Under the pieces are notes generated by a model, which saw only the letters and a list, made by a program, of their open reading frames with translations, did no database searches and was not told where the DNA came from. Positions 1 to 64,000 of a stretch of DNA of 64,000 nt are shown piece by piece. The translations under genes and the position numbers were made by a program. Source of the stretch: Planctomycetota bacterium (lineage in GTDB: Bacteria; Planctomycetota; Phycisphaerae; Sedimentisphaerales; Anaerobacaceae); contig DUZJ01000003.1 in the NCBI GenBank assembly GCA_013349615.1, positions 1 to 64,000 on the forward strand, in the 5' to 3' direction. Each line of letters starts with the position of its first letter. Position 1 is the first letter of the stretch.

Positions 1-324
1 CAGAAGTGAAACGACCAGTGCCATCGCGTACAATATCCCGATAACCGCTTCGCGAGGTATTTCCCGACTTTTAGGCTTGATTAAGGCCAGCAGCAGCGAG
101 CCAAATAGTACAGCTACCATTGCAAATAAATAGGAAAAGCCTGAGCCGTATTTGATATGCAGAGCGACACCAACCAGGGCGCCAAAAGCAGCCAATTGGT
201 CTAAAACCAAGTCGGAAAATATCAGGGTACGCCTGATTATGTGAAGACCAATGTAAGTATGCAGCACCAAAACCACGGCGATTAAGACGAGCTGGCGTGA
301 AAACAGACCTACCGTCTCCGGCAT
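1..324 (-). CDS. Metal ABC transporter permease (ZnuB/MntB type), 3' part outside the window
   Basis: Inner-membrane permease of a zinc/manganese-type ABC importer. The 108 visible residues start MPETVGLFSRQLVL and contain hydrophobic segments at about residues 10-27, 38-55 and 60-80, with the IIRRTLIFSDLVLDQLAAFG stretch typical of the ABC-3 permease family. The ATG is at 324-322. The C-terminus lies beyond the left edge. It is the last visible gene of a minus-strand operon, 100 bases after the substrate-binding protein gene. The ATPase gene is not seen and probably follows outside the window. Family assignment is firm; the metal is not determined. Confidence 0.85.
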   Translation of the reverse strand, partial: MPETVGLFSRQLVLIAVVLVLHTYIGLHIIRRTLIFSDLVLDQLAAFGALVGVALHIKYGSGFSYLFAMVAVLFGSLLLALIKPKSREIPREAVIGILYAMALVVSLL

Positions 325-424
325 TATCGATGTCCTTCCCGACTCAGCGAGACCACACTTTTAGCACAGTGCAAAGTGAGAATCCCACCCAGACATTTAG
401 CCAATCTCTTAAAATATCTTCTTC

Positions 425-1477
425 TTAGCTGCCTTCAGCAGCTTTTATCAGCCCGTCAGTCCAGTAATCGACAAGCTCAAAGTAATCGTCGATACCCGGA
501 GCGCCGCCTACGAACAGCGGCACTATGACTGCCTTTGCGCCGGTTCTATCGGCCACGATCCTGACCTTTTGCTCATCAAAGTAGTTTGCGGCCAGTATAA
601 TACGAATATCTCTTTTACGCATCATGTTTACCAGCTTGGTCACATGTTTCAGTGACGGTGGTATGCCCGGCTTGGTTTCGATGCTGCCCGCTTCTTCGAG
701 TCCGAACAGATCGATGAAGTAAGACCAGTTTTTATGGTAGACAATGATGGGGCTCCCGCGCAAAGGAAGCATCTTCTTCATCCAGCCGCCAAGTTTATCG
801 ATTAAAGGTTTCCCCTGGAATTTATTTTGTTGCAAAAACTCGATTAGCTTGTTTTGTTGCGCCAGTCTGCAGAGGGTATTGCCTCCAAGCAACTTAACTA
901 ATTCTTCGCCAAACATGCGCATGTCCATTTCATCATGCAGTTTCTTGAGGTTCTCTTCATAGATATCCTTTCCTTCAGGGTCGTTTTTGATCAGTCCGAT
1001 GGCAATATTGCGAGCAATCTTCTTTGTGTTAATGGGACTGGTGTTAAGATGTGGGTTGCCAAATATGTGGACATCACCTTCAATTTGTGAAATAACCTTG
1101 GGTATTTCTACAAGTTTTATGCCTTGTGAGACCGCCACATAGCCAACTTCGCCACTGACGACCTGTTTGTTGCCAGACTTGTTGATTACAGTTGGCAGCC
1201 ACATTTCCAAGTCGAGGCCCGTGGAAATCAGCACGTCAGCATCCCTTACCATTTGTACAAAGGATGGCTTAGGCCTGATGTGATGGGGGTCCTGAACGCT
1301 ATGGACAATAGAATCAACAGTAATCCGCTCACCGCCAATAGCTTTTGTCAACACAGCGTAGTCCGGTAAAGTTGCTACAATGTGCAAACGTGAATTCTTT
1401 TCTGCCGCCGCATTTTCAAAGGAGCAAAACGTCAGCGCAACCAATATGGACAAAATTAAACAGGTTCTTCTTCTCAT
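425..1477 (-). CDS. Periplasmic metal-binding protein of an ABC transporter (ZnuA/TroA family)
   Basis: 350-residue solute-binding protein that delivers a divalent metal to the adjacent permease. A signal peptide covers about residues 1-25 (MRRRTCLILSILVALTF). Likely metal ligands match the family pattern: His65/66 in DPHHIRPKP, His143 in GNPHL, His248 in IVYHKNW and Asp330/331 in APGIDDYF. The long His-rich loop of many ZnuA proteins is absent, so zinc, manganese and iron all remain possible. A strong AAAAGGAGG ribosome-binding site precedes the ATG. It sits 20 bases downstream of the outer-membrane protein gene in the same operon. Confidence 0.88.
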   Translation of the reverse strand: MRRRTCLILSILVALTFCSFENAAAEKNSRLHIVATLPDYAVLTKAIGGERITVDSIVHSVQDPHHIRPKPSFVQMVRDADVLISTGLDLEMWLPTVINKSGNKQVVSGEVGYVAVSQGIKLVEIPKVISQIEGDVHIFGNPHLNTSPINTKKIARNIAIGLIKNDPEGKDIYEENLKKLHDEMDMRMFGEELVKLLGGNTLCRLAQQNKLIEFLQQNKFQGKPLIDKLGGWMKKMLPLRGSPIIVYHKNWSYFIDLFGLEEAGSIETKPGIPPSLKHVTKLVNMMRKRDIRIILAANYFDEQKVRIVADRTGAKAVIVPLFVGGAPGIDDYFELVDYWTDGLIKAAEGS

Positions 1478-1497
1478 AATAATAGCCTCCTTTTAGT

Positions 1498-2922
1498 TTA
1501 GTACCGTTCGTGCTTATGCGGGCCGGCGGCAAAAATCGCCTGGAACCACAGTATATTTTCCGGCTTCTCCATACCCGAGCCATCTGCATAGTCATACTCA
1601 AGGCGAAACTTAACAAATTCGCTCTGCCACCAGGTTACATACGGGCATATTTGCCACCGATAGGCATCATCAGCAGTATAGGCCAACGGCGCCAGAGAAG
1701 CATCTGTTACGTTAGCGTAACCTTTGCTGTCCGGCTTATAGTAATCGTATCTGATTCCGACGTCCAGGTTTCGGGCTGCTTTTGTCTGCAGATAGCTGTA
1801 ACCGCCCCAGGCCTGCAAATTGTCTCTTCCGGAATTGTCCGGGGCCATGATGTCTCGATTGAGAAGATATACTTCGCTGCGCCATTCCACGTTGCGATAG
1901 AGCGCCCGGTCTGCAGGTTCCCAGAGAACAGAAAGGTCTGCCCCGAATACCTGGGTTCCCAGGGCATCATATTCCGTTTCGAGTGCTTTTGCTTTTTCCA
2001 CATTCCATCTATCGTTCCAGCCAAACAGGCCGCTCAGGCCAAACTCCAGATACGTGTCTCTGGAAAGATCTCGATAGTTCTTGTAGTGGAGAAGCAAGGA
2101 GGGATTGCCCAATGTGTCTCCGCCGAACAGCCGTTCATTTTCAGTATTTGTGAGTTGAACAACCAATCCCTGATGGGCCTTGCCCCACTTGGGTAGTATC
2201 CACTCCAGAGATGCGCCCGTTTGATTGAGACCTTCGTCACCGAAGATATTACGCAGGGCTAAAGGATATTCGACCTGATCGATTGCATCTTCATGCCAGC
2301 GGTTGACTACCCCAAACTGCTGACGGAATCTACCCAGGTCGAGATTGGCGTTTTCGAACATTGAGAAACGCGTAAAATAAATCTCTTCAAGGTGAATCTC
2401 TTCATCATGTATATGTGCGGTAGCTTTCAACCTCGAAAAGGGGTCAAGATAGGATTGAAAATTCAGTTCGAGACCTCTCATGGAAGCATCCGTACGTTTT
2501 CTCGTTCCGGATTGGTGCCTGTAGTAACCGAGAAAATCCCCTGAGACGCTGATTTCCGGATTAAGCTTTTGCAGACTAAGTCCCCCAAACTTAAAAACAG
2601 TTTCCTCCGGTGTTTTCTCTTCTTCCTCTTCGCCGGCCGTGCTCTCGGCTAACTTGCGCAGATAATCGGCTTCTTCCTCAGCTTTGACCTCCTCAGTAAC
2701 AGGGGGAGGGGGGCTGAGCTTCTCGATTTGTTCTTTTAACGCCTTGATTTCATTCTCGTGCTTACTTTTCATTTCATCCATCTGACGCTTCAGTTCGAGC
2801 ATCTGCTGCTTAAGCTCCGTAAGCTCGGTGTTCTCCGTCTCCTTATTCTGGGCAAGACCCAAACTGGGAAAACCTATCATTACGAGAAAGAGGACTATGC
2901 ACGCCATTTTTTTAACTTGCAT
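1498..2922 (-). CDS. Outer-membrane beta-barrel protein with N-terminal coiled coil, in a metal-uptake operon
   Basis: 474 residues. A signal peptide (about 1-24, ending GLAQ) is followed by a heptad-rich coiled coil at about 28-70 (ELKQQMLELKRQMDEMKSKH), a Pro/Glu-rich linker at 72-105, and then about 360 residues of alternating aromatic and polar segments typical of a porin-like barrel (YLEFGLSG, VGIRYDYY). The last segment, FRLEYDYADGSG, resembles barrel strands. The coiled coil probably spans the periplasm or contacts peptidoglycan, as in S-layer-homology porins; this is inference. Its place directly before the metal-binding protein suggests that it passes the metal across the outer membrane. 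An AGGGAG ribosome-binding site precedes the ATG. Confidence 0.72.
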   Translation of the reverse strand: MQVKKMACIVLFLVMIGFPSLGLAQNKETENTELTELKQQMLELKRQMDEMKSKHENEIKALKEQIEKLSPPPPVTEEVKAEEEADYLRKLAESTAGEEEEEKTPEETVFKFGGLSLQKLNPEISVSGDFLGYYRHQSGTRKRTDASMRGLELNFQSYLDPFSRLKATAHIHDEEIHLEEIYFTRFSMFENANLDLGRFRQQFGVVNRWHEDAIDQVEYPLALRNIFGDEGLNQTGASLEWILPKWGKAHQGLVVQLTNTENERLFGGDTLGNPSLLLHYKNYRDLSRDTYLEFGLSGLFGWNDRWNVEKAKALETEYDALGTQVFGADLSVLWEPADRALYRNVEWRSEVYLLNRDIMAPDNSGRDNLQAWGGYSYLQTKAARNLDVGIRYDYYKPDSKGYANVTDASLAPLAYTADDAYRWQICPYVTWWQSEFVKFRLEYDYADGSGMEKPENILWFQAIFAAGPHKHERY

Positions 2923-3046
2923 ATTTACATCTCCCTTTTGAGAGCTGACACATTAGCCAGAGTACACAGAGTTTCCTGGGTTTGAGCGGTTGTTTTTATT
3001 CACTGGCCGTGCCGCGTCTTATGTTTTAAGACCTAAGATTAAATTT

Positions 3047-3071
3047 GCACCAGAGTATTGATACTCTGTGC
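3047..3071 (-). other. Intercistronic hairpin in the metal-uptake operon
   Basis: The stretch contains the perfect inverted repeat CAGAGTAT-TG-ATACTCTG at 3051-3068, extended by GCA/TGC with a one-base bulge. It lies just after the stop of the small upstream gene and before the barrel-protein gene. No T-tract follows on the minus strand, so an mRNA-processing or attenuation role is as likely as termination. Confidence 0.5.
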
Positions 3072-3076
3072 CCGCA

Positions 3077-3424
3077 TTAAGAAGTGCCGGCTGATGGGGG
3101 GGCGCGTAAGAGGAATGAGTAGGCCCGCTCATTGTGATTTACAACCGTCAAATGCTGTAAGGGTTGAGAAATAACCGGGGATTCAATCTTGAGCAAGACC
3201 GGGCCATGGTTTACTTCGGTCGACTTGAAGGTGGCTGAGAACATACAAGCCAGACACGGCCCGTGAGAGGATAAATCGTTTTGCGTGTCCGTTTTTATTG
3301 CGCCAAGAACACAGCCTTCATTGTGAAATAGTTCAATTGTGAAGATTACAATCAGATAGAAGGCAACGACCGCAACCGACTCCACCTGATGAATCCTGGA
3401 ATGTTTTTTTGAAAAAGCGAACAT
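3077..3424 (-). CDS. Small Cys/His-containing membrane protein, first gene of the metal-uptake operon (DUF2946-like)
   Basis: 115 residues from the ATG at 3424; an upstream TTG at 3466 would add 14 residues but is a weaker choice. One hydrophobic segment lies at about 15-33 (VAVVAFYLIVIFTIELFHNE). It is followed by HNEGC, then CLACMF, and a C-terminal LRAPPS. The His-Cys-CxxC-RAPPS pattern resembles the DUF2946 family found near metal-uptake genes. This is a tentative match. It lies directly behind the operon promoter, so a role in metal sensing or handling is inferred from position only. Confidence 0.55.
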   Translation of the reverse strand: MFAFSKKHSRIHQVESVAVVAFYLIVIFTIELFHNEGCVLGAIKTDTQNDLSSHGPCLACMFSATFKSTEVNHGPVLLKIESPVISQPLQHLTVVNHNERAYSFLLRAPPSAGTS

Positions 3425-3481
3425 ATTTTTCTGACCACTTCCGACGGTTTCCCAATCTTGCGCCAAATCATGTAAAGAGTG

Positions 3482-3510
3482 ATTCTATACACGTCGGTGT
3501 GTTATGTCAA
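3482..3510 (-). promoter_or_regulatory. Sigma-70-type promoter of the metal-uptake operon with a palindromic spacer
   Basis: Read on the minus strand: TTGACA (3510-3505), a 17-base spacer, then TAGAAT (3487-3482). The -35 box is perfect and the -10 box near-consensus. The spacer contains the imperfect palindrome ACACCGACGTGT, a plausible operator for a metal-responsive repressor. No known Fur, Zur or MntR box could be matched. The expected start of transcription is near 3475, about 50 bases before the ATG at 3424. Confidence 0.65.
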
Positions 3511-3623
3511 CGTTTGTCTAACTAAAATCTGGCTTTCCTGGAAAAATCTTTGATAAAGTCCTTGAGAAAAACGGCAGGACCTTCGATTTCAGCCTTTTCC
3601 ACAGCCAAAATCCCCTGTATTTC

Positions 3624-3726
3624 AGCCACAAAGGCACCAAGACACGAAAGTTTGGATATATTTGTCTGTTAACTTCTAACTTTCTTTCATTTTTTAATGT
3701 CTTTGTGCCTTCGTGTCTTCGTGGCT
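3624..3726. repeat. Inverted repeat of the CTTTGTGCCTTCGTG family
   Basis: Left arm 3624-3650 (AGCCACAAAGGCACCAAG...) and right arm 3701-3726 (CTTTGTGCCTTCGTGTCTTC...) are imperfect reverse complements. Related sequence recurs at 29684-29754 and 42073-42104, so this is a dispersed family. Confidence 0.6.
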
Positions 3727-3759
3727 AATCCTTAAATGGCGAATTGGGGTCACAAGCCA

Positions 3760-3840
3760 CCCCGCACCAATTGCGTCAAGGTTCAGTATGAATGTTGATT
3801 TCCAGTAGCTGATAGGTTGTGTGTGGGAATTGGTGCGGGG
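3760..3840. repeat. Palindromic repeat, CCCGCACCAA family, copy 1
   Basis: Perfect 13-base arms CCCCGCACCAATT (3760-3772) and AATTGGTGCGGGG (3828-3840) enclose 55 bases. The same arms occur at 27951-27994, 37752-37793 and, degraded, at 57501-57570. Confidence 0.75.
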
Positions 3841-4027
3841 CTAATTCCACCTGCCTGCGATATAATTGGGCACAGATGAATGGAGCGGTGAACCGGCGGA
3901 TTATAAAATGTGATTATACCCCCGACTAAATCAGTCTCCCTGCTCGACGACACACCACTACTACTCTGCGAAGCAGCGCTTCGCTGCGAAGTACGAGCTG
4001 ACAGTCTGCTACATCTGCAAGCACACT

Positions 4028-4462
4028 TCAAGACTCATCATCTTGTAACTTGGAACAAGCAGCAATACGAACCAGGGAACCTTCAGGGGGCATGTTCTCG
4101 AAGCGTACTCTAAATCTCTTGAAGCCTCGGAATTTGCCAATAATACGTCTTGGCACATAGACCTCTGAAGAGTGGGCCTCGTCCAACACGGTTCCATCAG
4201 GGGACAATAATGTAACGCAGACCTCTGTCTTGATAGGTAAGCCGACCCGGTCACGTCGCCTTAAAACTCCGGTTACTACAAAACCCTTTTCATCCTCGTA
4301 TACGTCACTCCAGGCGACGTAAACCTTCCCGGAAGCCTTCTTTTCCAAGTTAAGCGAGCCGCTATCTATGAGGTCTACTCGATTGGCGCCACATCCTGCT
4401 AAAAAGACAACCGAGCAGACAAGAGCGATCCCAACTACTGAGCTAATAAGTTCTTTTTTCAT
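4028..4462 (-). CDS. Hypothetical lipoprotein
   Basis: 144 residues, starting MKKELISSVVGIALVCSV with a lipobox LAGC at about residues 21-24, so the mature protein is probably lipid-anchored at Cys24. The start at 4462 is preferred over an in-frame start 36 bases upstream because it opens a clean lipoprotein signal and has AGGAT upstream. The mature part is a small predicted beta-rich domain (KVYVAWSDVYEDEKGFVVTG) with no family I recognise. It stands alone between the metal operon and the esterase gene, transcribed in the same direction as both. Confidence 0.7.
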   Translation of the reverse strand: MKKELISSVVGIALVCSVVFLAGCGANRVDLIDSGSLNLEKKASGKVYVAWSDVYEDEKGFVVTGVLRRRDRVGLPIKTEVCVTLLSPDGTVLDEAHSSEVYVPRRIIGKFRGFKRFRVRFENMPPEGSLVRIAACSKLQDDES

Positions 4463-4945
4463 CACAAAACATCCTAAAGGATATAACCGTATTCCCAATT
4501 AACATTAGTTCAATTACATTCCGGAACTCCTTTTGCTCAGTATACCACAATTGAGTGAGAAATACAAGCATCTATTAGTCTGTTTTCCATCAAATTTCCT
4601 CTTAAAGAAACTATATTTGTTTAACTCAAACCCTATAACCGCGTCAACAGTTAACCTCAATAAATACGGAAAATGCCCTATAATTATTATGCACGGCAAG
4701 TCTGAGATTGCTTAAATATCAGTCCGGCTGTTCAGTGCATTGCCAACCCGGGCGCCGACATCCCAGTTAGTGATGCCGTAGTGCTGGGTGTTCGAAAAGC
4801 AGATGCAGTATTAAAGGATTCAGAAACTCAACAGAGCACGGACAGCACCCAAACACATCTCTAACATCTCCCTGCTGACCCTGTGACGGACTACCTCACT
4901 ACGCCATCTCCAGCTCCACAAATCTTTGGCCTAACTTGAGAATGA
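4463..4945. other. Gene-free region
   Basis: I see no supportable gene, RNA or strong repeat here. Short open frames on both strands lack ribosome-binding sites and protein-like composition. Confidence 0.5.
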
Positions 4946-5908
4946 TTAATTCATCCAGTCCGAATCCTTCCCCTTGATAACCTTTATGATACTTTTACCA
5001 AGGGCATCACCGATGAGAAAATAACTCTCCGCATTGCCACACCAATGGTGGCCATGATTTACATTAGGTGACTGTTGAGGCTCGCGCCAGAAGTCGTGGG
5101 TAATGACAAAGGCAGCGTTCTCGATCTGTTCGGCACCCTTCTTCTGGGCCTTTCTAAAAGCCGCCATATTGCCGCCGGCCTTAGGCCCTCCATTGCCGAG
5201 CTCACCAATAACAACGGGCAGATTAGGCGACTTGAATTCTTTACGTAAGTCTTTCACCAGGTTGATTAGATTCTTGTCATATTCCGGTATCGCCTTGGAT
5301 TCGCACATATCGTTCCAGCCCTGCATCCAGACAAAGCCCGCAATCTCATAGCCCCGCCCGGCCAGCTCAGGAAAATTCTTTTCCATGTTATCGAGGGCCT
5401 TATGAATATCTTCCAGCATCAGCTCGTAAAACTGCCCAACCGTCCCCCCTGAGCTGGGCGGCCGGAAATCCTTAAAGAGACTCTTGCCGCCCCACGCGGT
5501 CTTTATGAGCAGCACCGGCCCGGCGTAATAATCGCCCACGAGATGACCGAACTGTAGCTCGGGGCCAATATGGCTTGTGCCGCCATAACCTGTGTATCCG
5601 ATAGTAAGTCCACCGCTTCGGTTTCTAAATGTTATCTTGACATCATCACGAACAACCCATTCGCCTTTTTCGTTTTTAAGGTGCTTATATAGGTGGGCCT
5701 TTTTCGGATCTTTCATAGTATTGACAAGGTTTCCCTTGCCGCCGTTGTAGTACCGCGGATGGTCCATAGAAACAACCCCCTGGCCTTCCATATTTGATTG
5801 GCCCGCAAGCAGAAACACTTTGACCGGGCTCTTTGATTCCGGTAGTCTGTCAGCGTAGGTGCAGCCCAAAAGACAGAGAGCTAAGACTATAAGTGACACA
5901 TTCTTCAT
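4946..5908 (-). CDS. Sialate O-acetylesterase-like lipoprotein (SASA/DUF303, CE6-type)
   Basis: 320 residues. The family is recognised by the block I motif LLAGQSNMEGQG near residue 35, which carries the catalytic serine of SGNH-type carbohydrate esterases. The GYTGYGGTSHIGPELQFG stretch and HGHHWCG near the C-terminus, which would carry the catalytic His, also fit. The N-terminus MKNVSLIVLALCLLGC is a lipoprotein signal. An AAAGGAG ribosome-binding site precedes the ATG at 5908, which is preferred over one 15 bases upstream. It probably removes acetyl groups from a complex glycan at the cell surface, and fits the carbohydrate genes that follow at 6486. The exact substrate is unknown. Confidence 0.82.
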   Translation of the reverse strand: MKNVSLIVLALCLLGCTYADRLPESKSPVKVFLLAGQSNMEGQGVVSMDHPRYYNGGKGNLVNTMKDPKKAHLYKHLKNEKGEWVVRDDVKITFRNRSGGLTIGYTGYGGTSHIGPELQFGHLVGDYYAGPVLLIKTAWGGKSLFKDFRPPSSGGTVGQFYELMLEDIHKALDNMEKNFPELAGRGYEIAGFVWMQGWNDMCESKAIPEYDKNLINLVKDLRKEFKSPNLPVVIGELGNGGPKAGGNMAAFRKAQKKGAEQIENAAFVITHDFWREPQQSPNVNHGHHWCGNAESYFLIGDALGKSIIKVIKGKDSDWMN

Positions 5909-6265
5909 AAAAACTCCTTTCAACCTGAGTAACCTGTATGAGCCAATGTAGATTACAATAACATCCGCCAGGAATCAAGAACAAGATAACAAGCACAAGG
6001 TACCACATCAACATTCATTCACATACGAGTCCTGCTCCCACCTCCCGGATAACTCCTTTAACATCTCCCTGCCCCGGCACCTATTTTGGGTTATAATATA
6101 CGCATCTACCAAAATAATATCAAAATGGCTGCATAATTAGTTCTCAAAATAAGTGCGGGGTTTCTCCTGCCGCCCTAACCGCACTCTGGGCAGGTCAAAG
6201 CAATTCCGATGAAAATACATTGGAATTCTGCTCCGAGATATGTTAGCTTCTAATGGTTTCGGTAG

Positions 6266-6285
6266 GGGCGGTTCGCGAACCGCCC
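6266..6285. repeat. 20-base perfect palindrome
   Basis: GGGCGGTTCGCGAACCGCCC is its own reverse complement. Sequences of this kind are common as dispersed palindromes in bacterial genomes. No second copy was noticed in this window. Confidence 0.6.
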
Positions 6286-6318
6286 GTACTTCCCAGTGAC
6301 AATGTCAAAAAATTATAT

Positions 6319-6390
6319 GCGGGTGTTACGACCGGATCCAGGCCCTGGTGCGTTTTTTAGCCCGTGGAGGTTCGATTCCTCCCGCCCGCA
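6319..6390 (+). pseudogene. Decayed tRNA-Leu (CAG) lacking the D arm
   Basis: The 3' half is a good tRNA: T arm GGAGG-TTCGATT-CCTCC, acceptor GCGGGTG/CGCCCGC (seven pairs including one wobble) and discriminator A. The long variable region (TGCGTTTTTTAGCCCGT) marks the leucine class. The anticodon arm reads CCGGA-TCCAGGC-CCTGG, keeping a CAG anticodon, but the universal U33 is C and the innermost stem pair is mismatched. Only about six bases stand where the D arm should be, a deletion of roughly 14 bases. No CCA is encoded. It is therefore best read as a pseudogene. An integration-generated remnant is possible. Confidence 0.6.
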
Positions 6391-6485
6391 GTTGTTTATT
6401 GGATACAAATGACAGGAATAAGCAAAATCAAGCTTTGCAAATCATATCCTCTGTCACAAGGAAATTTAATTTGGAAAGGAAAAAC

Positions 6486-8534
6486 ATGCTTTGTAAGAGA
6501 CTCACAATTATAGCACTATTGACTTTAATTATCAGTACACCCACAAAAGCTCAATCAAACAAAAATCCCAAAGCCACTTTTTTCGTTGCAACAAACGGAA
6601 ACAACTCCTGGTCGGGCAAATTACCGGCACCGAACAGGCAAAAGACCGATGGCCCTTTTGCAACTATCGCAAGAGCCAGAAACGCAGTACGCCTGCTTAA
6701 GGCAAAGCGCTCTATCACCAGGCCCGTAACTATTATGATACGAGGTGGAACGTATTTCCTTGGCGACACACTTATTTTTACCCCACAGGACAGCGGCACA
6801 AAGACCTGCCCGATTACGTATACTGCCTATCCCGGCGAAAAGCCCATCGTTAGCGGCGGAAGAAAAATCGCCGGGCCCTGGAAAAATTACAAGGACAAAA
6901 TCCTCGTCTGCACCGTCAGGCAGGTAAAAGATGACAAGTGGACTTTCAGACAACTCTTTGTTGACGGAAAAAGACAACGCCGCTCCCGCATTCCAAACAC
7001 CAGCTTTTACAAAATGGAAAAGCCAATAGACAGAATTGCCTTTAAATATAAAGAAGGCAATTTCAAAAAATGGCAAAATCTAAATGTGGCCGAAGTCATA
7101 GTCTGCCACTCCTGGAACGAATCACGCCTTCTCGTTTCCGAATTAGACCGGCAGCAAAGAATCGTAAGGTTCGTTGACGCAAAAGCCCGACACGCTATCA
7201 ACTGGTCAGGCGCCACACTCAATCAATACTACATAGAGAACGTCCTTGAAGGCCTGGATGAGCCCTGCGAATGGTTTTTGGACAGGCATAAAGGGAAGCT
7301 GTACTATTGGCCTACTAAGAAAATGGAGGATTTGGAAGTCATAGCGCCTTTCTTGAATCAGCTTATGAGGTTTCAAGGCAACGCAAAAAAGAACGAGCAT
7401 GTTCAATACATTAATATCACCGGCCTAACATTTTCTGACGCCGACTGGATACTGCCCGAAAAAGGTTATCCCGATTGCGGCGACGTTGGTGACATCGTCG
7501 AACCGTCAGCCATAACGCTCGATGGTGTTCGTTATTGTACGTTCAGGGACAATCTCGTAAAAAACGTCGGCACCTACGCCATCGAAGTAAACGGCTATGG
7601 CAACCGAATTGTCGGCAATGAAATTTTCGATGTCGGAAGCGGCGGCATCATAACTCGAAATTTCAGCACCGAACACAACATAATTTCCTACAATCACATA
7701 CACCATTGTGGAATAGTCTATCACAGTGCCGTCGGAATCAACATTGACGATGGCGGAGGCACAATCTCACACAACCTCATTCACGACATGCCCCATTCCG
7801 GTATATATACGCGTCACTGGTCTACCAAAACTCAACCCTTAGGCCGAAGAAACCAGGAACAAGGGCTTGTCATCGAATACAACGAAATATATAACTGTTC
7901 TCAGATACTCGACGACAACGCCGGCATCTTCGTCCGCGACTCCGACATAACCATAAGAAATAACCTCATTCACGATGTCTATTGCCAGGGTCGCTGTCCC
8001 GGATGGGGAATATATCTCGGCTGTGAAACCAGAAACACCAGCGTAGCCAATAACGTCGTTTATAGAACAACCGAATCAGTTCACGTCTGGTACAAAAACA
8101 GAAACATTACCCTCGAAAATAACATCTTCATAGACGGCAAGAGAACCCAGATAAATTATCAAAATCCCAGGAACATGCGCCATGAGAACATAAAGTTCCT
8201 GCGCAACATCATTTATTTTTCAGACCCTGCTGCATCTCTTTTCAGAATAAGTGGCACAAGGTCGCTCCCGGTAGAATCGGACTACAATATCTTCTTCTGT
8301 CCCGGCGAGTGTATATGCCGTGACGCGGTCATCCAGGGGATGCCGGGCATTGATACCTGGGAAAAATGGCAGGAGGCCGACTTCGATATTCATTCGGTTG
8401 TCGACGACCCATTATTTCTGGATGCCGCAAACGATGTTTATTTCTTGGACACAAATTCGCCCGCCTTCGAAGTGGGATTTAAACCCATCGACTTGTCCAC
8501 GGTCGGTTTAAGAGGCAACGAGCAAAAATACTAA
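6486..8534 (+). CDS. Secreted right-handed parallel beta-helix protein (polysaccharide lyase/hydrolase-like)
   Basis: 682 residues from the ATG at 6486, with AAAGGA six bases upstream. The signal peptide ends at about STPTKAQS. Residues 30-110 (FFVATNGNNSWSGKL, GPFATIARARNAV, IRGGTYFL) form the typical N-terminal opening of planctomycete and Bacteroides beta-helix proteins. From about 300 onward repeated NxI/NxV turns (NRIVGNEIFDVGSGGI, NIISYNHIHHCG, LVIEYNEIYNCS, NNVVYRTT) form the helix rungs. The fold is shared by pectate lyases and many glycosidases, so the substrate cannot be told. It heads a plus-strand run of carbohydrate genes, 27 bases before the DUF4838 gene. Confidence 0.85.
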   Translation: MLCKRLTIIALLTLIISTPTKAQSNKNPKATFFVATNGNNSWSGKLPAPNRQKTDGPFATIARARNAVRLLKAKRSITRPVTIMIRGGTYFLGDTLIFTPQDSGTKTCPITYTAYPGEKPIVSGGRKIAGPWKNYKDKILVCTVRQVKDDKWTFRQLFVDGKRQRRSRIPNTSFYKMEKPIDRIAFKYKEGNFKKWQNLNVAEVIVCHSWNESRLLVSELDRQQRIVRFVDAKARHAINWSGATLNQYYIENVLEGLDEPCEWFLDRHKGKLYYWPTKKMEDLEVIAPFLNQLMRFQGNAKKNEHVQYINITGLTFSDADWILPEKGYPDCGDVGDIVEPSAITLDGVRYCTFRDNLVKNVGTYAIEVNGYGNRIVGNEIFDVGSGGIITRNFSTEHNIISYNHIHHCGIVYHSAVGINIDDGGGTISHNLIHDMPHSGIYTRHWSTKTQPLGRRNQEQGLVIEYNEIYNCSQILDDNAGIFVRDSDITIRNNLIHDVYCQGRCPGWGIYLGCETRNTSVANNVVYRTTESVHVWYKNRNITLENNIFIDGKRTQINYQNPRNMRHENIKFLRNIIYFSDPAASLFRISGTRSLPVESDYNIFFCPGECICRDAVIQGMPGIDTWEKWQEADFDIHSVVDDPLFLDAANDVYFLDTNSPAFEVGFKPIDLSTVGLRGNEQKY

Positions 8535-8561
8535 CGGCAACACTGCTGGTTCTAAAATGAA

Positions 8562-10640
8562 ATGACAAACAGAAACAAAATGATAGGCAAAATAATCGCA
8601 CTGACAACCTTTTTGGCGCTTGTCCCGCTCGCACGTGCAAACGCCGCAAAAGCAGCCCTGACTCTCGTCTCAGACGGTCAGCCGAAAGCAGTTATTGTGC
8701 TGCCAACAGAGCCTTCCCGCGCAGCAACCGAAGGGGCAAAAATCCTCAACGACCATCTGCACCAGATGTCTGGCGCCCGTTTGAAAGTCCTCAAGGAAAG
8801 CAGCCTCGGACATGTGAAAGTCGTTGATGGCCGCATTAAACTTGGCAGCCACAAAAACGCAACCGAGACATTTGTTCTCGTCGGCGAGGGCGAGCTGGCC
8901 GGAAAACTCGGCACAACCAGCAAAGGCCTTGGCCCGGGCGGCATCTTGATTCACACCGCAGGCAACACACTCATCCTGCTTGGCCCTGATGATAACACAC
9001 CATCCGAACCTTCCGGTACCAGATATGCCATCACGACATTTCTTGAGGACGTCCTCGGCTGCCGCTACCTCTGGCCTGGAGAAAGCGGCAAAGTCCTGCC
9101 AAAACGCCGCACAATCACCATTGAACAAATCAACATTCGCTTTACACCAATGCTGACGCAGCGCAGAATCCGCTGGAGCGGATACAGCGACCGTATCCAG
9201 CAAGGTCTGGACCGCCTCGGATTCAAAAAGCAAGATTTCCTGCAGGCTCGCAAAATAGCTTCTGCCACACAATCGGCCGGCTCCGATTGGATGTCCTGGC
9301 ATCGAATGGGCGGTACGCTGGGACTTCGGACCGGCGACGGCACAATCCTGCCGCCCAAAACCTGGGACAAGTTTCTGCGCGAACATCCTGAATGGTTCGC
9401 AATGCAGTTAGATGGTTCACGTTATTTTCACCCAACCTGGGAAAGGCCAAGACTCTGCAAATCCAACGCCGCACTTATCGAGGCAATCGCTCAGGAAAAA
9501 ATAAAAGAGCTCACCCGCAATCCCGGGCAAAAGAGCATCTCCCTGATGACACAGGATGGCGGCGGCAAAGCGGGCTTCTGCATGTGCCCGGCCTGCAAAG
9601 AGTTAGACCCACCACAAGGCCGACCAACCCAGGTATGGACTTATGACCACAAGACCGAACGCACCCGTCGATTCGATTATGTCTCCCTCACCGACCGCAT
9701 GATTTATTTTTACAATGCCATTGCCTCCAAAGTTGCAAAGGTACACCCCGACGTCTTGTTTACAGGCCAGGCATATAGCATTTACCGCTCCCCACCTCTG
9801 AGGCATAAGCTCCACCCAAAAATTGTGATACGCTTCGTCCACAATACCGCCCATTACGCCAATGACGAAACGCGCCGCCAGGGCATGGCCGACTGGGACG
9901 CCTGGGCCGACGCTTCAAGTATGATTTACTGGCGGCCAAATTCGCTTCTATGGGGCAGGCACGAAGGAACGTTAGGAATATATGTCCATAAGTTGTCGGA
10001 AGACTTTAGACATATTACCCAAAACAAGTGCGTGGCCACTGATTTCGACTCGTGTATGCATCATTGGGCAACACAGGGACTTAATTATTATGTGCTGGCC
10101 AAATTACACTGGAATCCTGTTCTGAATGTTGATGAAGTGATTGACGATTATTGCCGGACGGGATTTGGTGACGCCTCTGAAGTGATTAAACGATACTTTC
10201 TGCGTATTGAGCAATTGACCAATAAAACTGCCGCTAAGAAAGGTGAGGAAACCAGAAACATCGACGTCACTGAGCCATTCGAGCAGGAAGTGATTGAGGA
10301 GCTGAAAGGTATGCTTGATAAGGCTAAAACAATAGTGGGCCAAGATTTGACGATTCAGAGCCGTATCCTATTTTTGCGTCTTGGTCTGCTCTTTACCGAA
10401 AATCAAGCGAAGGTCTATCGAATACTGCGGTTGGCCAAACAGAGGCGATTGACCGCTAAGGCCAGTGAGGAAGCTCGGTTGCTGTTGGATGAAAAGTGGT
10501 TGTTAATGCAAGACATTTTCAGGCAAGGGCATTATGCCGTGAACGTAACAGCTATGTGTTGGGGAGAATGGGGACGGTTCAAAAGGCTGGGTTGGACCGG
10601 CCCATCACAGCAGGCCAAAAATAGAACTAAATCGGACTAA
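8562..10640 (+). CDS. DUF4838 domain protein, alpha-glucuronidase-like
   Basis: 692 residues with a signal peptide ending near LARANAAK. The N-terminal third (PSRAATEGAKILNDHLHQMSG, ATTFLEDVLGCRYLWPGE) matches the GH67-type N-terminal domain. The middle carries the DUF4838 signatures GFCMCPACKELD and YVSLTDRMIYFYNAIA, with CxCxxC cysteines conserved in the family. DUF4838 proteins occur in polysaccharide-degradation loci and are thought to be glycosidases; the activity is not established. The start has no strong ribosome-binding site, so an ATG 18 bases further on is an alternative. It follows the beta-helix gene at operon spacing and a strong hairpin follows it. Confidence 0.83.
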   Translation: MTNRNKMIGKIIALTTFLALVPLARANAAKAALTLVSDGQPKAVIVLPTEPSRAATEGAKILNDHLHQMSGARLKVLKESSLGHVKVVDGRIKLGSHKNATETFVLVGEGELAGKLGTTSKGLGPGGILIHTAGNTLILLGPDDNTPSEPSGTRYAITTFLEDVLGCRYLWPGESGKVLPKRRTITIEQINIRFTPMLTQRRIRWSGYSDRIQQGLDRLGFKKQDFLQARKIASATQSAGSDWMSWHRMGGTLGLRTGDGTILPPKTWDKFLREHPEWFAMQLDGSRYFHPTWERPRLCKSNAALIEAIAQEKIKELTRNPGQKSISLMTQDGGGKAGFCMCPACKELDPPQGRPTQVWTYDHKTERTRRFDYVSLTDRMIYFYNAIASKVAKVHPDVLFTGQAYSIYRSPPLRHKLHPKIVIRFVHNTAHYANDETRRQGMADWDAWADASSMIYWRPNSLLWGRHEGTLGIYVHKLSEDFRHITQNKCVATDFDSCMHHWATQGLNYYVLAKLHWNPVLNVDEVIDDYCRTGFGDASEVIKRYFLRIEQLTNKTAAKKGEETRNIDVTEPFEQEVIEELKGMLDKAKTIVGQDLTIQSRILFLRLGLLFTENQAKVYRILRLAKQRRLTAKASEEARLLLDEKWLLMQDIFRQGHYAVNVTAMCWGEWGRFKRLGWTGPSQQAKNRTKSD

Positions 10641-10700
10641 CCCCGTTAGAAGTAAATCATTTGGGAAGTGCCGGAGATTCGGTCGGGACTTCTAACGGGG
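10641..10700. terminator. Hairpin after the DUF4838 gene, possible terminator or repeat
   Basis: Perfect 13-base arms CCCCGTTAGAAGT (10641-10653) and ACTTCTAACGGGG (10688-10700) enclose 34 bases, starting immediately after the stop codon. There is no T-tract, so it could be an mRNA 3' end stabiliser or a dispersed palindrome instead of an intrinsic terminator. Confidence 0.5.
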
Positions 10701-10954
10701 ATAACAAGGTAAGCTCGCGTCATGAAACATACCGAACTCACACTAATCTTTTACATATCACTTTATTCTCTTATGCAGCTCATGCAGTTCGGTCTTTGGC
10801 GGCGACGGCGAGTTTCTATTGAAAAATGTACAAAGCGTCGGTAATCTAAACCTATTATGTGCGTGCTTTTGAGCGCACAAGCGATGCGTATATCTGCGTC
10901 TCTGGCACCGACATCATAGAAAAGGGATAAGGACAAAAGTGCCAAGGGTTCAAA
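10701..10954. other. Leader region of the purine permease gene, nothing recognised
   Basis: About 250 bases before the permease start. The short inverted repeat GTGCGTGCTTTTGAGCGCAC lies near 10860-10880. I looked for a purine-type riboswitch because of the downstream gene and could not recognise one. Confidence 0.4.
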
Positions 10955-12283
10955 ATGGTCAGCGATTTTTTTCAGCTCAAAGAAAAGAAAACAAACATCA
11001 GGATTGAGACCGTGGCTGGCATCACGACGTTTCTTACGATGGCGTACATTATTTTCGTCAATCCGGCCATTCTAAGTGATGCAGGAATGGACAAAGAGGC
11101 GTTGATAGCTGTTACCTGCATGGTTACCGCCCTGGCCACTCTCATCGTAGGGGTATTTGCCAATGCCCCCATAGCGATGGCGCCGGGGATGGGTCTTAAT
11201 GCCTTTTTTGCCTACCTGGTTGTTTCCGGGAAAATGGACTGGAAGACGGCCTTGGGAGTGGTATTTCTCTCCGGATTCTTGTTCTTGATATTGACCCTAT
11301 TGGGGCTGAGAAAAAAGATTGTCGAAGCGATACCGCCTTCTCTTATTTCTGCAATCGCTGTCGGTATCGGACTGTTTATCACCTTCATAGGCCTGGTCAA
11401 ACTGGGAATAGTTGTCGGCGATGAGCACACACTTGTAAAAGCCGGCCCTATAACGACAACGGTTCTCATAGGGCTTTTGGGACTGTTAATAATGCTCTTT
11501 TTTGAAATGAAAAAAATAAGCGGCGGCCTTGTCGTCGGAATTCTCGCTGCAACCGCTTTGGCTGTCATATTCGACGAAAAAACCACACTGCCGCAAAAAG
11601 TTATCACATTGCACCTGAATATGAAAGCCGTTTCTTTTCAATTGAATGTCCTTGGCGCTTTGAAATGGAGTTTCTTTGGAAGCATTTTTACTTTGATGTT
11701 TATGGACATGTTTGACAGCGTCGGAACGTTGGCGGCCTGCTGTCACCAGGCAAATATGGTTGATGAAAACAACAAAATAAAGGGGCTGGACAGGTTATTG
11801 GGAATCGACGCCATAGCAACTATGATAGGCGCCATATTGGGTACATCGACCACCACTTCCTATATCGAATCGGCCGCAGGTATCGAACAGGGCGGACGGT
11901 CGGGCCTGGCTTCGATAGTTACCGGCATTTTATTCCTCCTGTCGTTATTGTTTGTGCCCATTGTGAAAATCGTGCCGGATTATGCGGCGGCGCCGGCACT
12001 TATTATGGTCGGCTTGTTTATGATGAAAGAAGTTAAGAAAATAGATTTTATGAACGTGGGAGAAGCATTCCCTGCATTCATTATTATGGTAATGATAGCC
12101 TTGAGCTACAGCATAAGCACGGGATTAGCTTTTGGCTTCATCTCGTTTGTCCTCATAAAAGTGGCATCGGGCAGGGCGAGAGATATCAAGCCGGCTATGT
12201 GGCTCATCGCGGTTTTGTCTATACTGTTTTTAACACTGGATAGGCTGCCCGATATGTTCGAGTACTTAAAGACTCTTTTTTGA
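10955..12283 (+). CDS. NCS2-family purine permease (AzgA/GhxP type)
   Basis: 442-residue inner-membrane transporter for adenine, guanine or hypoxanthine, coupled to protons in characterised relatives. The family is clear from IETVAGITTFLTMAYIIFVN at residues 19-38, the APIAMAPGMGLNAFFAY motif near 80, MFMDMFDSVGTLAA near 245 and GTSTTTSYIESAAG near 300, in the usual order and at the usual length of about 430-450. About 12 to 14 membrane segments are visible. An AAGGG sequence precedes the ATG. It sits among carbohydrate genes with no purine-salvage neighbours. Confidence 0.92.
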   Translation: MVSDFFQLKEKKTNIRIETVAGITTFLTMAYIIFVNPAILSDAGMDKEALIAVTCMVTALATLIVGVFANAPIAMAPGMGLNAFFAYLVVSGKMDWKTALGVVFLSGFLFLILTLLGLRKKIVEAIPPSLISAIAVGIGLFITFIGLVKLGIVVGDEHTLVKAGPITTTVLIGLLGLLIMLFFEMKKISGGLVVGILAATALAVIFDEKTTLPQKVITLHLNMKAVSFQLNVLGALKWSFFGSIFTLMFMDMFDSVGTLAACCHQANMVDENNKIKGLDRLLGIDAIATMIGAILGTSTTTSYIESAAGIEQGGRSGLASIVTGILFLLSLLFVPIVKIVPDYAAAPALIMVGLFMMKEVKKIDFMNVGEAFPAFIIMVMIALSYSISTGLAFGFISFVLIKVASGRARDIKPAMWLIAVLSILFLTLDRLPDMFEYLKTLF

Positions 12284-12354
12284 ACTTACGGGCGGATAAA
12301 TGGTATCTATCCAAAATCATAAATGGCCTTCCGACTGATTAAGGAAACTGTGAT

Positions 12355-13593
12355 ATGAAAGAGCAAAAAAATAACCCCACAAAACCGAATAACACATTCA
12401 CACGTCGAAAGTTTATTACGAACACCGCAGCTGCGGCAGTATCTTTCACCATTATCGAGCCTTCACTCGTTCGCGGCACCAAGGCTAATTCCCGCGTGAC
12501 TGTAGGCTGCATCGGACTTGGCGGCCGAGGCAGATTGATTGCAGGGATGCTCAACAAGCACGAAGCGTACCAGATTGTTTCGGTAGCCGATTATTTCCCG
12601 CAGGTCGCCCAACAGATTGGCGACCGTTTCAACATCGAATCCAATCGCCGCTTTTCAGGCCTTTCCGGCTACAAAAAGCTCATCGACGGCAAAGTTGACG
12701 CGGTATTTCTCGAAACGCCGCCCTGCTTCTTCCCCGACCACGCCGCTGCTGCTGTCAATGCCGGCTGTCACGTGTACGTCGCCAAGCCGGTCGCGGTGGA
12801 TGTACCCGGCTCCCTGTCCATCGCGGCGTCAGGCAAAAAGGCCACAAACAACAAGACGGTCTTCCTCGCGGATTTTCAGACGCGCACCGACCCTTTCTTT
12901 ATCGAAGCCATCAAGCGTGTTCATAACGGACTTATCGGCGGCCTGGCTATGTTAAGTTCTTTCTATACCGATGACGGCTTCTCCGACCCGCCTAAGACCA
13001 AAACAATCGAAAGCAGATTGCAAAGATTAATTTGGGTCAATGATATCGACATCGGAGGCGGACAGTTGGTAGCAGCCGGCATCCACGCCGTCGATGTTGC
13101 CTTATGGATTGCCGCTGCACACCCGGTAAGTGCCACAGGAAGTTCACGGACTGCAAGACGCAAGCCACACGGTGACAGCGCCGATGTTTACTCCGTCACA
13201 TATCGCTTCGAAGATGGATTGATACTAAATCACCGTGGGGAGCACATCAGGAATACTCATGGCTTCCAATGTAATTGTTTTGCCTTCGGACAGGATGGCT
13301 ATACGGAAACCAACTACGCCGGCAAAGTCTGGGTATGCGGCAATAGAGGTGGCTACCGAGGCGGCGAAGTAACGAACCTCTATAACAAGGGCATAGCCGG
13401 AAACCTTGATACGTTTTACAAAAGCATTTTCAACGGCGTTTACGATAACCCTACGGCAGCTCCCAGCGTAGACAGCACGTTGGCGACTATCCTGGGGCGT
13501 GAGGCGGCCCAAAGGAACACAATGCTAACATGGAAGCAAATGATTAAAGAAAACCGAAAAGTGGAACTGAACCTGACCGGCTTGAAAGCTTAA
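12355..13593 (+). CDS. Gfo/Idh/MocA-family oxidoreductase with Tat signal (variant AKP motif)
   Basis: 412-residue NAD(P)-dependent sugar oxidoreductase-like protein, exported folded through the Tat pathway: TRRKFITNTAAAAVSF is a twin-arginine signal at residues 17-32. The Rossmann motif is GCIGLGGRGR at about 50. The position of the conserved EKP motif reads HVYVAKPVAVD, so Glu is replaced by Ala while the catalytic-site Lys and Pro are kept. The C-terminal domain contains GGQLVAAGIHAVDVALW, which supplies the usual His. It lies 72 bases after the permease and just before the PmoA-like gene. The substrate is unknown. Confidence 0.87.
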   Translation: MKEQKNNPTKPNNTFTRRKFITNTAAAAVSFTIIEPSLVRGTKANSRVTVGCIGLGGRGRLIAGMLNKHEAYQIVSVADYFPQVAQQIGDRFNIESNRRFSGLSGYKKLIDGKVDAVFLETPPCFFPDHAAAAVNAGCHVYVAKPVAVDVPGSLSIAASGKKATNNKTVFLADFQTRTDPFFIEAIKRVHNGLIGGLAMLSSFYTDDGFSDPPKTKTIESRLQRLIWVNDIDIGGGQLVAAGIHAVDVALWIAAAHPVSATGSSRTARRKPHGDSADVYSVTYRFEDGLILNHRGEHIRNTHGFQCNCFAFGQDGYTETNYAGKVWVCGNRGGYRGGEVTNLYNKGIAGNLDTFYKSIFNGVYDNPTAAPSVDSTLATILGREAAQRNTMLTWKQMIKENRKVELNLTGLKA

Positions 13594-13670
13594 CACAGAA
13601 AATATATTTCGATGCTTTATATCGTTGTAACAAACTAAAGATTTGCACTGATTACGAAAGGAGAGCAAAA

Positions 13671-14648
13671 GTGAACACGAAAAGAACAATCTACCGAATC
13701 GGAACAAATAGTGTACTGGCTGTCATCGGCTTATTACTACTTACTTGCCCAAACATATCGTTTGCCCAAAATACCCTGCAGGCCAAAACCGATGAGCCTT
13801 TTGTTACTGTGTCCGCAAGTGACCATATCCTGCTGCGCTACCGTTACGCAAAAGTACCTTTTAAGCCCTGCGTACAGGAACTGTTCTCGCCGGCCGGCGT
13901 CAATATCCTGCGGGATGCCCCTGCCGACCACCTGCATCATCACGCCCTCATGTACGCGGTCAAAGTAGATGGCGTCAATTTCTGGGAAGAAACACAAGCT
14001 GCTGGTAAACAGATACATCAATCCTTCCCCGACGTAAAAACCGATACGAAAACAGATATCGAAAATGGCAAACCCAGCAAAATACGTCAGGCCACTTTCA
14101 CAGAAAACATCGACTGGACTAAGCCCGGCAGCCAGGAAGCATTACTCAAGGAGCTCCGCACAATCGAAATCCGCCAGGGAACCGACGTCGGCGCCACGCT
14201 TTTGACCTGGCAGTCTAAATTCGAGCTGCCGGAGGGAAAGGAATCAGCCACCCTTACCGGCTCCCATTACCACGGCCTCGGAATGCGTTTTGTCACATCA
14301 ATGGATACAGGCGGTCGGTTTACCAACGCCGATAACAAGCCGGGCACGGTCTTCCGCGGTGACGAACGGCTTGTCCGGGCAAAATGGTGTGCATACACTG
14401 CCACTGCAAACGGCAAACCCGTTACTGTCGCAATGTTCGACCATCCGCAGAACCCGCGCCACCCGGCCACGTGGTTTACAATGACAAAGCCCTTCGCATA
14501 TCTGTCCGCAACCTTGAATCTGCACAAGGAACCGCTGAAAGTACTACCGGATAAACCACTTATCTTGCGATATGCCGTGGCCTTATGGGATGGCAAAGTC
14601 GAAACAGAGCAAATCGAAAAACTTTATCGCCGGTGGACCGCTAAATGA
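13671..14648 (+). CDS. DUF6807/PmoA-like secreted protein
   Basis: 325 residues beginning at a GTG codon with AAAGGAGA placed correctly upstream; no nearby ATG is better. A signal peptide ends near ISFAQN. The conserved core ADHLHHHALMYAVKVDGVNFW near residues 84-104 and GSHYHGLGMRF near 200 identify the PmoA-like family (DUF6807), common in Planctomycetes beside Gfo/Idh/MocA genes. The His cluster suggests metal or sugar binding. The name PmoA comes from a distant annotation link and should not be read as methane oxidation. It lies between two oxidoreductase genes, probably in one transcript. Confidence 0.82.
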   Translation: MNTKRTIYRIGTNSVLAVIGLLLLTCPNISFAQNTLQAKTDEPFVTVSASDHILLRYRYAKVPFKPCVQELFSPAGVNILRDAPADHLHHHALMYAVKVDGVNFWEETQAAGKQIHQSFPDVKTDTKTDIENGKPSKIRQATFTENIDWTKPGSQEALLKELRTIEIRQGTDVGATLLTWQSKFELPEGKESATLTGSHYHGLGMRFVTSMDTGGRFTNADNKPGTVFRGDERLVRAKWCAYTATANGKPVTVAMFDHPQNPRHPATWFTMTKPFAYLSATLNLHKEPLKVLPDKPLILRYAVALWDGKVETEQIEKLYRRWTAK

Positions 14649-14708
14649 ATTTGAACTCCGACTGAAAATAATAAAAGAAAACGTAATTAAAAATTATGGA
14701 GAAAGGCT

Positions 14709-16013
14709 ATGTCTCGCAAAAACCAACACTCGGATAAAGCCAACAATATGACTCGTCGACACTTCATTCGCAAGGCCGGCACTGCTGCCGCTGCTCTCAC
14801 AGCTGTGGGGGCAACTACAAAACACTTTACCGGTAACGTTCTCGGCGCTAACGACCGCATAGGTATAGGATTTATCGGCTGTGGAGGTCGAAGCCACGCC
14901 CATCTTCAGACCGTGCATTATCTGAAAACCCAAAAAGGTGCCAATGTTGATATCGTCGCCGCTTGTGATGTTTACAAACCCCGCCTTCAGAAAGTCGTGG
15001 ATGGCTACAAAGCCAAAGGATATATGGACCATCACGAGCTTCTCGCCGACCCTAACGTCGATGTCGTCTGTATCTCCACGCCGGACCACATCCACGGCTA
15101 CCAGGCCATCGATGCCGTAAAAGCAGGCAAGGATGTTTACTGTGAGAAGCCCGTAACGCATTGGCGGCAGTTCGAGTTAACAAAGCGTTTGGCTGCAGAA
15201 GTGAAAAAGTCTGGCCGTGTCTTCCAGCTCGGCACGCAGGGGATGTCCGACCCTGCATGGCATCAGATAAAGAAGCTGATTCAGGACGGCTTAATTGGCC
15301 AGCCCGTCCACGCCGAGTGCGGCTATTTCCGGGTCGGAGACTGGGGCGAGGTGGGTATGCCAATCGACGACCGTAACGCAAAGCCCGGTTCCGAACTGAA
15401 CTGGAACGCTTTTCTCGGCGACTCACCCAAGCGTCCCTTTGACGTCAGCCGCTTCTTCCGCTGGAGAATGTATGAGGACTACGCCGGTGGACCTTCAACC
15501 GACCTCTTTCCCCACATCCTAACTCTCGTAGTGCATATGCTCGGTGTCACCATGCCGAGCAAAGTCGTGGCAACGGGGGGTAAGTTCCGCTACCAACAGC
15601 GAGAAATACCCGACACCTTTAATATGCTCATTGATTATCCCGAGGATATTACTGTCGCTGTACTGGGAACACAGGCAAATGATTACCCGGGAACGGGAGC
15701 ACGCGGTTCGGGACAGCGCATCCCCGTAATCCGCGGATGGCAAGGCTCCCTTACAATAGAAAAGAACGAAATTGTCTTCATCCCTGCCCAGGGCTCAAAG
15801 AAAAAGCTCCAGCGATTCGGCATAAAAGGCGGCGAAGATTTTGTCGGATACTGGCAGAAATTCCTCGACTGCTGTCGCTCGCGCAAGACCGATACACTCA
15901 GCCCGATGGACCTGGCTTACCACGTCCAAACGGCCTTACAAATGGGCATGCTCGGCCTGCGCCAGGGCAAAGTCGCACGTTTTGACAAAACCCGAGAAAA
16001 GATTCTCTTATAG
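14709..16013 (+). CDS. Gfo/Idh/MocA-family oxidoreductase with Tat signal
   Basis: 434 residues. The Tat signal is MTRRHFIRKAGTAAAAL at residues 15-31, followed by the dinucleotide-binding motif GFIGCGGRSH near 57 and the intact catalytic motif VYCEKPVTHW near 145. The C-terminal part (FGIKGGEDFVGYWQKFLDCC, YHVQTALQMGMLGLR) matches the planctomycete branch of the family. GGAGAAAGG precedes the ATG. It probably oxidises or isomerises a sugar released by the neighbouring glycosidases, in the periplasm; the substrate is inferred from context only. It differs from the 12355 paralogue in keeping EKP. Confidence 0.9.
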   Translation: MSRKNQHSDKANNMTRRHFIRKAGTAAAALTAVGATTKHFTGNVLGANDRIGIGFIGCGGRSHAHLQTVHYLKTQKGANVDIVAACDVYKPRLQKVVDGYKAKGYMDHHELLADPNVDVVCISTPDHIHGYQAIDAVKAGKDVYCEKPVTHWRQFELTKRLAAEVKKSGRVFQLGTQGMSDPAWHQIKKLIQDGLIGQPVHAECGYFRVGDWGEVGMPIDDRNAKPGSELNWNAFLGDSPKRPFDVSRFFRWRMYEDYAGGPSTDLFPHILTLVVHMLGVTMPSKVVATGGKFRYQQREIPDTFNMLIDYPEDITVAVLGTQANDYPGTGARGSGQRIPVIRGWQGSLTIEKNEIVFIPAQGSKKKLQRFGIKGGEDFVGYWQKFLDCCRSRKTDTLSPMDLAYHVQTALQMGMLGLRQGKVARFDKTREKILL

Positions 16014-16063
16014 CAATCACAATTTGTCGCAAAAGAACGATTTAATACAGAGAGGAAAATGCT

Positions 16064-16627
16064 ATGCTAAAGAACGTTGCTGTTATAGTAGTGGCGCCTG
16101 TATTATTGTTTTGCTCTTGCAAGGAGAGCGAGGAAAAACATTTACAAGTAGAAGGAGGCAAAAAAATGGACATCAAAATAACAAGTTCGGCTTTTGAACA
16201 CGAAGGTTTAATTCCGCCTAAGTACACCTGCGATGGCGCAGATATTTCACCGCCATTGCAGTGGGAAGGTGTCCCCGAAGGCACAATGAGCATCGCTATC
16301 ATATCCGATGACCCCGATGCACCGATGGGAACCTGGGTACACTGGGTCTTGTTTAACCTGTCGGCTGATACCAAAGAGCTGGCCGAGAATGTCCCTCCCG
16401 ATGAAATCCTGCCCAACGGAGCCAGACAAGGCATCAGTAACTTTGGCAGAATCGGCTATGGCGGCCCCTGTCCACCGAGCGGCACGCACAGATACTTTTT
16501 TAAGATTTATGCCCTCGATACGAAGCTTGAATTGGCACCCGGTGCCGGCAAAAGCGACTTGCTCAAGGCTATGGAAGGACACACTCTTGGCCAGGGCCAG
16601 TTAATCGGAAAATATAAAAGACAATAA
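16064..16627 (+). CDS. YbhB/YbcL-type PEBP (Raf-kinase-inhibitor-like) lipoprotein
   Basis: 187 residues. The PEBP fold is recognised from ISDDPDAPMGTWVHWVLFNL near 85-105 and GPCPPSGTHRYFFKIYALD near 140-160, which form the anion-binding pocket. The N-terminus MLKNVAVIVVAPVLLFCSC looks like a lipoprotein signal. A second ATG at 16166 has a perfect GAAGGAGG ribosome-binding site and would make a 153-residue cytosolic form starting MDIKITSSAF, exactly where the conserved domain begins. Either start, or both, may be used. Function in bacteria is poorly defined. It is the last plus-strand gene of this carbohydrate run. Confidence 0.85.
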   Translation: MLKNVAVIVVAPVLLFCSCKESEEKHLQVEGGKKMDIKITSSAFEHEGLIPPKYTCDGADISPPLQWEGVPEGTMSIAIISDDPDAPMGTWVHWVLFNLSADTKELAENVPPDEILPNGARQGISNFGRIGYGGPCPPSGTHRYFFKIYALDTKLELAPGAGKSDLLKAMEGHTLGQGQLIGKYKRQ

Positions 16628-16677
16628 CTGAGCAACGCCCCAACATATCCGGACTTGGTGGTTATGACTCGTTGAGC

Positions 16678-17538
16678 TCAGAAGTTTTCCAGTATAGCGG
16701 CTGTGTTGATTGCCAGCAGCATCAGGTAGTCCAAATCGCTCAGACAGTACTGCTCGTGGTCGGCAGCGTTATCGACATACAGTGCACCGAAGCAGCCGGT
16801 TGGGTCCATAATAGGAGCTATCATTGCCGACCGTATCTCCGCCTCTCCCGTCTGGGCCGAAACTTGCGGCAGGAGTAAAAACTGGCCTTTGTCAACCGCC
16901 TGAGTGATCTTGTCATGAAGTTTTATATCGCTTAGTTGAACTGTCCGGCCGTCTTGGCTTTTGCCTGCGTGACTGGTCATCGCGCCGGTAGGCTGATTTC
17001 TTAAAGCGCACCAAGCATGAGATGCACTGAACTGTTTTAGCATAACACTCAATAAGGCCTGAAGCAGTTCATCCGGTCCGTTCGCTTTGCAGATTGCCTC
17101 GACCGCCTGCATAAAATCCTTCACCCTCTTGGCCGGCAGTTTAATCTCGGGGGCGTGTTCGGCATCCGGCTTTCGAACTATAATCTGCGGCCCACGAGAA
17201 ACATCTGTGAGCGTATCTTCCAAATGTGTCGGTTTATCAGTCTTGGTTTCGTCTTCGAGATAGATTTCGAGAGTGAAATCAGCTATACGAAGGCAATCAC
17301 CGCTCTTAATCTCAGCCTTGTGGATTTCCTCCTCGTTCAGATACGTTCCGTTCCCCGAATCCAGGTCCTCGGCCATCCATTTCCCATCCTCCGTTGCGAA
17401 GATTACGGAGTGCTGTCGTGACACCGTTCGTTCAGGCAGGAAAACCTGGCTGTTGGTGTGTCTGCCGATATAAATAGGCCCTTCGCTGAATCGAAACTGC
17501 CCGACACTCTGGCCCCCTTTTTTCACGACCAAACGCAT
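16678..17538 (-). CDS. FHA-GAF domain signalling protein
   Basis: 286 residues from the ATG at 17538, chosen because AGGGAGA precedes it and the FHA domain begins at once. FHA residues are all visible: GPIYIGRHTNSQVFL, VSRQHSVIF and DSGNGTYLNEEEI, so it should bind phosphothreonine. A GAF-like domain fills about 135-285 (ITQAVDKGQFLLLPQVSAQ, MIAPIMDPTGCFGALYVDN). There is no kinase or output domain, so it probably acts as an adaptor in Ser/Thr-kinase signalling, which is widespread in Planctomycetes. The gene is convergent with the PEBP gene, and no kinase is adjacent. Confidence 0.85.
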   Translation of the reverse strand: MRLVVKKGGQSVGQFRFSEGPIYIGRHTNSQVFLPERTVSRQHSVIFATEDGKWMAEDLDSGNGTYLNEEEIHKAEIKSGDCLRIADFTLEIYLEDETKTDKPTHLEDTLTDVSRGPQIIVRKPDAEHAPEIKLPAKRVKDFMQAVEAICKANGPDELLQALLSVMLKQFSASHAWCALRNQPTGAMTSHAGKSQDGRTVQLSDIKLHDKITQAVDKGQFLLLPQVSAQTGEAEIRSAMIAPIMDPTGCFGALYVDNAADHEQYCLSDLDYLMLLAINTAAILENF

Positions 17539-17737
17539 TATCTTGTCTCCCTGTATCTGTGCTCGAATACTCTCATTATTTTTATTATCGGCTATTTGAC
17601 ATAATTTGTCAAGCAAACAATTGGTGGGGATACAAATTCTTTTATGCTGTACGTCTTCTTTGGATTCGGTATGTCCCAACCCTGCGAAACCTCGCACAAT
17701 CAGAAAGCGTTTGTATGCCCGTGAAAACGAAACCGGC

Positions 17738-18196
17738 TCAATGTGACAGGTAATACAGCGTAAAGAAAATTATCAATAGCGCTGCCAAAAGGATGTAAAA
17801 CACTGTCTCTACTGTTCTTTGCAGCTTGGGATTTTCAATCTTACCTATGAAAAACAATGGCAGACCTACGATTATCAATACGGGGGCAAAAACAAAAGTC
17901 AGAAATAAACAGAGTGACCACAATATGATAGAAGCTTCTTTATCATACAATACTTTCCGCCACATGTCTCCGCAGAATCCGCACGTGAAACGAATACGTA
18001 CGAATGGCATATAGGATGCCAAAGGATTAATAACCTCGTTGGAATCGCAACTATCGCAGTAGTACTGCAGCGGATGGCACGGCTTAAGACATTTGAAGCA
18101 GACCGGCCAGGCATCAGCCGGAATAAACTCATCATCGACTTGCTCAGCTTTTTTATTGTCTCCCACCGGCATATTATCAATGCCTCTTTCAGTCAT
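17738..18196 (-). CDS. Zinc-ribbon protein with two membrane segments
   Basis: 152 residues of unknown function. Two Cys clusters are visible: CFKCLKPCHPLQYYCDSC at about 33-50 and CGFCG at about 73-77, consistent with one or two zinc ribbons. Two hydrophobic helices at about 92-114 and 132-150 place the protein in the membrane with the ribbons on the cytoplasmic side. An ATG 24 bases downstream, after GAAAGAGG, is an alternative start. It lies 21 bases upstream of nothing shared; the metallo-hydrolase gene on the same strand reads toward it and may be cotranscribed. Confidence 0.65.
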   Translation of the reverse strand: MTERGIDNMPVGDNKKAEQVDDEFIPADAWPVCFKCLKPCHPLQYYCDSCDSNEVINPLASYMPFVRIRFTCGFCGDMWRKVLYDKEASIILWSLCLFLTFVFAPVLIIVGLPLFFIGKIENPKLQRTVETVFYILLAALLIIFFTLYYLSH

Positions 18197-18216
18197 ATCA
18201 GCACAATATACAATCT

Positions 18217-19083
18217 TTATTGCAAATCAGCCATAGTTATTATCCTTCCTGCGCCGACACCTATGTAATTCTTACCAAAATGTTTCTCGAACAAGCTCCT
18301 TGCTTTTTCGCCGGTACAGTGACACGGGCCTGCATATCGCACGCCTGATTGCTTAAAAGACGAAATGATTTTTTCTATCTTGCCACGGGAGGCCCACTCC
18401 AGATGAAAACCGCCCATAACCAAAAGTATATCATCTTTTACAAAATCTTTAGCTGCATTTACTATCTTGACAATGCCCGGATGAGCACAGCCGGTTATCA
18501 CTATCAAGCCCCTCTCTGTGCGAATAATTAAAGACTGCTCTTTAATCCATCTCCCAAGCTGCCCGGTCGAATGAACATTTGCACAAATCTTCATTGCCTG
18601 TTCGACCTCAACAACTTTTGCTCCCTGTGCCTGCACCTTGTGCTTGAACTTCGCAGGAAATGACTCCGGCAGATAAACAGCAACGTCAGGATTCCTTTCA
18701 AGAAAGCTCTCCAATCCGCCCGTATGGTCGCCGTGGATGTGAGATAGAACGACTATATCTATCTTGTTAGGCTCTACCGCTAATTTCTCCATATTACTGA
18801 GCAATATTGAACCGTCTCCGCCGCTATCGAAGAGAATAGTCTTCTCAGGACCGGTTATATATGCAGAAAATCCCCACGCTGTTTCCAGGCCCTGCTTGTA
18901 CGGATTATTGTCGTACACAACCGTAATTGTTAGGTCTCCGGCACCAGGTATCAAAATAGCCTCTGTTTCTTCATTCATAACTTCTCCTTCTCTTTGCACA
19001 CACGTGGTCAGGAAAACAGTTACTCCCAACACAACAGCAACCGCTGTTAACAGTAAAATAATGCCGACCGATATTGTACGCAT
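18217..19083 (-). CDS. Metallo-beta-lactamase-fold hydrolase, secreted or membrane-anchored
   Basis: 288 residues from the ATG at 19083, preceded by AAAGGG. An N-terminal hydrophobic segment (ISVGIILLLTAVAVVLGVTV) is a signal or anchor. The metal-binding motif LSHIHGDHTGGLE is intact near residue 110, with further ligands in TGCAHPGIV and GGFHLEW. The order and the DNNPYKQGLETAWGFSAYI opening fit the branch annotated as dihydropterin aminobenzene-phosphate synthase-like hydrolases. The true substrate is unknown. It may form a unit with the downstream zinc-ribbon gene 20 bases away, and diverges from the GH127 gene. Confidence 0.84.
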   Translation of the reverse strand: MRTISVGIILLLTAVAVVLGVTVFLTTCVQREGEVMNEETEAILIPGAGDLTITVVYDNNPYKQGLETAWGFSAYITGPEKTILFDSGGDGSILLSNMEKLAVEPNKIDIVVLSHIHGDHTGGLESFLERNPDVAVYLPESFPAKFKHKVQAQGAKVVEVEQAMKICANVHSTGQLGRWIKEQSLIIRTERGLIVITGCAHPGIVKIVNAAKDFVKDDILLVMGGFHLEWASRGKIEKIISSFKQSGVRYAGPCHCTGEKARSLFEKHFGKNYIGVGAGRIITMADLQ

Positions 19084-19419
19084 CTGCTTTTCACCCTTTC
19101 TTGTAAAGTAATGATTATAACCGCCAAACCACCAAGAAAGCAACATACCAGCAAAAGTAAAGGCTGTTTTAGTAACGAAAGCCAAAACTCCGATATGATT
19201 TGCAATACGCCAGGATGTATTTTTTATTAGCAACGTCCTGGTTTTTGCGTATAATCACGGTTTTATCCACCATTGTGAGCTTAAACGGTGGTTTGTTGAG
19301 GGCTCGATTGAGTACTTACTTGAGAAAATTCGGATTATCTTAATTTAACAACGAAGAACGCAGAAAATGTTGGTTAAATGGTTAAAGAATTACCAGTTAC
19401 CACTTTGAAGGAGATGGTC
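19084..19419. other. Divergent promoter region between the metallo-hydrolase and GH127 genes
   Basis: A TATAAT box is present at 19250-19255 on the plus strand with no clear -35 box. A short hairpin (CCACC...GGTGG) lies at about 19267-19294. No gene is seen. Confidence 0.45.
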
Positions 19420-21894
19420 ATGTTTAAGTATTCACTATTCAGCGTCGTGTTGCTCGTTTGCCTCGCCGCTTTCGGCTGCAATGCCGGTGAGGACATCCGC
19501 GTTGTTGAACAGCCGAAGACTGAGGCGACGAACGACTTCTACGTGGGCAACCGTCCGCCGTTGACGCCAAGCCCGTTTATGAAGCTGCCGGTAGGTGCAA
19601 TCAAACCGCAGGGCTGGGTACACAGGCAGCTTGAGCTGGAGGCTGATGGATTCACCGGCCACCTGCTCGAAATCAGCCGCTTCCTGAAGAAGGAAAACAA
19701 CGCCTGGCTCAGCAAAGAAGGCCAGGGACACAGCCCCTGGGAAGAGGTCCCTTACTGGCTCAAAGGTTTTTGCAATCTCGGTTACGTACTCGGTGACAGG
19801 CGAATCATCGACGAGGCACAAACCTGGATAGAAGCTGCAATTGCAAACCAGCGAGACGACGGCTACTTCGGACCACGCGCAAACAAAACGGGCAGTCGCC
19901 GTGAAAAAGGTAAACCCGACGTATGGCCAAACATGATTATGCTAAACGTACTCCAGTCGTATTATGAATACTCCGGCGACGAACGCGTCATCGAGCTTAT
20001 GACTAAATACTTCCGTTGGCAGTTGACCATCCCGGACGAAGATTTTCTGCCGCCTTTCTGGCAAAACCAGCGTGCAAGTGACAACCTCGCCAGCGTCTAC
20101 TGGCTCTACAACCGTACCGGCGACAGCTTCCTCCTGGACCTGGGCAGGAAAATCCACCGCAACACCGCTGACTGGACTGGTGGCGTCGCAAGTTGGCACG
20201 TCGTCAACATTGCCCAGTGTTTTCGAGGCCCCGCCGTATTCTTCCAGCAGTCAAAAGACCCCAATCACCTCGCTGCTACTGAGCGCGACTATCAGACCGT
20301 TATGGGCACCTACGGCCAGGTCCCCGGCGGCATGTTCGGAGCCGACGAGAACGCCCGACCAGGATACATCGGACCACGCCAGGCCGCTGAAACATGCGCA
20401 ATGGTCGAGATGATGCTCTCGGACGAAATGCTGCTCACATTCACAGGCGACCCCTTGTGGGCCGACCGCTGCGAAGAGGTAACATTCAACTCACTGCCCC
20501 CCTCTATGACCCCGGATATGAAAGCCCTGCATTATCTCACCGCTCCCAATTTGATACTGTGCGACCGCCACAACAAAGCCCCGGGATTCCAAAACGGCGG
20601 TCCCATGCTTCTCTTTAACCCGCACATTCACCGATGCTGCCAGCACAACAGCGGCCACGGCTGGCCATATTACGCACAGCACCTATGGCTCGCCGCACCG
20701 GGCAATGGCCTGGCTGCCGTCTTGTACGCCCCCTGTCAAGTTACCGCAAAGGTCGGAGACGCTGCTGAGGTCACCATCATCGAAAAGACGCACTACCCAT
20801 TCGATGAGAACATCGAATTCACTGTCAAAACCGCCAGGCAGGTTCGCTTTCCACTTTATCTGCGTATACCGGGCTGGTGCCAAAATCCTCAGCTAACAAT
20901 CAACGGCAAATCAGCGAAAGTAAAAGCCCGCCCGCGCTCATACATAATAATTGACCGCAAGTGGAACAATGGTGACAACGTAAACTTTACTTTGCCAATG
21001 AACATCACGCTCAAAAAGTGGACGAAAAATAAAAGCAGCGTCTCGGTAAACCGAGGGCCGCTCACTTACTCATTAAAAATTGGCGAGAGGTATGTCCGCG
21101 CCGGCGGCACTGACAAATGGCCCGCATGGGAAATACACCCGACAACCGCCTGGAACTACGGCCTTGTACTAAATGAAACAAATCCGGCTTCATCATTCGA
21201 GCTTGTACGAAAATCCTGGCCCGGTGACGACCAGCCTTTTGAAACCAAAGTTGCTCCCATCCAGATGCACGCAAAAGCTAAAAAGCTTCCTGCCTGGAAG
21301 AAGGACCACCTTGGCCTGGTCGGCAAGCTCCAGCAGAGTCCCGCAAAATCCGATGAGCCGACCGAAGATGTCACCCTTATTCCTATGGGCTGTGCTCGCC
21401 TGCGGATTTCCGCCTTTCCGACAATCGGCACCGGCCCCGACGCCCACGAATGGGTCGGACCCAGGCAAATTATTCCCACTACAGCGTCGCACTGCTGGGG
21501 CGGTGACACCGTTACAGCCCTCAGTGATAAGCTGCTGCCCAAAAATTCAAACGACCAGGGTATCCCCCGCTTCACCTGGTGGCCGCGAAAAGGCACAACC
21601 GAATGGGTGCAATATAATTTTGACAAGCCGGTCAAGACCTCTTCTGTGAAGGTTTATTGGTTCGACGACACAGGCGGCGGAGGCTGCCGCATCCCCAACT
21701 CCTGGAAACTGCTCTATAAAGATGGCGACCGGTGGAAGCAAGTCTCCAACGCCGGCAACTACGACGTGGACAGGGACAAATTCAACAAGGTAACTTATGC
21801 TCCGCTGGAAACGACTGCTTTACGCCTGGAGGTGCAATTGCAGCCGGACTTCTCCGCAGGCATCCTCGAATGGCAAGTCGACACTGAAAATTGA
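19420..21894 (+). CDS. GH127-type glycoside hydrolase (beta-L-arabinofuranosidase-like, DUF1680) lipoprotein
   Basis: 824 residues from the ATG at 19420, which has GAAGGAG upstream and opens a lipoprotein signal (MFKYSLFSVVLLVCLAAFGC). The catalytic region shows the DUF1680 signatures KLPVGAIKPQGWVHRQLELE, WEEVPYWLKGFCNLGYVLGD and a Cys/His cluster HIHRCCQHNSGHGWP near 410. In GH127 enzymes a zinc-bound cysteine acts as nucleophile. A C-terminal F5/8-type lectin-like domain (VQYNFDKPVKTSSVKVYWFD, CRIPNSWKLLYKDGDRWKQV) fills about 730-820. It probably releases L-arabinofuranose or a similar sugar at the cell surface. It is encoded alone. Confidence 0.88.
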   Translation: MFKYSLFSVVLLVCLAAFGCNAGEDIRVVEQPKTEATNDFYVGNRPPLTPSPFMKLPVGAIKPQGWVHRQLELEADGFTGHLLEISRFLKKENNAWLSKEGQGHSPWEEVPYWLKGFCNLGYVLGDRRIIDEAQTWIEAAIANQRDDGYFGPRANKTGSRREKGKPDVWPNMIMLNVLQSYYEYSGDERVIELMTKYFRWQLTIPDEDFLPPFWQNQRASDNLASVYWLYNRTGDSFLLDLGRKIHRNTADWTGGVASWHVVNIAQCFRGPAVFFQQSKDPNHLAATERDYQTVMGTYGQVPGGMFGADENARPGYIGPRQAAETCAMVEMMLSDEMLLTFTGDPLWADRCEEVTFNSLPPSMTPDMKALHYLTAPNLILCDRHNKAPGFQNGGPMLLFNPHIHRCCQHNSGHGWPYYAQHLWLAAPGNGLAAVLYAPCQVTAKVGDAAEVTIIEKTHYPFDENIEFTVKTARQVRFPLYLRIPGWCQNPQLTINGKSAKVKARPRSYIIIDRKWNNGDNVNFTLPMNITLKKWTKNKSSVSVNRGPLTYSLKIGERYVRAGGTDKWPAWEIHPTTAWNYGLVLNETNPASSFELVRKSWPGDDQPFETKVAPIQMHAKAKKLPAWKKDHLGLVGKLQQSPAKSDEPTEDVTLIPMGCARLRISAFPTIGTGPDAHEWVGPRQIIPTTASHCWGGDTVTALSDKLLPKNSNDQGIPRFTWWPRKGTTEWVQYNFDKPVKTSSVKVYWFDDTGGGGCRIPNSWKLLYKDGDRWKQVSNAGNYDVDRDKFNKVTYAPLETTALRLEVQLQPDFSAGILEWQVDTEN

Positions 21895-21946
21895 CAAGAA
21901 ACGATAAGAAAGAATGGGCTCATAGCATTTGAAAAAACACACTTGG

Positions 21947-22006
21947 CCTGATATTCTGATAGCCTGATGTCCACTACCTGATAACCTGGTAGCCTGATAA
22001 CCTGAG
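21947..22006. repeat. Short CCTGATAACCTGGTAG repeats before mdh
   Basis: Five imperfect copies of a CCTGATA-type unit lie in about 60 bases immediately before the malate dehydrogenase start. Part (CTGATAACCTGGTAG) is near-palindromic. A regulatory role is possible but undemonstrated. Confidence 0.4.
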
Positions 22007-22013
22007 CTAATAT

Positions 22014-22946
22014 ATGGCAAGGAACAAGATAACAATAGTCGGCGCCGGCAACGTCGGTGCAACAACGGCACACATCGCCGCGACAAAACAGCTCGGCGAT
22101 ATCGTCCTGCTTGACATAGTCGAAGGACTCGCCGAAGGAAAGGCCCTCGATATCGCCCAGGCAGGCCCCATTCAGCTTTCCGACTCTAATATCACTGGCA
22201 CCCGCGACTGGGAAAAGACCGCAGACAGCGATATCGTTATCATAACAAGCGGACTCCCCCGCAAACCCGGCATGAGCCGTGACGACCTTCTTGCAAAAAA
22301 CGTCCGGATTGTCAAAGATGTCAGCCAAAAAATAGCCGAATATTCACCCGATAGTATCATCATTGTCGTCTGCAATCCGCTCGACGCAATGGTTTATACC
22401 GCCGCAAAAGTTACAGGCTTTGCCAAACATAAAGTTATGGGTATGGCCGGCGCCCTGGACTCCGCGCGATTTAGCTATTTTCTGACCACTGAGCTTGGCG
22501 TAAGCGCAAAGGATATAAAGTGCGTCCTGATGGGCGGCCACGGCGATGATATGGTACCTTTAACAAGATTCACTTACATCGGTGGAAAAGCCGTGACCGA
22601 GCTGCTCGATGAAGACAAAATCGCCGAGCTAATCGAGCGTACCCGGAAAGGCGGTATAGAAATCGTAAATCTACTTGGCTGCAGCGCCTATTACGCCCCT
22701 GCCGCCGGCGCCGCCAAGATGGCCGAAGCCATACTGAAGAACACCAAAACCGAAATGTCCTGCTGCGCTTATTGCGACAGCGAATATGATGCCGGCGGAT
22801 GCTTCGTTGGCATTCCCGTCATTCTCGGCAAAAATGGCGTCGAAAAAATCATCGAGCTTGACTTAAACGGCTCCGAGCTCACCCAGTTCAAAAAATCACT
22901 CGCTCACGTAAAAAAACTCACCGAACAGGTCGACACACTACTTTAA
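22014..22946 (+). CDS. mdh: Malate dehydrogenase (LDH-like, type 3)
   Basis: 310 residues, the usual length for the family. It interconverts malate and oxaloacetate with NAD. All key motifs are present: VGAGNVGATTAH (Rossmann), SGLPRKPGMSRDDL with the substrate-binding arginines, VVCNPLDAMV and GGHGDDMVPL with the catalytic histidine. The arginine in RKPGM rather than glutamine favours malate over lactate. No strong ribosome-binding site precedes the ATG, whose leader is made of short CCTGATA repeats. No TCA-cycle genes are next to it. Confidence 0.95.
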   Translation: MARNKITIVGAGNVGATTAHIAATKQLGDIVLLDIVEGLAEGKALDIAQAGPIQLSDSNITGTRDWEKTADSDIVIITSGLPRKPGMSRDDLLAKNVRIVKDVSQKIAEYSPDSIIIVVCNPLDAMVYTAAKVTGFAKHKVMGMAGALDSARFSYFLTTELGVSAKDIKCVLMGGHGDDMVPLTRFTYIGGKAVTELLDEDKIAELIERTRKGGIEIVNLLGCSAYYAPAAGAAKMAEAILKNTKTEMSCCAYCDSEYDAGGCFVGIPVILGKNGVEKIIELDLNGSELTQFKKSLAHVKKLTEQVDTLL

Positions 22947-22968
22947 GGTGGTGGTGGTGGTAGAGGCA

Positions 22969-23241
22969 TCATTGTCGAGAAGCTACACACAACACCAGCT
23001 GAGTCATCCTGGTTGGTTCTGCCGGCTGTTCCCGCTGCTGGCTCGCCCTGAGTGTCCTCATGCCACTCGCTAAATGACTGTTAAACCAATCAAACACTTT
23101 CGCTACAAATCTCATCATCAGTTGCAGGGGCCGCAAAGGCTGTCCGCACTCTTTGAACGCAGAATTCCAGAGTTCTTTGGCTATAACACGGACTTCTTTG
23201 TTCGTAGCAGTCACATACGTCGTCAATTTGATTTCCGGCAC
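22969..23241 (-). CDS. Doubtful small protein
   Basis: A 90-residue frame from a GTG codon with AAAGG upstream. Its sequence (ITAKELW-like KEVRVIAKELWNSAFKECG) has a protein-like look, but I recognise no family and it overlaps no other gene. It may be a remnant. It is kept only because spacing and composition are not absurd. Confidence 0.25.
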   Translation of the reverse strand: MPEIKLTTYVTATNKEVRVIAKELWNSAFKECGQPLRPLQLMMRFVAKVFDWFNSHLASGMRTLRASQQREQPAEPTRMTQLVLCVASRQ

Positions 23242-23301
23242 GCTCAGCCTTTAGAGACATTGCATATGCGATAGTCTGGCGTCCCCATGAAGTAATCTAT
23301 T

Positions 23302-23424
23302 CTATTCCTTTTTGTAATTAACTCTTTTCCGGCATATATCTTCTTCAAGAAATAAATGAATCTTGCGATTTTTTTTTGCTCTGCGTATTCCTTTTGAGCC
23401 GTCAAGCTTTTTCGAAATCACCAT
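23302..23424 (-). CDS. Doubtful 40-residue basic peptide
   Basis: The frame starts MVISKKLDGSKGIRRAKKNR and has GGGAG before its ATG. It would lie upstream of the doubtful frame at 22969-23241 on the same strand. No family is recognised; the lysine-rich composition may simply reflect AT-rich intergenic DNA. Confidence 0.25.
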   Translation of the reverse strand: MVISKKLDGSKGIRRAKKNRKIHLFLEEDICRKRVNYKKE

Positions 23425-23548
23425 TGAAATCTCCCATAATTACATAGTCCAGTAGTAATATCATCACGGCGATTATCGGAAGGAGAAAAAAGCAAAGGTT
23501 CGCTTCCCCCTTTACCGATAACAACTTGCATATTGGGGTTAAATTGAC

Positions 23549-23569
23549 GTGAAATTCCCTAAATTTCAC
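23549..23569. promoter_or_regulatory. Inverted repeat upstream of the ATPase promoter, candidate operator
   Basis: GTGAAAT-TCCCTAA-ATTTCAC is a perfect 7-base inverted repeat ending eight bases before the -35 box of the ATPase promoter. Binding by an activator or repressor is inference. Confidence 0.4.
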
Positions 23570-23576
23570 TTATTTA

Positions 23577-23605
23577 TTGAACGACTGCCGATAATACCCT
23601 ATAGT
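23577..23605 (+). promoter_or_regulatory. Promoter of the V/A-ATPase operon
   Basis: TTGAAC (23577-23582), a 17-base spacer, then TATAGT (23600-23605). Transcription should start near 23612, giving a leader of about 23 bases before the first ATG. Confidence 0.6.
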
Positions 23606-23634
23606 ACTCGTTTTTATTACTGCAGGGATGCAAA

Positions 23635-23952
23635 ATGGAATTGATAAAGCAAATCAAGCAGGCTGAAGCGAAGGCCCAGGAGGTCATTGAGCAGGCCAAA
23701 GCCGACGCAGCTAAGCAGGCTGAAGAAGCCCACGCCGGCAGACTTCAGGCATTGGAAAAGGCCGAGCAGGAAAGGAAAAAGGCAACCGAAGCCGCCGTCG
23801 CCGCAGCTCAATCGCAGGCCTCCGCCGAAGTCAAGAATCTCAAAGCGAAAGCCGAAAAGCAGCGCCAACAATTGCGCGACAAAGCAAATACTAAAATGCC
23901 CGCCGCAGCAGCAAAAGTAATGGAGTACCTTGGTTCCCATCTTGCAAAATGA
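23635..23952 (+). CDS. V/A-type ATPase subunit G/H (peripheral stalk)
   Basis: 105-residue all-helical coiled-coil protein rich in Ala, Lys, Glu and Gln (QAEAKAQEVIEQAKADAAKQ). Its composition, length and first position in the operon identify the peripheral-stalk subunit that pairs with subunit E and holds the catalytic head to subunit I. CAGGG lies before the ATG. It ends 36 bases before the subunit I start. Confidence 0.85.
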   Translation: MELIKQIKQAEAKAQEVIEQAKADAAKQAEEAHAGRLQALEKAEQERKKATEAAVAAAQSQASAEVKNLKAKAEKQRQQLRDKANTKMPAAAAKVMEYLGSHLAK

Positions 23953-23988
23953 TTGCAAAATGGGGGGGAGCCGCTTAAGAGGTTAACT

Positions 23989-25953
23989 ATGGCCGTTGCT
24001 CGAATGGCAAAAATTATTATTATCAGCCATCGTTCGCAGGCCTCCGAGCTTCTGGAGGCGCTGCAGCGAGAAGGCATTTGCCACATACTAAATGCCGAAG
24101 AGGCAATGGTCAGCAAAGACTTCCCCGAGCTTGGCGCCGCCGCCGAACGCCCAAGAGATATTGAAGAGCTGTTAAACCGCCTCGCAAAAACTATTACATT
24201 CCTCAAACCCCACGCCGAATCCGCAAAATCTCTCACCAGCATACTTTCACCGCGGGCCGTCGTTGATGAGCAAACATACGACAAAGTCATTCGGCAAAGC
24301 AGCGAATTACTGATGATTGTCAAGCAGTGCGAGCAGATTGAAGCAGCAATTGAAAAAGACAAATCCGAGTGCGAAAACCTCAATGGGACCCTGGAGATGC
24401 TCCATCCCTGGGCATCCCTCCGGACGCCCGTAGAAGAGATTGGCTGGCTCAAGCAAGCAACCTGCCTGCCTGGACTCCTGCCGCTCCAGCACATGGAGCA
24501 GGTAGAAGAGAAAATAGGCGAAATCGGCGGCGCAATCCAGCAAATAGAAACAACCGCCAATAGTTGTGCCTGCCTTGTTGTTTGTCTAAACGCTGATATC
24601 ATTGACGTCCAGAAGCTGCTCCGCTCAGCCGAGTTTGAGCCGATTACTTTCGAACCGATGACTGGGACCGCAGCCGAACTAATTGGCGAGCACAGCCAAA
24701 AGTTGGACCAGGCAAAGAAGCAGTTGCAGGACCAATACGACAAAGCAAACCAACTGTCGGTGAATCTGCTGAATTTGCAAATCCTTCACGACCATTATGA
24801 AAATCTATTGAACAGAGAGCAGACCAGAAGCACCGCACCGGCAACCGAGCAGACGGTCGTTTTGGAAGGCTGGGTAAAAAAGGAGAACCTGCCTCGACTC
24901 CAAAAATTAGTATCCGGTTTCGGCGCCTCGAGTCTAAACACGGTTGAACCGGCTGAAGACGAGGAAATACCGGTCGAAATAGAGAACAAAAACTACATTC
25001 GGCCGTTTGAGGTAATAACCCGTCTTTACGGTATGCCGCAGCACTTTGAGGTTGACCCCACCGTCTTTCTCGCACCATTTTTTGCGCTATTTTTTGCGTT
25101 GTGCCTGACTGACGCCGGTTACGGACTTGTTATCATCGCCCTGATGGCTTTCTTCATAAAAAAAATGCAGGGTGACAAGAAGTTAATGTGGATGTTGGGG
25201 ATTTGCTCAGCCGCCACCGTCGTCGCCGGCGCCCTGACAGGCGGATGGTTCGGCGACGCAATCCAGCAGTTTATACCCGTACTAAAACCGCTAAGAGCAA
25301 AGATGATGTGGTTCGACCCATTTGAGAAACCGATGATGTTCTTTGGCCTAGCACTGGCGATGGGTTATGTGCAGATTATGACAGGACTGATGATTGCGTT
25401 TGTGCATAACCTTAAACGAAAGCAATATATAGCCGGTTTGTGTGACCAATTGACCCTCTTGGTGATGCTCAATTCGATTGTGATATTTGCTGCGAGTAAG
25501 GTAGGGGTGGTCCCAATTGAAATCGGCAAAGTCTTCGGAATTCTGGCAATTGGTCCGGCGGCTGTGATTTTGCTGTTTAGCCAGCGCCAGGGCGGCTGGG
25601 GCGGCAGAATCGGTATGGGAGCATATAACCTGTTCAGCACCATCTTTTACGTCGGGGATGTGTTAAGTTACATAAGATTGATGGCGCTTGGTATGGTAAC
25701 AGCCGGCCTGGCTATGGCAATAAACGTTATGGCACAGCTTGCACTTGATATACCTTATGGAATAGGTGTTGTAGCGATGATATTGATACTTATTGGCGGA
25801 CACGGATTCAACATAGCCATAAACGCTTTAGGTGCGTTTGTTCATACCTTGAGATTGCAATACGCGGAGTTCTTCCCGAAGTTCTTCATCGGCGGCGGCA
25901 GAGCTTTCGAGCCGCTGAGCAAAAAGTACAAACACATTTATATAGGAAAATAG
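23989..25953 (+). CDS. V/A-type ATPase subunit I (membrane stator, ion half-channels)
   Basis: 654 residues from the ATG at 23989, preceded by AAGAGG; a TTG 36 bases upstream is rejected. The N-terminal half is cytoplasmic and coiled-coil rich (VEEKIGEIGGAIQQIETTAN). The C-terminal half has about seven membrane helices beginning FFALFFALCLTDAGYGLVII. The essential arginine facing the rotor is in DVLSYIRLMALGMVTAGLAM. Together with subunit K it carries ions across the membrane. Length is normal for the family. Confidence 0.93.
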   Translation: MAVARMAKIIIISHRSQASELLEALQREGICHILNAEEAMVSKDFPELGAAAERPRDIEELLNRLAKTITFLKPHAESAKSLTSILSPRAVVDEQTYDKVIRQSSELLMIVKQCEQIEAAIEKDKSECENLNGTLEMLHPWASLRTPVEEIGWLKQATCLPGLLPLQHMEQVEEKIGEIGGAIQQIETTANSCACLVVCLNADIIDVQKLLRSAEFEPITFEPMTGTAAELIGEHSQKLDQAKKQLQDQYDKANQLSVNLLNLQILHDHYENLLNREQTRSTAPATEQTVVLEGWVKKENLPRLQKLVSGFGASSLNTVEPAEDEEIPVEIENKNYIRPFEVITRLYGMPQHFEVDPTVFLAPFFALFFALCLTDAGYGLVIIALMAFFIKKMQGDKKLMWMLGICSAATVVAGALTGGWFGDAIQQFIPVLKPLRAKMMWFDPFEKPMMFFGLALAMGYVQIMTGLMIAFVHNLKRKQYIAGLCDQLTLLVMLNSIVIFAASKVGVVPIEIGKVFGILAIGPAAVILLFSQRQGGWGGRIGMGAYNLFSTIFYVGDVLSYIRLMALGMVTAGLAMAINVMAQLALDIPYGIGVVAMILILIGGHGFNIAINALGAFVHTLRLQYAEFFPKFFIGGGRAFEPLSKKYKHIYIGK

Positions 25954-26481
<528 letters not shown>

Positions 26482-26523
26482 ACAAAACCAAAAACTATAC
26501 GCTAACAAATGTGGATGTAGGTT

Positions 26524-27117
26524 ATGGAAGCTGAACAGGTTGTAGATAAGATTTTGGCCGATGCCAAGGCGGAAGCCGAGAAGATAAAAAAGCAGGCCGA
26601 TGAGAAGGAGGCCGCCGACCAGGCCAGCCTCAACGAAAAACTGGACGAATATAGTAGGGAAACAGAGGCCCTCGCTGACAGGCTCGGCAATGAGAAGAAG
26701 CTGCATCTCTTGGCGGCGGCGAGGATGGATATTGCCAAAGAGTTCCTCACTGAGAAAAGCAAAATACTTGACGAAGTCTTCGACCAGGCTCGACAAAACC
26801 TGCAAAACCTCCCCGATGAGCAATATCGCGAGCTTATCAGAAATCTAATGCTCGAAGCGGTCGAAACCGGCGATGAAGAGGTCATCCTTGACAAGAATGA
26901 TACACGCATTGATGAGAAATTTATCAGGCAAATTAATCAAAAATTAGGTCGCGACCGCAAAGGCAATCTGAAACTGTCAAAAGAAAGGCAGCGGCTCGGA
27001 GCAGGTTTCATCTTAAGACGCGGAAAGATAAAGAACAACGTCTCGTTAGATGTGCTGTTGGCCCGTGCCCGAAAAGACCTGGAAATCGAATTGGCTAAAG
27101 AGCTATTTGGAGACTAA
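26524..27117 (+). CDS. V/A-type ATPase subunit E (peripheral stalk)
   Basis: 197 residues: a long charged N-terminal helix (ADAKAEAEKIKKQADEKEAA, residues 12-31) followed by a globular C-terminal domain (VILDKNDTRIDEKFIRQINQ, GRDRKGNLKLSKERQRLGAG). This layout is that of subunit E, the partner of G/H in the stator stalk. It starts 42 bases after subunit K and is followed by a 149-base gap containing a remnant of an ATTCCTG...GGAATCC repeat. Confidence 0.9.
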   Translation: MEAEQVVDKILADAKAEAEKIKKQADEKEAADQASLNEKLDEYSRETEALADRLGNEKKLHLLAAARMDIAKEFLTEKSKILDEVFDQARQNLQNLPDEQYRELIRNLMLEAVETGDEEVILDKNDTRIDEKFIRQINQKLGRDRKGNLKLSKERQRLGAGFILRRGKIKNNVSLDVLLARARKDLEIELAKELFGD

Positions 27118-27266
27118 ACAAAATGATTTGTCCTCCTATGGTTCTTTGTGTCATTCCTGTGAAAGAAGGAATCCAAAAATATAACTATATTGTGTACTCC
27201 TGCTACTTACTTTCACAAGATAAAGTTTCGAATTTTTGTAATTCGGATTTATAGAATAAGACACAA

Positions 27267-35720: not shown

Positions 35721-37049
35721 CTACAATTGCTTAATACGGATATTGCGAAACTCAAGCTGGGAGCCATGGCCGAGAAAGCCGATATAGCCCTTTTCCCGAT
35801 GGAGTCCCGGATGAGGCCTGCCATCCATTGTCTCGGTGATTTTGCTTATGTCGGCATCGACGATAATACCACCATTGAGTTTGACCCGAATACGCCCTCC
35901 TTTGGCCATGACTTCTTGACAATTCCATTGCCCCACCGGTTTTTGACAGCCCCGTTTTACCGGAACCACGCCATAAATCGAGCCGTGATATTGATATGGT
36001 TTCAGGTTTCTATATTGGGCCGCCGTATCATCAAGTATCTGGAGCTCCATTGCCTGATAGGCTGCATTGCCCTGTAAAGGAGCACGAATACCAAGCCCGT
36101 TATTGGCTCCCGGCGTCAGCTTAAATTCAAACCGGAAAATAAAGTCGCTATATTCATCTTTCGTATACACATTACCGCCCTTTTGGCAGAGAATCCTGCC
36201 GTCTTTGGCGATATAACCTCCGGTATCTCCGGTCCAGCCGCTAAGGTCACTGCCATTGAACAGGGAAACAAAGCCCGCTGCTTTTTCCTCTTTAGTCAGA
36301 CCTCGCGGGCCCTCATCGCGTGGTAGCTCGCGAAGAAAGATATTGCGGAAATGGATGGGGTCACCGTGACATTGCAATTCGTTTTGACCGGAAGGGAAAA
36401 TGGGCCGCGAGCGGTCCCAGTAATTCTCCAACACAACATTATTAACAATGAGCTTTCCATTAAGATTTATCGTAACCCGCTCGCCGACCATCTTGATATG
36501 AAACGTGTTCCATTGGCCTATGGGATTATCGGCTATCATAGCAGGCTTACTGGGATTTTTCTTATTATTGTAAAGACCGCCGGAGCCAATCTTATGCTGG
36601 CCTGGGTCCCAGATCTGTACCTGCGGCGTACCGCGCAGATAGATACCGCTGTCGCCGCGTGGGTTGACAATCTTCCAATCTACCAGTAATTCAAAGTCTT
36701 CATAATCCCGCAGCGTGGCTAAGCTGAATCCTTTGCCGTCGAATTTTAGGATACCATCTTCGACATCCCAGTGCTCACGCATGGACTTGTCCGCCTTTGC
36801 CTGCTCTTTGGCCAGCGCCTCCGGACTTAATTTGGCCCGCTTAATGGGATTATCGTATGGGCTTGATAAGAGTCCTTTCCAGCCGGTCAAATCCCTGCCG
36901 TTAAACAGGGCAACGAACCCTTCGGGAGCTTGATTCAGTCCCTTACTCCCCCTTGCCGCCTGCGCCGGCAGGCAGGCAATCACCACCAATAATAAACAAA
37001 CCTTATTGAGGTATTTCATCCATTTTGTGCTTTTTCCTGTCTTGTTCAT
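35721..37049 (-). CDS. Secreted protein with two DUF1080 (3-keto-disaccharide hydrolase) domains
   Basis: 442 residues from the ATG at 37049, preceded by GGAAGGAG. The frame stays open a further 630 bases upstream, but that part is repeat DNA. A signal peptide ends near LPAQAARG. Two DUF1080 domains follow: EGFVALFNGRDLTGWKG to FRNIFLREL (about 35-235) and GFVSLFNGSDLSGWTG to FRNIRIKQL (about 250-442). The fold is a concanavalin-like sandwich. Related proteins cleave 3-keto-glycosides made by Gfo/Idh/MocA-type oxidation, which fits the abundance of those enzymes here. Confidence 0.9.
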   Translation of the reverse strand: MNKTGKSTKWMKYLNKVCLLLVVIACLPAQAARGSKGLNQAPEGFVALFNGRDLTGWKGLLSSPYDNPIKRAKLSPEALAKEQAKADKSMREHWDVEDGILKFDGKGFSLATLRDYEDFELLVDWKIVNPRGDSGIYLRGTPQVQIWDPGQHKIGSGGLYNNKKNPSKPAMIADNPIGQWNTFHIKMVGERVTINLNGKLIVNNVVLENYWDRSRPIFPSGQNELQCHGDPIHFRNIFLRELPRDEGPRGLTKEEKAAGFVSLFNGSDLSGWTGDTGGYIAKDGRILCQKGGNVYTKDEYSDFIFRFEFKLTPGANNGLGIRAPLQGNAAYQAMELQILDDTAAQYRNLKPYQYHGSIYGVVPVKRGCQKPVGQWNCQEVMAKGGRIRVKLNGGIIVDADISKITETMDGRPHPGLHREKGYIGFLGHGSQLEFRNIRIKQL

Positions 37050-37072
37050 TTCTGACACTCCTTCCTCTTTTT

Positions 37073-37107
37073 CCTGAATTGACCACGGTCTAATGCTTAC
37101 CTTATAG
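37073..37107. repeat. 35-base perfect direct repeat, copy 1
   Basis: CCTGAATTGACCACGGTCTA... through CTTATAG is identical to 39848-39882. This copy lies in the leader of the two-domain DUF1080 gene, just upstream of its ribosome-binding site. Confidence 0.75.
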
Positions 37108-37245
37108 GAATCGGCCCAGACGCTGCTAACCCTATTAACGGGAAGTATGTTACCAGAATGGGCCATGAATTGCAACTGCCATAAACACGTTATTTCAGAT
37201 ATTCGGCATCGGACTTCTGTTGCAAGCCTTTGGGGGAAGGGGGGA

Positions 37246-37592
37246 TTGTAAAATTGGCTTTGTTTGGGTTTGTATTGGGTTTGAATTGGCTTTGTTTCGG
37301 GTGAAATTGGCTTTGAATTGGCTTTGTTTGGCTTTGAATTGGCTTTGTTTTTCCCGCGTTCACCAAGTGTCTTATTTTCATAATCCTTTGTTAATGCTTT
37401 ATTTACGTTCATTTGACTTTTCGGGAAATTGGCTTTGTTTTGCATAAAAAGTCTGATTTGTAGTGCGCTCACTACAAATGTAGAGGAGAAATTAGTGAAA
37501 AGTGAGCTAAAGTGACTAAAGTGAACTAAAGTTAGATTCTCGATGCTCGTGAGTAGTTCATTGTTTCCTTCGGCTTCGCTCAGGACAGGCTC
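37246..37592 (-). repeat. Long dispersed repeat with 11-base AAAGCCAATTC array, copy 1
   Basis: On the minus strand it begins AGCCTGTCCTGAGCGAAGCC and ends in an array of AAAGCCAATTC and AAACCCAATTC units. The copy at 55901-56271 matches over its whole length in the opposite orientation. Both copies keep an open frame reading MQNKANF/MQNKPNF-like sequence, but the low-complexity translation argues for repeat DNA, not a protein gene. Confidence 0.75.
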
Positions 37593-37751
37593 CGTTGGTA
37601 GTTGGCAATTTGGGCTGGATAGGCGGTTTGGGAAAGCCAAATGATTATTGATTGTTGATAAATGATTATTTTTTTTGACCATTTACTATTCCCTAACGAT
37701 TAAACGTTCACAACTTTGCCTTTCTTGCCAAATAATGGTTTATGTGCGTGC

Positions 37752-37793
37752 CCCGCACCAATTTCGCTTAGGCTCACGCCTAATTGGTGCGGG
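37752..37793. repeat. Palindromic repeat, CCCGCACCAA family, copy 3
   Basis: Arms CCCGCACCAATT (37752-37763) and AATTGGTGCGGG (37782-37793) enclose 18 bases, giving the same 42-base unit size as the copy inside the subunit C gene. Confidence 0.8.
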
Positions 37794-37945
37794 ACGATTC
37801 GTGCGGTTCTCCGCTATATCCGGCGCCTACTGGCGGTTATCGTTTGCCTGCTGGCAAACATAAGATTATATTAATATATTATCAAACAATAGTCAACAAA
37901 AAAATAAAAAGAATTCACCGCTGAGAACGCGGAGGGCACAGAGAG

Positions 37946-38006
37946 TTTTTTAGACAGGATTGACACGGATTCACACGAAGTTTTTTTAGACAGGATTGGC
38001 ACGATT
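37946..38006. repeat. Two direct copies of TTTTTAGACAGGATTG
   Basis: TTTTTAGACAGGATTGACAC and TTTTTAGACAGGATTGGCAC occur about 36 bases apart, at about 37946-37971 and 37981-38006. Such sequences usually mark dispersed intergenic repeats. Confidence 0.5.
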
Positions 38007-38016
38007 GCCACATGAC

Positions 38017-38742
38017 TCAAGATAAGAACGGTAACAGAGGCAATAACACCAAGGCCAAGAAGTCGATTAAGAAATGTACAGTGATGTTCAGAGTAAGATT
38101 GCGCTTCCACACATATAGTCCTGTTAGGATTGCACTAAGCGGAAAAACCACACCAACGGTATGCCCTAAGCCCAAAGGCGGTATATGGATGGCAATATGA
38201 ATGATGAGACCAATCAACGCTCCGGGCCAGATTCTACCAGTCAGGCAGTTTACCCGTTCAATTGGATACCCTCGGTACAAGATTTCTTCTACGAAACCTG
38301 CTCTGGCTGCCAGTAGAGCGCGCAACCAAATTGGATATTTGGCAAGTGCTGCAACTACCCCCATTGTGCTTGTTGCAATGCCGACGACACGTTCTATGAA
38401 AATCCCCAACGTAAGTACCAGTACGAACAGCAATATACCCAACAACAGGGCTAGTAAGCCATCCTTTCGAGTCAAACTGCGAAAACCAATGGACCGGAGC
38501 GATTGACGTTCCCAGTACAAAACTACAGCCACTACGCCGAGAGCAATTACCCAAAAGCATATTTCGTTAATTGCCATGTAAGCGGTTTGGCTGACACGTG
38601 ATACCAGCCAAGGCGTGATGATATACATCAACAAGAGCGGCGCTACTAGAGAAAAACAAAGCACAACAGCAGTGGCGTGTCTGAGCCGACTTTTCATATT
38701 TAACGCTCTTAGTAACACTTCTACGACTTTCAATTCCACCAT
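38017..38742 (-). CDS. CPBP-family intramembrane protease (Abi/CAAX-type)
   Basis: 241 residues with about seven hydrophobic helices. The active-site motif EExxxR is present in AGFVEEILYRGYPIER (near residue 150), and the second motif with histidines in IGLIIHIAIHIPPLGLGH, followed by the asparagine/His motif LNITVHFLIDF. Members cleave membrane peptides or CAAX-like proteins; some bacterial ones process bacteriocins. The start at 38742 has no clear ribosome-binding site, and a Met at 38697 is an alternative. It stands alone between repeat-rich regions. Confidence 0.85.
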   Translation of the reverse strand: MVELKVVEVLLRALNMKSRLRHATAVVLCFSLVAPLLLMYIITPWLVSRVSQTAYMAINEICFWVIALGVVAVVLYWERQSLRSIGFRSLTRKDGLLALLLGILLFVLVLTLGIFIERVVGIATSTMGVVAALAKYPIWLRALLAARAGFVEEILYRGYPIERVNCLTGRIWPGALIGLIIHIAIHIPPLGLGHTVGVVFPLSAILTGLYVWKRNLTLNITVHFLIDFLALVLLPLLPFLS

Positions 38743-39331
38743 AATATCAAAATCTTCTTATAGCCACAATCACTGAAATTTTAATGACCTTGCGGCTGCA
38801 AAAAGTGATGAAAATCCGTACAACCAAAGTATGTAATCTTTTGATAAAAAGATAGGCCTTTGTGCACTTGATTGAAACGATATGAAAATAAAAATCGTGA
38901 ATGTTAATAGCCAATAAATTCGATATATTTCTTTCATGACTTACCCCATTGATGTTATCCGGCGGCAATTTCGGCTACGGCCACGGAAGAAAAGCCTATG
39001 CCCAGCCCTCCGGGAAGGTGAGGCTGTTCAAGGTTGTCGCTTAAATGAGGTTTACCGGGAAAGAGAACGCAACATATATGCAACGGGTTTGTCGAATTGC
39101 CCAAAATTAAGTGATAATCCAAGGATTAAAACGGTTGAGTACACCGTTGCCTAAGTCAAATCCCTGTATTAAGCGAAAAAAACACCTATTTGCTTGTCAG
39201 TTTTTTCTTGACAGGTCAGAATTTGTTTGTATTTTAGGAGAGTAAAACAGCGGCTGGGATTACTCTGAATGACGAGAAGTTCGGGATGTTATACGGAAAC
39301 CATATATTCATAGTTCGCAGGAGACAATACA
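38743..39331. other. Gene-free region with a promoter
   Basis: Short frames here lack ribosome-binding sites and recognisable sequence. A promoter for the gene at 39332 is at 39208-39235. Confidence 0.45.
39208..39235 (+). promoter_or_regulatory. Promoter of the small membrane protein gene at 39332
   Basis: TTGACA (39208-39213), a 16-base spacer, then TATTTT (39230-39235). It lies just after the short inverted repeat CTTGTCAG...TTGACAGG. Confidence 0.5.
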
Positions 39332-39733
39332 ATGATATACTATTTGATATTCATAATCATCTTGTTGGTTGTAGTAATTCTTAGTGATACCAATACCTGG
39401 TCACCTTTTCAATCTGAACAAGTGAAAGAGATATGCTCACGCATGACCAGAGGCGAGCGCAGAGCCGCAATTAAAAGAGGGGCTTTGTGGGGGCTTCTCA
39501 TCGGCATAATCCCAGGTTCAATTGGGCTCATTTGTGGGCCAATCATCTTTAGATCGGCATTGTTAGGTGTGATGTTTTGTGCTTTGATAACTCCTCTTAT
39601 AGCTTTCGTACTATGGAAAAAGTGGTTGCCACATGTTAATAAATCGCAACAGACCTTCCTTGCTTCCACCGAATGGGCAAGAAGTCAAGGCATCAAAGCA
39701 GATGGTATTCGATTATTTAGTTGGCAGAAATGA
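39332..39733 (+). CDS. Hypothetical membrane protein
   Basis: 133 residues with an AGGAG ribosome-binding site at good spacing. Hydrophobic helices are at about 2-18, 49-70 and 74-92, the middle pair forming a tight hairpin (WGLLIGIIPGSIGLICG). A basic stretch RMTRGERRAAIKRG precedes the hairpin. I recognise no family. It has its own promoter and no obvious partner. Confidence 0.65.
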   Translation: MIYYLIFIIILLVVVILSDTNTWSPFQSEQVKEICSRMTRGERRAAIKRGALWGLLIGIIPGSIGLICGPIIFRSALLGVMFCALITPLIAFVLWKKWLPHVNKSQQTFLASTEWARSQGIKADGIRLFSWQK

Positions 39734-40119
39734 TCGCATGAATGCGGCAATCAGAGCCGCCCAAATAATGTATCAATGCTTTGTCATAATCTGTCTCCTT
39801 CGATCTAAGCGTTCTTTCGCAACAAAATTGAGAAAGAAGCCTCTTTTCCTGAATTGACCACGGTCTAATGCTTACCTTATAGCACCTTTCAGACCACCAC
39901 TATTGATAATCGTTACTCTTCCAGCAATAACTATATAAGGAATCATATAAATTTGCAATAGTAAAATTAAGAGAAGTCAAAAGGCAAACAGGAAAATCCT
40001 TTGACGTAAACAAGATTACGCGGGTACAATTCAAACAAATAACAGGCAAAAAATGTGAAAGATTGGGCCTTATTTGCTAAAATATTACGAACAATACATA
40101 CCTGATTTGGAAGGTGGTC
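39734..40119. other. Gene-free region containing the 35-base repeat
   Basis: Apart from the repeat at 39848-39882 nothing is recognised. Confidence 0.45.
39848..39882. repeat. 35-base perfect direct repeat, copy 2
   Basis: Identical to 37073-37107 and in the same orientation, but here no gene follows on the minus strand. It may be the remnant of a duplicated DUF1080 gene leader. Confidence 0.7.
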
Positions 40120-40725
40120 ATGGCTATCAGTAAACAGACATCGGAAAAGATTATCTATGGAGTTCTTATAGCAATAACAGTGGGAATAGCAAAGCACATC
40201 TATCGCAAACTAAGCAGACCGGCCAATCACATTTTTCTTGCCGTAGTGAATTTGTTCTATTCGATACTTGTCTTTCTGTTATTGATGTCATTTGTTGCCG
40301 GCAGAACCAAAGTAATATCTGAAACCTTTCCTCAATTCAGAATCTTCACGAATTCATGGCTGCTTGTCCCATTTGGGATTGTGACTCTTGCCTTCATATA
40401 TATTTTTCTAATTCTGCTTCTGCGGTGGTATTTTGAAAAGAAACCTTTAAGTGAAATCGCCGGGATTTTTGTGAAGTCTATAGCTAAAGGTACAAAGGCC
40501 GCAAAAAATACAGTTGCTGCGGTCGTCAAAGCCGGCGCTGCAGGTGCGAAGAAAGCAGCAAAAAAAATAGGGCGTGGGGCAGCCGCTGTTACACGAGTAA
40601 CCGTTAGAGGCGTCGGAAAAGGTGGCTCTGTTGTCAAGAAAATTATCACAACTGTAATCAGGAAACCTGTCGGCCAAAAGCCTGAGCAGGAAATTGATTC
40701 CGCTCAAGACACGCAGAACCAGTAG
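40120..40725 (+). CDS. Membrane protein with histone H1-like Lys/Ala tail
   Basis: 201 residues from the ATG at 40120, preceded by GGAAGG; a GTG six bases earlier is less likely. Membrane segments are at about 10-25, 37-58 and 77-100. The tail from about 115 (SIAKGTKAAKNTVAAVVKAG to AAKKIGRGAAAVTRVTVRG) is made of Lys/Ala/Gly repeats like eukaryotic histone H1 or bacterial H1-like proteins, and ends in an acidic patch. The tail could bind DNA, RNA or anionic polymer at the inner face of the membrane. No family is recognised. Confidence 0.65.
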   Translation: MAISKQTSEKIIYGVLIAITVGIAKHIYRKLSRPANHIFLAVVNLFYSILVFLLLMSFVAGRTKVISETFPQFRIFTNSWLLVPFGIVTLAFIYIFLILLLRWYFEKKPLSEIAGIFVKSIAKGTKAAKNTVAAVVKAGAAGAKKAAKKIGRGAAAVTRVTVRGVGKGGSVVKKIITTVIRKPVGQKPEQEIDSAQDTQNQ

Positions 40726-40737
40726 CCGACGCGTCGC

Positions 40738-40769
40738 CAAATCTGAAATTTGAAATTTGAAATCTGAAC
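40738..40769. repeat. Low-complexity ATCTGAAATTTGAAAT repeat
   Basis: CAAATCTGAAATTTGAAATT is followed by a further partial copy. A second copy lies at 45791-45812. Both follow or precede genes directly. Confidence 0.45.
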
Positions 40770-40784
40770 TTGTGCAATCCGTAG

Positions 40785-41237
40785 TTAATCTGCCTTCATC
40801 AGATTATCATATTCAATCTCGAACCGCAACTTGTGCTTGACTTCTTCCTCGGCCAGCGACAGAAGTGTTTCGCGCGCATCTTCGCTTGTAACTCTTGCCG
40901 ACAAATCCACGTAGAGTCTAAACGATGATTCTTCCTTCTGCATCGCCATAAGGAGCATGTCCTTGTAATCCATATCGATGTCGGAATCAGTTATCCCGAT
41001 AGCACCCTCATCTCCAATATCCAGCTCTTCCGTTGCCGTTACGACTCTGCCGGATTTTATGACCTCCAGTTCGAGTCTGGCCTTGTGCTCTATTTCTTCA
41101 CCGGCCAGGTCCTCAAAGACCTTACGCATCTCGGCAGTTTGCGCCCGGGCCGCAAGTGCCAAATAAAACTTATTGGCGTCCTCTTCCCTGGCGATTGCCA
41201 GGTCCAGAATCTCATCATCAGACTCAAATTCGACCAT
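40785..41237 (-). CDS. Ferritin-like (rubrerythrin-type) diiron protein
   Basis: 150 residues forming one four-helix bundle. The diiron ligand pattern is complete: AREEDANKFY, AGEEIEHKAR, QKEESSFRLY and AEEEVKHKLR, that is, two ExxH pairs plus two further glutamates. No C-terminal rubredoxin domain is present, so it is a erythrin-type member. Likely roles are peroxide detoxification or iron handling in an anaerobe. AAGGG precedes the ATG. It is transcribed alone. Confidence 0.88.
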   Translation of the reverse strand: MVEFESDDEILDLAIAREEDANKFYLALAARAQTAEMRKVFEDLAGEEIEHKARLELEVIKSGRVVTATEELDIGDEGAIGITDSDIDMDYKDMLLMAMQKEESSFRLYVDLSARVTSEDARETLLSLAEEEVKHKLRFEIEYDNLMKAD

Positions 41238-41426
41238 CTTTCAGCCCTTTTTGTAATTGTCCATTCCTAACCGAACCTTACCAGAACAAACCTCTACAAC
41301 ACTATCGGCTTGAAAGCGTAAAATATGCGAAATCTTCTAATGCGTCAACTAAAATCGTCGCTCGTCGCTTGTGAGTCGTGGCTCTTGAGGTACGGCTGCT
41401 TAATTTGTATCTTTGACATTTCGTGG

Positions 41427-41455
41427 TTGCTTTTTTCGTGCAGGCCGGATAGAAT
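41427..41455 (+). promoter_or_regulatory. Promoter of the RRM protein gene
   Basis: TTGCTT (41427-41432), a 17-base spacer, then TAGAAT (41450-41455). The leader would be about 65 bases long. Confidence 0.5.
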
Positions 41456-41527
41456 ATCGACATAATGTGAATTTTGACGGCACACATTTCCGGCAAGGGT
41501 TTTCTTAAAAGATAAGGAATAAACAGA

Positions 41528-41905
41528 ATGGATATTTATGTTGGTAATTTGTCATCGGATACCACCCGAGACGACTTAATAGAAATTTTCGAAAAGTTCG
41601 GCCAGGTTATAGAGGTCCGTTTGATAACGAACAAGTTCGGCGTTAAATCAAAAAAATACGCCTTTGTCGAAATGCCGTCTGAAGATGAAGCACAGAAGGC
41701 TATTGAAGAAATGAACGAAAAGGAGCTCAAAGAACATACTTTGAGTGTCAGCGTGGCCAAACCAAAGAACCCTCGCACACGGAAAACCAAAAGTGGCAAA
41801 AGAAAAAAACGAGGCGGCAAAGGAAAACGGGCCGTCTATGGCGGCGAAGACCGGGATGATTCCGTCAGCATCCGTCGCTATCGCCGGCGCCCTAAAGCCA
41901 GATAA
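41528..41905 (+). CDS. RRM-domain RNA-binding protein
   Basis: 125 residues. One RNA recognition motif covers residues 1-80, with RNP2 DIYVGNL and RNP1 KKYAFVEM both intact. The tail (TRKTKSGKRKKRGGKGKRA, RRYRRRPKAR) is highly basic. Such small RRM proteins in cyanobacteria and Planctomycetes bind single-stranded RNA and often respond to cold or act in mRNA localisation; the role here is not known. TAAGGA lies before the ATG and a promoter before that. Confidence 0.92.
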   Translation: MDIYVGNLSSDTTRDDLIEIFEKFGQVIEVRLITNKFGVKSKKYAFVEMPSEDEAQKAIEEMNEKELKEHTLSVSVAKPKNPRTRKTKSGKRKKRGGKGKRAVYGGEDRDDSVSIRRYRRRPKAR

Positions 41906-42267
41906 AAAAAACCGGCAGCGATGAATGATTAGAAACCTGCCGAGGCGCCATTAATTACCGTCAAAATATAAAATTTGTACTGAGCACAACCGAAGCAATC
42001 CAGCATTTAACAATTCACCAATTCACTAATCCTCTAATTCTCTGTGTTCTCTTTGCCTGATAATTCAATCTCCTTTGTGTCTTTTTGCCTTTGTGGCTAA
42101 TTCCGGAAAGTTCAAACCGGCAAACTACCTATGATATTTCTTCGCGGCTTTTTTGAACCTTTTAGATGCACAAGATAGACCTTTACCACCAATTTTCACT
42201 AATTCATTTATTTAGTTTTAGTTTCGTATTCGCGCCGGTTCGTGTGAATTTGTGGCTAACTTCAATA
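41906..42267. other. Gene-free region with CTTTGTGCC-family fragment
   Basis: TTTGTGTCTTTTTGCCTTTG... at 42073-42104 resembles the right arm of the element at 3701-3726. No gene is seen. Confidence 0.45.
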
Positions 42268-43062
42268 CTATTGTTCCGGCAGCTCGCGAATCCAGATATT
42301 GCGGAATCGCACTGGGCTGCCGTGGTCCTGAAGACTAATCGGCAGCTTGTCTTCATGCCTGCGATACTGTGGGTTCTTCACCTTGTGTCCCGAAGGGCCC
42401 CAGTATTCGACATTGTTTTGCACGACAATGCCGTTGTGCAGCACGGTGATGCGGGCTCGGCGGATTAACTTGCCGCCCTCGTCGAACTTCGGCGCAAGGA
42501 AGCTGATATCGTACGTCTGCCACTCGCCGGGCTTTCGGCAGGCGTTAACAATCGGCCGGTACTGGCCATACAGTGACGCCGCCTGCCCGTCCGCGTAGGT
42601 CCTGTTATCTTTATAATTGTCCGCCGTATAAGAATCGAGCACCTGCACCTCGTACCTGCCCATAAAATAGACGCCGCTGTTCCCCCGGCTTTGACTTGTC
42701 CCCTTTGCCGGTGTCGGCGAAGCCCACTCGATATGAAGTTGGCAGTTGCCGAACGATTTCTTCGTCCGAATACCACCGCCTTTCTTGACTATCTCCATAT
42801 AACCGTTTTCGACCTTCCATTTTAGTTTCCCGCTCACCCATTCCGATAGTGCCTTGTCCTTGCCGTCGAAAAGGACAATCGCATCCGAAGGCGGCTTGGC
42901 GGGGTCGTCTTCCGGCGTGATGACCGGCGGCAGCAGGGCCGGGTCCATATCATGCACAGTCTCGTAAGGCGGACGCCTGCCCGCATAGCTGCTGATGGCC
43001 AGAACCAAAGCCACTAACAGCAGGCAAACTGAAATCCTCATCACCATGGATTTCTCTTTCAT
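42268..43062 (-). CDS. Secreted DUF1080 (3-keto-disaccharide hydrolase) protein
   Basis: 264 residues, single DUF1080 domain. Signal peptide MVMRISVCLLLVALVLAISS. The domain runs from DAIVLFDGKDKALSEWV to FRNIWIREL, with GNSGVYFMGRYEVQVLD in the middle, typical of the family. GGGAGG precedes the ATG closely. It should cleave or bind a keto-sugar glycoside in the periplasm. It reads away from the RRM gene and is followed upstream on the same strand by the heparinase-like gene. Confidence 0.92.
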   Translation of the reverse strand: MKEKSMVMRISVCLLLVALVLAISSYAGRRPPYETVHDMDPALLPPVITPEDDPAKPPSDAIVLFDGKDKALSEWVSGKLKWKVENGYMEIVKKGGGIRTKKSFGNCQLHIEWASPTPAKGTSQSRGNSGVYFMGRYEVQVLDSYTADNYKDNRTYADGQAASLYGQYRPIVNACRKPGEWQTYDISFLAPKFDEGGKLIRRARITVLHNGIVVQNNVEYWGPSGHKVKNPQYRRHEDKLPISLQDHGSPVRFRNIWIRELPEQ

Positions 43063-43243
43063 AACTACCTCCCTTTTTCTATTATTAACCGATGTTACTC
43101 AAACAATTCCGCCCGGCTACGCCGCAGGGCTTAAGTACTGTAATAATACTCGATTTGCTCTCCCGTTTCCAGTCCTTTTGTGAAAATTCTGACAACTGCC
43201 GCTGTATCTTACGAACTTGATTGTTCGGTTTTGTTTTGTCCTT

Positions 43244-45652
43244 TTACTTAGGCGGCACACAATAGTACAGATATCCCCGTACAAATGACGCCTTCTGATT
43301 TTTGCCGTTGACCACCAGCTTCGGCTGACCTCCGATGGGCAATCTCATGGCCCGCATATCACCCTGGACCTCGACTTTGTCCCTGCCGATACGAAGGTAT
43401 GCCCAGTCGGCAAAGGTAAAGCTCTCGCGGTCACTGGCAAGGGTAAGAGGCTGCTCATAGTTGTCACCTAATCGCAGCATCAGTCGGTCGTCGATTCCGG
43501 TATCATACTTACCCTCGATAGCCACGGCCACACCCCCATCTGTTTGCTCAATGGTTCTGAAATCGTATATGTTGGACTTGCCCCCCTCGAACGGTTCATG
43601 CAGCGCAACAAAGGTCGTACCGGCAGCTTCACGTTCCGCCGCGATTGTCACGCCGCCCACCTCACTCGGCATCTCCTTATATTGCTGTTGTCCTTTCTCG
43701 TCCCTGGATCTTCGCACTATCAGCGGCGTCTGCGCAGTGTAGGCGGTTGTATTGTCCCCGCCGAGCATCTGAAGCCGCACGCCAATCCTCCGCTCATACC
43801 ACTTTTTCGGAAGTTTCGCCTTGCTTGGGTCGTCCAGCGCACATCTTTGTTCGCAGGTAACGGACCACTGCTTATTCCCCGCCTTGTATGCCCGTACCTT
43901 GTTCAGCGGACTTAGGTCTTTTGGAAGTTTAGAGTCCTTCCACCCGTTTGCTTTCTGTACCTGGCCGAGCGCGTGGATGAGCCAATAATACGAGTGCTCC
44001 TTATTCCCTGCCAACCGCGTAACGTCTAAGCAATATTCCTTTGTCAGCATCAGGCAGCGCGTCAGGTCCACACCATCGAAGACCTTATCGCTGCGGGCAG
44101 CGACAAATTTCACAGGCTTGGTAAATGCCTGGCGTGTCCTTGTTGCGCTCGTGAACTTTGGCTCAGCGCCATCGACCGTTACGCCACAGTGGCTCTGGAT
44201 ACTGCGCGACCAGTCCTGGGCATAGCCCGGCGTAACCTGGCGGTTCAGATATATTGGCCGATTGAAAGCATAGAAGCCCGTAAGAGAGAAGCAGTCGATA
44301 ACGTTGTGCGCATAATTAGTAGCTAACCTCATCGCCACTGCCGGCGCCGGCGACTCCCAGTAGCTCGGACTCTCATCGGCACGAAGTATAACAAGACCAC
44401 GCTGCGGCCAAACCGCCGATGGTGCAGGCGGTGCTTTGACCCTGGCCGGGTCAATGGGGTCAAGTCCAAAGAAAAGCGAAGGAAAGTATTTTTCCTCATC
44501 CGGCCCACGCATCTGCGCCAGGAAATAATCGAACCCAACTTCCGGCCACCGGGCCTGCCCGATCTCAAACCAAAATGGGACCTGCATCTTCGGCGTAAAT
44601 CCGCCGTACCCGTCCCACTGCGAGTGCTTGCCACGAACCACACCGCCCCACGCCCCGTGCGCCTTCCACAGCACATTGCCACCAGTGCCGTCAGGCGTAT
44701 AACCCATCACGATGCTGTACTGAAAGGCCGGGGACGGCAAATTCCACGACTGGCTCGAACCACTCTGCCTCAGGTCGCCAATGGTAAGCATCGGATATTG
44801 TGGACGGTTGCTTCCCACATCCACCCGTGGGTAGCCCAGGTGGATGAGGCTTTCGATATGACCACGCATAGTTGCGCCGCCTTTTCCCTTGTACCCGTAC
44901 CCTAATTCGCCGAGTCCCAATCGTTCCACGGCCCGGCAGTACAAAAGCATCGCGCCAGGCGTCGACCCCATCTTACCGAACTCTTCGCTGTAGAAGCCGC
45001 TGTCGCACAGATACTCATCGAAATACCACTTCCACGAACCGTACGCCGCCCACACCTTGCGAATAAGTTTTTCATCCCCCAGCGCCGCAGCCATCAGGTT
45101 CGCGCTCACTTTCCATGGCCAGATGATGTTCGGCAGCCAGTTAGTACGTGTGTACTTGCGGGCGTCGTAACGCGAGAAGTTTTTGGAATCGTTGAAGATT
45201 TTGGGGTCAAGGATCGTACGCTTGAAAATCCGGTTATCGATATATATACGGAAGCACTCTTCAACTTCCTTCCGCTCACTGGGCGTAAGTGAGTCGTACA
45301 GCAAATCATATCTTATCACGTTGATATATTGGGCGGCTCCTCTCGGTATAGCCGACCTTGCCATCCGCATTAGTTCCTTCTTGTCCTTCTCAGCCGCTTC
45401 TTTGTCACCCATAACCGCATGCCGAAACAAATTGCCGAAACTCCCTTCGTGCCGCTCCGGATTATTGACTAATTTCTCGCAGGCCGCCTTCGCCCACGCA
45501 TCAGTCTCGATTTTTTTGCGGATTGTGGCGATGTCTTGTTTGTCCCAGAGAATAAAAGGCCGCTCCATCACCAACGCCGCACTGGATAAGAGCATCGTCC
45601 CCACAATTCCACATAAAAACGCCGACCACAATGCCGTGTTTGTGCTTTGCAT
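43244..45652 (-). CDS. Heparinase II/III-like polysaccharide lyase
   Basis: 802 residues from the ATG at 45652, with AAAGGA about ten bases upstream; an earlier ATG adds 17 residues ahead of the signal. The signal peptide is SAFLCGIVGTMLLSSAAL. An N-terminal alpha/alpha toroid (about 30-330: WDKQDIATIRKKIETDAWAK, NWLPNIIWPWKVSANLMAAA, DSGFYSEEFGKMGSTPGAML) is followed by a beta-sandwich with SHCGVTVDGAEP, corresponding to the HNTVxVDG motif of heparinase-type lyases. It probably degrades an acidic, perhaps sulfated, polysaccharide. Separated by 181 bases from the DUF1080 gene downstream. Confidence 0.78.
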   Translation of the reverse strand: MQSTNTALWSAFLCGIVGTMLLSSAALVMERPFILWDKQDIATIRKKIETDAWAKAACEKLVNNPERHEGSFGNLFRHAVMGDKEAAEKDKKELMRMARSAIPRGAAQYINVIRYDLLYDSLTPSERKEVEECFRIYIDNRIFKRTILDPKIFNDSKNFSRYDARKYTRTNWLPNIIWPWKVSANLMAAALGDEKLIRKVWAAYGSWKWYFDEYLCDSGFYSEEFGKMGSTPGAMLLYCRAVERLGLGELGYGYKGKGGATMRGHIESLIHLGYPRVDVGSNRPQYPMLTIGDLRQSGSSQSWNLPSPAFQYSIVMGYTPDGTGGNVLWKAHGAWGGVVRGKHSQWDGYGGFTPKMQVPFWFEIGQARWPEVGFDYFLAQMRGPDEEKYFPSLFFGLDPIDPARVKAPPAPSAVWPQRGLVILRADESPSYWESPAPAVAMRLATNYAHNVIDCFSLTGFYAFNRPIYLNRQVTPGYAQDWSRSIQSHCGVTVDGAEPKFTSATRTRQAFTKPVKFVAARSDKVFDGVDLTRCLMLTKEYCLDVTRLAGNKEHSYYWLIHALGQVQKANGWKDSKLPKDLSPLNKVRAYKAGNKQWSVTCEQRCALDDPSKAKLPKKWYERRIGVRLQMLGGDNTTAYTAQTPLIVRRSRDEKGQQQYKEMPSEVGGVTIAAEREAAGTTFVALHEPFEGGKSNIYDFRTIEQTDGGVAVAIEGKYDTGIDDRLMLRLGDNYEQPLTLASDRESFTFADWAYLRIGRDKVEVQGDMRAMRLPIGGQPKLVVNGKNQKASFVRGYLYYCVPPK

Positions 45653-46022
45653 GTCGCTGATTTCCTTTACTTCCAAAGACCGACTATTTATGAAAACCTC
45701 CACGCCATCGAGGCTGATAATTTGCTCAACGACTGTGTCTTTCCATTTTCACGATAATATCGAAATCCCCCGCGAATTGCAACTTCATCCCCAAATCTGA
45801 AATTTGAAATGTGAATTCCAAATCCTGTCCCGAACGCAGTCGAGGGGTCTACATTCTCAATTCTACTTTCCCCCATACCCGCATCTATTCATTAACGCAT
45901 TCACGCATCTACGAGTCACGAATATCTTGGTATCGAGAATCGTGCATCTACCCAGCTATTCCTCTTCCAGCCATTTCTCCGCAATAACTACAAAGTCAAG
46001 GAACTTAATTATTCTGTCGTGG
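45653..46022. other. Gene-free region
   Basis: It holds an AAATCTGAAATTTGAAATG repeat fragment at 45791 and nothing else that I recognise. Confidence 0.4.
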
Positions 46023-47669
46023 TTACGGCGGTGGGGGATCGGGCATCCAGACCTCTACATTAACAGGCGAGGACGTTCCTGGAAGCCCCTCTTCGTCCCA
46101 TGCCGTGGCTGTCAGAACGTGCCAGCCAAGCGAGTACCCCTGCCAGAGATAATTCCAGCCGTCACTTCCATCCGGGTCCTCGCCCAGCTTCAGGTCATTG
46201 GCGAAAAACTCAACACGAACTACAATACCATCGTAGTCGTTTGCCTCAGCCATAATCATTGTCTGCGGCGGGACACCACCAACCATCAGTCGCGCACCGT
46301 CATCAGGATACGTTATCCAAACTGTAGGCGGCTTATTCTCTGCTCCATAATCTTCTAACCAGTGTAGAGCCAAAAAGCCTAAGTCCTTGAAGTTCACTAT
46401 TCCGTCCTTGTCAATATCACCGGCAGGGTAAGTTCTCAGGTAGGGATATGTCTGGTTCTCACCGATGTTCCATACGTTGATAAAATCCCAGTCTTCGAAG
46501 GTGGACTGCATCTGCATCTCGGCCGTGGTCTTGCCCGTTCCACCTGTACTTGTAGTCTGCCCGCTGGTTTCAGTATCCCAGAATGAAGCGTCGACCGTGC
46601 CCTCACTATATCCTACCAGGCCGCCCACATTATTTGGCCCCGTAACACTGCCTGTCGAATAACAGTTGGTGATTATCCCATCCTGATCATTATCTCCCAC
46701 CAAACCGCCGACGCCATTTGCTCCCGAAGCATTGCCTAATGAATAGCAGTTGGTGATTGTCCCTTCCTGATCATTATCTCCCACCAAACCGCCGACGTCT
46801 TTTATTCCCAAAACGCTGCCTGACGAATAGCAATTGTTGATCGTGGCATGATTATGTCCCACAAATGCGCCAACATTATTTTGTCCCGACACGCTGCTCA
46901 TCGAATAGCTGTTGATGATCGTGGCAAGATAGTAATTACAGCCCACCAGTCCGCCGATACAACTATTTCCTTCTGTAACACTGCCTTTAACACTGCCTCC
47001 AGAATAACAGTTGGTGATTGTTCCTTCCTCATTACGTCCAACCAGGCCGCCGAGAAATGAACGTCCCGAAACGCTGCTCATAGAATAGCAGCTCGTGATT
47101 GTGCCAGCTGCATTTTCCCCAACCAGCCCGCCAACGTAATAACGTCCTGAGACTCGTCCACCTTCAACGTAGCAATTAGAAGCAATCCCATCTCTGAGAT
47201 ATCCAAAGAGTGCACCGACAAACAATCCCGCTCCCGCATCAACATTAGGGTCAATCAGTCCCAGATTCTTAATCTCTGCATTAGGATCATCAACGTACCC
47301 GAAAAGCCCTATATGCTCCCTGTCGTTTGAATCCCAGGTAAAGTTTACAATCGTATGGTCGTTACCATCAAATATACCGGTGAAGGGATGTTCTACCCAT
47401 CCTTCATCGTAATAACGCTCCCCTGTAATATTGAACTCCGTCCCCGTATACCCACTCAGGTCGATATCCGCCATCAACTTGAAACACTTGTCCCAGTCAT
47501 TAGCATCAGCCCCTATAGCCTGCATATCATTAGCGTCACGTATCTGATATGGGTCATTAGGCTCTCCACTACCGCCTCCGTATTTTGCCTGAGCCGACAA
47601 ACAACAACAGCAGATAACAACCAATACAGTGATTTCCCACAACAGGCTTGAAGTTCTCGTCTCACTCAT
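46023..47669 (-). CDS. Secreted GLUG-repeat protein with dockerin and Ig-like domains
   Basis: 548 residues from the ATG at 47669; the longer frame upstream has no signal. Signal peptide LLWEITVLVVICCCCLSAQA. GLUG-type repeats fill about 110-380 (VGGLVGENAAGTITSCYS, FLGGLVGRNEEGTITNCYS and others). A dockerin-like calcium loop DIDKDGIVNFKDLGFLALHW lies near 410. The C-terminal 100 residues form an Ig-like domain (VWITYPDDGARLMVGG, DYDGIVVRVEFFANDLKLGE). It is a surface adhesin or cellulosome-like attachment protein by analogy. No cohesin is visible in the window. Confidence 0.85.
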   Translation of the reverse strand: MSETRTSSLLWEITVLVVICCCCLSAQAKYGGGSGEPNDPYQIRDANDMQAIGADANDWDKCFKLMADIDLSGYTGTEFNITGERYYDEGWVEHPFTGIFDGNDHTIVNFTWDSNDREHIGLFGYVDDPNAEIKNLGLIDPNVDAGAGLFVGALFGYLRDGIASNCYVEGGRVSGRYYVGGLVGENAAGTITSCYSMSSVSGRSFLGGLVGRNEEGTITNCYSGGSVKGSVTEGNSCIGGLVGCNYYLATIINSYSMSSVSGQNNVGAFVGHNHATINNCYSSGSVLGIKDVGGLVGDNDQEGTITNCYSLGNASGANGVGGLVGDNDQDGIITNCYSTGSVTGPNNVGGLVGYSEGTVDASFWDTETSGQTTSTGGTGKTTAEMQMQSTFEDWDFINVWNIGENQTYPYLRTYPAGDIDKDGIVNFKDLGFLALHWLEDYGAENKPPTVWITYPDDGARLMVGGVPPQTMIMAEANDYDGIVVRVEFFANDLKLGEDPDGSDGWNYLWQGYSLGWHVLTATAWDEEGLPGTSSPVNVEVWMPDPPPP

Positions 47670-48207
47670 CCTTTTTACATCCTTCTCCCCATACCTCATT
47701 TTCCAGCCGATTTCCGCAAAAAAACACGCCCACACTCGCACAAAAAAGCAAAGAAGTCCTCTCAGAAAAGCCGAATAGCCACCATACCATAGTTCCGGGG
47801 ACTTGTCAAACCAAAAAAAATGCAAAAATGGGGACAGGGATTCACCTCGTTTTGTGTTTTTGAATTATGAGAATTTGAATTTGCTTCGTATTTCCACCGT
47901 AAGGTGTTCTCCCTGGGAGTCCTTACGAAATGTGGAGTGCTTAGGATTTCGAGTTTGTGCGAATTACGCTTCACACTTGGCAAGATTTGCTTTTTTAAAA
48001 AAGTTTGGGCTCCAGCTCCAAAAGGAACTGAAGCCCATTTTCCCGGCTAACCGCTTTCCACTACACGTTCGTCCTGACCTTGTCGAAGGACTAATCGCGT
48101 TAAGCGGCTCTCCCCAGAAAAAATTAACTAATCGCCTTATAGTTTTGAATTTCTAATTTCGTAAATTCGAATCTGTTTCGGATTTCGTATCTTCCCGTAA
48201 ACCGTCT
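47670..48207. other. Gene-free region
   Basis: It contains GTCCTGACCTTGTCGAAGGA at about 48072, a fragment of the CCTGAGCTTGTCGAAGG repeat family also seen at 55709-55764. No gene is seen. Confidence 0.45.
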
Positions 48208-49665
48208 TTACACCTCCCTCGGCACGACGAAAGGCCTACGGTACCGCCGCGTAAGCAGTCTGTTGGCTCTCCGATTATCCACGAACTTCTCTGTCTCAGG
48301 GTCAAACTTCAGCATCGGCCCAAGCTGGTACGTGCTCTTCGACAAATCCAGACCTAATGTACCCTTCACGGTTCGTTGTATCATCTCCCACGATTTGCCG
48401 ATTTCTTCGTGCTTCCTGAATACATCGGGCTCCGTTTTGCCGGAAACCTGCTCACCAAGCCTGTAAGAGACGTTACCTAAGTGGCAGCACGCCGACGACA
48501 GATGAGCCTCGGCGATATCTGCGTGGAGCTCACCGCGCTTCCGGGTCCGCATGCAGTGTATGAAGTTCTCGAAGATGTTACCGGGTCCCATCTTAACATC
48601 AACATCTACCAGCTTTTCACTCTTGTCCGAACCCTTCGGATAGAACTTCCCGCCTTTGATTGCCCCTTCTTCAAGGTAGAACTCATTGGTGACTTTTGTC
48701 GGATACTTCTTGCCGTCCACACCGGCCTTACTGTTCAGGCCGATGACCTCGAAAACCAACAACGGTCCGCCAAAGTCCATAATCGTCAATTGACAATTTG
48801 GCGTCTGGGCCTGGTCGGTATAAGGCGGATGACCTTCTGTCGAGTTGACCCACCGGCCGCCCATGCTGATTACGCTCTTGGGAAGTGTCCTCTCGGGGAT
48901 GGCCCAACGCGCGATGTCCATCTGATGCACGCCCTGGTTACCGATCTCTCCGTTGCCGAAATCCCAGAACCAGTGCCAGTTGTAGTGGACCAAATTACCG
49001 TGGTACGCCTGCTTCCGGGCCGGCCCGAGCCAGATATCGAAGTCCACGTGTTCGGGCGGCTCTTCGATCGGCCTAAAGCCAATGCTCCAACGCGTCTTGG
49101 AGGCGTAGGCTTTGGATACCAACAGTTTGCCGTACTTGCCGCTGGCGATAGCCGCAACCTGCCTGGTCCAACTGCTGCTCGACCGGCTCTGCGTACCATG
49201 CTGCACAATTCTCTTGTATTTCTCTGCCGCCTCCACGCACTTGCGCCCCTCAAAAACATTGTGGCTGCAAGGCTTCTCAACATAAACATCCTTGCCCGCC
49301 TGGCACGCCCAAATAGTCGCCAGCGAATGCCAGTGGTTCGTCGTCGCAATCGATATCGCGTCGATGTTCTTGTTATCCAACAGTTCGCGAATATCCACAT
49401 AGGTGTCAACTTTTTTGTTGCGTTTTTTGAACGACTCGGCACGCCTTTCCAGAACTTTCCTGTCAACATCGCACAGCCCCGCCACCCGCACTCCGTCCAT
49501 CTTATCGAAATTGCCGATGTGCGACCCGCCCCGGCCGTTGATTCCAACAACAGCAACACGAATCTCGTCGTTAGCTCCCCGCACACGGGAGAATGGTGCC
49601 AGCGTCAGACCGGCGCCAACCGCTGCCGAACGTTTCATAAAGTCTCGACGTGTGATACGTTTCAT
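48208..49665 (-). CDS. Gfo/Idh/MocA-family oxidoreductase with Tat signal
   Basis: 485 residues. The Tat signal is ITRRDFMKRSAAVGAGLTLA at the N-terminus. The nucleotide-binding motif is AVVGINGRGGSHIGNF near 40 and the catalytic motif VYVEKPCSHN near 130 is intact. The substrate domain contains WHWFWDFGNGEIGNQGVHQM, with the conserved His of this planctomycete branch. AGGAGG precedes the ATG. It probably oxidises a hexose or glycoside at C3 in the periplasm, the kind of product the DUF1080 proteins would cleave. It is third of its family in the window. Confidence 0.92.
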   Translation of the reverse strand: MKRITRRDFMKRSAAVGAGLTLAPFSRVRGANDEIRVAVVGINGRGGSHIGNFDKMDGVRVAGLCDVDRKVLERRAESFKKRNKKVDTYVDIRELLDNKNIDAISIATTNHWHSLATIWACQAGKDVYVEKPCSHNVFEGRKCVEAAEKYKRIVQHGTQSRSSSSWTRQVAAIASGKYGKLLVSKAYASKTRWSIGFRPIEEPPEHVDFDIWLGPARKQAYHGNLVHYNWHWFWDFGNGEIGNQGVHQMDIARWAIPERTLPKSVISMGGRWVNSTEGHPPYTDQAQTPNCQLTIMDFGGPLLVFEVIGLNSKAGVDGKKYPTKVTNEFYLEEGAIKGGKFYPKGSDKSEKLVDVDVKMGPGNIFENFIHCMRTRKRGELHADIAEAHLSSACCHLGNVSYRLGEQVSGKTEPDVFRKHEEIGKSWEMIQRTVKGTLGLDLSKSTYQLGPMLKFDPETEKFVDNRRANRLLTRRYRRPFVVPREV

Positions 49666-49899
49666 TGCTAACCTCCTATCATATTTGCGTCTCGTAATTC
49701 AAATACCCGGCCTTACGGCAGGCCAAGTGCTATTAGCAGACGAATTCTCGGCACCTACATCGCTGATACGGCACGAGATTCCTAATAAAGGCAATCGCAT
49801 CCCAAAAAAGCATAACCGATAACGGCAAAAATTGCAAGCGCCAATTCGAAAAAAGCTCAGGTTTTTTCGAACACAAGTTTTTCCTCTCCCACCCTGTTC

Positions 49900-50766
49900 T
49901 CAATCAAGCCTGATTCCCTGCTGCTGTAGCCACTGTTTCAAATCACCCATTTCGCTGTCGAAAATCTCATTGTCGTAGTCTTCTTCCAGCTTCTGAACAT
50001 TCCCAGCCAATTCCTCCTGCTCCTGAACAACATCGCTCAATTTCTTTTCGAACTCATCACCGACCGCCCGCAAATCATCAAGCTCAATATGCAGACCCAG
50101 AATCCCCACCAGGCGTCTTATCACCGCCTCTATACACTTCGGATTATTGCCCTGTACATAAGCGGGAATCGTCGCTACGAAGCTTGCCATATTCAAATCG
50201 TGCTTGCCGGCGTTGGCGGTCAGGTAGGTAATGATACTCGCGGGGCCTTCGTAGTCTGTGAATTTTACCCCGTACTGCTCGAAGGCAGCTTTAACCTGTG
50301 CGTCCGAAACTGAGCAGAATATTCGTGGTTCTCGCGTATGAGGCACCAGCCCGGCAACGCTGCCTATGAAATATATCTCTTTAACGCCGAATTCCGCACA
50401 CAGCGAGAAGATACGCTCCGCAAATTCCTCCCAGTGCAGATGGGGTTCCCTGCCTAAAAACAGTATAAGATTGCCTTCCTCGCTGACAAAAAACTCATTT
50501 ACCGGAATTCCAAACGTTGTAATCAGGCCGTCCTCTATCTTCGTGTGCGGCCGAAATAGGGCCGCTATTTCCATTGAGCCCGGAAGGCTGTAGATATAGA
50601 AGTCATCCGGCTCGATTTCCGCAAATCTCTCCGCGCCGAGCTTGTCAATCAGGCACTTTACCGTTCCCGTCGAGACATTACCGCCGTCCATCCAGCCGGT
50701 AAAACCCAACAGCATCCGCGGTTTATCGAGTTTCGGCCTCTCGTAGATATTTAGTTTTCCAGCCAT
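49900..50766 (-). CDS. PAC2-family protein
   Basis: 288 residues. The PAC2 fold is recognised from PRMLLGFTGWMDGGNVSTGT near 17-36, LGREPHLHWEEFAERIFSL near 105 and IYFIGSVAGLVPHTREP near 131. The last 70 residues form a coiled coil (VGDEFEKKLSDVVQEQEELA). The family takes its name from a eukaryotic proteasome assembly chaperone; in bacteria and archaea its role is unknown and a link to ATP-grasp or proteasome-like systems is only suspected. AGAAGGG precedes the ATG. No proteasome genes are near. Confidence 0.88.
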   Translation of the reverse strand: MAGKLNIYERPKLDKPRMLLGFTGWMDGGNVSTGTVKCLIDKLGAERFAEIEPDDFYIYSLPGSMEIAALFRPHTKIEDGLITTFGIPVNEFFVSEEGNLILFLGREPHLHWEEFAERIFSLCAEFGVKEIYFIGSVAGLVPHTREPRIFCSVSDAQVKAAFEQYGVKFTDYEGPASIITYLTANAGKHDLNMASFVATIPAYVQGNNPKCIEAVIRRLVGILGLHIELDDLRAVGDEFEKKLSDVVQEQEELAGNVQKLEEDYDNEIFDSEMGDLKQWLQQQGIRLD

Positions 50767-50909
50767 TTTTTCACCCTTCTAATAAAGGATTTTCCTTATA
50801 TCATATATTTCCAACTTAATCCAGAAAAATCCCTACAATTCCCTGCCCCGCCTGCCCGAATCCCTGTATGTTGTAGGCAGGGACCCATACTCCCCCGAAA
50901 AAGTTCTTC

Positions 50910-50938
50910 TTGACGCCAATTCCCCTTCATGCTAATAT
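50910..50938 (+). promoter_or_regulatory. Promoter of the defence island
   Basis: TTGACG (50910-50915), a 17-base spacer and TAATAT (50933-50938). It is the only promoter-like sequence seen before the methyltransferase gene. Confidence 0.5.
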
Positions 50939-50966
50939 TGTCATAAAACTAACTATAAAAAAGGCT

Positions 50967-51008
50967 ATGGAGAAACACACAAATGGCGAAAAAATTACCC
51001 TTGAATAA
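50967..51008 (+). CDS. Possible leader peptide before the methyltransferase
   Basis: A 13-codon frame MEKHTNGEKITLE with AAAAAAGG before its ATG. An overlapping frame MAKKLPLNKS starts at 50983. Either could be a regulatory leader or the broken start of a lost gene at the island edge. Confidence 0.25.
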   Translation: MEKHTNGEKITLE

Positions 51009-51065
51009 ATCATAAATTTTTTTATCATTTACATTGATGCAAAGTTCATAAGGAGCATTACAGGA

Positions 51066-52685
51066 ATGGATTCGCGCGTAATCAAACTAACAACAGCAGC
51101 CCATAAACACGGCAATCTAAATATACGTACGTGTGGGCTCGGATTTTTCCCAAAAGGTATTCTTGGGGGCTCAACCAAAGCTAAATTAGGTAACGAAATT
51201 ACAGTCAAGGCGGAGGGGCTTCCTGATTACATAAAGACAGATATACCTACGGATAGAAATACCGGGCGCCCACGGTGGATATTCCGGAGGAGATCCTGGG
51301 TAAAGAAGTTTGTGCGCTATCACAACCTCAAACCAAACGAATCGGTAAGGATTAAGCGGATTAATGAGAAGACATATGAAGTAATTCCAGAGAATAACAA
51401 TGGCCAAGGAAGTACGAAACAAAGACTAAGGAAAACAACAGGAACAAGGCAAGTTACTAGCGAGGAAAGACGCGTTGAGATATATCAGAAACATTTTGAT
51501 CCTACCAAAGCTAGTGATGTTACGCACGATACACCACTGGAGCGATTAAATTTGAACTGGCGTGAGAAGGATTTACGAGAAAAAGAAAGAACAAAACATG
51601 TTCATCGACTACACCCATATCTGGGAAAATATATTCCACAATTAGTTGAGATATTTCTTCGAAAGTATTTTACTCCGGGACAAACTGTTCTAGATCCTTT
51701 TGTTGGTTCCGGTACAACATCAGTTCAGGCGAATGAGCTTGGAATAAACTCCATAGGCTATGACGTATCAGCGTTCAATATTCTTCTCGCTCGTGTCAAA
51801 GCAGGTAAATATGACCTAATTAAAGCGCGCAAAGAAGTTTTAGATGTATTAAATAAGGTACGTTTGGCAACACAGATAGATAAGAGACAGGCAAAGCTCT
51901 TCGTTGAGGATTTGCCGGATGAGCTCAAAGAGCTATTGAGTGAAACGGACAGTGAATATCTTAAGGAGTGGTTCGCACCGAGAGCTTTACGAGAATTACT
52001 AACGTATCGCTACTTTATCAAGATCGGCACATATTACTATCTTGACCTGTTGAAAGTTATATTGTCACGGTCAGCAAGATCAGCACGGCTTACTACTCAC
52101 TTTGACCTAGACTTTCCAAAGAATCCACAGAGAGGACCATATTGGTGTTACAAGCACTCTAGGACGTGTTCACCAATCAAAGAAGCCTTCAAATTTTTGC
52201 GCCGATATAGCCTGGACACATTAATGCGAATTGAAGAGTTTGCACGTGTGCGCACAGATGCTTCCGTGGAGCTTTACCACGCCGACAGCCGTAAAGTGAG
52301 AATTCCACCTATAGATGGAGTTATGACTAGCCCGCCGTATGTTGGACTAATCGACTACCATGATCAGCACGCTTATAGTTACCATCTTTTAGGATTGCCG
52401 AGAAATTGCCATAATGAAATCGGCCCGGCTTCTAAAGGTAGAAGTGAAGAAGCCAAGAGACAGTACAAGCACGACATTGCTGCTGTTTTTCATCGAGTGC
52501 TAGATGCAATGAAATCAGGCGGACACCTAGTCGTAGTTGCGCACGACCGAGCCAATCTCTATTCTGATATAGCGAACAGTATCGGAGTGGAGGTAGAGGA
52601 TATTGTTAGGAGACATGTTAATCGCCGCACGGGTAGACGTGCTGGCAGTTTTTTTGAATCAGTATATATTTGGAGGAAACGATGA
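51066..52685 (+). CDS. DNA methyltransferase with apparent N-terminal B3-like DNA-binding domain
   Basis: 539 residues. The S-adenosylmethionine motif VLDPFVGSGTT is at 208-218 and the catalytic motif TSPPY at 421-425, in that order, so the amino-methylating class (N4-cytosine or N6-adenine) is clear. KHVHRLHPYLGKYIPQL just before motif I is typical of such enzymes. Residues 14-108 (GLGFFPKGILGGSTKAKLG, WIFRRRSWVKKFVRYHNLKP, VRIKRINEKTYEVIP) look like a B3/EcoRII-N-type pseudobarrel, a sequence-specific DNA reader. This fold call is by eye. AAGGAG precedes the ATG. It pairs with the restriction gene 21 bases downstream. Confidence 0.85.
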   Translation: MDSRVIKLTTAAHKHGNLNIRTCGLGFFPKGILGGSTKAKLGNEITVKAEGLPDYIKTDIPTDRNTGRPRWIFRRRSWVKKFVRYHNLKPNESVRIKRINEKTYEVIPENNNGQGSTKQRLRKTTGTRQVTSEERRVEIYQKHFDPTKASDVTHDTPLERLNLNWREKDLREKERTKHVHRLHPYLGKYIPQLVEIFLRKYFTPGQTVLDPFVGSGTTSVQANELGINSIGYDVSAFNILLARVKAGKYDLIKARKEVLDVLNKVRLATQIDKRQAKLFVEDLPDELKELLSETDSEYLKEWFAPRALRELLTYRYFIKIGTYYYLDLLKVILSRSARSARLTTHFDLDFPKNPQRGPYWCYKHSRTCSPIKEAFKFLRRYSLDTLMRIEEFARVRTDASVELYHADSRKVRIPPIDGVMTSPPYVGLIDYHDQHAYSYHLLGLPRNCHNEIGPASKGRSEEAKRQYKHDIAAVFHRVLDAMKSGGHLVVVAHDRANLYSDIANSIGVEVEDIVRRHVNRRTGRRAGSFFESVYIWRKR

Positions 52686-52706
52686 ATATGTTGAGGAATT
52701 TTAAAA

Positions 52707-53537
52707 ATGGCCGATTCCAATAAAATGAAGGATTCGATCCAATCTGTTATAAAAGAAATGATGGATAGGGTCATGAATAAGGTTCTCATAACAGATCCCT
52801 TCATAAAGGAGCAACACCATGCAAAAAAACCTCTTTATGCTGCACTCGTTCCAGACGAGATATTCAAAAGTTCACACTTCGAAAGAAGATTCGTAACTCC
52901 ATTTGGCAGTGCATGGGAGAAGCTTGCTATAGTAGCGGCTAATGAGGGATTGGGATGTGGGATTAAAAGTCATTCAATTCATGGAACAGTCAAGGCTGAG
53001 AGGCTGAGACGCATTACAGAAATTCTTAATGCTCTTGAACACGGGGGGCGTGTAAAAGATAGGAGGAGGCCAGATTGGAATACAGAGCTTCCGTACGTTT
53101 TGGAAGGAGGCGGTGAGGATATTCCTGTAACTGTGATTTGTGACGTCTATGCGGAGGACAAAGAAAAAGGTAAAAAATATGCTTTTGAGCTTAAAGCTCC
53201 TCTTCCCAATAGCGATCAAACTAAGGTTAGTAAGGAGAAAATATTCAAGCTGTACAGCATGGTACCATCACAAGTAGACGAAGCCTACTATGCTTTGCCA
53301 TACAATCCCTACGGGCGTAGAGAAGATTACAACTGGAGTTTCCCAGCCAGGTGGTTTAATATGAAGGAGGATAATGTAGTTCTAATAGGTGATGAATTCT
53401 GGGAAAAGATAGGGGGATTAGGTACCTATCAATCATTCATTGAAGCAGTAAACGAAATCGGACAAGAATATAGAGACAGGATATATAGAGAATTTCTCGG
53501 TATTGAACCCCCCGAGGAAGAAGGATTGCAACTTTAA
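52707..53537 (+). CDS. Type II restriction endonuclease, TdeIII/MjaII-like
   Basis: 276 residues. The likely PD-(D/E)xK centre is Asp146 in VICDVYAED with Glu161-Leu-Lys163 in YAFELKAPLPNSD. The block SSHFERRFVTPFGSAWEKLA (56-75) resembles the TdeIII family, whose characterised members cut GGNCC. This family match is from memory and tentative; the nuclease assignment is firmer because a methyltransferase lies immediately upstream. GAGGAA precedes the ATG. The repeat array begins 70 bases after its stop. Confidence 0.75.
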   Translation: MADSNKMKDSIQSVIKEMMDRVMNKVLITDPFIKEQHHAKKPLYAALVPDEIFKSSHFERRFVTPFGSAWEKLAIVAANEGLGCGIKSHSIHGTVKAERLRRITEILNALEHGGRVKDRRRPDWNTELPYVLEGGGEDIPVTVICDVYAEDKEKGKKYAFELKAPLPNSDQTKVSKEKIFKLYSMVPSQVDEAYYALPYNPYGRREDYNWSFPARWFNMKEDNVVLIGDEFWEKIGGLGTYQSFIEAVNEIGQEYRDRIYREFLGIEPPEEEGLQL

Positions 53538-53606
53538 CACTTCCTATTTTTCATGCTAAGAAAAAACTAGGTAATAAACTAAGAATAAAAGCTAGGAACA
53601 GGAACC

Positions 53607-53627
53607 CGGCGGCTGGCCAATAAAGTA
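53607..53627 (+). repeat. Cassette-boundary repeat R1
   Basis: CGGCGGCTGGCCAATAAAGT followed by A. It shares the core GGCTGGCCAATAAA with R3 and R4 and lies between the restriction gene and the HEPN gene. Read in frame it would encode GGWPIK and a stop, like R3 and R4. Confidence 0.75.
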
Positions 53628-53663
53628 ATTTGAATACATATTAACTTTTTGGAAGCAATAAAA

Positions 53664-54425
53664 ATGGCACGAAAGAATGAAGCTGCTGATTGGTTAATTA
53701 GAGGTTATTCAATTCCAGAGATCGCCATGAAAATGGGTATTTCACCTATTTCAGTAAAGCTGTATCTATGTACGGTGGTTGGAGAGGGAAAAATTCAACG
53801 TTCCGATATATTTTTCAGTATTTCACCTAACAAGAGAAAAGCAATTGAAGAAATTGTAGGAAATTCTCAGGAATATCAAACTTGGGAAATTCAGAAAATT
53901 CTCGAAAATAATGGCTATGTAGTGTGTAAAGAAGAATTAGATATTTTTTTGATGTTGCGGGAAAAAGATGCTTTGCTTGGTGATATGTATGAGTATATCA
54001 GGAAAATTGAGCTAACATTACATGATATGCTCAAAAAAGTATTTGTTGCAGAATTTGGTGGAGACTGGTGGCGTAAGGGTGTTCCTTTGAGTATTCGTAA
54101 AGAATGTGTTGCCCGAAAAGAAGAAGATGAAGAGCCAGTAAAAGATCCTTATTGCTATACTACGTTTATTAACTTGAGTGTTATTATTGAAAGAAACTGG
54201 AAAATATTTAGCTTAGTGCTACCTCCAAAACTTACAATCAACAAAAAAACACTGCTTAAAGAATTTGGAAAAATTAACAATATCCGTAATAGGGTTATGC
54301 ATCCAGTAAAAACGCGTGAGCTCACAGAAGAAGAATTTTATTTCGTACACGATTTTCATAAGAAAATTGAACGTAGCAAGTGGCAACCTCCCCCAACCAA
54401 TGTCAACGAAAACACAGAATCCTAA
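53664..54425 (+). CDS. HTH-HEPN domain protein (Swt1-type), candidate toxin/defence RNase
   Basis: 253 residues from the ATG at 53664, with GGAAG upstream; a TTG 15 bases earlier is rejected. An N-terminal helix-turn-helix is seen at 8-45 (WLIRGYSIPEIAMKMGISPI). The C-terminal half is a Swt1-type HEPN domain: FGGDWWRKGVPLSIRKEC at 131-148, then NIRNRVMHP with the RNase motif Arg208-x4-His213. HEPN proteins commonly cleave RNA in phage defence and toxin systems. No antitoxin partner is obvious. The gene is bounded by repeats R1 and R2. Confidence 0.78.
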   Translation: MARKNEAADWLIRGYSIPEIAMKMGISPISVKLYLCTVVGEGKIQRSDIFFSISPNKRKAIEEIVGNSQEYQTWEIQKILENNGYVVCKEELDIFLMLREKDALLGDMYEYIRKIELTLHDMLKKVFVAEFGGDWWRKGVPLSIRKECVARKEEDEEPVKDPYCYTTFINLSVIIERNWKIFSLVLPPKLTINKKTLLKEFGKINNIRNRVMHPVKTRELTEEEFYFVHDFHKKIERSKWQPPPTNVNENTES

Positions 54426-54435
54426 GAACATCAGT

Positions 54436-54480
54436 ATCGACGAAGCAATCGACGCCCACGGCGCCTGGCCAGATGCGTTT
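54436..54480 (+). repeat. Cassette-boundary repeat R2 (divergent, longest)
   Basis: It reads ATCGACGAAGCAATCGACGC and continues through CACGGCGCCTGGCCAGATG. It matches R3 and R4 over GACxCxCACGGCGxCTGGCCA but has GATGCG in place of AATAAA. It is flanked by AACATCA (54428-54434) and TGATGTT (54487-54493), a perfect inverted pair. Confidence 0.7.
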
Positions 54481-54513
54481 AACACATGATGTTAAGAAAT
54501 CGAGATTGTTTAT

Positions 54514-54855
54514 ATGACCTTAAAAGAGATAAAACAACAAAAAAAAGAACTAACGAAGATATTGCAAAATGACTCTGCCGAGCAGAGGGTTATAGATCTT
54601 GTGAAGCTTGCCCAACAAGTTGGAGCGAGTACTCTAAGGATGGGACGAACCACAGCCGACGTTAACGAAGTCCCCCAAAATATTATAACTGAGAGTGAAA
54701 TCGTGCAGAATATAAATATGGCGTTGCAGACTGCCTCGATGCTTGTAATGAGCAAAGCCGCTATTTGTGCTGCTATAACTGCCGTGATAAGTGCATTAGC
54801 GGCATGGGCCGCGGTCTTCGCGAATTTTTTGCGAAGTTATTCAGCGAAACCATAA
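54514..54855 (+). CDS. Small membrane protein in the cassette array
   Basis: 113 residues. An N-terminal helical part (EIKQQKKELTKILQNDSAEQ) is followed by a middle segment and one or two hydrophobic helices at about 76-105 (SMLVMSKAAICAAITAVISA). I recognise no family. A small one-domain membrane protein next to a HEPN protein and nuclease could be a pore-forming or effector partner; this is inference from context. No strong ribosome-binding site is visible. It lies between R2 and R3. Confidence 0.55.
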   Translation: MTLKEIKQQKKELTKILQNDSAEQRVIDLVKLAQQVGASTLRMGRTTADVNEVPQNIITESEIVQNINMALQTASMLVMSKAAICAAITAVISALAAWAAVFANFLRSYSAKP

Positions 54856-54870
54856 GAATCATGCAGCAAA

Positions 54871-54913
54871 TTGATGAAACAATCGACACCCACGTCGGCT
54901 GGCCAATAAAATA
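54871..54913 (+). repeat. Cassette-boundary repeat R3
   Basis: TTGATGAAACAATCGACACC, then CACGTCGGCTGGCCAATAAA and ATA. It starts 15 bases after the stop of the small membrane protein gene and ends 17 bases before the GIY-YIG gene. Confidence 0.75.
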
Positions 54914-54930
54914 AAAAAAAGGGAAGAAGA

Positions 54931-55656
54931 ATGGCAAAAGCAAAAAAAACAAAAAGAAAATCAAGAGCAATAGTCCAAGGTCATTTGGAAAGAATTAACA
55001 GTCAAGTTTTCGATAACTACCGAGATCAAATAACCGAGTTGATTGGTAAGAACCATGGTGTTTATGCTCTTTACCGACGAAATAAGCTTTACTATATAGG
55101 TTTGGCAGCTGACTTAAAAGGACGTATAAGAACACATCTGAAAGACCGCCATAAAGGTAAATGGGACCATTTTAGCCTTTATATAATTCGCAAGGAAGAT
55201 CACATAAGAGAGGTTGAGTCACTATTAGCAAGAATAGCAAAACCACCAGGCAATAAACAAATGGGCAAATTAGGCAGGTCAAGAAACCTTTTGCCATTTT
55301 TGAAACAGATTGTAACTTCGAAAGTCAAGCATGATATTGAGTTTTTATTTGGAACTCCAAAAGAATTACAAAAAAGAAAAAAGAGAAAAGTAAGGAAGAC
55401 AAAGGGGCATCGAGCAAAACGTCCTCTTAAAGGTCTCTTTCCAACCGGAAAGATGATCTATCGCAAATACAAAGGTAAAGACTACAAGGCTTGGATCTCT
55501 GGTAATGGGAAGATCAAGTACAACGGAAAATGGTATGATAGTCCATCGGTTGTTGGCAGCGTAGTTCGTGGCGGAAAATCGACCAACGGGTGGCGGTTTT
55601 GGAAGTACAAAAGCAAATCTGGTGAATTAGTTGAGCTCGCAGTACTGAAAGAATAA
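54931..55656 (+). CDS. GIY-YIG nuclease with C-terminal RAMA-like domain
   Basis: 241 residues. The GIY-YIG domain spans about 40-105: GVYALYRRNKLYYIGLA (43-59) is the name motif, Arg65 in LKGRIRTHL and Glu95 in REVESLLARI are the expected catalytic residues. A very basic linker (about 145-165) leads to residues 170-240, KMIYRKYKGKDYKAWISGNG and WYDSPSVVGSVVRGGKSTNG, which look like a RAMA/DUF2924-type domain thought to read modified DNA. AAGGG precedes the ATG. The stop codon lies within repeat R4. A modification-directed nuclease is the inferred role. Confidence 0.8.
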   Translation: MAKAKKTKRKSRAIVQGHLERINSQVFDNYRDQITELIGKNHGVYALYRRNKLYYIGLAADLKGRIRTHLKDRHKGKWDHFSLYIIRKEDHIREVESLLARIAKPPGNKQMGKLGRSRNLLPFLKQIVTSKVKHDIEFLFGTPKELQKRKKRKVRKTKGHRAKRPLKGLFPTGKMIYRKYKGKDYKAWISGNGKIKYNGKWYDSPSVVGSVVRGGKSTNGWRFWKYKSKSGELVELAVLKE

Positions 55657-55687
55657 TCGACACACACGGCGGCTGGCCAATAAAATA
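55647..55687 (+). repeat. Cassette-boundary repeat R4
   Basis: GAAAGAATAATCGACACACA, then CGGCGGCTGGCCAATAAAAT and A. It contains the stop codon of the GIY-YIG gene and marks the right end of the array; no further gene cassette follows. Confidence 0.75.
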
Positions 55688-55708
55688 GAATTCTTTTATC
55701 TCAGCCTG

Positions 55709-55764
55709 CCCTGAGCATAGTCGAACGGGACTAAAAGAATTCTACCCTGAGCTTGTCGAATGGG
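55709..55764. repeat. CCCTGAGCxTxGTCGAAxGGG repeats
   Basis: CCCTGAGCATAGTCGAACGG at 55709 and CCCTGAGCTTGTCGAATGGG at 55745 are two copies of a dispersed element, with a third beginning at 55770. A related fragment is at about 48072. Confidence 0.55.
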
Positions 55765-55900
55765 TCTATCCTGAGCCCAAATTTTCTAAAATTTTACTTG
55801 ATAATTAACATTTCCTGTTGTATAATATCTATCAAACTAAATATTGGAACTTTGATACACGCAAAAATAAGTTCAAATTCAAGGGAAACCACGAACTATG

Positions 55901-56271
55901 GAGCCTGTCCTGAGCAAACCCGTCCTGAGTTCTATCGAAGGAGCCGAAGGAAACAATGAACTACTCAAAAGCATCGAGAATCAAACTTTAGCTCACTTTA
56001 GGCACTTTAGCTCACTTTTCACTAACTTTTCCTCTACAACTGTAGAGAGCGCACTACAAATCGCTCATTTTATGCAAAACAAACCCAATTTCCAAAAAGC
56101 CCAAATGAACGTAAGCCGAGTATTAACAAAGGATTACGAAGATGAGACACTTGGTCAACGCGGGAAAAACAAACCCAATTCAAAGCCAATTCAAAGCCAA
56201 TCAAACCCAATTAAAGCCAATAAAATGCCAAAACAAACCCAATACAAACCCAAAACAAACCCAATTTCAAA
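55901..56271 (+). repeat. Long dispersed repeat with 11-base AAACCCAATTC array, copy 2
   Basis: Starts GAGCCTGTCCTGAGCAAACC and ends in AAACCCAATTC/AAAGCCAATTC units. It matches 37246-37592 over its length, opposite orientation, with a small extra TCCTGAGTTCTATCGAAGGA segment near 55923. An open frame runs through it (55898-56347) but its composition (NKPNSKPIQSQSNPIKANK) is repeat-derived, so I do not call a gene. Confidence 0.75.
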
Positions 56272-56450
56272 GGCAAAAAATGCTGATTCCGTGTCCTGTC
56301 GGCGAGTGCCCGGCTGTTGTGGGCTTTTAGAAAAGTGTCATTTTTAAGAAAGGCGGACAATTTAGATGATAGGGATTTATGAATGATTGTTTCGAGGCAA
56401 TATTACTACTGCGGGTATATCGCTGTTCTATAGCGAGCCTGGATGTCTTT

Positions 56451-56945
56451 TTAGTTTCTGGGTGAGCGTCTATTTCCGACGGGCTTTTGTCTACGTGACC
56501 GCATCATACCAATTGTGCGTTGCGTTCTGCCTCTTTTTGGGACATCTCTGATTTCAAACCTACTTTTTTTTGCATTTCCTTTAGAAGCAGGTTTTTTTCC
56601 TGGCTTGCCTTCCAATCGCAACAAAGCGCTTTTGCATACGCTTCTGGTGTCACTGCTACGGTATTTGAGCCCCTGCTGTAAAACCTCCAGGGCCATTTTC
56701 TTCATTCTGCCGCGCATGTTTCGGAGGCCGTACGCCGCCGCGTTTTTTGTGGTTATGTGAGAATTGCTAAACAAAGCCGCTTTTAAGATTTCTAACCCAT
56801 CTTCCTGCATCCATGACAGGTTAAAAGCGGCCTGCCGTCTATTCGAGGCGTTGGATGAATATAACTGATCCCGCAGCTTCTCAAGAAGCCTTATTGACGC
56901 CTCGTCCTTTTCTCGGCCTGAAAGTTTTCTTTTTTCTATCTCCAT
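56451..56945 (-). CDS. HEAT-like repeat protein with basic tail
   Basis: 164 residues from the ATG at 56945, preceded by GGGGAGG; a start 36 bases upstream is less likely. Residues 20-110 form helical repeats (ASNRRQAAFNLSWMQEDGLE, TTKNAAAYGLRNMRGRMKKM, DTRSVCKSALLRLEGK) of HEAT/PBS type. The last 50 residues are Arg/Lys/Pro rich (KRGRTQRTIGMMRSRRQKPV). Likely a protein- or nucleic-acid-binding adaptor. No specific family is recognised. Confidence 0.68.
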   Translation of the reverse strand: MEIEKRKLSGREKDEASIRLLEKLRDQLYSSNASNRRQAAFNLSWMQEDGLEILKAALFSNSHITTKNAAAYGLRNMRGRMKKMALEVLQQGLKYRSSDTRSVCKSALLRLEGKPGKKPASKGNAKKSRFEIRDVPKRGRTQRTIGMMRSRRQKPVGNRRSPRN

Positions 56946-57634
56946 ATAGCCTCCCCTTAACTTATCGGCAAGTGCAAGCAAATTGCTGAAGCTGTTTTTG
57001 TTTCTCCTGATAAGCAGAATAAAATTGTCTTTCTATGTTATCCTGCCAAATAATTAAAAAATCCCCTATCTTATCAATCACGCGGAGGTTCTATCCTCAG
57101 TACACTCCGGGCCCCGATACTGTCACCTCCCTCATTTCCTCCTACGCAAAGCCAGATCCCTTTGTCTTACTAAACATACATAGGCACTGCGTTACACAGG
57201 ATTAGTGCCATACTCCTGTTGGGCCATTACTTAAAACCCTGCTTTCCAGTCTACCTGATATTCTAATAATAGATAGTTGAATTGTCAAACGATTTACTTA
57301 AAGTGGTCGATTTTAGGCAAGAATCCACCGTAATTGTATGTAAAATAAGCTGTTACGTTGTATTTCAAAATGTAATTTTTTCATAAAAAATTATTTTGTG
57401 GTATTTTTCGGGTCATACGCAGCAAACAAATCGGCGAATCCAAGTGGATTGTTTGGAAAAAACAATGCTTTCGTAATGTCACCGCCTCCTCGTCCCACAT
57501 CCAGCACCAAAAGAGTTCCGGACTTCGACGGTGAGCTCAGTCGAACCGCTCACGCCGTTTTGGTGCGGGACAATTGGTGCGTGGCAAGCCGAGCAGTAAG
57601 AGTGTGGATGGCCCGGGGATTAGATATAATTATG
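56946..57634. other. Gene-free region with degraded palindrome
   Basis: It holds the CCCGCACCAA-family palindrome at 57501-57570. The remaining AT-rich part (57000-57400) shows no gene. Confidence 0.5.
57501..57570. repeat. Palindromic repeat, CCCGCACCAA family, copy 4 (degraded)
   Basis: Left arm GCACCAAAA (57504-57512) and right arm TTTTGGTGC (57558-57566), extended on the right by GGGA as in the other copies. A partial extra arm (CAATTGGTGCG) follows at 57571. Confidence 0.6.
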
Positions 57635-58681
57635 TTACTTCTGATTAGCGAGCTTCCAGACCCTAACTGTCCCATCACGGCTGCTTGAGACTATTCGTCT
57701 TCCATCCAGGCTGAACAAAACTGAAAAGACCATATCCTCATGCCCATGCAGGGTCATTATTTCCAATCCCTTAGCCGTATCCCAAATCTTTACCGTCTTG
57801 TCTAATCCAGCTGAAGCTATCCGCCCACCAGAGGGGCTAAAGGCCACAGAGTAGACCCGACCTTCGTGTCCTGAGATGCTCTTGATTTCAGAGCCATTCT
57901 TAGAGTCCCACAATTGAATAGTTCCATCATGATGTCCAGAGGCAATCTGGCTGCCATCTGGACTAAAGGTCAGATACCCCGGGCACTTAATCGGCCCATG
58001 AAGCGTTGCTATTTTCTCTCCACTGACCATATCCCTTATCGAACTTCCTGTTACAAACCGTTTTCTGTCTGGGCTGCAAGCTACGGAAGATAATACACAT
58101 GACCCTTTGTCATGGAATTGCATCATTAGCTTGCCACTGGCAGCGTTCCATATCTTGATGACGCCGCCTCTGACAGTATCAACTCCCACGAGATACTTGC
58201 CATCCGAGCTGAAAGCTGCGGCGGTACAGGAGTCCTTTGAGTTCTCCAACTTTATCCGCTCAGAACCAGTTTCTGAGTCACACAGCTTTATTTTCTGGTC
58301 GTAGGAACCAGAATTGTGACCAACTGCTGCAAAGCTGCGACCATCAGGACTAAAGACTACGCGTCTGACTCCAGGGCTAAGACACTGATACAATGAAAGT
58401 TTTTCGACATTAGTTTCCAAATCCCATATTTTAACTATTCCACGAGAGCTTCCAGCGATGAGATACTTTCCGTCAGGACTAATGTCCAACGAGAAGACGG
58501 CGCCAAGATTACGACTAAGGATTCTCATTTTCACATCTGTTGGACCCTCCACGGTGTCCCATACCTGCATTTGCTTTTCGATGCAGGCCCTCTCTTTCTC
58601 AGAGGCACAACTTGACAGCAAGAGCAAAGCTAAGGAAATAATGTTAAAAAAACGAGTCGTTCGAAATCTGTATTTTCTCAT
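57635..58681 (-). CDS. WD40-repeat lipoprotein
   Basis: 348 residues from the ATG at 58681. The lipoprotein signal is FFNIISLALLLLSSC. About six to seven WD40 blades fill the rest (VFSLDISPDGKYLIAGSSRG, LTFSPDGSQIASGHHDGTIQ, VYSVAFSPSGGRIASAGLDK, VFSVLFSLDGRRIVSSSRDG). Blades end in IKIWDL, IQLWDS, VKIWDT and VRVWKL. It is a lipid-anchored beta-propeller scaffold. The partner is unknown. GAGAGA lies before the ATG. Confidence 0.88.
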   Translation of the reverse strand: MRKYRFRTTRFFNIISLALLLLSSCASEKERACIEKQMQVWDTVEGPTDVKMRILSRNLGAVFSLDISPDGKYLIAGSSRGIVKIWDLETNVEKLSLYQCLSPGVRRVVFSPDGRSFAAVGHNSGSYDQKIKLCDSETGSERIKLENSKDSCTAAAFSSDGKYLVGVDTVRGGVIKIWNAASGKLMMQFHDKGSCVLSSVACSPDRKRFVTGSSIRDMVSGEKIATLHGPIKCPGYLTFSPDGSQIASGHHDGTIQLWDSKNGSEIKSISGHEGRVYSVAFSPSGGRIASAGLDKTVKIWDTAKGLEIMTLHGHEDMVFSVLFSLDGRRIVSSSRDGTVRVWKLANQK

Positions 58682-58968
58682 ATTACATCTCTCACCACTG
58701 ATACAGCGACCAAACAAATACAATTCTATGCTTCTCGGGGCTAAAAAATCAAGCGGAAATAGAGTCGATTTTTTTTGTATTTCGTCCTTCTCACCATCAC
58801 CGCACCAAAGCCGCATATCAGACAGGAGCGGAGAGGGGGCTTCTGGGCGTAGTGTTGTTTTGCCAAAATCCGAAGGAAAAATTTGGCCTGTTTTTCGAAA
58901 AATAAATTGATTGGGAAATCCTATTTAGTCAACACCAAATCTGGCCGATAAAATTGTCAGGGTGCGAC

Positions 58969-59322
58969 ATGATAACAGAAAACCTGACCATACAAGGGCT
59001 ACACATTATCTCCTTGGCGCTAACACCAATTGAGTGGTGGGAAGCTGCTAAGCGTTATTTTACCACTGCCTCCGCAGCCGAGACGTGGTTAACAGTATTC
59101 GAGGTGGTTGTTCTAATCATATCGGTCATACTTCTGTTCCTGGTAATCGCCAAGAACAGACATTTTGAGCATCGCCTTAAACAGAAAATCGACGAAATCA
59201 AACGAGAACCGGTAGATGTCCTGGAAGACATAACAGACGCGAAACCACCAAGGAAGAAAATCCCAGGCTTTAATCCTCAAGAAATGAAAGCCTTGAGTAA
59301 GTTAGCCAATCGCCTACGGTAA
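58969..59322 (+). CDS. Hypothetical single-pass membrane protein
   Basis: 117 residues from the ATG at 58969, preceded by AGGG; a TTG 15 bases upstream is rejected. One hydrophobic helix lies at about 43-64 (VVVLIISVILLFLVIAKN). The tail is helical, charged and ends in KALSKLANRLR. No family is recognised. It lies between the divergent WD40 gene and the convergent GLUG gene. Confidence 0.6.
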   Translation: MITENLTIQGLHIISLALTPIEWWEAAKRYFTTASAAETWLTVFEVVVLIISVILLFLVIAKNRHFEHRLKQKIDEIKREPVDVLEDITDAKPPRKKIPGFNPQEMKALSKLANRLR

Positions 59323-59467
59323 CAATGGTTCTGACTACCCTCAAGACGAGAACGGCGATTCTACGGGCGTAAAACTTCTCTGAGAGATTCTGTGGGTGTG
59401 GGCTATCTTAACCGCGTTTTCTTCTCACCATCACCGCACCAAGGCCGAGCAGTGAGAGCGTGCAGGA

Positions 59468-60946
59468 TTAATACTCTACAATGCTCGATTGAAGCCAGTT
59501 TCCGGCAAAGGCAGCGAAATCTGCCATATCGACTATCCCGTCGCCGTTGAAGTCTGCCTTGTTAAGAGGCTTATGCTTGCCACGAATAATAACACAATCG
59601 CTTCCCTCTATACGTGTTTCATCCGACAACACAGCGGTAAGCTCCAACACCAATTCATCACCATGGTCGACCTCACCTATCGCCTCCACAATCCTTTGCG
59701 TTTCGAATTTGAGTGTCAGGTCAAGGAACCCATCAGGGCCTTCTGTAGAACATTCACACTCATTACTGTCTGATACTGGTGTAGCTACATCTTCAAAGCT
59801 GCTTCGGATTGGTGCAACACCAGCCAGGCGAATAGAAGCTGCGTCAATACTGCTTACGTCAAAATCTTCCGACCCTAAGACGGCCACAGGCAGAACGCCG
59901 CGGCTTTTTACATTAAGCGGATTGGGACAAGAGCCAGGTTTGATGTCTATAGTGACCGGTATCGGTTTCAGAAACGGTCTTAGGAAAGGATATGTTTCAT
60001 TTTCAATAATATCCCAAACCTCAACAAAATCCCAGCTTACGAAAGTGGCCTGCCGCATCATTTTTGCTGTGGTTTTGCCGATTCCGCCTTTACTTGACGT
60101 TCTGCCGGATGTATTAATATCCCAGTAACTATCGTAAGTAACACCGCCATTGAAGTTATAGCCGATTAAGCCACCACCTCCGCCCGTCACTCGTCCAGTT
60201 GAGTAACATCTTTTAACATATCCGCCTTCCGGATAGCAATTATCGCCGACTAATCCGCCGACTTTATGGTAACCTTTTACATTTCCTGTTGAATAACAAT
60301 CAATAATGACAGAACCGTGGCCGTTATAGCCTGACAATCCACCGACCTGCCATGCACCGCTTGTAACATCTGCGATTGAGTAACACTGTAAAATTGAACT
60401 ATCTTCGCTACTTCTCCCAACGAGTCCGCCGACCCTACTATTTACACTCCCAGACTCAATACCCGTAACATTGCCGCTGGACCAGCAATGAGAAATCTTT
60501 GCACCACCACTGTAGCCGACTAAAGTACCAACATCACTGTAACCGGTTATTTCAGCATCAGCTAAGCCGACATTTCCTATCTCTGCGCTCTCACGCAGAA
60601 GGCCAAATAAGGCAACGAAGTCGGTTGACGGCTTATGAATGAATAATCCTGTGATAATGTGTCCCAATCCGTCAAGTGTACCTGTAAAGCCTGTTGTAAT
60701 ATTTCCAACAGGTTCAAATCCTTCGCCGCCATTCCAGCTTGACGTGGCAGAGGCATCTATATCACCGCCTAACACATAGTAAGCACTTAATTTATCCTGC
60801 ATTTCCTGAAGCTGCTGGACAGTTGTGATCACGTAAGGTTCTGGTTCTGTTCCTGAGCCGATCCCGCTAAAGGCCCATGCTGACCCGCACAGCCCCAAAA
60901 CAACCAGCACCGCCATTGCCGATACAAGAATTGATTTGCTTCTCAT
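59468..60946 (-). CDS. Secreted GLUG-repeat protein with dockerin domain
   Basis: 492 residues from the ATG at 60946, with GAGGGG upstream. Signal peptide SILVSAMAVLVVLGLCGSAW. GLUG repeats fill about 90-310 (VGTLVGYSGGAKISHCWSSG, RVGGLVGRSSEDSSILQCYS). A domain of the DIKPGSCPNPLNVKSRGVLP type at about 335-460 is frequent in planctomycete and cyanobacterial surface proteins. A dockerin calcium loop ADFNGDGIVDMADFAAFAGN ends the protein. Its leader carries the promoter-containing repeat shared with the next gene. Confidence 0.87.
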   Translation of the reverse strand: MRSKSILVSAMAVLVVLGLCGSAWAFSGIGSGTEPEPYVITTVQQLQEMQDKLSAYYVLGGDIDASATSSWNGGEGFEPVGNITTGFTGTLDGLGHIITGLFIHKPSTDFVALFGLLRESAEIGNVGLADAEITGYSDVGTLVGYSGGAKISHCWSSGNVTGIESGSVNSRVGGLVGRSSEDSSILQCYSIADVTSGAWQVGGLSGYNGHGSVIIDCYSTGNVKGYHKVGGLVGDNCYPEGGYVKRCYSTGRVTGGGGGLIGYNFNGGVTYDSYWDINTSGRTSSKGGIGKTTAKMMRQATFVSWDFVEVWDIIENETYPFLRPFLKPIPVTIDIKPGSCPNPLNVKSRGVLPVAVLGSEDFDVSSIDAASIRLAGVAPIRSSFEDVATPVSDSNECECSTEGPDGFLDLTLKFETQRIVEAIGEVDHGDELVLELTAVLSDETRIEGSDCVIIRGKHKPLNKADFNGDGIVDMADFAAFAGNWLQSSIVEY

Positions 60947-61013
60947 TTTTTTCCCCTCTTGAAATATTATTATTTTTCCGTCCACAAAAAAGGGCACTAC
61001 TACATTTAAGCCC

Positions 61014-61228
61014 CGCAAATCCATTGCAGCTTATTTTCTATCTTCGTTACTTTTCTTCATCAGTGAAAGTGCCATAATTGTATGTTTTCAGCGAAGAAGG
61101 TCAAGGGAAAAATAAAGCAAATTCTTTTAGACGGGATAACAGGACCTACCTCTCGACTGAGCTCGGGACATGCTTGAAAAGCAGGCAATTATTAACGGAT
61201 TATTTTCCACAGAGAAATGGTGGTCACG
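61014..61228. repeat. About 215-base direct repeat, copy 1, with promoter, upstream of the GLUG-dockerin gene
   Basis: The segment matches 63014-63231, best over 61104-61228 (GCAAATTCTTTTAGACGGGA, GAGCTCGGGACATGCTTGAA). The whole promoter region is included. Confidence 0.75.
61077..61104 (-). promoter_or_regulatory. Promoter of the GLUG-dockerin gene, inside the repeat
   Basis: Read on the minus strand: TTGACC (61104-61099), 16-base spacer, TACAAT (61082-61077). A leader of about 125 bases follows before the ATG at 60946. Confidence 0.55.
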
Positions 61229-61372
61229 GCCCACGAATCGGCCCTTGGTTGGCAAGTTCACGTAAGTCCTGCAATGACAAAGAGGACCAGAGTTTTTCGG
61301 GGGGACAGGCGCCCACAGGTGCAACCGAACTTTTCCGCAATTATCTGAGACGCTGTTGCTGGTGCTACGGGC

Positions 61373-62845
61373 TTAGTAGTATGGGTTTTCATACCAGATG
61401 ACACCCAATCCTGTACTACCACTATACTCATCTTCTTCACAGGTTAATACGTCAAGGTCGCCGTCGCCATCCAAGTCCAGCAATTCAATCCGGTCATATT
61501 TAATCCCAAGCTCATCGCCGCTGATATCATGGTGTATCCACGTCTGGTCGTTTACGTCATTTGGATATGACAGCCAGCCCGCCCCATATTTGCCATCAGC
61601 GCTTGTACAAGTAAAAACGATATCCTGTCGGCCATCTTTATCGATATCGGCGACGGCAACGCCTTTTGTGACTCCAGTATTAATGGTGTGGTTAATGTCG
61701 TGCCGCTGCCATAGCAGCCCGTTTGGGTCGAGGCGTCGAAAATACAGCACGCCCGGGTCAATGGCGACGACGACATCATCCAGGCCGTCCTGGTCTAAAT
61801 CGGCTATCTTCATAAACTTAGGTTCCTGTTCGGTGTTGGCGATGAAATGATTTGTCCAGGGCAGATACAGGTCGGGCCCCGGGCCTGGATTTTCAAGCCA
61901 GCGGCATCCCTGCGTTGCCGGTACTTTTCTGTCAGAGACGACGACGTCAAGGTCGCCATCACCATCCATATCACAGGTGATAAGAGACATAATCCATCTG
62001 GCATCAGAAATCTTATGATATTGAAAGTCAGCGAGAGAACGAGGATTGGCCGGAGCTTCGAACCAACCAACCTCCCCGCTGGTGTCTTTGGTGCCGGCTA
62101 CAATGTCGATGCCATTTATGCCGTCTACCTGCATAGCAGCGCAGAAATACCATCGGATTAGGCCATCGGACTCAGGGATGACTTCTGTCTGCCAACTGTC
62201 GGGATCCAAATAGTCATTTGCATCAGCCGGTGCCCAGTTTACTAATAGCTTTTTTGTGTCACCCTCGCAAGAGCTGACAACATCAACAGCACCATCATTG
62301 TCAAGGTCAACGAATACGGCGTCTTCGACATTTGGTGTTTGTCCTACGGTAACTGCCGGCCATCGCTGGTTCGCGTCTTCGTATCCAGGATGGAGATAGA
62401 CTCTCGTAATCCCCCCCTCCTCCCAACCGGTAGTTATATCCATAAGGCCGTCATTATTGATGTCTGCCAGCTTTACTCCATCGGCACCACTTGAAGAATC
62501 ATCAATTATATTAAGTATCCAGGGACCAGCCACGAGGTTTGAGTCAAGCCAGCCGGATGCTATTCTCGCAAAATCAGCAAAATTAACTATGTCATCATTG
62601 TTCAGGTCAGTGGAATTAGCGTCAGAGGCGAGCCAGTCAGATGCGATGAGCCCTAAATCTTCCATATTAATCTCACAATCACCGTTGATATCGTTTTCGA
62701 CTGGGCCGGTACACATAGGCTGTAAACCGGCGTCGACAAAACAGTCGCCGGTAAGGTCAGCCGATGGACAATCAGCAAGGGCAAAGACACTTGAAATTAT
62801 AAACACAATAAAAGAAATAAGAATAGCTATATTTTTCCACCACAT
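61373..62845 (-). CDS. Secreted FG-GAP/VCBS propeller protein with two dockerin-like repeats
   Basis: 490 residues, AGGAGG at good spacing before the ATG. Signal peptide NIAILISFIVFIISSVFALA. Two dockerin-type calcium loops follow (DINGDCEINMEDLGLIASDW and DLNNDDIVNFADFARIASGW at about 53-98), unusual in lying at the N-terminus. From about 115 onward FG-GAP-type repeats (VKLADINNDGLMDITTGWEE, VFVDLDNDGAVDVVSSCEGD, ITCDMDGDGDLDVVVSDRKV, LDLDGDGDLDVLTCEED) build a calcium-binding propeller. A surface or extracellular protein. It shares its upstream promoter repeat with the GLUG-dockerin gene. Confidence 0.88.
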   Translation of the reverse strand: MWWKNIAILISFIVFIISSVFALADCPSADLTGDCFVDAGLQPMCTGPVENDINGDCEINMEDLGLIASDWLASDANSTDLNNDDIVNFADFARIASGWLDSNLVAGPWILNIIDDSSSGADGVKLADINNDGLMDITTGWEEGGITRVYLHPGYEDANQRWPAVTVGQTPNVEDAVFVDLDNDGAVDVVSSCEGDTKKLLVNWAPADANDYLDPDSWQTEVIPESDGLIRWYFCAAMQVDGINGIDIVAGTKDTSGEVGWFEAPANPRSLADFQYHKISDARWIMSLITCDMDGDGDLDVVVSDRKVPATQGCRWLENPGPGPDLYLPWTNHFIANTEQEPKFMKIADLDQDGLDDVVVAIDPGVLYFRRLDPNGLLWQRHDINHTINTGVTKGVAVADIDKDGRQDIVFTCTSADGKYGAGWLSYPNDVNDQTWIHHDISGDELGIKYDRIELLDLDGDGDLDVLTCEEDEYSGSTGLGVIWYENPYY

Positions 62846-63013
62846 GGTTTGTTCCTCCTGATTATAGCCTCAATTTGGTGCTTATATCGGCTCAGCAAAG
62901 CCGCTGGGCTCCTTCTCCCGTACAATATCAAATCTGTTTGAAAAATACAAGCTTTTTAGCGTTTCTTTCTTATCATCCCCAACCCAAAAAGCACGACGCT
63001 ATATCGTGCGACT

Positions 63014-63231
63014 TTAGAGACCGTAAATCCGTTGCAACGCTATTTCTCCGTACATTGATTTTCTCCATCGGCGAAAGTAAGGCAATTGTATTTTTTTGCG
63101 GAGAAAGTCAAGTGGAAAAAAGCAAATTCTTTTAGACGGGATAACAGGACCTACTCCTCGACTGAGCTCGGGACATGCTTGAAAAGCAGGCAAGGAACAA
63201 CGGATTATTTTCCACAGGGAAATGATGGACA
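63014..63231. repeat. About 215-base direct repeat, copy 2, with promoter, upstream of the FG-GAP gene
   Basis: Second copy of 61014-61228 in the same orientation. Differences are scattered substitutions and small gaps, mostly in the part nearest the gene. Confidence 0.75.
63085..63111 (-). promoter_or_regulatory. Promoter of the FG-GAP dockerin gene, inside the repeat
   Basis: Read on the minus strand: TTGACT (63111-63106), 15-base spacer, TACAAT (63090-63085). The -10 box is identical to that of copy 1. Confidence 0.5.
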
Positions 63232-63444
63232 CGGCTACACAACCTAACTGCGCGGGCACAGGCCTCGCAGGAATGACAGATGATGAGTGATTGCCATCCC
63301 CAAGCCCTTTGGGCTTGAGGCTGCCACCCCGTCTAAGAGACAAAGCCCACGTGAAACGTGGGGCTAAATAATAGACCCCTCGACTCCGCTCGGGGTGACG
63401 AATGGAAATTGAGTTGGTAAATATGGGTACATGCTTGTGGCAGG

Positions 63445-64000
63445 TCAACGCCAGGAATTCGGACGGACGGTATCTCTTATTACATTAGCTATGCGGCTTG
63501 CTCTTCGGCTGCCCTGCTCCGGGCCCCATACAGCCGCGGTTCCGCGTCCTGAGCGCCTTCGGCTCCCACGGCCGTAAATCCCCCCATTTAGAGCCATTCG
63601 GCCTCTTCCGCCCGCATACACTCCCATCGGCCAACCTCCGCCGAGGCCGGGCGCAAAGCCAAAACGAGCAGGCCTCGCCAACAGGTCGCTAATGTCATAA
63701 ACCCGGGTTATCATTTTGGCAGGTAAAGAATCTTTTGTTGCGATGATAATTACTCCATGCTCAACTACATAGCCCAGCTCGGCAAAGCTGCCGGAAACCG
63801 CCATCAACAAAATCTCCAGGCCCGTACGCAGCCGAATCCTGGGGACACCGTCAATTCTGATGGGCGTGTCCCGCTCGATATTCGCATTTTCACTCAAGTC
63901 CCTCCACAACACGACTATCCTCAATGGAGGCTCGGCTGAATTGCTCAAGAGGTCAATCGCCTCGCTAAAAGGCGTATCGAGCGTAAGAGAGGAAAGGTCA
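63445..64000 (-). CDS. Secretin-like (STN-domain) protein, 5' part outside the window
   Basis: The frame is open to the right edge, so only the last 185 residues are visible. They read LTLDTPFSEAIDLLSNSAEP, then LRIVVLWRDLSENANIERDT and RLRTGLEILLMAVSG, ending the domain with VIIIATKDSLPAKMITRVYD. This is the STN/secretin N-terminal pattern common in planctomycete type II/III secretion-like proteins. The last 70 residues are Gly/Arg-rich (GGRGRMALNGGIYGRGSRRR) and no beta-barrel secretin domain follows. It may be a stand-alone periplasmic domain protein. Confidence 0.7.
   Translation of the reverse strand, partial: DLSSLTLDTPFSEAIDLLSNSAEPPLRIVVLWRDLSENANIERDTPIRIDGVPRIRLRTGLEILLMAVSGSFAELGYVVEHGVIIIATKDSLPAKMITRVYDISDLLARPARFGFAPGLGGGWPMGVYAGGRGRMALNGGIYGRGSRRRSGRGTAAVWGPEQGSRRASRIANVIRDTVRPNSWR

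Follow-up and report, generated by a model that had tools for sequence, protein, structure and literature searches.

A planctomycete DNA stretch of 64 kb (64,000 nucleotides, hereafter the window) carries a row of single genes separated by a short repeat, and this array works like integron cassettes but fails the tests for being an integron. The best reading, which we give an even chance, is a gene-cassette array that is integron-like in layout, uses an unrelated, gene-derived site and would be served by a trans-acting recombinase. Comparison of the sequences indicates that the arrays are probably true exchange cassettes; that a dedicated, trans-acting, site-specific recombinase does the exchange is plausible, though a little short of even; and a second, integron-independent cassette system in Planctomycetota, with a dedicated recombinase and cores born from a Type ISP 3' end, is put forward tentatively. 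In the proposed mechanism, a cassette would be one gene (sometimes more) followed by a double-stranded site of 20-26 bp, CCCACGGCGGCTGGCCAATAAAATAR. The site arose from the closing stretch, at the 3' end, of a gene for a Type ISP restriction-modification enzyme, and many site copies keep 6-24 codons of that gene, out of frame with the cassette gene. Core-to-core recombination would allow cassettes to be gained, lost and reordered, giving rows of co-directional genes; a trans-acting site-specific recombinase would join a circular cassette to a resident core, leaving the new cassette between two cores, and selection for restriction and other defence genes may maintain the arrays. No published account of such arrays was found in the literature searched, which covered few subscription papers. 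The features of the array and its upstream neighbours are as follows.

51066..52685, + strand: Type II DNA methyltransferase gene (N6_N4_Mtase), the array's upstream neighbour (PF01555, 2.2e-15; PDLC03249, 2.8e-93)
52707..53537, + strand: TdeIII-type restriction endonuclease gene, preceding R1 (PF09520, 5.9e-69)
53605..53628 (core 53608-53627), + strand: R1, minimal core site, GGWPIK-stop only (E 3.1e-5)
53649..54425, + strand: cassette 1, HTH and Swt1-like HEPN gene (Pfam, PADLOC)
54436..54489, + strand: R2, WPxAF variant of the Type ISP tail (IDEAIDAHGAWPDAFNT-stop), with just the left half of the core (E 0.005)
54514..54855, + strand: cassette 2, gene for a small membrane protein without assigned family (Pfam, PADLOC)
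54846..54914 (core 54894-54913), + strand: R3, Type ISP tail (ETIRIMQQIDETIDTHVGWPIK-stop) with the core at its end (E 9.0e-9)
54931..55656, + strand: cassette 3, GIY-YIG and RAMA gene (Pfam; the G013 homologue, at L082, lies between like sites)
55656..55688 (core 55668-55687), + strand: R4, core site, the array's last (E 3.4e-9)

The first-pass annotation had described four copies of one repeat, which holds for R1, R3 and R4. They have the core GGCGGCTGGCCAATAAAATA in common, exact in R4 and with one change each in R1 (an AAAGTA variant, the CGAC..CAC extension also missing) and R3 (a GTCGG variant). R2 matches only the left half, CGACGCCCACGGCGCCTGGCC, and then diverges to AGATGCGTTTAACACATGA, so R2 is another form of the tail and not a full copy of the core. 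The suggestion that all copies could be read as DTHGGWPIK and a stop fits R4 (..HGGWPIK-stop) and R3 (HVGWPIK-stop), but R1 is shorter (GGWPIK only) and R2 reads ..HGAWPDAFNT-stop. The genes are arranged as had been described, one per interval and all on one strand: the first stops 10 nt short of R2, the second 15 nt short of R3, and the third overlaps R4. The exact 14-mer GGCTGGCCAATAAA occurs three times in the 64-kb window, always inside the array; with up to three mismatches it occurs 13 times against 7.7 expected, a count that is uninformative. Two further elements were seen near the array: a short perfect palindrome with a 5-nt centre, TTAACACATGATGTTAA, at window positions 54480-54496, just 3' of R2, and a CAAACCCAAT-type repeat block with a period of about 11 nt at 55970-56290, 3' of R4. 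The same type of block recurs downstream of this genome's sites on contigs C5 (318 bp, 95%) and C41 (322 bp, 88%).

The three genes had been called defence-type, a description that suits the GIY-YIG/RAMA gene (RAMA at 3.8e-12), applies more weakly to the HTH-HEPN gene (Swt1-like HEPN at 3.6e-5, under the Pfam cut-off; PADLOC PDC-M34B at 2.9e-12) and finds no support in the small membrane protein, which matches no PADLOC family. They are not a set fixed in relatives: among 161 genomes of the order, the HEPN gene is found in the source genome alone (1/161) and the GIY-YIG/RAMA gene in 17, with none of the four other members of the genus carrying it. The GIY-YIG homologue of G013 (56% identity) is flanked by two core sites and has different neighbours. 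A Type ISP C-terminus is directly followed by the GIY-YIG gene in G012, and such a fragment follows the GIY-YIG gene in G035; no recognisable tail is present at 14 of the 17 other GIY-YIG loci. The arrangements in G012 and G035 are also what the main rival reading would lead one to expect. According to this rival, the sites are relics: Type ISP genes abounded in these restriction islands, ordinary recombination, homologous or illegitimate, exchanged genes for others, short 3' tails remain as scars, and the islands spread by transfer, all without a dedicated system. We regard it as a serious but doubtful alternative.

The core is not confined to the array. In the source genome, a 15-mer allowing at most one mismatch gave six matches, all exact (three on C3 and one each on C5, C41 and C100), and the reversed-pattern control gave one, so that the core is present on three contigs besides that of the window. 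With at most two mismatches, the core pattern was found in 35 of the 161 order genomes (control, 2/161), and a sequence-only model built from 56 core copies detected 38 of the 161 at E <=0.005. Run on 392 genomes of the phylum, the model gave E <0.001 only in the source genome and in G146, which belongs to the same order; the remaining hits (E up to 0.1) appear to be noise and were set aside. The exact 20-mer was found in 11 stretches of public genomes, ten of which name Planctomycetota, Planctomycetes or Phycisphaerae in their titles, the eleventh being from Omnitrophota; a core site is also present on one IMG/VR contig. The order counts, the phylum scan and the public 20-mer scan together place the site mainly in a single order of planctomycetes. 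The repeat separates different genes in many genomes and is not just part of a single conserved operon.

A weight-matrix scan of 79 loci yielded 105 sites of at least 14 bits, of which 93 reached at least 20 bits (strong sites); these include one within an opposite-strand gene (L140, G022) that is probably a chance match, and gene calls at the loci are simple ORFs rather than the output of a trained gene finder. The preceding gene lies on the site's strand at 74 of the 93 strong sites (15 opposite, 4 none; median gap 42 nt) and the following gene at 75 (15 opposite, 3 none; median gap 39 nt). Both neighbours lie on that strand at 57/93 sites, and at 40/93 both gaps are also no longer than 150 nt. 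Neighbouring strong sites (within 5 kb) are co-oriented in all 19 pairs, with a median spacing of 1137 nt, as are all 26 pairs once weaker sites are added; the spacing ranges over 304-2880 nt. The longest rows comprise six sites in G015:C52 (L077), four in G044:C92 (L137) and the window array. All 18 of the 15-mers common to at least seven genomes in the fetched loci belong to the core, by which the loci had been selected. Sites show a mild excess near contig ends (20/91 within 700 bp against 11.0 expected; 6/91 within 300 bp against 4.7). A second short repeat, TGGCACACAAACTGTGGAG, is present in the arrays at L091, L099, L125 and L077, and in L091 it brackets a ferredoxin-like gene; it is possibly another site family.

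The genes next to the sites are varied. Within the best 25 of 134 Pfam families matched by 113 flanking ORFs are N6_Mtase (7), MmeI_Mtase (7), Eco57I (6), GmrSD_N (5), HNH (5), Type_ISP_C (3), DNA_pol_B_exo2 (3) and Redoxin (3), and PADLOC assigned many restriction families to the flanking ORFs. Cargo scanned singly included a macro domain protein, RNase H, a flavin reductase, a nucleoside hydrolase, DUF429, a cyclophilin and an alpha-galactosidase. By this plain tally of flanking ORFs, the cargo is rich in restriction genes and contains metabolic genes too. The earlier notion of an exchange system for defence genes is not supported in so far as it is limited to them: redoxin, cyclophilin, nucleoside hydrolase and alpha-galactosidase genes also adjoin sites. 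In the alpha-galactosidase gene of G065 (L104:1054-2793), the last codons are swapped in frame for ..ADAHATWPIK-stop.

Similarities between loci of different species suggest that genes have been swapped at the core site. When the oriented loci were compared by BLAST, different genomes shared 95 alignments at least 100 bp long, many of which are unrelated repeats or blocks that end away from sites. Among 25 pairs aligned in core register, 12 share the left flank alone, 10 the right flank alone and 3 both flanks; the pairs are not independent (5 join loci within one genome, 2 involve intact Type ISP genes, and in 3 the identity is weak, 65-75%). In the left-sharing pairs, similarity ends between core positions +18 and +28. 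A transferred gene would give one-sided similarity anyway, since distant genomes have little in common, and what carries information is the place at which similarity ends; that it stops at the core also speaks against relics. In one of the clearest cases, 1115 bp are alike (82%) between C100 of the source genome and G013, ending at core position +19; C5 and C100 of the source genome share 94 bp at 98% from the core onward (TAGCCCTAAATTTTCTAAATTTATGTGC..) behind different preceding genes. In these two contigs the sites are terminal (C5:1-1040 and C100:1-460), as if array ends had a common flank. A further clear case is a 521-bp cassette common to G015 and G068 (90%), with a core or decayed core at either end, the left ends also touching a decayed core. 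From the core onward, a peroxiredoxin cassette is 80-95% alike in G015, G058 and G055. In G015 and G058 the peroxiredoxin gene and a ferredoxin-like gene stand in reversed order at 95-97% identity, an example tempered by the second junction in G058, which is another short repeat with no recognisable core. Mapping of the crossover point within the core gave no significant result (Fisher p 0.11), and the loci compared included no two from one species that differ in the presence of a cassette. The modular exchange proposed in the first-pass annotation thus agrees with the repeat lying between varied genes, its single orientation and the similarity that ends at the core, while the active machinery is something we only infer.

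These data also bear on a short mobile repeat of the REP or MITE kind inserting after genes, which would account for the many copies, several of them solitary and some at host gene ends. We consider it very improbable: orientation is fixed relative to the neighbours, no inverted repeat, terminal or hairpin, was found by consensus-pair check or alignment, and insertion would leave both flanks common to relatives, a pattern seen in one family only (L118/L119/L153, which supplies all three both-flank pairs).

The earlier idea that the repeats are the shared tail of an ancestral gene proved sound, and the gene can be named: homology traces the core to the 3' terminus of a gene for a Type ISP restriction-modification enzyme. 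Read in frame, the site gives ..IDETIDAHGGWPIK-stop, and three intact genes of the order have it as their genuine C-terminus, at L087 (G084, 1160 aa), L121 (G044, 1011 aa) and L129 (G146, 1166 aa), whose proteins match Type_ISP_C at 1e-83 or better. In the window, R2 and R3 are homologous to this tail, R3 matching it at 1.5e-4. Other Type ISP genes of the phylum have related end peptides written in other codons (e.g., IDEVIEAHGGWPGAFHT in G363), and most other Type ISP genes of the order have different ends. PF18135 was found in 48 of the 161 order genomes and had no match in the source genome; the window locus holds no Type ISP enzyme. A tail before the core (at least 15 of 24 bases) is present at 44 of the 93 strong sites and no Type ISP sequence at the remaining 49, which makes the core the fixed part and the tail variable in length. 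Part of this evidence would also suit relics: R2 is another form of the same tail and not a core, C-terminal PF18135 fragments lie detached in several genomes, and at L090 (400-609) and L094, in G068 and G070, a 63-codon ORF is fused in frame to HGGWPIK. By its motif, this ORF resembles the start of an Eco57I-type enzyme and would be an internally deleted restriction gene. Scars of replaced genes do not readily explain the 49/93 sites without Type ISP sequence, nor why one 3' end recurs in 38 genomes when the order's Type ISP genes mostly end otherwise.

The manner in which the site is conserved also separates the readings. In tail-bearing sites, pairwise identity is 85% in the core (a value inflated because the core itself was used to find the sites), 63% in the tail and 28% in the flanks. 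Synonymous changes make up 25 of 95 single-base codon changes in the core (22% expected without protein selection); for the tail the figures are 23 of 123 and 19% expected. Selection on the WPIK tail as a protein was accordingly rejected, and the better-kept core together with a neutral synonymous share indicates that the core is kept as DNA. The last 20 bp being far better kept than the remaining tail, with no protein-level signal, is a further difficulty for relics. An expression signal or a small coupled peptide (xxHGGWPIK) between co-transcribed genes would fit one feature that is otherwise unexplained, namely that a stop closes the frame in 78 of 93 sites, with 11 TGA and no TGG. This alternative is highly improbable, as the synonymous share equals the neutral expectation in core and tail alike and the exchange of genes at the core would be left unexplained.

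The integron tests gave a consistent outcome. Single-gene cassettes in one orientation with a 3' site are an integron-like layout, and the same layout with its mixed cargo would suit a CALIN, an integron array without integrase, with odd attC sites. However, the boxes RYYYAAC..GTTRRRY were found at 1 of 91 sites (0.4 expected from random windows), in agreement with the earlier remark that the repeats have no attC ends. Across 56 sites no base pairs were supported by the consensus, the core has neither an inverted repeat nor a fold, and 186 folds compared with mononucleotide shuffles gave no signal (mean z -0.32). The IntI model TIGR02249 (E <=1e-40) matched in 2 of 36 site-bearing genomes (G083 and G084) and was absent from the source genome, which is 79.8% complete; the search took in 36 of the 38 model-positive genomes. 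The first-pass annotation had looked to an integrase associated with the repeats, and this was not found. A CALIN is therefore extremely improbable.

PF00589 tyrosine recombinases were present in all 36 site-bearing genomes searched, and none of the matches listed in these genomes could be identified as a dedicated recombinase tied to the sites, an outcome that relics would predict. Among the matches listed, a XerC in G019, about 0.4 kb from a site, is the only one within 1 kb; a short recombinase in G015 lies 8 kb from a site, beside type I restriction genes, and those on other site-bearing contigs are 9-38 kb away (G146, with an internal stop, G057, G031 and G062). The source genome has three tyrosine recombinase matches, one of them near full length and of Xer length. 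The acting tyrosine recombinase, if there is one, is a housekeeping Xer or is supplied by another element. The short recombinases of G061 were rejected as candidates, being on small phage-like contigs. That bin contains 33 of them (on C4, C21, C58, C105, C121 and others), on small contigs with similar gene runs, which are probably many related phages or elements binned together.

An integron review (PMC8618304) counts the formation of new gene cassettes among its outstanding questions. The origin of the planctomycete site is visible, which makes the question of cassette birth testable in another system. If the preferred reading of a gene-cassette array is true, integrons are not the only means by which bacteria keep exchangeable rows of single genes; if, in addition, a dedicated recombinase is at work as in the more tentative proposal, cassette birth (a gene plus a site, with a variable upstream join and a fixed end) could be read from present genomes. 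The preferred reading would also explain the turnover of restriction and other defence genes in planctomycete genomes and offer, in a short unstructured site, a possible new recombination tool.

Among known systems, integrons and CALINs have in common with the planctomycete arrays the co-oriented series of single genes with a recombination-like site behind each gene, the varied cargo that includes defence, redox and cyclophilin genes, and cassettes that recur in distant hosts of other orders. In contrast, the planctomycete site is conserved in sequence, unstructured and free of attC boxes, 34 of the 36 genomes searched have no IntI, and a known gene can be named whose 3' end gave rise to the site. 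Type ISP enzymes (PF18135) are related through the homology of the site to their last codons, with which three intact genes of the order end; they differ in that the other sites keep only 6-24 codons or fewer, mostly out of frame and behind unrelated genes, and in that the site DNA is conserved beyond coding need. XerCD p-dif modules, in which a housekeeping recombinase shifts single genes from one short double-stranded site to another, would have a similar appearance, and Xer is the only full-length type of tyrosine recombinase seen in the source genome, although the core has, by eye, no dif-like inverted half-sites. Elements that integrate at gene 3' ends (tRNA-type att sites) likewise use a gene 3' end as their site, duplicated with each insertion, whereas the planctomycete units are single genes without an integrase of their own.
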